Source: Cytophagaceae bacterium
GTDB taxonomy: Bacteria > Bacteroidota > Bacteroidia > Cytophagales > Cytophagaceae
Length of the DNA: 36,489 nucleotides
Direction: 5' to 3'
Assembly (NCBI GenBank): GCA_029237685.1
Contig: JAQZBV010000014.1
Span: forward strand, 1-36,489
A model generated the notes under the pieces. It saw nothing but the letters and a program-made list of their open reading frames with translations. It did no database searches and was not told the DNA's origin. Position 1 is the stretch's first letter. Each line of letters starts with the position of its first letter. A program made the translations under genes and the position numbers. Shown here piece by piece: positions 1-36,489 of the stretch.

Positions 1-216
1 TAATGACCAATTTCCTTTTTCAGGATTGGCCTTATCCCTTGTAAAAGTAGCATGAGCCTGTTCTTTCCATTGAGCAGCAGAAAGAGAAGGAGCCCAAACG
101 GCCTGAGGTTCGGGGCGTGCTAAGGTAAAGGCGCCGAATTTCTCCAATTTCTGATAATTGCCACTGTCAAGCAATTGATAATCGGACCAATGTTCGGGTT
201 TTAGCGCTTGTATCAT
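1..216 (-). CDS. RlmI-like class I SAM-dependent methyltransferase, N-terminal 72 codons
   Basis: Only the first 72 codons lie in the window; the gene runs off the left edge. The peptide starts [20 protein letters not shown] and continues with a KLEKFG...[10 protein letters not shown] stretch. I recognise this as the start of the COG1092/RlmI-type family of rRNA (cytosine-C5) methyltransferases in Bacteroidota. The SAM-binding domain is outside the window, so catalysis cannot be checked. The gene diverges from the small protein at 314, with about 97 bp between them. That gap holds a TAnnTTTG-type motif facing plus and a weaker TAATTTTA (239-246) facing minus. The family call is fairly sure; the exact rRNA target is inference. 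Confidence 0.7.
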
Positions 217-238
217 GCAATTCGTTCTTTTAGACTGG

Positions 239-246
239 TAAAATTA
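239..246 (-). promoter_or_regulatory. Possible -7 element for the methyltransferase
   Basis: On the minus strand this reads TAATTTTA, one base from the Bacteroidota -7 consensus TAnnTTTG. It lies 22 bp before the ATG at 216. No convincing -33 element was seen. Confidence 0.3.
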
Positions 247-277
247 CAAACTTGCGCTTAGATTTATAGTTATGCGG

Positions 278-285
278 TAGATTTG
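278..285 (+). promoter_or_regulatory. -7 promoter element (TAGATTTG) for the gene at 314
   Basis: This is an exact match to the Bacteroidota -7 consensus TAnnTTTG. A TTG at 252-254 could be the -33 element, although the spacing of 23 bp is a little long. The predicted start of transcription near 292 gives a leader of about 20 nt to the ATG at 314. Confidence 0.5.
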
Positions 286-313
286 TTAAATTACTTACAA
301 ATATCACCTTGAT

Positions 314-748
314 ATGTTTAGCCAGACCATCTTTTCCAGTGCTTCCAAAACCTTTAACCTGCATGTAATAGTAGGAACAGTGCTGACTTTGGTCACTTTG
401 TATTTTTATCTTCCTCCTTTTGGACCTGAAGATGTACCACGGCAGTCGGATTTTCTCTACCAAACCTGGGAACTGGAAAAAGTTTACCGCGATGGACAAC
501 GTGTATTGGATCAAAGAAATCAGGGATTATTGATGACCATAACACCAGACAGTACAGCTATAGAAACAGTACGCGGACAATCTTTTGAAACTTTTTTTTA
601 TGCGGATTCTCAGTTGGAATACATTTACACGGGACAGCGCAACAAACCAGAAAAATATAAAATTCATGCACTTACACCTACACTATTAAAATACGGGCAG
701 CATACTTCTGCCGCACGTTATGAGTTTGTGTTGAAAGCGGTAAAATAG
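314..748 (+). CDS. Hypothetical membrane-anchored protein, lipocalin-like C-terminus
   Basis: A 144-residue protein that I do not recognise at family level. One hydrophobic segment (about residues 16-36, LHVIVGTVLTLVTLYFYLPP) should be a signal anchor. The rest is a soluble domain of about 100 residues outside the inner membrane. The pattern WELEKVYRDGQRV...LLMTITPDSTA...YKIHALTPTLLKY resembles small lipocalin-like or META-like beta domains of Bacteroidota, but this is only a pattern impression. The gene has its own TAGATTTG promoter and ends directly in a long perfect hairpin shared with the convergent lysS. A real gene is likely from the promoter, codon use and clean flanks. Confidence 0.7.
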   Translation: MFSQTIFSSASKTFNLHVIVGTVLTLVTLYFYLPPFGPEDVPRQSDFLYQTWELEKVYRDGQRVLDQRNQGLLMTITPDSTAIETVRGQSFETFFYADSQLEYIYTGQRNKPEKYKIHALTPTLLKYGQHTSAARYEFVLKAVK

Positions 749-813
749 GGACGAGCCAGGAGCTAGGAGGTACGTCACATGGTTTCGTACCTCCTAGCTC
801 CTGGCTCGTCCCT
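747..813. repeat. 28-bp perfect inverted repeat between convergent genes (terminator-like)
   Basis: Arms 747-774 and 786-813 are perfectly complementary over 28 bp, with an 11-nt loop. The arm contains GAGCCAGGAGCTAGGAGG. It fills the space between the stop codon of the gene at 314 (TAG 746-748, overlapping the arm) and the lysS stop at 820. It has no U-tract, so it is a strong RNA hairpin but not a textbook intrinsic terminator. The arm length and internal repetition (AGGAGC/AGGAGG) suggest a dispersed intergenic element. Confidence 0.8.
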
Positions 814-819
814 TATTAA

Positions 820-2550
820 TTAAACAAGCCAAGCCTTTACTTCATCCAAAGTCGGATTCGCGATTTCTAATTTCATTTTTTTACGAAGACCACAGATGTC
901 GTTGAACAATTTACTGGCATTCGCTTCCTTCAATTGATGCACAGATACCATACCCATTTTCTGAAGCAAAGGCAGCAGATCTGCTCTCACTCCTAGATCG
1001 ATGAAATCTTGTTCGGAAGAATATTCTTGTTTTTTCTCCGGTCTCATTTGAGGGAAGAACAACACATCTTGTATCGAAGAAGAATTGGTCATGACCATCG
1101 CTAAACGATCGATACCAATACCTAAGCCTGCTGTAGGAGGCATGCCGTATTCAAGGGCACGAAGGAAATCTTCGTCCAACACCATACTTTCTGTATCACC
1201 TCTTTTCCCTAATTCCAATTGCTCTTCAAAACGCGCGCGCTGATCTATTGGATCATTCAATTCAGAGAAGGAATTGCATATTTCTTTTCCGTTGCACACG
1301 GCTTCGAATCGCTCTACCAAGCCTGGTTTGTTGCGGTGTTTCTTCGCCAATGGAGACATCTCTACAGGATAGTCGGTAATGAAAGTAGGCTGAATCAATT
1401 TAGGTTCACACTTGGCTCCGAAAATTTCATCGATCAATTTTCCTTTACCCATCGTGGCGTCTACATCGATCTCTAATTTCGCGCATACTTCACGAAGTTG
1501 TACTTCATCCATTGTACTCACATCGATACCGGTGAAATGTTCAATGGCTTCAAACATCGTAAAGCGTTTCCATGGACGTTGGAAATTGATCATGTGCTCT
1601 CCTACTTTCACTTCCGTGGTACCGTGCAAAGCCATGGCCACTTTCTCGATCATCTCTTCTACAAGGTCCATCATCCAGTAGTAGTCTTTGTAGGCTACAT
1701 ACAATTCGATTTGTGTGAATTCAGGATTGTGGAAACGAGACATGCCTTCGTTTCTAAAATCCTTAGAGAATTCATACACTCCGTCAAAGCCGCCTACAAT
1801 CAGACGTTTCAGGTACAATTCATTGGCGATACGCAAATACAAAGGCATATCCAATGTGTTGTGGTGTGTTTTAAAAGGACGTGCCGCCGCACCACCATAT
1901 AATGGTTGAAGGATAGGAGTTTCTACTTCCAGGTAATCTTTATCGTTTAGGTATTGACGAATAGTATTCACCAATTTCGTACGTTTTACAAACGTATCCT
2001 TCACTTCCGGATTCACAATCAAATCAACGTAACGCTGACGGTAACGCTGCTCGGCATCGGTGAAGGCATCAAATACCTTTTTATTACCTTGCTCGTCTTC
2101 TGTTTCTTTTACAATCGGCAGAGGCTTCAATGATTTGGAGAGCACTTTAAACTCTGTGGTATGAACGGATATTTCTCCTGTTTGTGTGGTAAATACAAAT
2201 CCTTTGATACCAACGATATCTCCAATACCCACCAATTTTTTAAATACAGTATTGTATAAGGTTTTATCTTCGCCTGGACAAATATCATCTCTACGCACAT
2301 AAACCTGAATACGCCCCGTAGAATCTTGCAATTCAATGAACGAAGCACTACCCATGATGCGGCGTGACATGACACGACCTGCAAAAGAAATATTTTTATA
2401 GTCCAGCTTATTGGTATCGTAATTCTGATGGATCTCGTGCGCAGACACGTTGACTTCAAACAGTTCTGCAGGATAAGGATCTACCCCCATTTGAATCAAT
2501 TCTTCTCTTTCTTTCCTTCTAATCAGCTCTTGTTCGCTCAGTTGTATCAT
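820..2550 (-). CDS. lysS: Lysine--tRNA ligase, class II
   Basis: Cytoplasmic enzyme charging tRNA-Lys, 576 residues from the ATG at 2550 ([16 protein letters not shown]). An N-terminal OB fold for anticodon binding (about residues 50-160) is followed by the class II catalytic core: motif 2 [16 protein letters not shown] and motif 3 [15 protein letters not shown] further 65 residues with helix-hairpin character ([16 protein letters not shown]...) follow, an extension known from Bacteroidota LysRS. The frame is open 26 codons further upstream to 2628, but that extension ([11 protein letters not shown]...) is not LysRS-like, and the -7 promoter motif at 2575-2582 lies inside it, so the shorter start is preferred. 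The gene converges on the hairpin at 747-813. Confidence 0.97.
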
Positions 2551-2574
2551 GTGGTATAAGGTATTTTCGAACCA

Positions 2575-2582
2575 CAAAATTA
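2575..2582 (-). promoter_or_regulatory. -7 promoter element (TAATTTTG) of lysS
   Basis: Minus-strand TAATTTTG matches TAnnTTTG exactly, 24 bp before the ATG at 2550. It supports that start over the longer open frame. Confidence 0.6.
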
Positions 2583-2946
2583 TAAATTTAAACCGACATT
2601 TAGGGAATAAATATCCACGCTTTAGCATATCAGAAGACTTCTTACAATAAGTCTTTGCGTCTGAGTTCTTTCTTTTCCATATAAATAGCGAAAATTAGCT
2701 CAAAAAAGTGCGGAATAATAGTATTGAACAATGCTCATACACCAAACTTAAAACTGTCTTTTATTGATTATTCAGAACAATTAGGCAATCTGGTTGTATT
2801 ATTCCCATTTTAAAAGAATATTATTTCGAAATGAGAACTAATATCGGCTACTTTATTGTAGTGATATCAACAGCAATTTTTGCTAGTTAGCGAAACCGGT
2901 TAAACATGGTTTTGTTTTTGTCGCAATTAAAAAACAGGAGGTATTT
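2583..2946. other. Intergenic region without a recognisable gene
   Basis: AT-rich divergent intergenic DNA between lysS and the small ORF at 2947. I see only a 7-bp hairpin (AAGACTT 2634-2640 / AAGTCTT 2649-2655) and, at the right end, the strong ribosome binding site of the small ORF. No RNA gene, riboswitch or repeat was recognised. Confidence 0.5.
2934..2942 (+). promoter_or_regulatory. Strong Shine-Dalgarno site of the 61-codon ORF
   Basis: CAGGAGGT lies just before ATTT-ATG at 2947. Near-perfect Shine-Dalgarno sites are rare in this window; the only comparable one precedes the PLP enzyme at 7583, whose N-terminus resembles this ORF. Confidence 0.6.
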
Positions 2947-3132
2947 ATGAGAACTGCATCTAAGCCACATCCTAATCAAGTACTTGTTCTTCCCACCAGA
3001 GAAGCGTTGCTTTTACTTCTTGATGAATTGATACTGACCGAGTACTCTGGTAAAAGCTGTATTTCTAAAACAGAAATCAAACACATTCACCTTAATTATG
3101 CCCTCGCCGGTATGAGGATGATGAATAACTAA
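2947..3132 (+). CDS. Small protein (61 aa) sharing an N-terminal module with the PLP enzyme at 7583
   Basis: A 61-residue ORF with a strong AGGAGGT ribosome binding site. No known family. Residues 16-37 align without gaps to residues 19-40 of the PLP enzyme at 7583: 12 of 22 positions are identical (P, T, E, L, L, D, L, T, Y, S, G, K), and the first residues (MRTAS versus MKTAT) also agree. The remainder (SKTEIKHIHLNYALAGMRMMNN) does not match. It ends 11 bp before the hydroxylase start, so the two are probably co-transcribed. It could be a truncated paralogue, a stand-alone regulatory module, or a leader peptide. That it is translated is inferred from the ribosome binding site and the similarity. 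Confidence 0.6.
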   Translation: MRTASKPHPNQVLVLPTREALLLLLDELILTEYSGKSCISKTEIKHIHLNYALAGMRMMNN

Positions 3133-3143
3133 ATGTTCCGTCC

Positions 3144-4394
3144 ATGAAAATAATCTACGCACTATCGATTCCGTTCTTTCTGCTCTGCATCTTGTTTGAG
3201 TATTTGTATTCCAGAAAGCACCATAAGAAATTCTTTTCATACAGCGATTCGGTTTCCAATATCAGTATAGGGTTATTTGAGCGATTGATCTATGTCTATT
3301 CAGTAGCTTTGTTTCTTGGTGTTTTCGAATACATCTACCAACACTATAGAATTTTCACTATTCCAAATAACTTTTATTCCTGGTTTATTCTGGTCCTATT
3401 CACAGACCTGGTTTGGTATTGGTATCATCGCTTTGGCCATGAGGTCAATCTATTTTGGAGTGCTCATATTGTACATCATCAGTCGGAAGAGTATAACCTT
3501 ACAGTATCTGCCCGTATTACGGTCTTCCAAGCTTTGATCAGAAATGTTTTCTGGTGCATCATGCCACTACTCGGATTTCAAACCAAAATGGTAGCCATCA
3601 TGCTGCTTGTGCATGGGCTCTATTCATTCTTTACTCATACTAGAGTAGTCGGCAAATTAGGCTTCCTTGAAAAAATACTGGTTACTCCTTCTCATCACCG
3701 CGTGCACCATGGTTCAAATGAAGGTTATCTGGACAAAAATTACAGTGACATGTTTATCTTTTGGGATAAACTCTTCGGCACTTATGCAGAAGAAACGGAA
3801 GAAGTAAAATATGGACTGACCGCTCCGCTCAAGTCAACAAGTTTTTTATGGCAACACTTTCATTATGTAGCAGAGTTGTTCGTGTTCACCTATCGCACCA
3901 AGGGATTTAAAAAGAAACTCAGTATACTATTCGGCAAACCAGAAAAAGTACCACACTACGTGAGAGGTTCTTTGGAACGTACTTTATTGATTCAGAAAGC
4001 TCATCATAAAATACCTTTGTCCAAAAATACCAAATGGTATGTAGGCTTACAAATTGCCATGAATGCGTTTATATTAGTTTACCTCACCGAATGGAGAGAG
4101 GTAGCGGGAACATTCACTACTTCTGTTTTATTCTTTATTGTCTTGATTACATTGATCAACTGCGGAGCAATACTGGAACAAAGACGATGGGTGTTTTACC
4201 TGGAGTTCATCCGTATACTTGCGGTAGAAATTCTATTCATTTATTTCTTCCCTTCCATTTACTCTGTGCTGATTGCAAGTATTGTGATCTATGCCTTTCT
4301 TCATTATTTCTCAACACTTAAACAATTATACTTTAAGCACATTTACGGTCCTATCGCCAAATTGAACGAAGAGGAAGCAGAATATTCTTTTTAA
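3144..4394 (+). CDS. Sterol desaturase/fatty acid hydroxylase family membrane oxygenase
   Basis: A 416-residue integral membrane di-iron oxygenase (COG3000 type). The conserved histidine clusters are all present: HRFGH (H95, H99), HIVHH (H108, H111, H112), a lone HTR near 165, and HHRVHH (H184-H189). About four membrane segments precede and surround them. A C-terminal block of about 150 residues with three or four further membrane segments (around 310-400) makes it longer than simple sterol desaturases and similar in layout to alkylglycerol monooxygenase-like members. Substrate is inference: a lipid alkyl or acyl chain. It follows the small ORF at 2947 by 11 bp and is closed by the terminator at 4398-4428. 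Confidence 0.88.
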   Translation: MKIIYALSIPFFLLCILFEYLYSRKHHKKFFSYSDSVSNISIGLFERLIYVYSVALFLGVFEYIYQHYRIFTIPNNFYSWFILVLFTDLVWYWYHRFGHEVNLFWSAHIVHHQSEEYNLTVSARITVFQALIRNVFWCIMPLLGFQTKMVAIMLLVHGLYSFFTHTRVVGKLGFLEKILVTPSHHRVHHGSNEGYLDKNYSDMFIFWDKLFGTYAEETEEVKYGLTAPLKSTSFLWQHFHYVAELFVFTYRTKGFKKKLSILFGKPEKVPHYVRGSLERTLLIQKAHHKIPLSKNTKWYVGLQIAMNAFILVYLTEWREVAGTFTTSVLFFIVLITLINCGAILEQRRWVFYLEFIRILAVEILFIYFFPSIYSVLIASIVIYAFLHYFSTLKQLYFKHIYGPIAKLNEEEAEYSF

Positions 4395-4397
4395 AAA

Positions 4398-4428
4398 ATC
4401 CGCAAGTCCAGGCAAAAGACTTGCGGAT
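4398..4428. terminator. Bidirectional terminator between the hydroxylase gene and metE
   Basis: An 11-bp perfect stem ATCCGCAAGTC / GACTTGCGGAT with a 9-nt loop, flanked by A-runs on the left and AGTTTAAAAAATAATT on the right. It serves the two convergent genes. Confidence 0.7.
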
Positions 4429-4443
4429 CAGTTTAAAAAATAA

Positions 4444-6765
4444 TTACTCCGCCGTTACCAGCTCGCCGCGTAATTGACGTACGGCTGACACCATATTTCT
4501 TATAGCCGCTTCGGTTTCCGGCCACTTGCGGGTTTTCAAGCCACAGTCAGGATTCACCCATAAATTTTGTTTAGGAATGACATCTAATGCTTTATGCAAC
4601 AAGAATAAAATTTCATCTGTAGAAGGCACCCGAGGAGAATGAATATCATAAACACCAGGACCGATTTCGTTCGGATAATTGAAGTTTGCAAACGCATCCA
4701 ACAATTCCATTTGTGAACGAGACGTTTCAATGGTGATGACATCCGCATCCATCTCTGCGATGTTGCTGATGATGTCATTGAATTCAGAATAACACATGTG
4801 TGTATGAATCTGCGTTTCATCTTTCACAGCCGATGCACTGATCCGGAAAGCTTTCACAGCCCAACTCAAATATACCGGCCAGTCTGCCTTGCGTATGGGC
4901 AAACCTTCACGAATAGCAGGTTCATCGATCTGTATAACTTTAATACCTGCTTTTTCTAAATCCGCTACTTCATCACGAATAGCCAAAGCAATTTGTAGAG
5001 TGGTCGTTTCCCTCGGTTGATCATCTCTTACAAATGACCATTGCAAAATCGTAACAGGACCGGTCAACATCCCTTTCATTAATTTTTTCGTTTTCGATTG
5101 CGCGTAAGCAGACCAATTCACGGTCATCGGGACAGGACGTTCAATGTCACCGTATATAATAGGAGGCTTCACACAACGGCTGCCATAACTTTGCACCCAT
5201 CCGTTTTGAGAAAAAACATAACCTGCCAGTTGCTCTCCAAAGTATTCGACCATGTCGTTACGCTCAAACTCTCCATGCACCAATACGTCGATGCCAAGCT
5301 CTTCCTGCCAGGTAATGGATTTATCAATTTCCGCTTTGATCTTTTGAACGTAATCTTCTTTAGTCAACTCCTCTTTTTTCAATTTTGCTCTCCATGATCT
5401 CACTTCATCTGTTTGCGGGAAAGAGCCGATTGTTGTCGTAGGGAAAAGAGGCAAGCCTAATGCCTTTTGTTGTTTCTTTTGCCTTTCCTTAAACACACTC
5501 AACCGTCTGTCGTCTTTGTCGGTCAATGCTTTGACCCGGTTTTTCACATGCGTCTTGTGAATCAATGGTGATATCTTGCGGCTTTCAATGGCTTGCTGAT
5601 TCACATTGAACACTTCAGGAGAAGCTATTCCTTCCGCAATTTTTTTGATGTCTATGAGTTCATTTATTTTTTGTTTGGCAAAAGCCATCCAGTTTTTAAT
5701 TTCCGGTTTGAGCACTTTTTCATCTTTCTCCAACTCCAAATCACAAGGTGTATGCAATAAAGAACAAGACGGCGCAAGGATGATGCGATCTGAACCAATG
5801 ACATCTATCGCTTTTTGAATAAAAGTTAGTGACTTTTTATAATCGTTCTTCCAAATGTTTCTACCATCGATGACACCCAAGGAAAGTATTGTTTTTGAAT
5901 CAACGAACGACGTAGACAAGATGTCTCCCAACTGAGAAGGACAGCGAATCAAATCAAGATGCAAGGCGTCTACCGGCAAGTTCGTAGCCAGTTTCAGGTT
6001 GTCACCGGTGCAATCAAAGTAAGTGGTGAGGATAAATTTCAGACGAGGAAATTGAGCACGCAGCTGTCCATAAGCAGCGGTATAGGCTTCTTTTTCCTGC
6101 TCGGTTAGGTCCATTGACAAATACGGTTCATCCAGTTGAATCCATTCCGCACCTTGGTCTTCTAAGTTTTCCAGGATTTGCGTATACACAGGTAAAAGAT
6201 TCGACAGCAATTCTATGCGGTGAAAATCTTTCTCTTTTTCTTTACCCAATAGTAAATAAGAAACGGGACCAATGAGGACCGGCTTGGTAAGAATTCCTAA
6301 ACGCTTCGCTTCTGAAAATTCCTGAATGGCTTTCGTAGAAAACAAGCGGAACGTTTGTCCCTTATGAAATTCCGGAACGATGTAATGGTAATTGGTATCA
6401 AACCATTTGGTCATTTCCATCGCGATCACATCCAATCCTTTCTTCTGATAGCCTCTTGCCATCGCAAAATAGAGATCTAGCTCCGTATTGGATTTGTCGG
6501 TGATGATGTCGTGGTAACGTTCCGGAATGGCGCCTGCCATGAGAGACATGTCCAGCACTTGATCATAAAAAGAGAAATCATTGGAAGGGATCCAATCGAT
6601 GCCGGCATCTTTTTGCAACTTCCAGTTGTAGGCTCGGATATCAGCGGCTACCTTTAATAAATCTGTCAGTGTTGATTGACCGGCCCAATAGGACTCATTG
6701 GCTTTCTTTAGTTCGCGTTGGTTTCCGATACGGGGATAACCAAGGTTATGGGTTAAAATCTGCAT
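4444..6765 (-). CDS. metE: Cobalamin-independent methionine synthase (5-methyltetrahydropteroyltriglutamate--homocysteine methyltransferase)
   Basis: Cytoplasmic enzyme making methionine from homocysteine and 5-methyl-tetrahydrofolate. 773 residues, slightly longer than the 753 of E. coli. The N-terminal barrel begins MQILTHNLGYPRIGNQRELK. The C-terminal catalytic barrel has the zinc ligands H656 and C658 (HTHMCYSEFND), E680 (ITIETSRS) and C741 (NPDCGLKTR). All four sit exactly 15 residues later than E. coli H641, C643, E665 and C726. It diverges from an Lrp/AsnC regulator across 154 bp carrying a long inverted repeat, so control by that regulator is likely. A PLP enzyme of the Cys/Met class lies beyond the regulator. 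Confidence 0.98.
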   Translation of the reverse strand: MQILTHNLGYPRIGNQRELKKANESYWAGQSTLTDLLKVAADIRAYNWKLQKDAGIDWIPSNDFSFYDQVLDMSLMAGAIPERYHDIITDKSNTELDLYFAMARGYQKKGLDVIAMEMTKWFDTNYHYIVPEFHKGQTFRLFSTKAIQEFSEAKRLGILTKPVLIGPVSYLLLGKEKEKDFHRIELLSNLLPVYTQILENLEDQGAEWIQLDEPYLSMDLTEQEKEAYTAAYGQLRAQFPRLKFILTTYFDCTGDNLKLATNLPVDALHLDLIRCPSQLGDILSTSFVDSKTILSLGVIDGRNIWKNDYKKSLTFIQKAIDVIGSDRIILAPSCSLLHTPCDLELEKDEKVLKPEIKNWMAFAKQKINELIDIKKIAEGIASPEVFNVNQQAIESRKISPLIHKTHVKNRVKALTDKDDRRLSVFKERQKKQQKALGLPLFPTTTIGSFPQTDEVRSWRAKLKKEELTKEDYVQKIKAEIDKSITWQEELGIDVLVHGEFERNDMVEYFGEQLAGYVFSQNGWVQSYGSRCVKPPIIYGDIERPVPMTVNWSAYAQSKTKKLMKGMLTGPVTILQWSFVRDDQPRETTTLQIALAIRDEVADLEKAGIKVIQIDEPAIREGLPIRKADWPVYLSWAVKAFRISASAVKDETQIHTHMCYSEFNDIISNIAEMDADVITIETSRSQMELLDAFANFNYPNEIGPGVYDIHSPRVPSTDEILFLLHKALDVIPKQNLWVNPDCGLKTRKWPETEAAIRNMVSAVRQLRGELVTAE

Positions 6766-6858
6766 AGCGATAGAATAATTTACTATGCAATTTTGACAGA
6801 TAAGATTTAAATTCCGCTTATTAGATAAAAACTAAGTAATTAAACCCTATATAATCAA

Positions 6859-6874
6859 TTATTATAGATAATAA
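6859..6874. promoter_or_regulatory. Local 7-2-7 palindrome in the lrp-metE operator
   Basis: TTATTAT-AG-ATAATAA is a perfect 7-bp palindrome with a 2-bp centre. It overlaps the left arm of the larger repeat 6864-6921. A TTATTAT half-site recurs at 6911-6917. Its size fits one Lrp/AsnC dimer site. Confidence 0.5.
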
Positions 6875-6921
6875 ATCTAAAAATATACTACTTTTAGCCC
6901 ATCGTTAGATTTATTATCTAT
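6864..6921. promoter_or_regulatory. Inverted-repeat operator between metE and lrp
   Basis: Arms 6864-6880 (ATAGATAATAAATCTAA) and 6905-6921 (its exact reverse complement) form a 17-bp perfect dyad with a 24-bp spacer. The right arm runs into the ATG of the regulator at 6920. The spacer contains the putative -7 element TACTTTTA. Arms flanking the promoter fit autorepression by an Lrp/AsnC oligomer, with metE as a second, divergent target. The regulator's identity is inferred from its position next to the site. Confidence 0.6.
6889..6896 (+). promoter_or_regulatory. Possible -7 element (TACTTTTA) of the lrp gene
   Basis: One mismatch to TAnnTTTG. It sits between the two arms of the dyad, 23 bp before the start codon. 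Confidence 0.4.
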
Positions 6922-7390
6922 GACAGTCTTAGACAAAACAGATATTGCCATCCTAAAAGCCTTACAGGAAAATGCGTTAATCACCACGAAAGAATTGGCG
7001 AGTAAGCTTCATCTCACCCCAACGCCGGTGTATGAACGCATCAAGCGACTGGAGCGTGAAGGATACATTGACAAGTATGTGGCGCTGCTGAACAAACAAA
7101 AACTGCATCGTGGGTTGATGGTGTTTTGCAATGTCACCTTAAAAGAACATGCGAAGGACGTTGGAAAAAACTTTGTAAAAGACATTGTAGCCCTTCCTGA
7201 AATTGTAGAATGCTACAACATATCCGGCGAATACGATTTTATGTTGAAGATCTTAGTCGCAGATATGCCGGCTTACCAGCATTTCGTCATGAATAAGTTA
7301 TCGACGATTAAGAATATAGGCAGTGCCCATAGTATTTTTGTGATGGGGGAGATTAAGAATTCGACTTCCTTACCTTTTGGAGAGATGTGA
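6920..7390 (+). CDS. Lrp/AsnC family transcriptional regulator
   Basis: 156 residues. The N-terminal winged helix-turn-helix (about 5-65) shows LDKTDIAILKALQENALITT, then KELASKLHLTPTPVYERIKRLEREGYI. The C-terminal ligand-binding RAM domain (about 70-145) has LPEIVECYNISGEYDFMLKI, typical of the family. Such proteins bind amino acids and regulate as dimers to octamers. It diverges from metE and precedes a Cys/Met-type PLP enzyme, so a methionine or sulfur amino acid effector is plausible; this is inferred from context only. Its start codon is embedded in the operator-like dyad 6864-6921, which suggests autoregulation. Confidence 0.93.
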   Translation: MTVLDKTDIAILKALQENALITTKELASKLHLTPTPVYERIKRLEREGYIDKYVALLNKQKLHRGLMVFCNVTLKEHAKDVGKNFVKDIVALPEIVECYNISGEYDFMLKILVADMPAYQHFVMNKLSTIKNIGSAHSIFVMGEIKNSTSLPFGEM

Positions 7391-7444
7391 AATCTGAGAT
7401 CTGATGGCTTTTTTTATCAGATTTCTGATCTCAGATCTCAGATT
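7391..7444. repeat. Stop-codon-abutting inverted repeat with 7-bp period
   Basis: Arms AATCTGAGATCTGA (7391-7404) and TCAGATCTCAGATT (7431-7444) are perfectly complementary over 14 bp. The first arm begins on the base after the lrp stop codon. An inner CTGAT/ATCAG pair and a T7 run (7409-7415) lie in the loop. The right side repeats TCTCAGA with a period of seven. Probably a terminator built from short tandem repeats. Confidence 0.65.
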
Positions 7445-7570
7445 CCTTGTACAATTCCCAACTTTTAAAAATTTCTAGTGCTAAGCGCTTGCTTTTAAAT
7501 TTATTTATATTCTACTTTGTCTATCGAATTAGTAGAGTTTAAAAAAGCCGCTGATTCTAACACTATAAAA

Positions 7571-7579
7571 AAGGAGGTA
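7571..7579 (+). promoter_or_regulatory. Strong Shine-Dalgarno site fixing the start at 7583
   Basis: AAGGAGGT followed by ACAC-ATG. This selects the ATG at 7583 over the in-frame upstream one at 7517. Confidence 0.7.
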
Positions 7580-7582
7580 CAC

Positions 7583-8773
7583 ATGAAAACGGCAACTACA
7601 TCCACCCTGTCAGCAACACTTACAAAGTTGACTAAACCAACACCTGAAACGTTGTATTCATTGATCGACAACCTGCAGATCACTGATTATTCGGGAAAGA
7701 AAAGCACCCCGCTTAAAAAGGCGAAGACCGCTCCCTTATCCATTTTGGAACTCTACCTGACTTCTATCGAAGCAGGCTCATCTGCCTTGTCTTTTCATTC
7801 TTTTGACGCAGCACTTTCTTTATTAATCGCGAATTTATTGGAAGAGGGAGATAATGCGGTCACCTATAACTCTCAAAGTTTCTACCATAAACAATATACA
7901 CATTGGGGACATTTAGGCATATCCATTAAAAAACCTGAGTTTGTAAACCTGGAGCAATTCAAAAATCAAGTGGATGAGCGCACGAAGTTTATCTACCTGG
8001 AAACCATCAGCGAACAAAATGAAATTCCCGATTTCCAAAAAATCATTGCCTTTGCAAAAACTAAAAACATTCCTGTTATAGTTGATAACAGCATCATTGG
8101 ACCAGGATACGGTTTCAATCCGTTGAAAGAAAAAGCGGATCTTGTCTTGTACAGCACCAAACATTGGCTGACAAAAGAAGCCGGCCCTGTAGAAGCGGTG
8201 ATTATAGAAGGCAATCGGTTCAACTGGTTCACGGAGCAATACCCAACCTTGAATGCAGCTCACCATGAATTGTTTCAGCATTCTTCGACGGAAGCATTTC
8301 CTTCTCTTTTGAGTTTCTTGAAAAAAGATATTCCAAGCATTAATTATTCAGAGAGACAACAAGAACAGTTGACAAATGCCTTGCTGAACCTAAAAACTTC
8401 CGTGTTGAAAAAATACGACATCACCTTTGAAGTGGAGAAATGGTTAAAGCAAAACAAATGGGTGGACAAAACGAACTATGTCGGCTCATTCAACAACAAT
8501 TCCCACTTCAAAGCCCTGACCTATTTTCAAAACGGTTATGGAAATTATTTATCCTTTGCATTGAATGGATTTGATAAAGATTTTGAAACATTCAAAAATC
8601 TTGTGGAAAGCAAATATACGAACTCTCCTCTGATTGAATTCTCTTTTCCGGAATCAAAAAAAGAAATTGGCTTGTACATCCGTTTCGGAGACATCAAGAG
8701 CATTACAGAATTGTTGCATAAACTATTTGATGAATTTAAACCTACGGGTTACTCCACCTTGTTCTTCAATTAA
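7583..8773 (+). CDS. Divergent PLP-dependent enzyme of the Cys/Met metabolism family
   Basis: 396 residues from the ATG with the strong ribosome binding site. The middle matches the fold type I Cys/Met metabolism family (cystathionine synthases/lyases, O-acetylhomoserine sulfhydrylases): EEGDNAVTYNSQSFYHKQYTHWG, the cofactor aspartate D168 in IPVIVDNSIIGPGYG, and the presumed Schiff-base lysine K193 in ADLVLYSTKHWLTKEAG. The usual Y-S-R...N-P-T segment near the N-terminus is replaced by DYSGKKSTPLKKAKTAP, and the C-terminal domain is weakly conserved. Activity on a sulfur amino acid is likely from family and neighbours (metE, lrp), but the reaction cannot be assigned; a non-canonical function is possible. 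The first 40 residues resemble the small ORF at 2947. Confidence 0.75.
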   Translation: MKTATTSTLSATLTKLTKPTPETLYSLIDNLQITDYSGKKSTPLKKAKTAPLSILELYLTSIEAGSSALSFHSFDAALSLLIANLLEEGDNAVTYNSQSFYHKQYTHWGHLGISIKKPEFVNLEQFKNQVDERTKFIYLETISEQNEIPDFQKIIAFAKTKNIPVIVDNSIIGPGYGFNPLKEKADLVLYSTKHWLTKEAGPVEAVIIEGNRFNWFTEQYPTLNAAHHELFQHSSTEAFPSLLSFLKKDIPSINYSERQQEQLTNALLNLKTSVLKKYDITFEVEKWLKQNKWVDKTNYVGSFNNNSHFKALTYFQNGYGNYLSFALNGFDKDFETFKNLVESKYTNSPLIEFSFPESKKEIGLYIRFGDIKSITELLHKLFDEFKPTGYSTLFFN

Positions 8774-9109
8774 TCATTTTTTGAATAGACCTGACCCATT
8801 TTTTGTGCAGCACTTTTAAGTGCTGCACGCTTATACTCACTGTTTATATTCTTTCTAAATTGATTGTTTTACTTAATAAACAGTAAAATAATATACTAAA
8901 GGCATAGAAGGCTCCGTTAAAAAATCAAACGAACCCACCGACTATGTAAAAACGCTCTACCTGTTAACCCAGATTATACATTAAAGTAATAAGGTTCATT
9001 TAAGCCATTCGTTTAAAAAATCTAATGATTGAATGATTTCCATGATACTTAATGCCTAAAGGATAAAAGTTTAATGCTTTGTATTTTGTTCCACTTAAAC
9101 TAACAGGTT
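8774..9109. other. Intergenic region with one hairpin, no gene seen
   Basis: 336 bp between two plus-strand genes. It holds the hairpin at 8805-8828, a weaker 9-bp inverted repeat ACTGTTTAT (8839-8847) / ATAAACAGT (8876-8884), and AT-rich DNA leading to the secreted protein at 9110. A TATTTTG about 25 bp before that gene is a near match to the -7 consensus. I recognise no small RNA. Confidence 0.5.
8805..8828 (+). terminator. Hairpin downstream of the PLP enzyme gene
   Basis: A perfect 11-bp stem GTGCAGCACTT / AAGTGCTGCAC with a 2-nt TT spacer. A T6 run comes before the stem rather than after it, so termination strength is uncertain. Confidence 0.5.
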
Positions 9110-9415
9110 ATGAAAAAGGTAATTATTTTCTCATGCATCGCCATGAGCATGTCACTCGCCTGCGTTGCGCAACAAAAATCATCTTCTAAAAACAAAAACG
9201 GTGGCTACGCTTATTGCGACGAACCTACCTACAAGCTCGATCGCCGGTTAGCAGCTGCCCAAACAGCCACAACAGACAACGGTGGTGCTTCAGGGGCCGG
9301 AACAGGATCCAGTTACGGATCTACTTACTACCGTGGTATAGCCTACAAAAATGCCGGTTTGAAGGCTAAAAAGAAATCAACAGAAAGCACTTCGCCGATT
9401 GCGATGAAAGAATAA
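9110..9415 (+). CDS. Small secreted protein of unknown function
   Basis: 101 residues. A clear signal peptide MKKVIIFSCIAMSMSLACVA is probably cleaved before QQKSSS. A cysteine inside it (SLAC) does not make a good lipobox. The mature part is low in hydrophobic residues and rich in Gly, Ser, Thr, Tyr and Lys (GGASGAGTGSSYGSTYY; basic tail KAKKKSTES), so it is probably flexible and positively charged. I recognise no family. It is monocistronic: a long upstream gap precedes it and a terminator nest follows. Confidence is in the gene, not in a function. Confidence 0.7.
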   Translation: MKKVIIFSCIAMSMSLACVAQQKSSSKNKNGGYAYCDEPTYKLDRRLAAAQTATTDNGGASGAGTGSSYGSTYYRGIAYKNAGLKAKKKSTESTSPIAMKE

Positions 9416-9416
9416 C

Positions 9417-9442
9417 TTAGTTGTTAGTTGTAGTTGTTAGTT
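9417..9442. repeat. TTAGTTG heptanucleotide tandem tract
   Basis: TTAGTTG TTAGTTG TAGTTG TTAGTT begins two bases after the stop codon at 9415. An inverted, shorter counterpart (AACTAACAACT, 9512-9522) lies on the far side of the inner terminator. It overlaps the last codons and stop of the convergent kinase gene. Confidence 0.7.
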
Positions 9443-9443
9443 A

Positions 9444-9485
9444 AAAAAAACAGCCTTGATTAATATTAATCCAGGCTGTTTTTTT
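9444..9485. terminator. Bidirectional intrinsic terminator
   Basis: AACAGCCT-T-GATTAAT pairs with ATTAATC-C-AGGCTGTT, with one mismatch, an A7 run before and a T7 run after. It is a strong terminator for both convergent genes, nested between TTAGTTG-type arms. Confidence 0.85.
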
Positions 9486-9513
9486 ATATAGTTTAGTTAG
9501 TGCGAACTAATAA

Positions 9514-10818
9514 CTAACAACTGAATTCTCTTTTCGTCTTTACTTCTGCCTTCAATTGACTCAATATAGAATACAAGCCAAAATACGTTCTGTTGACATA
9601 TAAAGAATGCCTGGAACCTCTTGCTACTTTTGAATTTTTCACTTCTTTCAAATTCGATACATAGTCCATGTAAGCATAAATATCATTGAAATAAGTTTCA
9701 TTACTAAAATCAAATGTTTCTTGAGTAAATGGAAGCGTAAGCATATCGATCATTTGCTTGAACAGATCAGAAAAAAATATAACATCCTTTTCACTATCCT
9801 CCGCATGGATCATTTCCAATTCCGTATAAATTTCTTTTACTCTTTTCTCATCGTTATAAATCGAACGATCTGTTAAGGCAAAGTAGTTTTCATAAAATCC
9901 ATTGGGAATTTCCTTTATGCATCCAAAGTCAAAGATGGCCAATGTACCGTTCTCTCTCATGAGAAAATTTCCAGGATGTGGATCCGCATGAACTTTTCTC
10001 AGCTGATGAATTTGATAGTCATAGAAATCCCACAAGGCTTGACCTATTTGATTCCGTATTTCCTTAGAAGGATTTGTTTGTAAAAATTCTTTGAGGTGCA
10101 GACCTTCCAGCCAATCCATAGTAATGATGCGAGAAGAAGACCACTCCGGATAATAGACCGGAAAAGCTAAATTGGGAATATGCGCACATTGTGTGGTCAG
10201 TTCTATCGAACGACGCACTTCTAATTCATAGTCTGTTTCTTCGAGCAGTTTCGTTTCAATCTCATCAAAATACTTATCCATTTCCACTTCTTTCAAGCCG
10301 ACCAAACGAATGGCAAAAGGCTTGACCAGTTTCAAATCAGAACTTACACTATTGGCTACGCCCGGATATTGAATTTTAACGGCAAGTTTCTTTCCATCTT
10401 TAGTAGCCTTATGCACCTGGCCGATAGAAGCTGCATTCGTCGCCTGCAGCTCAAAGCTATCATACATCGCCTGAGGTGTTTTACCCAGGGTCTTCATGAA
10501 CGTATTGATCACCAATGGAGAGGATAGCGGAGGCGCACTGTATTGCGCCAAAGAAAATTTATCGACATAGGCTTGCGGCAACATGCCTTTGTCCATACTC
10601 AGCATCTGCGCGACTTTCAGTGCACTTCCTTTCAAATTGCTGAGTGTGGCATAAATATCTTCCGCATTGTCTGCATGCAGTTCGGAATTGTCGCGTTCCG
10701 GATCAAGTATTTTCTTGGTATAATGCTTGACATAATTTCCACCTATTTTAAGACCTGTACTTACAAATTTTGAAGCACGCTCTACTTTACCGGTAGGTAT
10801 AGAATGTTGTTCTTTCAT
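9514..10818 (-). CDS. ABC1/AarF/UbiB-family atypical kinase
   Basis: 434 residues from the ATG at 10818; a TTG five codons upstream is also open but follows the previous stop directly and is less likely. All hallmarks of the family are present: KxGQ-type motif K63GSALKVAQ71, alanine-rich loop ATNAASIGQVH (about 127-136), nucleotide-binding lysine K148 in LAVKIQYP, catalytic HADPHPGN (277-284), and metal-binding DFG (297-299). Family members act as ATPases/kinases linked to isoprenoid quinone or lipid metabolism; the substrate here is unknown. The TetR-like gene lies 15 bp upstream in the same operon. The final Ser-Cys-stop codons are supplied by a TTAGTTG-type repeat on the opposite strand. 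Confidence 0.9.
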   Translation of the reverse strand: MKEQHSIPTGKVERASKFVSTGLKIGGNYVKHYTKKILDPERDNSELHADNAEDIYATLSNLKGSALKVAQMLSMDKGMLPQAYVDKFSLAQYSAPPLSSPLVINTFMKTLGKTPQAMYDSFELQATNAASIGQVHKATKDGKKLAVKIQYPGVANSVSSDLKLVKPFAIRLVGLKEVEMDKYFDEIETKLLEETDYELEVRRSIELTTQCAHIPNLAFPVYYPEWSSSRIITMDWLEGLHLKEFLQTNPSKEIRNQIGQALWDFYDYQIHQLRKVHADPHPGNFLMRENGTLAIFDFGCIKEIPNGFYENYFALTDRSIYNDEKRVKEIYTELEMIHAEDSEKDVIFFSDLFKQMIDMLTLPFTQETFDFSNETYFNDIYAYMDYVSNLKEVKNSKVARGSRHSLYVNRTYFGLYSILSQLKAEVKTKREFSC

Positions 10819-10833
10819 GGTGGTTTTCCTCAA

Positions 10834-11463
10834 CTATCTTTTGGATTGAAAAACAAATTTGCCAAAGTCCAATAATGTATCGAAGGTATTTTCACTGACC
10901 AATTTAAAACTTAGGTTCACCGCTTTTTCTATCGCCGCGTCTGTTTGTTCAAACTCGCTGCTTTCATCTTCAATCCAGTAATTCAAAACAAAGAGCAATT
11001 GAATCCAAAAGCCGTGCACATATTTATCAGAAATGTACTTGCGTTCTTTTACTTCATTGCTTGCCTCACCTTCACGCAACAATCCGTTGACATAATCGTG
11101 GAATGCAACACGCAACGTACTCAAGTTGTCAGCTCTTAAATCACGAAAAGAAAAACCTTTCTTCCGCTGCAAAATAAAACTGCGGAGTTTCAATAGATTT
11201 TGGATCCACAAGAAATAGAAGGCCAATAACTTTTCTCGGGAAGAGTATCCTGCATAGACAGGATCGTTATGCAGTTGTTCCAATGTTTCCTGAAACTTTG
11301 ACAACCAAACGTCTTTTTCTACCGCTTTCAAGGAAGCATAGTGGGTATAGAAAGCTTCTTCGCTTTCGTTCAATAGTTTTGCCAATTCATAAACGGAGTG
11401 AGGTTCTCTGCCATGCTCCAGGTTGAATTGTACGTACGTGTCTCTGATGATGTATTTTTCCAT
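10834..11463 (-). CDS. TetR-like regulator paired with the ABC1 kinase
   Basis: 209 residues from the ATG at 11463 (MEKYIIRDTYVQFNLEHGRE). The N-terminal 50 residues form a TetR-like three-helix DNA-binding unit: HSVYELAKLLNESEEAFYTHYASLKAVEKDVW. The rest is helical with no catalytic motif. The frame stays open to a TTG at 11553, but that codon lies in the U-tract of the upstream terminator, so the longer form is unlikely. It ends 15 bp before the kinase ATG, an arrangement I associate with Bacteroidota AarF genes. The helix-turn-helix is divergent, so a non-DNA-binding helical partner of the kinase is a possible alternative. Confidence 0.75.
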   Translation of the reverse strand: MEKYIIRDTYVQFNLEHGREPHSVYELAKLLNESEEAFYTHYASLKAVEKDVWLSKFQETLEQLHNDPVYAGYSSREKLLAFYFLWIQNLLKLRSFILQRKKGFSFRDLRADNLSTLRVAFHDYVNGLLREGEASNEVKERKYISDKYVHGFWIQLLFVLNYWIEDESSEFEQTDAAIEKAVNLSFKLVSENTFDTLLDFGKFVFQSKR

Positions 11464-11552
11464 GAGATTGAGGGGAGGAAGGTTGGATAGTAGGATAACA
11501 AATCCAGAACGTAAAAGTTCTTCCGATGGTATTGATTTTACAGGGGAAGACA

Positions 11553-11583
11553 AAAAAATAGGCTGTCTTTCTAAAGACAGCCT
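11553..11583 (-). terminator. Intrinsic terminator of the peroxiredoxin-like gene
   Basis: A perfect 11-bp stem AGGCTGTCTTT / AAAGACAGCCT with a 2-nt loop. On the minus strand it is followed by ATTTTTTTG. It separates the redoxin gene from the TetR-kinase operon. Confidence 0.88.
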
Positions 11584-11610
11584 AACTCTCGTATAATGGG
11601 GAATAATGTA

Positions 11611-12144
11611 TTATAAAAATGGGAGAAAGTCACTAACATCGGCTCTCTTCGTGAAGGAATCCGGGAAATAGACATATTTGATCTTACCATCTTTTCCGAT
11701 CACATATAACGCCGGAACAGGATTGGCTTCCTCATTGAACATATCGGCTTTCAACATGGTATTGTATTTGAAACACACTTTTTTATTGGAGTCATTCAAT
11801 AAGGGAAAGGTCGCTCCTGTTTTTTCAATACTTCTTTGTACCGCAGATTCCTGCTGAGGACTTATTCCAACCAACTGAGCCCCTTTTGCTTTGATCAGGT
11901 GCAAACTGTCCTGATAGTTTTTCATGTACTTATTGCAAAACGGACACCATTGACCACGGTAAAAGAATACGACTACCGGACCATTTGCTAGCGCTTTGGA
12001 CAACTTGAACATGACATCGTTTTGATTGTATAAACTAAAATCCGGAGCAACATCTCCTACTTTTAATCCAAATACTTCATCCTGAGCAGAAGCACTCAAT
12101 AGACCGGCAAAGAAGAAAAAGCACAGTGTAACTAATTTTTTCAT
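11611..12144 (-). CDS. Exported peroxiredoxin/thioredoxin-like protein (AhpC/TSA family)
   Basis: 177 residues from the ATG at 12144; an upstream in-frame TTG (12168) is not needed. The signal peptide MKKLVTLCFFFFAGLLSASA is probably cleaved before QDEVFG, placing the protein in the periplasm. The thioredoxin fold follows: VGDVAPDFSLYNQNDV, then the active site FFYRGQWCPFCNKYM with a CxxC, and a cis-proline-like NPVPALYVIGKDGKI. The YRGxWCPFC form is typical of peroxiredoxin-like redoxins. It probably reduces peroxides or disulfides outside the inner membrane. Monocistronic, with its own terminator. Confidence 0.85.
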   Translation of the reverse strand: MKKLVTLCFFFFAGLLSASAQDEVFGLKVGDVAPDFSLYNQNDVMFKLSKALANGPVVVFFYRGQWCPFCNKYMKNYQDSLHLIKAKGAQLVGISPQQESAVQRSIEKTGATFPLLNDSNKKVCFKYNTMLKADMFNEEANPVPALYVIGKDGKIKYVYFPDSFTKRADVSDFLPFL

Positions 12145-12273
12145 AATGTTTTGTTTAGAGGAGAACAAGAGTGAAGATACAGATTATACGGGATCCGGCA
12201 AAAAGAAGGATGAAAGATGCTTGATAAAGATTCGGTTTTGAACAGTAAATAAGCGGTTTTATTGTAGTTGAGT

Positions 12274-12301
12274 AGCGAAAATGAGGCGATGTCATTTCGC
12301 T
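12274..12301. other. Imperfect hairpin in the redoxin-MATE gap
   Basis: AGCGAAAATGA (12274-12284) pairs with TCATTTCGCT (12292-12301) with a one-base bulge. It lies downstream of the MATE gene on the minus strand and could help end its transcript. Confidence 0.35.
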
Positions 12302-12357
12302 TTTCTAATTTTTACAAAAAAATTGTGGCGGACAAATCGCTAGATGGTATTATAACG

Positions 12358-12385
12358 GTAGAGACGCCATGCATTGCGTCTCTAC
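12358..12385. repeat. GACGC-ATGCAT-GCGTC palindrome, copy 1
   Basis: A 28-bp near-perfect palindrome (GTAGAGACGCCATG / CATTGCGTCTCTAC, one mismatched pair). Its right end contains the TAG stop codon of the MATE gene (12382-12384). A second member of the family is at 20911-20940. Palindromes of this kind are, to my knowledge, dispersed repeats in Bacteroidota and cyanobacteria. Confidence 0.8.
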
Positions 12386-13734
12386 TGGTTTGATTTCCCA
12401 ATCCGTCCGGATAAAATCCTAAAACGGAAAAACATCAGCAAGGCCGCGATAAACAATCCGATCGTAAATCCATACCAAATTCCCTGTACCCCCATGCCTT
12501 GGTAAAACGTCAGCCAATACCCTACCGGTAATCCTATGATCCAGTAAGCGAGTAAAGCGATGATGGTTGGAGCGACAACATCTCCAATACCCCTTAATGC
12601 GCCAATTCCGATGACTTGTATACCATCAGCCAGTTGAAAAACCGCGGCTATAATTAATAAACTTGCTGTCGTCTGTATGATGTCTATTTCTCCCACAAAC
12701 AAAGCAGGGAGTTCAAAACGGAACAAGATAAAAAGAACGCTGATACTCAACATGAATACACTGACCATAGCAAACGCTACCATTCCTGCCTTGCGTATTT
12801 CTTTCAGATTTCCGGCACCCCATTCATAACCCACCCTGACGGATACCGCAGCCGTCAAGCCCGTAGCCGCCATGTAAGAAGTAGCGGCCAAATTGAGTGC
12901 AATATGGTGAGAGGCAATCGCCGTCGTGGAATTTAACCAACTGATAAAAATCGCCCCCAACCCAAATACGGCAGATTCCATGGACAATTGGATGCCAACC
13001 GGAAAACTCTTTCTTAACAACACTTTCATCACAGACCACTTAAAAGGATCGATCCAAAAGCGTTTGAAATAATGATTCAAAGAAGAAGCATATACCACAT
13101 AACCCGCCATAAGCAATGCCATGCCAACACGAGAAACAACTGTTCCCATCGCAATGCCATTCAAGCCCATTTCAGGAAAACCAAATTTACCGTAGGCGAA
13201 AAACCAGTTCAAAATCACATTCAAAAATGTTCCCGCCAAACTGATGTACATGGCTGGAGCCGTGCTGAACAAGCCTTCCGCGTATTGGCGAAAAGACTGA
13301 TAAACCATGGCCGGAAGAATAGATAAAGCAATCAGGTGTAAAAAAGGAACTGCGTGTTTTAATAAATCTTCATTGGAAGTAAATACCGTGATATACGACG
13401 CACTGAAATACAACATGGCGGTTAATACAGCACCAGTGAAGACATTCATGTAAAGGCTTTGCCAGAATAAAGCGCGAATGTGTGCACTGTCCTTCTCTCC
13501 ATGTGCTTTCGCGATCAAAGGAGATGTGCCGCTTGAAATACCAATACCAAAAAACAAAAACGGAAAATAAAAAGCAAAAGCAAAAGAAGCTGCGGCCAGA
13601 TAAAGACCACCGAGCTTACCAGCCATATAGGTGTCTGCAAGACCAACTGCCATGTGCCCTAGTTGCGCTAAAGTAACGGGGTATGCCAGTAGTAATAATT
13701 TTTTGATGTGTTGAGGATATGTAATAACTGTCAT
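12382..13734 (-). CDS. MATE family cation/drug antiporter (NorM type)
   Basis: 450 residues with about 12 membrane segments in two homologous halves. The start is typical of the family: ITYPQHIKKLLLLAYPVTLA, then LGHMAVGLADTYMAGKLGG. The second half begins around residue 240 with SFPVGIQLSMESAVFGLGA. Family members export cationic compounds or drugs with sodium or proton import; the substrate cannot be read from sequence. The start codon follows the proline dehydrogenase stop by 2 bp, so the two are translationally coupled, which is unusual company for a MATE gene. The stop codon lies within an intergenic palindrome. Confidence 0.92.
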   Translation of the reverse strand: MTVITYPQHIKKLLLLAYPVTLAQLGHMAVGLADTYMAGKLGGLYLAAASFAFAFYFPFLFFGIGISSGTSPLIAKAHGEKDSAHIRALFWQSLYMNVFTGAVLTAMLYFSASYITVFTSNEDLLKHAVPFLHLIALSILPAMVYQSFRQYAEGLFSTAPAMYISLAGTFLNVILNWFFAYGKFGFPEMGLNGIAMGTVVSRVGMALLMAGYVVYASSLNHYFKRFWIDPFKWSVMKVLLRKSFPVGIQLSMESAVFGLGAIFISWLNSTTAIASHHIALNLAATSYMAATGLTAAVSVRVGYEWGAGNLKEIRKAGMVAFAMVSVFMLSISVLFILFRFELPALFVGEIDIIQTTASLLIIAAVFQLADGIQVIGIGALRGIGDVVAPTIIALLAYWIIGLPVGYWLTFYQGMGVQGIWYGFTIGLFIAALLMFFRFRILSGRIGKSNQ

Positions 13735-13736
13735 GT

Positions 13737-14906
13737 TTAATGCTTCAGGCTTTCCCTTCTTTCCAATTCCTTTTTCAGCAGTTCCAATTCTCTGCCCGAC
13801 TGTCCGGACACTGATTTGTTTTCATTTGCCCGCCTGAACAAATAAGGCAAGCTCAATTTCATGGGACCAAAAGGAAGATACTTCGCTACATTATATCCTT
13901 GCGCCGCTAAATTAAACGTGAGATGATCGCTCATGCCGTATAACTGGGCAAACCAGATGCCGTTGTAGGAGGACTGAATCTTATTCATTTCCATGAGATC
14001 CAATGTGATCGCCACACTTTCTTCGTTGTGTGTGCCGATGCACAGTGCAATGTCTTCCGCCAAACAGAAAGACAAAGCTTCATTAAATGCTTGATCCGTC
14101 TGCTGTTTGGTTTCCCAGATCGGACTGTTGTAGCCCATTTTTTCTGCACGCTCATTTTCTTTTTCCAGGTAAGCCCCACGTACCAGCTTCACCCCTGGAA
14201 TAAAAGATCTTTTCTTCCCTGTATCGGCCAATTGTTGCAAACGCTTTGGCATATCCTTGCGATACATTTGACAGGTATTAAAGATCCAGGCCTGCTCTGT
14301 GTTGTAAAGAAACATTGCGGACAGCGCCCATTCATCAATGACATTCTGAATCCAGCTTTCCTCTGCATCTACCATGACACGCACGCCAGCCTCTATAGCA
14401 GTGGAGAAAATACGATGAACACGTTGATCCAATTGCTCACATTCCTCCTGCTCTTTCTCTGATAAAGCCACACCTTGCTGTACTTTCATCAAAAGATTGA
14501 CTGAACCCAGCGCCGATACCTTAAATACCGCGAAAGAAATGTTCCTTTCACTTTGAGCCAAATCGATCGTCTGAAGAACCTGATGCATGGCCAAATCAAA
14601 TGCCTTTTGACTTTCCTGACCCTCTGCGACATAGTCTGGAATGCTATAAACACCGAAACGCTGCAAATCTGCCATTGTTTTTTGGCATTCGTCCAGGGTT
14701 TCTCCGCCACAAAATTGCTCGTACAACGTGCTTTTTATAACTTTTTTAAGTCCCAGAGGCAGTTTCAATGCTGTTTTTATCAAATAAGTCCCTATCTTTG
14801 TAAGCTCGGGGAAGCCCATTAATCGAAAAAGCCAGTACGCTTGAAGCAACTGTTTCTTTGATTTAGAGCGGAACGCGATTTCGGTATCGTTAAATAAGGT
14901 ACTCAT
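13737..14906 (-). CDS. Proline dehydrogenase (PRODH domain)
   Basis: 389 residues from the ATG at 14906 (MSTLFNDTEIAFRSKSKKQL); the frame is open 18 codons upstream but that part is not family-like. FAD-dependent oxidation of L-proline to pyrroline-5-carboxylate is the family reaction. Recognisable parts are VMVDAEESWIQ, the GVKLVRGAYLEKENERAEK strand-loop, CIGTHNEESV, and the C-terminal substrate motif YLFRRANENKS with its paired arginines. It is a monofunctional enzyme. The matching P5C dehydrogenase is 7 kb away at 21964. It diverges from the DAHP synthase gene across 74 bp and is coupled to the MATE gene downstream. Confidence 0.94.
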   Translation of the reverse strand: MSTLFNDTEIAFRSKSKKQLLQAYWLFRLMGFPELTKIGTYLIKTALKLPLGLKKVIKSTLYEQFCGGETLDECQKTMADLQRFGVYSIPDYVAEGQESQKAFDLAMHQVLQTIDLAQSERNISFAVFKVSALGSVNLLMKVQQGVALSEKEQEECEQLDQRVHRIFSTAIEAGVRVMVDAEESWIQNVIDEWALSAMFLYNTEQAWIFNTCQMYRKDMPKRLQQLADTGKKRSFIPGVKLVRGAYLEKENERAEKMGYNSPIWETKQQTDQAFNEALSFCLAEDIALCIGTHNEESVAITLDLMEMNKIQSSYNGIWFAQLYGMSDHLTFNLAAQGYNVAKYLPFGPMKLSLPYLFRRANENKSVSGQSGRELELLKKELERRESLKH

Positions 14907-14980
14907 ACATGGAACTTGAACGTAAAGGAACAGGTTCTTATTGAAATAAAAAAACAACAAACAACAGAGAGGAATAGATT

Positions 14981-16084
14981 ATGAAAGTTGATCTTCAAGT
15001 GAATCCCATTGAAACATGGGCAAAGACGACACACAAGCCTTTGATCATTGCAGGACCGTGCAGCGCAGAAACTCCTGAACAATTGTTGGCTACCGCTAAG
15101 CAATTGAAAGAGTTGGGTAAAGTAGATGTACTTCGCGCAGGTATATGGAAACCCCGTACAAGACCAAACGCTTTTGAAGGCGCTGGTGAAGACGGCTTGA
15201 AGTGGTTTGCCGATGTGAAGAAAGAGTTGGGGATGATGATTGGTACGGAAGTAGCCAACCCTGAACATATAGAATTAGCCTTGAAATACGGCGTTGATGT
15301 ATTGTGGATCGGAGCGCGTACTACGGTAAGTCCTTTCGCGATCCAGGAAATGGCGGACGCTTTGCAAGGTGTTGACGTTCCTGTATTGGTGAAGAACCCT
15401 ACTCACCCTGAGCTGGGACTTTGGATCGGAGCATTCGAGCGTTTCCACAGAGCTGGTATTAAAAACTTAGCGGCGATTCACCGTGGATTCTCTACCATTG
15501 ATAAATCTAAATTCCGTAACGTTCCTACTTGGTCTATTCCGATCGAATTGAAACGTATCGCACCGCAAATTCCGATCATTTGTGATCCAAGTCACATCGG
15601 TGGTAAGAGAGATTTGATTTTCGATATTTCTCAAAAAGCAATGGATCTTGGTTTCGATGGTTTGATGATTGAAACACACATCGATCCGGACAAAGCATGG
15701 AGTGATGCAGATCAACAAGTAACTCCGGCTCGTTTGGGAGAAATCTTGCGTGATTTGAAAATCCGTGAAGTAACCAGCGATAACCAATCTTTCAATGATA
15801 GTCTCGAAGATTTGAGAGCGAAAATTGACAGCTTAGACAGAGAGTTGATCGAAGTATTGACGGCACGTATGGCGATCGTTGAAAAAATCGGTGAATACAA
15901 AAAGGATAACAACGTAACGACACTACAAGTCAATCGTTGGGATGAGATCATGAAGAACTTGAATTCTCTGGCTCAGAAAATGAACTTGAGTGAAACGTAT
16001 GTAGAAGACTTGTTCAAAATCATTCACGAAGAGTCTATCCGTAAGCAGACAGAAATCATGAAAGCGGTAGAAAGCAAAGCTTAA
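14981..16084 (+). CDS. Bifunctional DAHP synthase / chorismate mutase
   Basis: 367 residues. Residues 1-265 are a type I-beta (KDO8P synthase-like) DAHP synthase: IIAGPCSAETPEQ, VLRAGIWKPRTRPNAFEG, GTEVANPEHIELAL, LVKNPTHPELGLWIGA, ICDPSHIGGKR and MIETHIDPDKAWSDADQQ. Residues 275-360 are an AroQ-type chorismate mutase helix bundle (LEDLRAKIDSLDRELIEVLTARMAIVEKIGEYKK). It joins the first shikimate step to the branch toward phenylalanine and tyrosine; in related fusions the mutase domain mediates feedback inhibition by prephenate. The ATG has a modest AGAGGA ribosome binding site. A terminator follows, so aroB-aroA downstream may have a separate promoter. Confidence 0.96.
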   Translation: MKVDLQVNPIETWAKTTHKPLIIAGPCSAETPEQLLATAKQLKELGKVDVLRAGIWKPRTRPNAFEGAGEDGLKWFADVKKELGMMIGTEVANPEHIELALKYGVDVLWIGARTTVSPFAIQEMADALQGVDVPVLVKNPTHPELGLWIGAFERFHRAGIKNLAAIHRGFSTIDKSKFRNVPTWSIPIELKRIAPQIPIICDPSHIGGKRDLIFDISQKAMDLGFDGLMIETHIDPDKAWSDADQQVTPARLGEILRDLKIREVTSDNQSFNDSLEDLRAKIDSLDRELIEVLTARMAIVEKIGEYKKDNNVTTLQVNRWDEIMKNLNSLAQKMNLSETYVEDLFKIIHEESIRKQTEIMKAVESKA

Positions 16085-16105
16085 TCACCTTCAACTATAG
16101 TAATG

Positions 16106-16138
16106 AGTCCCGCTCCTTTGGCGCGGGACTTTTATTTT
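16106..16138 (+). terminator. Intrinsic terminator after DAHP synthase
   Basis: AGTCCCGC (16106-16113) pairs with GCGGGACT (16123-16130), followed by TTTATTTT. Confidence 0.85.
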
Positions 16139-16160
16139 AAGCACCTTTAGGAATTTTTGC

Positions 16161-17204
16161 ATGCCCTCTGAAATTTTATTGACCCAGGATCCTCAACAAA
16201 CATTGTCAGACTTTCTGAGTAAGAAAGGATATAGCAAAGTATTGTTGATCGTTGACGAAAACACGAAGCAACATTGCCTTCCTCTTTTTGATTCTCAATT
16301 CATAGATCAAGTCAATGGATGTGTCATCAAGTCCGGTGAAGAACAAAAGACTCTCGTGACTTGTAGTGATATATGGCAAACCATGACCGAACTTGAAATG
16401 GATCGCAAAGCCGTAGTGATTAATATCGGCGGCGGAGTGATTGGAGACATGGGTGGTTTCTGTGCTGCCACTTATAAAAGAGGCATAGACTTTATACAGG
16501 TGCCCACTACCCTACTTTCACAAGTGGATGCGAGTGTGGGAGGAAAGTTGGGAATTGATTTTTCAAATTTCAAAAACCATATCGGCGTTTTCAAAGAACC
16601 AGAAGCCGTTATTATCTCTTCTGCTTTTTTAAAAACATTAGATAAACGGGAATTGAGATCAGGCTTTGCGGAAGTGATCAAACATGCTTTGATAGCAGAT
16701 GTTTCTGCTTGGAACAAAATAAAAGGTCAATCACTGGAATCGCAAAACTGGGATGAAGTCATTCCACATTCTGTGGCCATCAAACATGCCATCACGACAC
16801 AAGACCCTACAGAGAAAGGTTTAAGAAAAGTCTTAAACTTCGGTCATACCTTGGGTCATGCGGTGGAAAGCTACTTCCTGGAAAAAGGGAACCGCATCCT
16901 GCACGGAGAAGCCATTGCAATCGGCATGATTGTAGAAACTTATTTAGCTGTAGAAAAAGGATTTCTTACCAAAGCCGAATTGGAAGAAATACAAAACTAT
17001 ATCATCTCTATTTATGGTCATGTGCACATCCCATCAACTGTGCTGGATGAAATTGTAACACTGACATTGCACGATAAGAAAAATGAACAAGGAGTTGTTC
17101 TCTTTTCTTTGCTTGAAAAAATTGGACAAGCCAATTACAACATACCGGTTACACCGGAACTCATGAAAAAATCTCTTACTTATTATAACTCGTTGACAAA
17201 ATAA
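16161..17204 (+). CDS. aroB: 3-dehydroquinate synthase
   Basis: 347 residues. Converts DAHP to 3-dehydroquinate using NAD+ and a divalent metal. Family signatures: NIGGGVIGDMGGFCAATYKR, then IDFIQVPTTLLSQVDASVGG and KLGIDF with KNHIGVF; SGFAEVIKHALI; metal-binding histidine regions NFGHTLGHAVE and LHGEAIAIGM. The stop codon shares its last A with the ATG of aroA (TAATG), so the two are translationally coupled. Confidence 0.97.
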   Translation: MPSEILLTQDPQQTLSDFLSKKGYSKVLLIVDENTKQHCLPLFDSQFIDQVNGCVIKSGEEQKTLVTCSDIWQTMTELEMDRKAVVINIGGGVIGDMGGFCAATYKRGIDFIQVPTTLLSQVDASVGGKLGIDFSNFKNHIGVFKEPEAVIISSAFLKTLDKRELRSGFAEVIKHALIADVSAWNKIKGQSLESQNWDEVIPHSVAIKHAITTQDPTEKGLRKVLNFGHTLGHAVESYFLEKGNRILHGEAIAIGMIVETYLAVEKGFLTKAELEEIQNYIISIYGHVHIPSTVLDEIVTLTLHDKKNEQGVVLFSLLEKIGQANYNIPVTPELMKKSLTYYNSLTK

Positions 17205-18454
17205 TGGACAACGTTACACTGACGAACATCTCTCTTGCCAAACACAAAGGCCAAATCAAAGGAGCCATCACGCCTCCCTCTTCTAAAAGCGAAAGCAATC
17301 GTGTATTAGTGATTCACGCCTTAGCTGGAAAAGAAGGTGAATTGCAAAACTTATCGAATGCCCGTGATACACAAACGATGATCCGTTTGTTGCAACAGGA
17401 CAACGATGAAACGTGGGATGTACTGGATGCAGGGACTACGATGCGTTTCCTTACGGCTTACTCCGCTGTGAGCGGGAAGAAAAGAATCATGACCGGTACG
17501 ATGCGCATGAAAGAGCGGCCGATCCTTTTATTGGTAGATGCATTGCGTACACTAGGTGCTGACATTTCCTACCAGGAAAAAGACGGTTATCCTCCGATGC
17601 TCATCAAACCTTTCGATCCTCAACAGGTAAAGACAAATACACTGACCATTCGTGGAGATGTAAGCAGTCAATACATCACCGCTCTGTTGATGATTGCGCC
17701 CTTGCTTCCGCAAGGATTGAAATTAGAATTGACCGGCAAGATCGGATCAAAGCCCTACATCGCCATGACCTTGCAATTGATGCAAAAATTTGGCGTGACG
17801 GCAATATGGGAAGGCAGTACCATCACAGTACCTCATCAAAAATACAAAGGCACTACGTATAGCGTAGAATCAGATTGGTCCGCTGCCAGCTATTGGTTTA
17901 GCATTGCGGCTTTGGCAACGGAAGCGGATTTCTTCATTAAAGGATATAAATCAGATTCTCTTCAAGGCGATCGCGTGATCACATCCATCATGGAAAAGAT
18001 GGGGGTGAAATCTACGTTCACTGACGAAGGATTGCATTTAGAAAAAATTGCAGGCTTCGTAGCGAAACCTTTTGAACAAGATTTTACAGATTGCCCTGAC
18101 CTGGCGCAAACCATCGCGGTTGTAGCCGCTGCAACAGGACAAGTGGTAACAATGAGCGGATTGGAAAGTTTACGGATCAAAGAAACCGATCGCATCGCTG
18201 CTATACAGAATGAATTACAAAAATTCGGATCTGACTTAGAAGAAATCGTAAAAGACGATACGTACAAAGTCATTCCTGGGAATTTCAAAATGAACAATCA
18301 GCACATCGCTACGTATAAGGATCACCGCATGGCTATGGCTTTCGCTCCATTGGCGTTGCTTGGCGAGCTATCGATTGAGAATCCGGAAGTGGTGGAAAAG
18401 TCTTATCCGCATTTTTGGGAGGATTTGAAGCTGTTGGGATTTGTGATGAAATAA
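17204..18454 (+). CDS. aroA: 3-phosphoshikimate 1-carboxyvinyltransferase (EPSP synthase)
   Basis: 416 residues. Joins PEP and shikimate-3-phosphate. Motifs: PPSSKSESNRVLVIHALAG (PEP/shikimate lysine and arginine), LDAGTTMRFLTA, DVSSQYITALLM, ESDWSAASYWFSIAA, DCPDLAQTIAVVAAA, LRIKETDRIAAIQNELQKFG and YKDHRMAMAFAPLA. In the loop equivalent to E. coli N94-A-G-T-A-M-R-P101 it reads D-A-G-T-T-M-R-F, so both N94 and P101 equivalents differ. Coupled to aroB by a 1-nt overlap. Its transcript runs into the double terminator region 18470-18644. Confidence 0.97.
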   Translation: MDNVTLTNISLAKHKGQIKGAITPPSSKSESNRVLVIHALAGKEGELQNLSNARDTQTMIRLLQQDNDETWDVLDAGTTMRFLTAYSAVSGKKRIMTGTMRMKERPILLLVDALRTLGADISYQEKDGYPPMLIKPFDPQQVKTNTLTIRGDVSSQYITALLMIAPLLPQGLKLELTGKIGSKPYIAMTLQLMQKFGVTAIWEGSTITVPHQKYKGTTYSVESDWSAASYWFSIAALATEADFFIKGYKSDSLQGDRVITSIMEKMGVKSTFTDEGLHLEKIAGFVAKPFEQDFTDCPDLAQTIAVVAAATGQVVTMSGLESLRIKETDRIAAIQNELQKFGSDLEEIVKDDTYKVIPGNFKMNNQHIATYKDHRMAMAFAPLALLGELSIENPEVVEKSYPHFWEDLKLLGFVMK

Positions 18455-18469
18455 GAAATAAAACTAACG

Positions 18470-18599
18470 GTCTAGCCCCTAAATCCCCTGAAGGGGACTT
18501 AATATTTACTAAATGAAAAAGCTCATCGCATACAATATGCAATGAGCTTTTTGTTTTATCACAGAACAAAGTCCCCTTCAGGGGATTTAGGGGCTAGAC
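18470..18599. repeat. 31-bp perfect inverted repeat enclosing a terminator
   Basis: Arms 18470-18500 and 18569-18599 are exact reverse complements over 31 bp. Each contains CTAAATCCCCTGAAGGGGAC, itself a small palindrome (TCCCCT-GA-AGGGGA). I recognise this CCCCT-GA-AGGGG element as a common intergenic repeat in Bacteroidota genomes. The enclosed 68 bp hold a complete terminator hairpin. Confidence 0.85.
18516..18552. terminator. Bidirectional terminator inside the 31-bp inverted repeat
   Basis: AAAAAGCTCATCGCATA pairs with TATGCAATGAGCTTTTT, one mismatch, 3-nt loop. T-runs lie on both strands. It ends aroA and the convergent gene at 18668. Confidence 0.8.
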
Positions 18600-18610
18600 T
18601 GATTGAAACA

Positions 18611-18644
18611 AAAGAGTCCCGCTAAAATAGCAGGACTCTTTTTA
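18611..18644. terminator. Second bidirectional terminator
   Basis: AAAGAGTCCCGCTA pairs with TAGCAGGACTCTTT (one mismatch, AAA loop), with A- and T-runs outside. It lies just past the end of the minus-strand gene at 18668. Confidence 0.8.
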
Positions 18645-18667
18645 TAACTAATGTCTATGAATAATGA

Positions 18668-19186
18668 CTATTTTTTATAAATCTCAATTTCAATTTCCAG
18701 CAAATCACTTTTGCCATCACTGGAATCACCCATCTCAATTACATATCCATCAGCCGTAGTCCATACTTCATCGTTCTTAGAATTGATGGTGAACTTACCG
18801 TGCTTTTGTGTAAAGTATGCTTGAAAATCATCCAGGATACGCTCTTCGACGGTTAGGTTTACATTTTCAATAAAGGCAACACCAAACATCTTTACTTTAT
18901 CCTGCTCATCAAATGTGTACATGATTTCAGCATATTCGTTTTCATCGATTTGTGTTTTGTACACGATGAAATCTTTACCTTCACCTTCTATGGCAGATGA
19001 TTCTCCAGCTTTAATGGTAGCTCTCGTATCTCCGAAATTAAAACCACGAAAAACACCTGTTTCCGTCTTGAAAATCATTTTCAATTCGGGGGTGTGTTTG
19101 CTTAACTGATCGTCCTGAGCCTTCAGGTTAAATGCCATTAAACACAAAGCAAGCAATAGGGTATACGTCTTATTCATACTCGTCAT
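18668..19186 (-). CDS. Secreted protein of unknown function
   Basis: 172 residues (169 if the second ATG at 19177, MNKTYTLLLALCLMAFNLKA, is the true start; that form is an equally good signal peptide). Cleavage is expected after LKA, before QDDQLSK. The mature domain is acidic, of alternating beta and helix (FRGFNFGDTRATIKAGESSA, EYAEIMYTFDEQDKVKMFGV, ILDDFQAYFTQKHGKF), ending in a beta strand (LLEIEIEIYKK). I recognise no family. It lies 49-58 bp after the CYTH gene on the same strand and may be the last gene of that operon. Confidence 0.75.
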   Translation of the reverse strand: MTSMNKTYTLLLALCLMAFNLKAQDDQLSKHTPELKMIFKTETGVFRGFNFGDTRATIKAGESSAIEGEGKDFIVYKTQIDENEYAEIMYTFDEQDKVKMFGVAFIENVNLTVEERILDDFQAYFTQKHGKFTINSKNDEVWTTADGYVIEMGDSSDGKSDLLEIEIEIYKK

Positions 19187-19235
19187 TTTTAAAACTTATT
19201 TCAAGGTATATAATTTATGAAAAAGAACCAAAAAC

Positions 19236-19715
19236 TTACACCAATGCAATACCATTTAAGCCATGGTCAGACAGATAGGAATTGAAATATTCCTTCTCGG
19301 CGCTCACTTCCCGCCCAAGCCAGGCAGGCATTATGACCTCTTCCTCCTCGTTTTCTAATTCTATCTCGGCTAGCCAAAGTCCCTGGTGCCTGCCCAAAAA
19401 CTCGTCTACTTCCCAGTATTTGCCGTTTACTTCGATGATTCTTCTGATTTTTTGGATTTCATTGACAATAAATGCGTCAAATAAGGCTTCTGCGGAGGAT
19501 ACAGAAATACTCGTTTCTATTTCTGTACGACTGATTCCGGAGGTCAATCCTTTTACCGTCAAAAAGGCCTGGCCATTTTTAATGCGGATACGGATGGTTT
19601 TGGAAGGATCTGTACTTAAATACCCTTGCCTGAAAAAAGTACCCTTTTCTTTGGCCAACTCGGCCCTGTAATCGGGTAGAACCAAAAACTTACGTTCTAT
19701 TTCTGTTGTTTTCAC
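19236..19715 (-). CDS. CYTH-domain protein (triphosphate tunnel metalloenzyme)
   Basis: 159 residues. The CYTH signature ExExK is present at E5-I-E7-R-K9 (TEIERKFLV). It is followed by the expected alternating charged strands: KTIRIRIKNGQAFLTVKG, RTEIETSISV, KIRRIIEVNGKYWEVDEFLG and LWLAEIELENEEEE. These line a tunnel that binds a triphosphate with metal; bacterial members of this short class are often tripolyphosphatases. The exact substrate is inference. Its ATG overlaps the stop codon of the upstream secreted protein (ATGA), an odd pairing of a cytoplasmic enzyme with an exported protein. Confidence 0.9.
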   Translation of the reverse strand: MKTTEIERKFLVLPDYRAELAKEKGTFFRQGYLSTDPSKTIRIRIKNGQAFLTVKGLTSGISRTEIETSISVSSAEALFDAFIVNEIQKIRRIIEVNGKYWEVDEFLGRHQGLWLAEIELENEEEEVIMPAWLGREVSAEKEYFNSYLSDHGLNGIALV

Positions 19716-20380
19716 CTTTTGTCGTTTCTGCCATCGTCGCTATCCTTCCACTCTTGTTTGAGTTCGCCACTCTTGACAGACTTTATAAATTTCTGCCAAG
19801 CAAAAGGATTCAACAAAGAAATGGTAGGCGCAAAAAAGCGGGATTCCTGTTTGGCCACCTGTTGATTCATATAATATTTATGATTCGAAGTGCCATCGGC
19901 CCCCATATTGTACATCATCCGTTTCATCACCTGATCGTTCAGGTTTTTATTCATATTGCTCATGTCCTGCTCCGGCAGTTTGAGAGAGATGAAGGCCTCT
20001 TTGAAGATCTGCTCTGTGGGCCAGGGGAAAACCTCTACATCGGGTAAAGAAAGTGTATCTTCAGACAATGACACAATCAAAGACCATTTGTCGTCTTGCA
20101 GATTTTTAGGAATAGCAAACATTTTTTCCCGGTAACCAACCGCCTTTATTGCGATGGTATCCCCTTCCAGTGTGGGCATAGAAAAATACCCCAAAAAGTT
20201 AGAAGTCGTGCCCCTGCCTGATTTAGGAATATAAATATGAACACTTGGAATACCGTAAGAACTGTCCCCAGACACCACAAGACCGGAGAACTGGATGATT
20301 TTAGGCTTTCCTTGCGCCTTTAAGTCAGTGACTTGGAAGGCTAAAAACAAAGCAAAGAAGAGAAGGAATATATTTCGCAT
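19712..20380 (-). CDS. Exported protein with carboxypeptidase-regulatory-like domain
   Basis: 222 residues. Signal peptide MRNIFLLFFALFLAFQVTDLKA, cleaved before QGKPKI. Residues 28-110 form a CarboxypepD_reg-like beta sandwich (FSGLVVSGDSSYGIPSVHIY, then GRGTTSNFLGYFSMPTLEGD and TIAIKAVGYREKMF). The same fold occurs at the N-terminus of TonB receptors, but no plug or barrel follows here. The C-terminal half is charged and rich in Met, Asn and Gln (QDMSNMNKNLNDQVMKRMMY). Function is unknown; it probably acts in the periplasm or on the outer membrane. First gene of a minus-strand unit with the CYTH gene. Confidence 0.85.
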   Translation of the reverse strand: MRNIFLLFFALFLAFQVTDLKAQGKPKIIQFSGLVVSGDSSYGIPSVHIYIPKSGRGTTSNFLGYFSMPTLEGDTIAIKAVGYREKMFAIPKNLQDDKWSLIVSLSEDTLSLPDVEVFPWPTEQIFKEAFISLKLPEQDMSNMNKNLNDQVMKRMMYNMGADGTSNHKYYMNQQVAKQESRFFAPTISLLNPFAWQKFIKSVKSGELKQEWKDSDDGRNDKR

Positions 20381-20424
20381 GATATTGAATAGCGGTCGCG
20401 GTTTATGCTATGCAAATACCGATC

Positions 20425-20446
20425 CATCCCGATAGCTATCGGGATG
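20425..20446. repeat. CATCCCGATAGCTATCGGGATG perfect palindrome
   Basis: A 22-bp perfect palindrome built around CCCGATAGCTATCGGG, a sequence I recognise as a frequent intergenic palindrome in Bacteroidota. It sits between the divergent genes at 20380 and 20514. It could act as an operator, but its generic nature argues for a dispersed repeat. Confidence 0.75.
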
Positions 20447-20513
20447 TGGACTTTCATCACTAATTAACAAAGAAATAATAAGTTTTGACTATTTTTAAGT
20501 AATCTTTTTTGTT

Positions 20514-20915
20514 ATGATCCGGATCAAACATACAGATATCAGCAAAGGGGCAGAAATTTACAAGGCCCTCAGCGACGAATCGCGCATTCGCATTCTTCAT
20601 CTCATTCTGAAGAACAAGGAAATGTGCATTTCTGATCTGGAACTGATCCTCGATTTTACACAAACTAAAACGTCCAGACACCTGACTTATTTGAAAAACA
20701 ACGGATTGATCAGGCATAGAAAAACGGATCAATGGGTTTATTATTACATCAACGATTCTTACCACGACATCATCACCAAACTCTTTTCTTTCTTTACCAA
20801 AGATCCTGTCTTGCAAAAAGACATTAATGAATACCGTACGCTTTATTCTAACAATGAATTGGCGATACGCAAATTGCATTCGAAGCTGAACAAATACATT
20901 GTACCCGAACTGTAA
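20514..20915 (+). CDS. ArsR-family winged-helix regulator
   Basis: 133 residues. N-terminal winged helix: ALSDESRIRILHLILKNKEM, CISDLELILDFTQTKTSRHL and TYLKNNGLIRHRKTDQWVYY. The metal-sensing ELCVCDL motif of ArsR/SmtB proteins appears as EMCISDL with one cysteine only, so a classical metal site is unlikely. A helical C-terminal part follows. It heads a plus-strand run of ferredoxin, HAD phosphatase and P5C dehydrogenase, which it may regulate. Candidate -7 element TATTTTTA at 20490-20497. The stop codon is inside the palindrome at 20911-20940. Confidence 0.88.
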   Translation: MIRIKHTDISKGAEIYKALSDESRIRILHLILKNKEMCISDLELILDFTQTKTSRHLTYLKNNGLIRHRKTDQWVYYYINDSYHDIITKLFSFFTKDPVLQKDINEYRTLYSNNELAIRKLHSKLNKYIVPEL

Positions 20916-20940
20916 GGACGCCATGCATGGCGTCCCTACA
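20911..20940. repeat. GACGC-ATGCAT-GCGTC palindrome, copy 2
   Basis: A 30-bp palindrome with one mismatched pair; the core GGACGCCATGCATGGCGTCC is perfect. It contains the TAA stop of the ArsR gene (20913-20915) and lies 24 bp before the ferredoxin start. It belongs to the same family as 12358-12385. Confidence 0.8.
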
Positions 20941-20964
20941 AAGTACCAATCACACCAAATTCTT

Positions 20965-21270
20965 ATGAAATATAAAAAACACATTTTCATCTGCACCAAT
21001 CTAAAACCTGATGGCAAAAAAAGTTGCGGGGAAGTACACGGTATGCAATTGGTAGATGCCTTCAAACAACTTGTAAAGGACCATAATCTATCAGTTGACG
21101 TTCGCGCACAAAAAGCAGGTTGCCTTGATGTGTGTGGTTTTGGGCCTGCATTAGTGGTATATCCCGAAGGCGTCTTTTATGGCAAAGTCCAATTAGAAGA
21201 TGTGCAGGAAATATTTGACAAACACATTGTGCACAACGAACCGGTAGAACGTTTGCGCTTAAAATTTTAA
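20965..21270 (+). CDS. Thioredoxin-like [2Fe-2S] ferredoxin
   Basis: 101 residues from the ATG at 20965 (MKYKKHIFICTNLKPDGKKS). An in-frame ATG at 20899 would place the start inside the ArsR gene and run through the palindrome, so it is rejected. Four cysteines in the thioredoxin-like ferredoxin pattern: C10-x10-C21 and C53-x3-C57 (AGCLDVCGFGP), as in NuoE-like and Shethna-type proteins. It is a small cytoplasmic electron carrier with unknown partner. The HAD phosphatase starts one base after its stop, so the genes are co-transcribed. Confidence 0.9.
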   Translation: MKYKKHIFICTNLKPDGKKSCGEVHGMQLVDAFKQLVKDHNLSVDVRAQKAGCLDVCGFGPALVVYPEGVFYGKVQLEDVQEIFDKHIVHNEPVERLRLKF

Positions 21271-21271
21271 G

Positions 21272-21964
21272 ATGAAGAACTACGAACACATCTTCTTTGA
21301 CCTGGATCATACCCTTTGGGATTTCAGTGCCAACTGTGCAGAAACGTTGACGGATCTCTACGAACGTCATAAACTGCATACACTGGATATTCCTCTGCCT
21401 GAATTCATCACCAACTATCGTCAAATCAATGATAGCATGTGGGATGACCTGCACAGGGGAAAAGTCACCATTGAAGAGATACGGAATCTCCGTTTTGTTC
21501 AAACCTTTAAACTTTTTGGCATAGACGCGATACATGTGCCGGCCGGATTGGATGAGCAATTCATATCGCTATGCCCCACCAAATGCAATGTATTTCCGCA
21601 TACTCACACGGTACTTGATTATCTAAGAAAAAAGTATGTGTTACACATTTTGACTAATGGTTTCCGTGAAACACAGCGGACAAAATTAAAAAGTGCGGGA
21701 CTCGATCATTACTTCGAGCATGTGATACATGCCGATGAAAGCGGATACATGAAACCTGACAAACGGATGTTTGATTATGCCTTGAAAACTACCGGTACAG
21801 AAATCCATCAATGCATCATGATTGGAGATGATTTATATGCCGATGTGCTGGGCGCAAAAAACATCGGTATGGATCATGTTTTTGTCAACAGATTAGATAA
21901 AAAACATGAAGAAACACTGACTTATGAAATCGATTGCTTAAGCAAACTCAAAACATTTTTATAA
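21272..21964 (+). CDS. HAD hydrolase, YjjG-type nucleotidase
   Basis: 230 residues. HAD motif I FFDLDHTLWDF with nucleophile D10 and acid D12; motif II LHILTNGF; motif III lysine in SGYMKPDKRMFDYAL; motif IV MIGDDLYADVLGAKNIGMD. A helical C1 cap lies between (about 18-85). DLDHTLWDF is typical of the YjjG group, which hydrolyses (noncanonical) nucleoside monophosphates; substrate here is inferred from this resemblance. It is wedged between ferredoxin (1-bp gap) and P5C dehydrogenase (TAATG overlap). Confidence 0.9.
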   Translation: MKNYEHIFFDLDHTLWDFSANCAETLTDLYERHKLHTLDIPLPEFITNYRQINDSMWDDLHRGKVTIEEIRNLRFVQTFKLFGIDAIHVPAGLDEQFISLCPTKCNVFPHTHTVLDYLRKKYVLHILTNGFRETQRTKLKSAGLDHYFEHVIHADESGYMKPDKRMFDYALKTTGTEIHQCIMIGDDLYADVLGAKNIGMDHVFVNRLDKKHEETLTYEIDCLSKLKTFL

Positions 21965-23577
21965 TGAGCCAGAGCAGTAACTATAACGAACCCTTGCTGC
22001 ACTATGCTGCCGGATCCAAGGAAAGACAAGCGTTGGAGCAAGCCATACAGGAATTGAAAAGTCAGGTATTGGATATTCCTCAGTTGATCGATGGAAAAGA
22101 AATACGGTCCAACGACCGGCATGAAATTCGTCCGCCACATGAGTTATCACATACCTTAGGTTATTTTCACAGAGGTACAACACAGCATGTACAACAAGCC
22201 ATTGATGCGGCCTTAAAAGCGAAAGATGATTGGATGAATAAAAGCACAGAAGATCGTTGCGCCATCTTTAGTCGTGCTGCCGAATTATTAGCCACTAAAT
22301 ACAGATTCAAAATCAACGCGGCAACCATGCTTTGTCAATCTAAAAATGCTTACCAGGCTGAAATTGATTCTGCCTGTGAGTTGATTGACTTCTTGCGCAT
22401 CCATGTTCATTTTTATAAAGAAATAAACAACATCCAACCCTATTCCCCGGAAGGCATTCACAACTACAGTGAATACAGACCACTGGAAGGTTTTGTATTG
22501 GCCATTACACCGTTTAATTTCACCGCCATTGCAGGCAACTTGCCTACGGCACCTGCCCTGATGGGCAATACGGTGGTTTGGAAACCGGCCTTCAGTCAAA
22601 TTTATTCTGCCTGGGTCATCATGCAGGTCTTGCAGGAAGCTGGGCTACCAGACGGTGTCATCAATTTGATTTATACCGATGGTCCGGAAACAGGTGATAT
22701 CGTATTTAAACATCCAGCATTCGGCGGCTTGCATTATACGGGCAGTACACAAGTGTTTGATCAATTATGGAAAACCATCAGTGATCATCTTTCCATTTAT
22801 AAATCTTATCCTAGAATTGTCGGAGAAACCGGTGGAAAGGATTTTGTATTGGCTCATCCTTCAGCCAACGTGCAAGCCTTGTCCATCGCACTGATCCGTG
22901 GTGCCTTTGAATTTCAGGGACAGAAATGTTCCGCGGCTTCCAGAGCCTATGTTCCCAAAAGTATTTGGGATACAGTGCGCGAAACCATGTTAGACATCCT
23001 ACAGAAAGTAAAAACAGGAAGTGTAGAAGATTTTAGCTGCTTCATCAACGCAGTGATCGACGAACGCGCTTATGATAAAATCATGAGTTATATTCAATAT
23101 GCTCATGACCATAAAGACTCCACCGTATTAGCAGGAGGTACAGGAAGCAAAGACAAAGGTTATTTTATTCAACCCACGATCGTTCAAGTTATCGATCCCA
23201 TGCATCGATTGATGCAGGAAGAAATTTTCGGCCCTGTATTGAGTGTGTATGTTTATGAAGATGCAACCTTTGAAGAAACACTGCAGCTGATCAACACTAC
23301 TTCGCCTTATGCTTTAACGGGAGCACTATTCTCAGAAGACGAACAGGTGATTGCGGATGTACTGGTCAAACTGCGTTTTGCAGCAGGAAACTTCTACATC
23401 AATGACAAGCCAACCGGAGCTGTTGTGAATCAACAACCCTTCGGAGGCGCCAGAAGATCAGGCACCAACGACAAAGCAGGATCCATGTTAAACCTATTAC
23501 GTTGGACTTCTCCCCGATCGATCAAAAGAAATTTTGAACCGCCGGTAAACTATGATTATCCTTTTATGAAACTATGA
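21964..23577 (+). CDS. pruA: 1-pyrroline-5-carboxylate dehydrogenase
   Basis: 537 residues from the ATG at 21964, which overlaps the HAD stop (TAATG); an ATG ten codons upstream lies inside the HAD gene. Oxidises P5C/glutamate semialdehyde to glutamate with NAD+. Aldehyde dehydrogenase core: FNFTAIAGNLPTAPALMGNT and VVWKPA, general base E288 (GETGGKDF), catalytic C322 (FQGQKCSAASRAYV), EEIFGPVLSVYVY, and the C-terminal PFGGARRSGTNDKAG. The start MSQSSNYNEPLLHYAAGSKE matches the long P5CDH class. It completes proline degradation with the dehydrogenase at 13737, although the two are not in one operon. Confidence 0.95.
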   Translation: MSQSSNYNEPLLHYAAGSKERQALEQAIQELKSQVLDIPQLIDGKEIRSNDRHEIRPPHELSHTLGYFHRGTTQHVQQAIDAALKAKDDWMNKSTEDRCAIFSRAAELLATKYRFKINAATMLCQSKNAYQAEIDSACELIDFLRIHVHFYKEINNIQPYSPEGIHNYSEYRPLEGFVLAITPFNFTAIAGNLPTAPALMGNTVVWKPAFSQIYSAWVIMQVLQEAGLPDGVINLIYTDGPETGDIVFKHPAFGGLHYTGSTQVFDQLWKTISDHLSIYKSYPRIVGETGGKDFVLAHPSANVQALSIALIRGAFEFQGQKCSAASRAYVPKSIWDTVRETMLDILQKVKTGSVEDFSCFINAVIDERAYDKIMSYIQYAHDHKDSTVLAGGTGSKDKGYFIQPTIVQVIDPMHRLMQEEIFGPVLSVYVYEDATFEETLQLINTTSPYALTGALFSEDEQVIADVLVKLRFAAGNFYINDKPTGAVVNQQPFGGARRSGTNDKAGSMLNLLRWTSPRSIKRNFEPPVNYDYPFMKL

Positions 23578-23638
23578 CCCTGATTGAGTTGATTGAATGA
23601 TTAATAGGATACTAATGGTATAAGTATAATAGTCTAAA

Positions 23639-24688
23639 ATGAAAAACACATTACTTCTTTTATGTCTTTACAGCGTGGTGAGCTTTGCACAAGCACAATC
23701 GAAAATAGCGCAAGTTTATATTGCACCGTTCCGTCACGATGCAGAGGGAGCCTATACACTTATTCATGATGACTTCGGTGCGCAATATGCCAGAGGAATT
23801 GAAGAGTATATTGACACCATGACTTACAATAGAAAGTTGCCTATTTGTTTTGCCGCCATTACCGGAGAATGTGATCAAGAAGATTGGACAAAAGCGAAAG
23901 CAATGATTGCTCATGGCCATCAAATTCTAAATCACACCATGAGTCACAAGTGCGGTCAACCCCAGAACTGGTGTACTTTTGGCAATTGGGACGAAAAAGA
24001 TTTCCCGACAGAGATTGATAAGAGTACAGAACTTATTTGGAAGAATACCGGTAAGCATCCGGCCTTCTTTATTTTCCCTTTTGACTTATCCACGGATACG
24101 ATGGTGAATTACCTGAGAGCCAAACATTACCTGGGTGCCAGAGCAGGTAAGGTCAATATGTTAAACGACAAAAAACTAAATGATCCTTTCCTGTTAAACT
24201 ATACCGTCTTCAGACCAGGTGAACCGCATACGGCTTTAAATGAATTCGCCGATAAAGCCATTCAATCTAAATCATGGGCCATACGTGTCATGCATGGTAT
24301 AGAAGATGAGAGCTGGGCACACATCACAGCAGAAGAATATGCAACACATTTGAATCACCTGCAGCGACAGATACAAAATCACAAACTATGGATGGCCACT
24401 CTTTCCGATGTAGTGACTTATCAATACATCAAAGAAACCTCAGACGTGGCTATAACTGATGAAAATAAAAAGGGACAAGCCACTCAAATCACTTTAGAAC
24501 CCTTGAATGCCAAACTACCAGACGAAAAGCTATTAACCAATCATTCCTTAACGATTGTTTTGACGCAGACAGGGAGTACACCCAAAAGCATTACACAAGA
24601 AACTCAAGCTGTTCCTTTCGAAGTGCGCGATGGCAAAATAATAATGGAAGTAAATACCTTGCTTCATGAAATTGTATTGACTTATTAA
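23639..24688 (+). CDS. Exported polysaccharide deacetylase-like protein (NodB homology)
   Basis: 349 residues. Signal peptide MKNTLLLLCLYSVVSFAQA. NodB-type catalytic features: IHDDFG (H43, D44, D45; usual form TFDD), metal histidines H99 and H103 in HQILNHTMSHKCG, and a late histidine in VMHGIEDESWAH. The C-terminal 90 residues form a beta-rich appendage (SLTIVLTQTGSTPKSITQET). Probably a metal-dependent deacetylase acting on a cell-envelope or foreign glycan; substrate unknown. It starts 61 bp after pruA and ends 9 bp before the KefF-like gene. Confidence 0.82.
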   Translation: MKNTLLLLCLYSVVSFAQAQSKIAQVYIAPFRHDAEGAYTLIHDDFGAQYARGIEEYIDTMTYNRKLPICFAAITGECDQEDWTKAKAMIAHGHQILNHTMSHKCGQPQNWCTFGNWDEKDFPTEIDKSTELIWKNTGKHPAFFIFPFDLSTDTMVNYLRAKHYLGARAGKVNMLNDKKLNDPFLLNYTVFRPGEPHTALNEFADKAIQSKSWAIRVMHGIEDESWAHITAEEYATHLNHLQRQIQNHKLWMATLSDVVTYQYIKETSDVAITDENKKGQATQITLEPLNAKLPDEKLLTNHSLTIVLTQTGSTPKSITQETQAVPFEVRDGKIIMEVNTLLHEIVLTY

Positions 24689-24697
24689 GCAGCCGTT

Positions 24698-25303
24698 ATG
24701 AATAAAATACTCATACTCTTTGCTCATCCAAAATTTGAAAAGTCCAAAGCGAATCAGGCTTTGGTAAGTAACATCCCAAAAGATCCTTTCATTACCTTTC
24801 ACGATTTGTATGAAACGTATCCGGACTTTAACATCGATGTGGCTTACGAACAAAAACTTTTATCAGAACATCAAATTGTTGTCTGGCACCATCCCTTCTT
24901 TTGGTACAGTGCCCCTCCTTTGATGAAGCAATGGATTGACCTGGTACTTGATTTCGGTTGGGCATACGGGCCCGGCGGAAATGCCTTAGAAGGGAAATTG
25001 ATATTTAATACCATCACTTCCGGAGGACCTAGAGAAGTCTACAATACCGAAGGCTATAATCGATTTACGATCAACGAACTCTTAGCGCCATTCAATCAAA
25101 CGGCTTTCCTCTGCAAGATGAAATACCTTCCACCGTTTGCCATACAAGGCACACACCGCATCGCTCAGGAAGAGCTCGATAAAAAAGCGGCTTTGTACGG
25201 TCAGGTATTGCACAAAATGATTTACGAAGAATTTGATACCAACGACATACAACAATACGAGTTCATGGATCAATGGATCGAAGCTGTGAATGAACGTGTA
25301 TAA
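24698..25303 (+). CDS. KefF/KefG-like NAD(P)H quinone oxidoreductase
   Basis: 201 residues, flavodoxin-like fold. It begins with a phosphate-loop strand MNKILILFAHPKFEKSKANQ, then VVWHHPFFWYSAPPLMKQWI, DLVLDFGWAYGPGGNALEGK and TSGGPREVY, all typical of KefF/KefG/MdaB-type FMN or FAD quinone reductases. In E. coli such proteins bind and activate KefC or KefB. The KefC-like antiporter follows by 30 bp, supporting the same role here. Which of KefF or KefG it matches cannot be decided by eye. Confidence 0.9.
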   Translation: MNKILILFAHPKFEKSKANQALVSNIPKDPFITFHDLYETYPDFNIDVAYEQKLLSEHQIVVWHHPFFWYSAPPLMKQWIDLVLDFGWAYGPGGNALEGKLIFNTITSGGPREVYNTEGYNRFTINELLAPFNQTAFLCKMKYLPPFAIQGTHRIAQEELDKKAALYGQVLHKMIYEEFDTNDIQQYEFMDQWIEAVNERV

Positions 25304-25333
25304 TAAACAAATCACCACATTAAATAAAAAGCT

Positions 25334-27211
25334 ATGGAAGGATTTTTAAGTCAGGCCGTCGTTTACCTCGCAGCAGCCATCGTTTGTGTGCCGATCGCGA
25401 AAAAGCTGGGCATGGGCTCTGTGCTGGGATACCTCTTAGCCGGTATTTTGATCGGACCTTTTGTACTAGGATTTATTGGTAACGAAGGAAAAGACATCAT
25501 GCACTTTGCAGAATTCGGAGTAGTGATGATGTTATTTCTTATCGGATTAGAATTAGAACCTTCACACATCTGGCGCATGAGGCAACTCATAGCCGGTATG
25601 GGCATGCTTCAATTGTGCGGTACTTCCATGTTACTTTTTGCCGGTGCAGTAGCTTTAAAATTTCCATGGCAAGCCGCTCTCGCCATCAGTTTAGCCTTCT
25701 CCATGTCATCCACAGCCATTGTCCTACAATCTCTCAAAGAAAAAGGATTGATGCAAACGGCAGCCGGTAACAGTTCTTTCGCTGTACTCTTGTTTCAAGA
25801 TATCGCTGTGATTCCTATCCTGGCCTTTTTACCGTTGATCGCTTTAGCAGCACCGCGCTTAGGTGATCCTGCGCACCATACGTTGCTGGAAGATTTTCCA
25901 TCCTGGATGAAAACCGTCGCAGTCATTCTCTCCGTGGCCCTAGTTATCTTGGCCGGACGATACATTGTTGTGCCATTACTGCGTGTGATTGCCAAGACAC
26001 ACCTGCGAGAACTTTTTACAGCCAGTGCCTTATTGATTGTGTTAGCGATCGCTTACCTGATGGAAATCGTAGGCTTGAGTCCGGCCCTCGGAACCTTCTT
26101 AGCCGGAGTAGTATTGGCCAACAGCGAATACCGCCACGAACTAGAAGGCGATCTGGAGCCCTTTAAAGGATTGCTATTGGGCTTGTTCTTCATCGCTGTG
26201 GGAGCCTCCATCAATTTTGAACTCATTAAGAACAATGCCACTACACTTGTACTCATTGTAACAGGTACGATGCTGATCAAAGCGTTCGTACTGTTCATAA
26301 CGGGGAAAATATTTGAACTTAAATTTAATCAAAACTTATTATTCGCCATCGGTCTTTCACAAGTGGGAGAATTTGCCTTCGTCTTGTTCTCTTTCATCAA
26401 TGAACTGAATTTACTTTCTACCAAATGGGTAAACCTCATGATGGCTGCTACAGCCATTACCATGACAATTACTCCCTTGCTTTTATTGATCAATGATAAA
26501 TTGATTCAACCGAAACTCAACGCGAAGTCCAAAGATGAACGCGAACCGGAAGTTTCTAATTACAACCGCCGCGTAGTCATTGCAGGGTTTTCACATTTTG
26601 GAAGTACGATCGGACGATTTCTGCGGGCCAATAAAATAGAATGTACCATTCTTGACAATGATTCTGACCAGGTAGATCTTCTGCGCAAAATGGGATTTCA
26701 GGTACACTATGGAGATGCTACACGGGCAGACCTCATGGAAATAGCGGGCGCGCAGGAAGCGGAAATTTTGATCATTGCCATTAACGAACCGGAAACGACC
26801 AAACGTGTAGCGGAAATGGCGAAAAAACATTTCCCGAATCTTGAAATCATGGTCAGGGCGCAGGACCGTTATGAAGCCTATGAGATCATGGATCTTGGAT
26901 TAAGAAATATATACCGCGATACCATTGATACCTCTATACGATTAGGAGTAGATGTTTTGAAAAAATTAGGATTCAGAAATTATACCGCTACACGTGCCGG
27001 ACAAAATTTTCTTAAATACGATGAAGAGGCCATGTGGCGATTGGCGAAAAACAGACATAACCTTAAACAATACATATCCGATGTAAAACAAGAAATGGCA
27101 CAGCAGGAGGAAATTTTATCCGGAGACTTGCATGCACACCCCGCGCATCTCGATCATGCCTGGGATAGCGAAACCATTCGCGAAGCTATTAACACCAACA
27201 ATAAGAACTAA
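25334..27211 (+). CDS. KefB/KefC-type potassium-proton antiporter with RCK domain
   Basis: 625 residues. Residues 1-390 are a CPA2 antiporter with about 12-13 membrane segments (MGSVLGYLLAGILIGPFVLG; FGVVMMLFLIGLELEP; SFAVLLFQDIAVIPILAFLP with the transport aspartate; VGLSPALGTFLAGVVLA). An RCK/KTN Rossmann domain follows (about 415-535): NRRVVIAGFSHFGSTIGRFL...VHYGDATRADLMEIAGA. The nucleotide loop reads GFSHFG where E. coli KefC has GFGRFG. The last 90 residues are a charged, partly coiled tail (LKQYISDVKQEMAQQEEIL) with a His-rich HAHPAHLDHAW. The partner oxidoreductase is just upstream. Potassium efflux in electrophile stress is the family role. Confidence 0.92.
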   Translation: MEGFLSQAVVYLAAAIVCVPIAKKLGMGSVLGYLLAGILIGPFVLGFIGNEGKDIMHFAEFGVVMMLFLIGLELEPSHIWRMRQLIAGMGMLQLCGTSMLLFAGAVALKFPWQAALAISLAFSMSSTAIVLQSLKEKGLMQTAAGNSSFAVLLFQDIAVIPILAFLPLIALAAPRLGDPAHHTLLEDFPSWMKTVAVILSVALVILAGRYIVVPLLRVIAKTHLRELFTASALLIVLAIAYLMEIVGLSPALGTFLAGVVLANSEYRHELEGDLEPFKGLLLGLFFIAVGASINFELIKNNATTLVLIVTGTMLIKAFVLFITGKIFELKFNQNLLFAIGLSQVGEFAFVLFSFINELNLLSTKWVNLMMAATAITMTITPLLLLINDKLIQPKLNAKSKDEREPEVSNYNRRVVIAGFSHFGSTIGRFLRANKIECTILDNDSDQVDLLRKMGFQVHYGDATRADLMEIAGAQEAEILIIAINEPETTKRVAEMAKKHFPNLEIMVRAQDRYEAYEIMDLGLRNIYRDTIDTSIRLGVDVLKKLGFRNYTATRAGQNFLKYDEEAMWRLAKNRHNLKQYISDVKQEMAQQEEILSGDLHAHPAHLDHAWDSETIREAINTNNKN

Positions 27212-27228
27212 TTTTAAACTATCTTTTT

Positions 27229-27816
27229 ATGAATCCCATTCTGAATCAAAACCTATTTTTAGTCAAAGAACATGTCGGCATGTTCAAAGCGTCTAACAAT
27301 TTTGACATTTACAATCCTGCGACAAAAGAAATCGTGTTGACTTGCAGAGAGCCAAATTTAGGCTTTCTCACTAAAATTCTCCGCTTCACAGATTATAAGC
27401 GCATGACTCCTTTTGATATAGAAGTAGCAACGCCAAGCGGTGAAAGAATATTATCCGTAAGAAGAGGTGTTTCATTATTCGTGTCAACAGTAGAAGTATT
27501 TGATGAAAACGATCACCGTGTCGGAATATTCAAACAAAAGTTTTTCTCCATAGGTGGCAAGTTCAATGTACTCGACGACAACGAAAATATAATATGCACC
27601 CTACAAGGAAAATGGACAAGCTGGGATTTCAAATTCATGAAAGACAAAGAAGAATATGCGCATGTTACTAAAAAATGGGCCGGTATCGGAAAAGAATTCT
27701 TCACTACTGCTGACAACTATGTATTGGAAATCAAAGATACTGTGCCAGAAAATGATCCTTTGAGATTATTGGTTTTGGCTGCGGTACTTTGCATTGATAT
27801 GGTATTGAAAGAATAA
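27229..27816 (+). CDS. LURP-one/scramblase-like beta-barrel protein
   Basis: 195 residues resembling the LURP-one-related/phospholipid scramblase (tubby-like) fold: a 12-stranded barrel around a central helix. Diagnostic stretches are NQNLFLVKEHVGMFKASNNF, IYNPATKEIVLTCREPN, FDIEVATPSGERILSVRRGV, SVRRGVSLFVSTVEVFDENDHRVG broken into strands, and a hydrophobic final helix LRLLVLAAVLCIDMVLKE, typical of this fold. Biochemical role unknown in bacteria. It lies 17 bp after the antiporter gene and probably belongs to its operon. A TTAGTTG tandem tract starts one base after its stop. Confidence 0.8.
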   Translation: MNPILNQNLFLVKEHVGMFKASNNFDIYNPATKEIVLTCREPNLGFLTKILRFTDYKRMTPFDIEVATPSGERILSVRRGVSLFVSTVEVFDENDHRVGIFKQKFFSIGGKFNVLDDNENIICTLQGKWTSWDFKFMKDKEEYAHVTKKWAGIGKEFFTTADNYVLEIKDTVPENDPLRLLVLAAVLCIDMVLKE

Positions 27817-27817
27817 G

Positions 27818-27845
27818 TTAGTTGTTAGTTGTTAGTTGTTAGTTG
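27818..27845. repeat. Four perfect tandem copies of TTAGTTG
   Basis: A heptanucleotide repeated exactly four times, starting one base after the stop codon at 27816. It uses the same unit and strand orientation relative to the upstream gene as the tract at 9417. No inverted counterpart follows. Confidence 0.85.
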
Positions 27846-27880
27846 TTTTAAATATATTTCTGAATTTATCTTTCTATGCT

Positions 27881-29455
27881 ATGAGAAAAAAATGTTATAC
27901 ACTCCTGCTGATGATGCTCATGGCTGTATCAGCTCATGCACAAGTGCAGCTTTTATTGCCACCAACAGAACCGCAAAAGGCGGAACTCAAAAAACTCATC
28001 AAGAACTACGAAACGTATGTCAATACCATGACAAGCAAAACCGTAGCTACTGATGCCAAGAAATTAGCTTCGGTAAAATACATGAGAGAGAATTTGATGA
28101 AGGGAACGGTTTATTTCATCAATGATTTAGATACTACTGATACCAGTAAGAAATTTCCTTTTCTCACTTACATGAACAAGCTGGAAGGTTCTTATGGCGG
28201 AGGAAGCGTACATACTGTTTCTTCTACTTTGTTATTTGACAAAATCAAATTCGATCAATGGAGAAGATTCTATTATGCGGAAGTGAAAACGAGTGAGACC
28301 ATTCAGTGGAAAGAACTGGTAAATACTAAAAGGCTAGTCACAGATAGTGTTACAAAAGTAACAGACAGCATGACTGTGGTCGATACCCTTACGAGAACGA
28401 AGAACTTCAAATTAACCTTCTTCATTCGCTTTGACAAAATGGGCACAGGCTACTCCAATTACAAACTGTGGGCGATCACAGGGCCAGGTGAGATGCCTGA
28501 ATTACCACCGCTTGAACCCTTGCAACAGTGGTGGACTAGCTTATCACCAGAATGGAAAACTTCATTAAGTGCTTTAAGAAAGATTGAAGAATATCCGGCG
28601 GAAACGGATATAGAAAAATTAACTTATCAGCCTGAGTTGGATTTCAGCAATGCCGTGATGACTACTTATGAGCCTTTGTCCAAATTTACGAATGTTAAAA
28701 AGTTAACCATTGCAGGCGCTTCCATCAATAGCTTTGAACCGATCGCTAAGATGTCCGGTCTTCTGTACCTGGATATTTCCAAATCAAAAATAACATCCAT
28801 TGAAGGTGTTCAAAAGCTAACCAAGCTCGAAGAATTTTACTGCATCGGCAATAAATTAACGACCATCGCTCCAATTGCTACGTGCGTAAGTCTGATCAAA
28901 TTTAATTGTTCTGAAAATGAACTGGAAGACATTTCCGCGGTGAAAGACTTGATCAATCTGAAAGAGTTGAATGTTTCCCTCAATATCAAAATGAAAAACA
29001 TTGATGCGGTAAAAGGATTGGTGAACATGGAAAAAATTTCTTTCCGAAAAATTGAAATCAAAGATTTAACACCGGTTCAAAACATGCCCAACCTGGTGTA
29101 CCTGGATGCATACAATACAGGAGTAACTTCTTTGGAGCCTATCAGAAACATGCAGAAGATCTTTCATCTGGATTTGTCCAGCAATAAACTGACTACGTTA
29201 GATCCCATACGCAATTACAAATACTTATTGCGTTTGTACTTGAATACATCGAGTATACAGGATTATAGTATCATTGACAACTTTACTTTATTACGAGAGT
29301 TAGATATTTCAAACTGTCCGCAGATAAAGACTTTGGGAGGTATACATAAACTGGATTTTCTCACTTCATTAAAGTGTATCCATACCAGTATCGATAAAGG
29401 AGAGATTGCGCGGTTTAAGAAGAACCATCCGAATTGTGGAGTGACTTATTATTAA
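27881..29455 (+). CDS. Secreted leucine-rich-repeat protein
   Basis: 524 residues from the ATG at 27881 (MRKKCYTLLLMMLMAVSAHA); the frame is open 15 codons upstream into the repeat tract but without a signal-like start. Signal peptidase cleavage after AHA. Residues 25-230 are a unique domain with helices (PTEPQKAELKKLIKNYETYV) and beta strands. Residues about 245-510 hold roughly ten internalin-like LRRs of 21-23 residues (for example MSGLLYLDISKSKITSIEGV and MQKIFHLDLSSNKLTTLDPI). No sorting domain or anchor is visible at the end. It may mediate protein binding at the cell surface or in the periplasm; the partner is unknown. Confidence 0.88.
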   Translation: MRKKCYTLLLMMLMAVSAHAQVQLLLPPTEPQKAELKKLIKNYETYVNTMTSKTVATDAKKLASVKYMRENLMKGTVYFINDLDTTDTSKKFPFLTYMNKLEGSYGGGSVHTVSSTLLFDKIKFDQWRRFYYAEVKTSETIQWKELVNTKRLVTDSVTKVTDSMTVVDTLTRTKNFKLTFFIRFDKMGTGYSNYKLWAITGPGEMPELPPLEPLQQWWTSLSPEWKTSLSALRKIEEYPAETDIEKLTYQPELDFSNAVMTTYEPLSKFTNVKKLTIAGASINSFEPIAKMSGLLYLDISKSKITSIEGVQKLTKLEEFYCIGNKLTTIAPIATCVSLIKFNCSENELEDISAVKDLINLKELNVSLNIKMKNIDAVKGLVNMEKISFRKIEIKDLTPVQNMPNLVYLDAYNTGVTSLEPIRNMQKIFHLDLSSNKLTTLDPIRNYKYLLRLYLNTSSIQDYSIIDNFTLLRELDISNCPQIKTLGGIHKLDFLTSLKCIHTSIDKGEIARFKKNHPNCGVTYY

Positions 29456-29493
29456 AAAAGAAGAGGCCCATGGTAGAATGGGCCTTCTTTTTT
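29454..29493. terminator. Bidirectional terminator
   Basis: AGAGGCCCAT pairs with ATGGGCC-TTCT across a short loop, with an A6 run before and T6 run after. It separates the convergent LRR and H1-like genes. Confidence 0.8.
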
Positions 29494-29500
29494 ACATCAT

Positions 29501-29890
29501 CTAAGATTTCTTCTTGGCTGTTTTTTTCTTCGCTGTAGACTTTTTTGCCGCCTTCTTTTTAGCTGTGCCTTTCTTTGCGGCCGTTTTCTTAGCTGTCGAT
29601 TTTTTAGCACTAGACTTCTTAGTTACTGATTTCTTTGCGGTTGATTTCTTAGTAGCTTTTTTGGCTGTACTTTTCTTCGCAGAAGATTTTTTAGTCACTG
29701 ACTTCTTAGCACTGGATTTCTTTTTAGGAACTTTCGCTCCCTTTTCTCTTGCTTCAGAAAGACCAATAGCAATCGCTTGTTCTCTGCTCGTTACTTTCTT
29801 TCCACTTCTACCGGAACGAAGTGTTCCTCTTTTCTTGCGGTCCATGGCACTTTCCACCATTTCTCCTGCTTTTTTTGAATACTTTGCCAT
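29501..29890 (-). CDS. Histone H1-like basic protein (DUF6496-type N-terminus)
   Basis: 129 residues. Residues 1-55 (MAKYSKKAGEMVESAMDRKK...TSREQAIAIGLSEAREKG) match a small conserved domain found in bacterial basic proteins. Residues 56-129 are almost only Lys, Ala, Ser and Thr in AKKS/AKKT units, as in the DNA-binding tail of histone H1. The 17 residues KKSVTKKSSAKKSTAKK occur twice (62-78 and 86-102), a 24-residue duplication. It probably coats or compacts DNA in the cytoplasm. The long plus-strand open frame over it is a by-product of its repetitive codons. Confidence 0.88.
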   Translation of the reverse strand: MAKYSKKAGEMVESAMDRKKRGTLRSGRSGKKVTSREQAIAIGLSEAREKGAKVPKKKSSAKKSVTKKSSAKKSTAKKATKKSTAKKSVTKKSSAKKSTAKKTAAKKGTAKKKAAKKSTAKKKTAKKKS

Positions 29891-30013
29891 AATTGTAATT
29901 TAGATTGGTTCCCAGTCACAGAGATCTAAAAAACTGTGCCATGCTCTCCGATCTGGAAGTAATCATACAAAGACCTTATAAATACTGAGCTTCAGCGTTA
30001 TTGAATAACCATC

Positions 30014-30043
30014 AAAAAAAAGACAGGCCGTATAGACCTGTCT
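30014..30043 (-). terminator. Terminator of the iron-uptake operon
   Basis: AGACAGG (30021-30027) pairs with CCTGTCT (30037-30043). On the minus strand it is followed by a T8 run. It lies 26 bp after the stop of the DUF4198 gene. Confidence 0.75.
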
Positions 30044-30068
30044 ATTTATCTCCACAATTGTATGAATA

Positions 30069-30776
30069 CTACTTATTATTAACCTCTGTATCAAAAGTAG
30101 CAATGTGCATTACAGCTTTGTATTCTTTGCCATTGTGAGTACCGGTTGCCTTTTCACGATAAGAAGCTTCCACTACATAAAGACCATTCCATATCGCTTC
30201 TACAGTAGCTTCTCCTGCCTTCGCTTCTAAATGTTTCATCCAACCTGATGGTGCACCCACAGCTAATGATGCATCAGCAGCTACTTGATTTTTAAAAAGC
30301 GCCTTTACCTTTAACTCTTTGCCTTTTACATTAGTTTGAATAGCAAAGTCACTGAACGTAGCCCACTCCTTGCCAGTTACAGCAGTTCCTACCTGAACTT
30401 TAGCCGCTGCATAATAGATGTATTTTGTTGTGCCGAATACTTCCGCCACATCGTGCTTCACCGATAAAGTATAAACACCGTCTTGAGTAGGAGTAAAAGA
30501 AGTTGTGAAACCATTTCCGACTGCAGTTTTGGTCAATTCTTTTTGAGAACCGTCAGGCGCGGTTAGCCAAATAACAGCTTCAGCCGTATTGCTGAACCAT
30601 TTCTGAGTAGAATCTCTTTCATTCTCTCCATAGCCACCAAGAAATATTTTAGCAGTATGCACTTGACCAGATTTTCCTTTAGCAGAAGTTTCAATCCAGA
30701 TATTATGAGCAAAAGAAACAGTGCTTATAAATAATAAACAAAGAGGGAATAATAGATTTTTGATTATAGTTTTCAT
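30069..30776 (-). CDS. Exported DUF4198-type protein of the iron-uptake operon
   Basis: 235 residues. Signal peptide MKTIIKNLLFPLCLLFISTVSFA; the mature protein begins HNIWIETSAKG, so a histidine is exposed at the new N-terminus, a feature often linked with metal binding. Two beta-sandwich halves follow: AEAVIWLTAPDGSQKELTK, DGVYTLSVKHDVAEV, VKGKELKVKALFKNQ and WNGLYVVEASYREKATG. DUF4198 members are periplasmic and commonly accompany metal or PepSY-type transport genes; the molecular role is unknown. It is the last gene of the operon, 11 bp after the PepSY gene. Confidence 0.85.
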   Translation of the reverse strand: MKTIIKNLLFPLCLLFISTVSFAHNIWIETSAKGKSGQVHTAKIFLGGYGENERDSTQKWFSNTAEAVIWLTAPDGSQKELTKTAVGNGFTTSFTPTQDGVYTLSVKHDVAEVFGTTKYIYYAAAKVQVGTAVTGKEWATFSDFAIQTNVKGKELKVKALFKNQVAADASLAVGAPSGWMKHLEAKAGEATVEAIWNGLYVVEASYREKATGTHNGKEYKAVMHIATFDTEVNNK

Positions 30777-30787
30777 GATATAGATTT

Positions 30788-32050
30788 TTATTCAATATTA
30801 ACAATAGACGGGACTCTTCGCAACTTCACCGGTTGCGGTTTTGAAATTATTGGCTGCGTTTTTACTTTGTGTGTTTTCTTGTTCTTATCCTTTGGATCTT
30901 TACCCTTCTTTTTCTTCTTTCCCCACCAGATAATAAAACCTGTAATCGGAAGACTTGCACTTACAAGGCTCGCAAGAAATGCCAATACTTTTCCCGGGAA
31001 ACCTAATATACCGCCAACATGGATATCGTAACTGTACAAATGGATCTGACGATGCAAGCGCATCTCTTCTGCATGACCTTCAAACAAAGTTTTGCCTGAA
31101 AACTCTTTTCCTGAGTATTGATCAAAATACCTGTTCTTTGTATTGTAAAAAGTTCCCGGACGGTAATTGATCGTTGTTGAAATGATATCAGAAGCTGCTT
31201 TGCTCGGGAGACTCATGCTCATAGAAGCATTTTCCGGTTTTACTTTGAACTCGTTCCACCAGATCTGATCGATATGATTTACGGGAACAAAAGTAGAGAC
31301 TAAGACCGTGGTATCACTTAAAGGAGCTTTCGCATGCACTTCTGATTTACCTCCTGAAAATCCCCAATACAAGCCATCCGTAAACCACTGCAATCCGAAT
31401 GTCATACCGGTCAAGGCAATCATCAAAGCAATGACCATCGCATAAAATCCTGGAACGTTGTGCAAATCATAATTGACACGTTTCCATTTGGCTGACCATT
31501 TAATTTTAAAGCTTTTGTCTTGGTTACTTTTCTTCCAATTCTTTGGCCACCAAAGTACCAATCCTGTGATTAACAATACTACAAATATTACTGTAGCGTA
31601 AGACACTATAGGTTGTCCGATGTCTCTTGGAAGCCAAAGGTTAAAATGTCCCTCTAAGATAAACCTGAAAAAATCTCCGCCTTCGGCTTTCACATATAAT
31701 ACTTTGCCAGAATAAGGATCTAAATAAACCTGCGTGAATGATCTTTTCGGTTTGCGTGTAAACGAACTGACGACAACGCTTTTTCCAGGTTCAGGATACA
31801 TGATGCCTGTTACTTTTTTACCCTTCAACTCCGCCTTTGCCGCATCTATCAATACAGACGGAGGTAAATAGGCTTTACCTGTTACGTATTCCGTGTATTG
31901 ATAAGGCTCCGTAATGCTTTTAATCTCTTGTTCAAAAGCCAGTATACAACCTGTAATACTTACAACAACAACCACTATACCCGAGGCTAAACCAAGCCAA
32001 AGATGGAGCCATGCATTGATAGGTTTGAAGGGGGGGAACTTGAGCTTCAC
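30788..32050 (-). CDS. PepSY-associated inner-membrane protein (XusC/PiuB-like)
   Basis: 420 residues with about four membrane segments: 15-40 (LHLWLGLASGIVVVVVSITG), about 150-170 (VSYATVIFVVLLITGLVLWW), about 205-225 and about 350-375. PepSY-like periplasmic parts lie between (VSSFTRKPKRSFTQVYLDPY, SGKVLYVKAEGGDFF). Conserved histidines (LHLW, GHFNLW, DLHNVPGFY, HRQIHLYSYDIHVGG) may hold haem, as in the FoxB/PiuB family of siderophore reductases. The basic tail is unusual (KKKKKGKDPKDKNKKTHK). The start is GTG at 32050; no ATG is available before the first membrane segment. A 7-G run lies within codons 5-7. A 19-bp hairpin precedes the gene. Confidence 0.88.
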   Translation of the reverse strand: MKLKFPPFKPINAWLHLWLGLASGIVVVVVSITGCILAFEQEIKSITEPYQYTEYVTGKAYLPPSVLIDAAKAELKGKKVTGIMYPEPGKSVVVSSFTRKPKRSFTQVYLDPYSGKVLYVKAEGGDFFRFILEGHFNLWLPRDIGQPIVSYATVIFVVLLITGLVLWWPKNWKKSNQDKSFKIKWSAKWKRVNYDLHNVPGFYAMVIALMIALTGMTFGLQWFTDGLYWGFSGGKSEVHAKAPLSDTTVLVSTFVPVNHIDQIWWNEFKVKPENASMSMSLPSKAASDIISTTINYRPGTFYNTKNRYFDQYSGKEFSGKTLFEGHAEEMRLHRQIHLYSYDIHVGGILGFPGKVLAFLASLVSASLPITGFIIWWGKKKKKGKDPKDKNKKTHKVKTQPIISKPQPVKLRRVPSIVNIE

Positions 32051-32069
32051 AGTTTTATATATTCAATGA

Positions 32070-32110
32070 ATACTTTACCATTTGAATATACTATTCAAAT
32101 GGTAAAGTAT
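32070..32110. promoter_or_regulatory. 19-bp perfect AT-rich hairpin inside the iron-uptake operon
   Basis: ATACTTTACCATTTGAATA and its exact reverse complement are separated by only 3 nt. It fills the gap between the DUF4374 lipoprotein gene and the PepSY gene. There is no U-tract after it on the minus strand. It could stabilise the upstream mRNA segment, attenuate downstream expression, or be a DNA-binding site. Confidence 0.65.
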
Positions 32111-32117
32111 CAAATTA

Positions 32118-33359
32118 TTAATTCTTCATTTTAAACATTCCCATTACATTGGCACCTTCTATTTTAGTCCCTCTGGTTCCGGTTTTATTTACAATATCCA
32201 CTTCATAGATATACAGGCCTTCGTCGGGACTATTTATTTTTACATACAATTTACCCGTTTCTTCATCTTTGATATGATGCAACTTAGAAGGTCCTCCTGT
32301 ATGGAGAGGTACCCCACTGATATAATCTACAGTTTCATTGTACAAATCAATGACAGCAAGTTTTACACTTCGCTCAGACCACTTGTCACCAGCTACATGA
32401 TCAGTGAAACTATAAATCTGAGCCAAAGCCTTACCATTTCCTAAATAAGCGGCATGTGCCAATTTATACCCTCCAGTAACGCTTTGTACGTTAAAGAAAT
32501 ACGAATTATCAAACTCTGTTTCTCCATCTTTAATCTTTAGAATACCAGAAGACTCCGTACCGATAGAATAACCAGATGAAATAGCTGTTGTAGAAATGGT
32601 GTACAAATCACCATTTTCTGTTTTTAAAATTCCGTTATCTCCAGCATACACACCAATAGGGCCTGTTCTGTTATCACGAATTACTTTTTCAAATACTAAA
32701 CCTGGATAAGAATAGATAGCAATGTAAGCTGAGTCTTCATGCGTAGAGGCGAAACTTGAATTCTTGATTTGGAAAAAGGGTGCAAACAATTTATCACCTC
32801 TTACTACCAAACTAGAGAAATAAGCCTGCTCTCCATTGCGGTTTGTCAAGTCGAAAACATTTGTGGTAACTGGTGCAGCGACAGACATTGTATTGACATT
32901 TATTTTATAAAATGTAGCCAATTCTGCTGTACCATTACGCGGGATATTCATGCCTAACATGGTATTATCATCAATCGTAGAATACATATGCAATCTAGGA
33001 ATAGAGAACTGACCTGCCACTTTCAATCTTAAGTTTTCGTCTTGTGTATAGACAGGCACTTTATTATCGTCTGTGTAAGTGATACTCATCAATTTATTTC
33101 CTGCTTTTGAATAAAAGCGAAACCCTCTTTGTTCAATCCCTCTGCCATTCAAAGAAATCGTACCAGTGCTCAACGTATCTTGCTGAACAATATAATCTGT
33201 CGTCTCACTGGCAGAACCTGCTGCTCTAACTGCCAATACAAATTTCCCTGAATCGGATGGTGTAGTTGCTTCTTCATCTGATTTTTTACAAGAGACAGAC
33301 GCTATTGTGACTGCCGTGATCATCATCCATAAGGATAATTTTATACTGCTTTTTTCCAT
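32118..33359 (-). CDS. DUF4374 surface lipoprotein (XusB-like)
   Basis: 413 residues. The lipoprotein signal ends TIASVSC24, followed by KKSDEEATT, an acidic stretch after the cysteine typical of surface-exported Bacteroidota lipoproteins. The mature protein is all beta with repeated blades (FVLAVRAAGSASETTDYIVQ; TMLGMNIPRNGTAELATFYK; LYTISTTAISSGYSIGTESS; VKLAVIDLYNETVDYISGVP), consistent with a beta-propeller. DUF4374 proteins include XusB of Bacteroides thetaiotaomicron, which binds ferric enterobactin outside the cell. It starts 5 bp after the TonB receptor gene, the same order as xusA-xusB-xusC. The ligand here is inferred. Confidence 0.87.
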   Translation of the reverse strand: MEKSSIKLSLWMMITAVTIASVSCKKSDEEATTPSDSGKFVLAVRAAGSASETTDYIVQQDTLSTGTISLNGRGIEQRGFRFYSKAGNKLMSITYTDDNKVPVYTQDENLRLKVAGQFSIPRLHMYSTIDDNTMLGMNIPRNGTAELATFYKINVNTMSVAAPVTTNVFDLTNRNGEQAYFSSLVVRGDKLFAPFFQIKNSSFASTHEDSAYIAIYSYPGLVFEKVIRDNRTGPIGVYAGDNGILKTENGDLYTISTTAISSGYSIGTESSGILKIKDGETEFDNSYFFNVQSVTGGYKLAHAAYLGNGKALAQIYSFTDHVAGDKWSERSVKLAVIDLYNETVDYISGVPLHTGGPSKLHHIKDEETGKLYVKINSPDEGLYIYEVDIVNKTGTRGTKIEGANVMGMFKMKN

Positions 33360-33364
33360 AACTA

Positions 33365-35773
33365 TTAATTTTCATTTGATCCGGTTCCGCCGGATACGGT
33401 TTTACTTATAAAATACCTGAGTTTTACAGCGAATGAACGTCCTGGTTTTGGTAACAGAAAATTATCGTACAATTCACTGTCCGCAACGTTTCGGCATTCA
33501 AATGAAACATTGAACATGCCGTCATTCAAAGAATAAGTCAAGCTAAGATTATGAGAGATTTGTTGAGGAATTTTATTCTTGTCTCCTTTATTCCCAAGAC
33601 CAGGCCAATACAGGTAATAAAACTGTACATAGTTTAAAGTCCAGTTAAGACTTAACCGCGTCTTTTTAAATCCGACGTTGTTAAATCCCACTCCTGCATC
33701 TGCATTTCCAAACAAGAAAGGAATGTTAGGAATTTGCTGTTTATACACCGGACTGATGCCAGCAACTCCTGATTCTCGCTCGGTCATATTGACAAGCTTT
33801 TGATATGTTCCGTTTATACCTAAATGAAACAGCTGTTTATAGGAATAACGTATTTCACCATCCAGACCTTTTGTTTCTACATTGCCTTGATTTGTAGCAC
33901 GAGAATTAGGTCCACTCAGCTCATAACGAATAAAGTTTTCACTATAGCGATAAAGCAAATTAGCCTCTAATGTAATTCTGTGTTTTTCATAGAATGTTTT
34001 ATTCAGCAATAATCCCACATTCACATTACTACTTTGTTCAGGTTTGAGTTCATAATTCGAAAGTCGGTTTACCGCGTCTCCGAAAATCTCTTCTGATTCC
34101 GGTAAACGAAATGTATTTTCATAAGACCCTTTTACCTGCAGATAAGGGAAGACAAAATAAGTCGTGGCAATACCAAAACCATCCTTAGCCATCGATGCTC
34201 TTACCGTTTCCTGATGAGGGTTCACATAAATATCAACGCGTTGTGAAGTTTGTGTTCCCTGGAAAAACTTCTTATAAAATAGCGTAGTCTCCCATCGCCT
34301 CTTGTAATCAAACTTATAGGCGACCCCAATTATATTCTTGGAAAGAATCATAGGGTGCTTGTAAGACTCGTTATTGGGATTTACTTCATCACTACCCTTT
34401 CTTGAAAAACGGTTAAATGAATAGTTTAAATTAAAAGAATGTGTTTTGTTGATTTCATAACTGAGGTTTGCATTAGACATGGCAAGGTTGTCAGCAAATT
34501 TGTACAACGTTCTGGATTGTTCACCGGAAATGGCTTCAGGCTTTGGTATGTAATTTCCATACCAATTGTAAGTGCGGGCAGATGTATCTACCGTTTGATT
34601 TTCACCAGTTTTATAAGCTCCGTAAAGTGTTAGAGAAAGCCCTTTAACAAATAGGTCGGACTTCTTATATTTTAAAGTACCAATTAATGTTTTGCTTGTT
34701 CTGTAGCGTTGGCCGTAAACCCGGTCTACTACTGCACCTGTTTGGATATCCTGTTTATTATTGGAAAGAATGACACCGGCCAATAATTTATCTGCGTATT
34801 TTTTATTGACCACACCAACTTCGACTTGCGCAGTCTCTGATCTGTATTTATCATGAAACCTTCTTAGTCTTTTCTTTTGTGGATCCAGCGTTCCGTCAAA
34901 TCCATTTAGAGGAACTTCCACATTCACCCAATAATTATTATCGGAATAGTTTTGAAACAAATTGGTTAATACCGTCAAACCAGTTTTCTTGTCTGTATAG
35001 CCTGCATTGATCGAACTTCGGTGCGTATTAAATGAGCCATAAGAATAAGATGCATCAAGGTAATTTCTCACTTTTTGATTGGTGACAACATTCACCGCGC
35101 CTCCTAATGCATCAGATCCTAACCACACAGGTACTACGCCTTTGTAAATTTGAATACCATCGGCAAGGTTAATAGGAATATTATTCAGTGTGAGCGATGA
35201 GCCAAAATTATCCATGGGTATTCCATCCAAAAATATTTTGACTTGCTTGCCAGAAAATCCATTCAATGAGAAATTGAAATTAGATCCTAATCCTCCATCC
35301 TCACGAATACGAACACCCGTAGTTCTATTCAATACTTGATTGATATCTGCAGTGCTGTTGTGTAGAGGTTTAGCATCTATTGTTGAAACGGTGAATGCCG
35401 ATTCCTTTATTTTTTGCGTTTCATTTTTTCCTGTTACCGTTACTTCATTTATCGCTTGCTCTTCTTCTACCACTAACTGATGAAGTTTAGCATGCTCTCC
35501 TTCTTTTATGGAAACCTTTTGATGCTTGGTGTTATGCCCTATGTATGAAATAGCAACAGTATACTCACCAGCGGGAATATCTTTCAATATAAAATTACCT
35601 TTGTCATCTGTGTTGGTAGCAAAAGATGTCCCTTCTAAGATGACTACTGCTTCTATCAAAGGATCGCCTGTATTGGATTTGGCATGCCCTGATATAGAGC
35701 CCAGGGTTTGACAAAAAGCAAATACGGGAAGAAACGAAATTACTCCGGTTAAGAGTAGCTGTTTGAAATTCAT
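33365..35773 (-). CDS. TonB-dependent outer-membrane receptor (XusA-like)
   Basis: 802 residues. Signal peptide MNFKQLLLTGVISFLPVFAF-CQ; carboxypeptidase-regulatory-like domain about 25-110 (ISGHAKSNTGDPLIEAVVIL); TonB plug about 125-240 (VLNRTTGVRIREDGGLGSNF, VKIFLDGIPMDN, PVWLGSDALGGAVNVVTNQK). A barrel of about 560 residues follows, ending near RSFAVKLRYFISK with a short Ser/Gly-rich tail beyond the usual terminal aromatic strand. It is not a SusC type: no SusD partner is present. With the DUF4374 lipoprotein and PepSY protein downstream it should import an iron-siderophore. The promoter and a Fur-like site lie at 35814-35843. Confidence 0.93.
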   Translation of the reverse strand: MNFKQLLLTGVISFLPVFAFCQTLGSISGHAKSNTGDPLIEAVVILEGTSFATNTDDKGNFILKDIPAGEYTVAISYIGHNTKHQKVSIKEGEHAKLHQLVVEEEQAINEVTVTGKNETQKIKESAFTVSTIDAKPLHNSTADINQVLNRTTGVRIREDGGLGSNFNFSLNGFSGKQVKIFLDGIPMDNFGSSLTLNNIPINLADGIQIYKGVVPVWLGSDALGGAVNVVTNQKVRNYLDASYSYGSFNTHRSSINAGYTDKKTGLTVLTNLFQNYSDNNYWVNVEVPLNGFDGTLDPQKKRLRRFHDKYRSETAQVEVGVVNKKYADKLLAGVILSNNKQDIQTGAVVDRVYGQRYRTSKTLIGTLKYKKSDLFVKGLSLTLYGAYKTGENQTVDTSARTYNWYGNYIPKPEAISGEQSRTLYKFADNLAMSNANLSYEINKTHSFNLNYSFNRFSRKGSDEVNPNNESYKHPMILSKNIIGVAYKFDYKRRWETTLFYKKFFQGTQTSQRVDIYVNPHQETVRASMAKDGFGIATTYFVFPYLQVKGSYENTFRLPESEEIFGDAVNRLSNYELKPEQSSNVNVGLLLNKTFYEKHRITLEANLLYRYSENFIRYELSGPNSRATNQGNVETKGLDGEIRYSYKQLFHLGINGTYQKLVNMTERESGVAGISPVYKQQIPNIPFLFGNADAGVGFNNVGFKKTRLSLNWTLNYVQFYYLYWPGLGNKGDKNKIPQQISHNLSLTYSLNDGMFNVSFECRNVADSELYDNFLLPKPGRSFAVKLRYFISKTVSGGTGSNEN

Positions 35774-35813
35774 TTGTATAGGAGATAAATACTGGGATGG
35801 AATCCCGAGTGGC

Positions 35814-35832
35814 CGTTAGAATAATTCTAACG
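35814..35832. promoter_or_regulatory. Fur-family-like 7-1-7 operator
   Basis: CGTTAGAATAATTCTAACG is a perfect 19-bp palindrome. Its core TTAGAAT-A-ATTCTAA has the 7-1-7 architecture of Fur/PerR boxes: each half differs from the PerR half TTATAAT at one position and from the Fur half TGATAAT at two. It lies directly downstream of the -7 element, over the expected transcription start, an ideal place for repression under iron-replete conditions. Confidence 0.65.
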
Positions 35833-35835
35833 ATG

Positions 35836-35866
35836 CAAAAGTAAGTGCGATAACCGCGGCTCACAA
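35836..35866 (-). promoter_or_regulatory. Bacteroidota promoter of the iron-uptake operon
   Basis: Minus strand: -7 TACTTTTG (35843-35836) is an exact TAnnTTTG, with an ATTG about 20 bp upstream as the -33 element. The predicted start near 35829 lies inside the palindrome 35814-35832 and leaves a leader of about 55 nt to the ATG at 35773. Confidence 0.65.
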
Positions 35867-35974
35867 TACTTCATAAATTGTATTTTAACAGCTTTATTCA
35901 GGTATGATGCCTACCCTTTTTAAGGTATAGTAAAAATTAAACTCTGGAACTATTTAATCTAATTAGCAAAAAAA

Positions 35975-36489
35975 TTAATGAGCGTTAAATACATAATATT
36001 GCAACAGTGCCATGATCTCCATCAGAAAAGCCACCCCAATATGTATCGCACAACCACCCAAAATACTCCGCGAATACAAAGCAATAACGCCTAAAATATA
36101 TCCTCCGAAAATAGAGCCAATGGTCTCCGACCAATCACCAATGCTCCTCTGAATAATAATTCTACGGTGACAAAATCAAACAGGTAAAACACTTCATGTA
36201 GAGCACTCATTTGCATGCGTGACAAACCAAATACTTCATTTACTTTCCAGGGTTTGAAAGTCGGATAGGTATCCAGAAAATCGGGTTGAAAGGAAGCCCA
36301 GTAAATAAGCGGAGTCATGATCAATAAAAATCCCGCATAAATCTTATAGTCAAAACCCTCTATAGATAGCCCGTACAGTCCCTTCTCCTGTTTGTCGTAT
36401 ACGTATTTCAAAATGATGAGCGGAATAATATAAACAAAAGTAGGATAAATGTTCGTGACTATTTTTAATAAAAAATACTGTTCATCGTA
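35975..36489 (-). pseudogene. CPBP-family intramembrane metalloprotease, internal deletion and frameshift
   Basis: The frame entering from the right edge is membrane protein of the CPBP (CAAX protease/bacteriocin-processing) family, reaching the first active-site motif ELLFRGALVIG at about 36130. It then stops at 36091. Shifted by two bases from 36127 downward, the other frame continues with the normal C-terminus: ETIGSIFGGYILGVIALYSR, SILGGCAIHIGVAFLMEIMA and LLQYYVFNAH, ending with TAA at 35975-35977. Roughly 25-30 residues that should lie between, including the FxxxH-type second catalytic motif, are missing. Out-of-frame deletion with loss of a catalytic histidine makes this a pseudogene. 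Its start lies beyond the window. Confidence 0.75.

Follow-up and report, generated by a model that had tools for sequence, protein, structure and literature searches.

The right end of the window, by which we mean the whole stretch of DNA analysed (36,489 bp, the entire contig C163 of a draft genome), carries part of a gene for a CPBP/Rce1-like membrane protein whose reading frame is broken by a missing segment of 79 bp. Judging from sequence comparisons, we consider it probable (roughly two chances in three) that the organism, probably an uncultured Bacteroidota bacterium, has an intact, ordinary chromosomal copy of this gene and that the copy has been wrongly assembled. An assembly error is more likely than inactivation because the gene is split between contigs and because the same draft has deletions in citrate synthase and in two other genes. 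The draft genome, G000, comprises 4.02 Mb in 199 contigs and is 92.9% complete.

On the minus strand, positions 36489 to 35975 encode the C-terminal part of the protein, split over two frames. The codons from 36489 to 36130 give the middle part (YDEQYF...VELLFRGALVIG), which runs off the contig end; it corresponds to the same-genus orthologue L003 from residue 124 onward and is 80% identical to it in amino acids across residues 124–245. Read further, this frame has an out-of-frame extension (RRPLALFSEDIF; 36129–36091, minus strand) to a premature stop at 36093–36091. A second minus-strand frame, from 36127 to 35975, reads ETIGSIFGGYILGVIALYSRSILGGCAIHIGVAFLMEIMALLQYYVFNAH followed by the natural stop, and is the C-terminal part (ETIGSIFGG...HIGVA...YVFNAH), collinear with the C-terminus of the relatives. 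The junction lies at 36128–36131 (minus strand), as placed by alignment with L003, L004, L005 and L006. The orthologues in three same-genus genomes have open frames of 319, 315 and 328 amino acids, with 27 codons from VIG (or IIG) to ETIG (or ETLG), against two bases in the window; the missing bases amount to 26 codons and one base, from the Gly of VIG to the Glu of ETIG. In the relatives this piece reads L-S-S-I-M-G...Y-A-F-L-H-F-G-K-P-M-A. Motif 2 has the pattern FxxxH, and its histidine (H264, in YAFLHFGKP), which is invariant in all 16 aligned relatives, is gone from the window with the 79 bp; the motif-3 histidine (HIGVA) is retained. The segment is kept in 3/3 same-genus genomes, and no second genome of the window's own species was found among the genomes searched. 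A sequence-only reading of this stretch had described a CPBP intramembrane protease with an internal deletion and frameshift that removes the segment bearing the second catalytic histidine. As an observation this is correct and beyond chance: there are two frames at the junction, the coordinates are right, and the size, which that reading had left to a comparison with close relatives, is 79 bp against the three same-genus orthologues.

Both frames are open near the junction, as they would be if programmed frameshifting joined them or if a short form of the protein were functional. Either is barely credible. The 26 lost codons belong to the conserved core and could not be restored by any frameshift, and inspection by eye shows no slippery run where the frames meet. 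An in-frame version of the short form, which the sequence-only reading had named as a finding that would speak against inactivation, occurs in none of the 24 matched relatives.

The same reading had also proposed that a small junction bounded by ATTGG and CCAAT is the scar of a recombination event. The element in question, TGGTCTCCGACCA at 36121–36133, with a 5-bp stem and a 3-nt loop, is unremarkable coding sequence. The window contains 52 stems of five bases with a loop of three, of which this one (TGGTC/GACCA) is just one, as well as 10 ATTGG/CCAAT word pairs at most 20 bp apart. Both ATTGG words encode Ile-Gly, in VIG and in ETIG, and the relatives have Ile-Gly or Leu-Gly at those positions. 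The 13-mer is present in 6/204 loci, all six of them stretches of this contig end, and the flanks of the two breakpoints share at most about three bases in the relatives (by eye). We reject a recombination scar, given the coding origin of the words and the 52 like hairpins.

The assignment to the Rce1-like/CPBP family (Pfam: PF02517), first made from the letters alone, is borne out, narrowly, by the orthologue L003, which scores 26.5 bits against a cut-off of 22.4. The window fragments searched as proteins match no family at E ≤ 1, and the window read across its stops scores 16.0 bits against PF02517, below the cut-off. The sole NCBIfam matches of the orthologue at E ≤ 0.1 are to archaeomyxosortase MrtA (NF040590; 37.5 bits) and to an ABC-permease/CPBP family (NF041647; 26.4 bits); their cut-offs of 200 and 435 bits are far above these scores, so that the similarity is one of fold family only. 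A family-alignment search of solved structures gives no match at E ≤ 1. The gene is matched in 24 of the 38 other genomes searched, and in 23 of these the frame is uninterrupted and 308–352 amino acids long. The exception is the orthologue in G018 (L021, contig C9), which lies on a 1.2-Mb contig and has a frame of 166 amino acids; by eye, a frame change precedes it and no N-terminal part lies upstream, and it seems a more credible real pseudogene.

The motifs of this subfamily depart from those of the family. The motif EExxxR is defined in PMC11980579 and PMC6588880. In the first of these, a water molecule is bridged by E146 and H188 of MrtX, just as happens in MmRce1, and the oxyanion hole is made up of the HxxxN residues; as the residues are numbered E146 and E147 there, it follows that E146 of MrtX is the first Glu of EExxxR. 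Motif 1 of the window is VELLFR, with the second Glu and the Arg kept and the first Glu replaced. This Glu is likewise replaced in all 19 relatives fetched out of the 24 matched (VELLFRG, SIEFLFRG, ALEVFFRG, etc.), and motif 3 is HxxxA, with Ala for the Asn of HxxxN, in the window and in 19/19 relatives fetched. The subfamily therefore resembles PF02517 in the passing score of L003, in the second Glu and the Arg of EExxxR and in both conserved histidines, which the relatives keep, but differs from it in the first Glu and in the Asn of motif 3. The motifs suggest that its members may be inactive proteases or proteases of altered chemistry, possibly pseudo-proteases. The word "catalytic" for the second histidine is a putative assignment from motifs, not established even for the intact gene. 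The paralogue on contig C80 of the same genome has the canonical EELVFRG and HFINN.

The gene is broken at a second place. When G000 was searched with the G003 protein, the first 109 codons were found to end contig C21 (C21:24648–24977; the contig ends at base 24978). The tail of C21 and the right end of the window are collinear with two same-genus genomes, G003 and G001, and by either map are separated, in frame and with no overlap, by a gap of 23 bp: the end of C21 maps to base 8960 of L035 (G003) and to 15339 of L036 (G001), and the window, reversed, begins at 8936 and 15315 respectively. An assembly break thus lies inside the CPBP gene, about 360 bp from the 79-bp deletion. The sequence-only reading had called both flanks of the deletion intact and well conserved; in the alignment they are indeed clean and conserved, but the end of the contig truncates the gene as well. 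Contig ends in this draft show no general k-mer overlap in the 26 sampled contigs taken as complete, where one overlap of 28 bases was seen, and the long matches among the ends of C147 and C151 probably stem from runs of N.

Non-synonymous differences from G003 amount, per site, to 0.110 for the N-terminal part (on C21), 0.098 for the middle part and 0.080 for the C-terminal part; we compare non-synonymous differences only, since synonymous sites are near saturation and dN/dS against G003 is uninformative. There is no sign of relaxed selection and no decay past the break, which fits a very recent deletion and an artefact alike. That the loss is "recent" had been argued from the 50 codons that remain open downstream, a pattern that an artefact predicts equally, so that recency is not established.

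Could the deletion be genuine and recent, either in the organism or in one strain of it, leaving a pseudogene with an undecayed downstream frame, and with the damage to the C80 gene as an independent event? We regard this as rather unlikely, though it has points in its favour. The flanks are otherwise clean and conserved, the gene may be dispensable, being undetected in 14 of the 38 other genomes of the order, the G018 orthologue with its 166-aa frame seems degraded inside a 1.2-Mb contig, and stop and frame flags are, overall, no more frequent in the draft than elsewhere (see below). Against it, the contig break already splits the gene, both CPBP genes are uninterrupted in the three same-genus genomes as far as the contigs reach, and internal deletions also occur in citrate synthase and another gene of the draft. 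Inactivation as a biological fact, as it had been put, is accordingly not supported for a gene split over two contigs in a draft where citrate synthase and two further genes also have deletions; the sequence-only reading had itself named assembly collapse as something that would speak against it. If the deletion were real, it would be a further small pseudogene, in this case of a membrane protein with a patchy distribution.

Here we give the other deletions in the same draft. The citrate synthase gene on contig C5 (family NF004126; orthologue 589.8 bits) has a 38-bp deletion with a frameshift, and the parts on the two sides of it match the G003 protein at 90% and 99% identity. A break at this place is hard to believe, since citrate synthase is a core enzyme and the gene is otherwise near-identical. 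On the same contig, a gene for a 601-amino-acid protein with no NCBIfam match has a 188-bp deletion with a frameshift; the two genes lie on the minus strand at 6057–7302 and 12463–14077 of L059 (G000:C5). G000 also has a divergent citrate-synthase-like gene on contig C116 (35% identity, 414-aa frame), with counterparts in the three relatives, and given this gene a true loss of the main citrate synthase is unlikely but not impossible. The third gene is the CPBP paralogue on C80 (L034:357–1184, i.e., G000:C80:31856–32683), in which 110–111 bp are missing by comparison with the same-genus genes and an in-frame TAA stands at the join.

This paralogue is the only other PF02517 gene of G000 at E ≤ 1, so that the intact second CPBP copy for which the sequence-only reading advised looking is not to be found: the sole candidate is also broken. 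It is tempting to see in this a correlated real loss, in which both CPBP-type proteases were lost by separate internal deletions after a function they share (e.g., the processing of exported or lipid-linked proteins) had been abandoned, a hint that these distant relatives have a common dispensable function. In keeping with such a loss, the genome has just two PF02517 genes at E ≤ 1, each with an internal deletion, and in each of the three same-genus genomes two genes exceed the cut-off, neither showing an interruption within the extent of its contig (the second CPBP gene of G003 runs off its contig). The two proteins are, however, only distantly related (18% identity in a full-length comparison), we know of no pathway shared by them, and like deletions occur in unrelated genes of the draft. 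We hold correlated loss to be decidedly improbable; under the reading of the breaks as assembly artefacts, that both CPBP genes are struck is a coincidence.

How far do such deletions set this draft apart from its relatives? We compared a sample of 738 kb of G000 with 1.16 Mb of G003 and with shorter pieces from G001 and G002, the stretches being picked by contig number, size or convenience and the G000 sample containing 5675 N in three runs. With G000 as the target, deletions of at least 15 bp gave five rows in 176 comparisons (113 with G003, 23 with G001 and 40 with G002), of which four break an open reading frame and represent three distinct genes. An in-frame deletion of 144 bp (contig C7, 68% identity) counts as a row that does not break its frame. 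For the C80 gene, rows came from G001 and G002 but not from G003, whose copy runs off the contig, and the CPBP gene of the window, too incomplete for the scan, gave none. With the other genomes as targets there were two rows in 355 comparisons and no broken frame. Both rows come from a single gene, which in G000 is longer by 13 in-frame residues, and one of them was labelled as a frameshift, the gap having been shortened to 34 by BLAST. Within the two sets of comparisons (176 and 355) there is overlap from genome to genome, and neither total counts distinct genes. For G003 alone, frame-breaking deletions number 2 in 113 genes, against 0 in 120 in the reverse direction, a weak excess of deletions in G000 that is suggestive only.

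At the protein level, flags for a stop, a frame change or an indel of at least 10–12 amino acids were raised in 8/119 cases with G000 as the target and in 15/255 with the others as targets; the same flags in a larger comparison with G003 gave 8/111 (G000 target) and 5/116. Many of these, judged in bulk, are single stops or stem from spurious-looking open reading frames, and differences in start site probably figure among them. The draft of G000 is not generally worse than those of its relatives; what stands out is its medium-sized deletions, that in citrate synthase above all. For deletions of at least 15 bp, breaks occur in unrelated, normally indispensable genes of G000 and not in those of the relatives, as an artefact would have it; no such contrast holds for stop or frame flags in general, relatives and G000 being about equal.

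In the artefact reading, which we prefer, the assembler or a gap-closer would have joined non-adjacent sequences in stretches of thin or variable coverage, and the bases between them, 38 to 188 per place, would have been dropped. The CPBP gene would then have been struck by one such mis-join plus one contig end. Assemblers do not normally create junctions without read support, which counts against this reading. According to Cooley and Wright (2024, PMC11017572), many putative bacterial pseudogenes arise through errors of assembly. The present case is like theirs in having a frameshifted gene, a fragmented draft and other conserved genes broken; it differs in that their abstract concerns frameshifts and internal stops in general, while the deletions here are of tens of bases. 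Conserved genes of this draft are broken by internal deletions of between 38 and 188 bp, so caution is due where its sequence, or that of comparable metagenome bins, seems to show a gene loss, and such losses need confirmation at the level of reads.

A few other features of the window differ among the same-genus genomes or recur in them. A stretch of about 6 kb (29914–35963) separates the CPBP gene from the next conserved block; at the matching place in G003, G001 and G002 it is missing and the two blocks adjoin, so that it may be either a gain in G000 or a loss in the relatives. We take its genes to encode a TonB-type receptor, a PepSY-like membrane protein and their neighbours. At 27805–27881, in the gap between an open reading frame ending at 27816 and one starting at 27836, there is sequence that is matched over about 35–65 bp at many places in G003 and at several in G001; it may be a short dispersed repeat. 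An Rfam search of the window gave no matches at the gathering score. The intergenic stretch 18468–18601, which contains GTCTAGCCCCTAAATCCCCTGAAGGGGACTT, forms a palindrome: two arms of 33 bp flank a terminator-like hairpin (z −16.4). Stretches like it, about 130 bp long and often matching on both strands, are found in all three same-genus genomes, and it looks like a MITE- or REP-like dispersed repeat.
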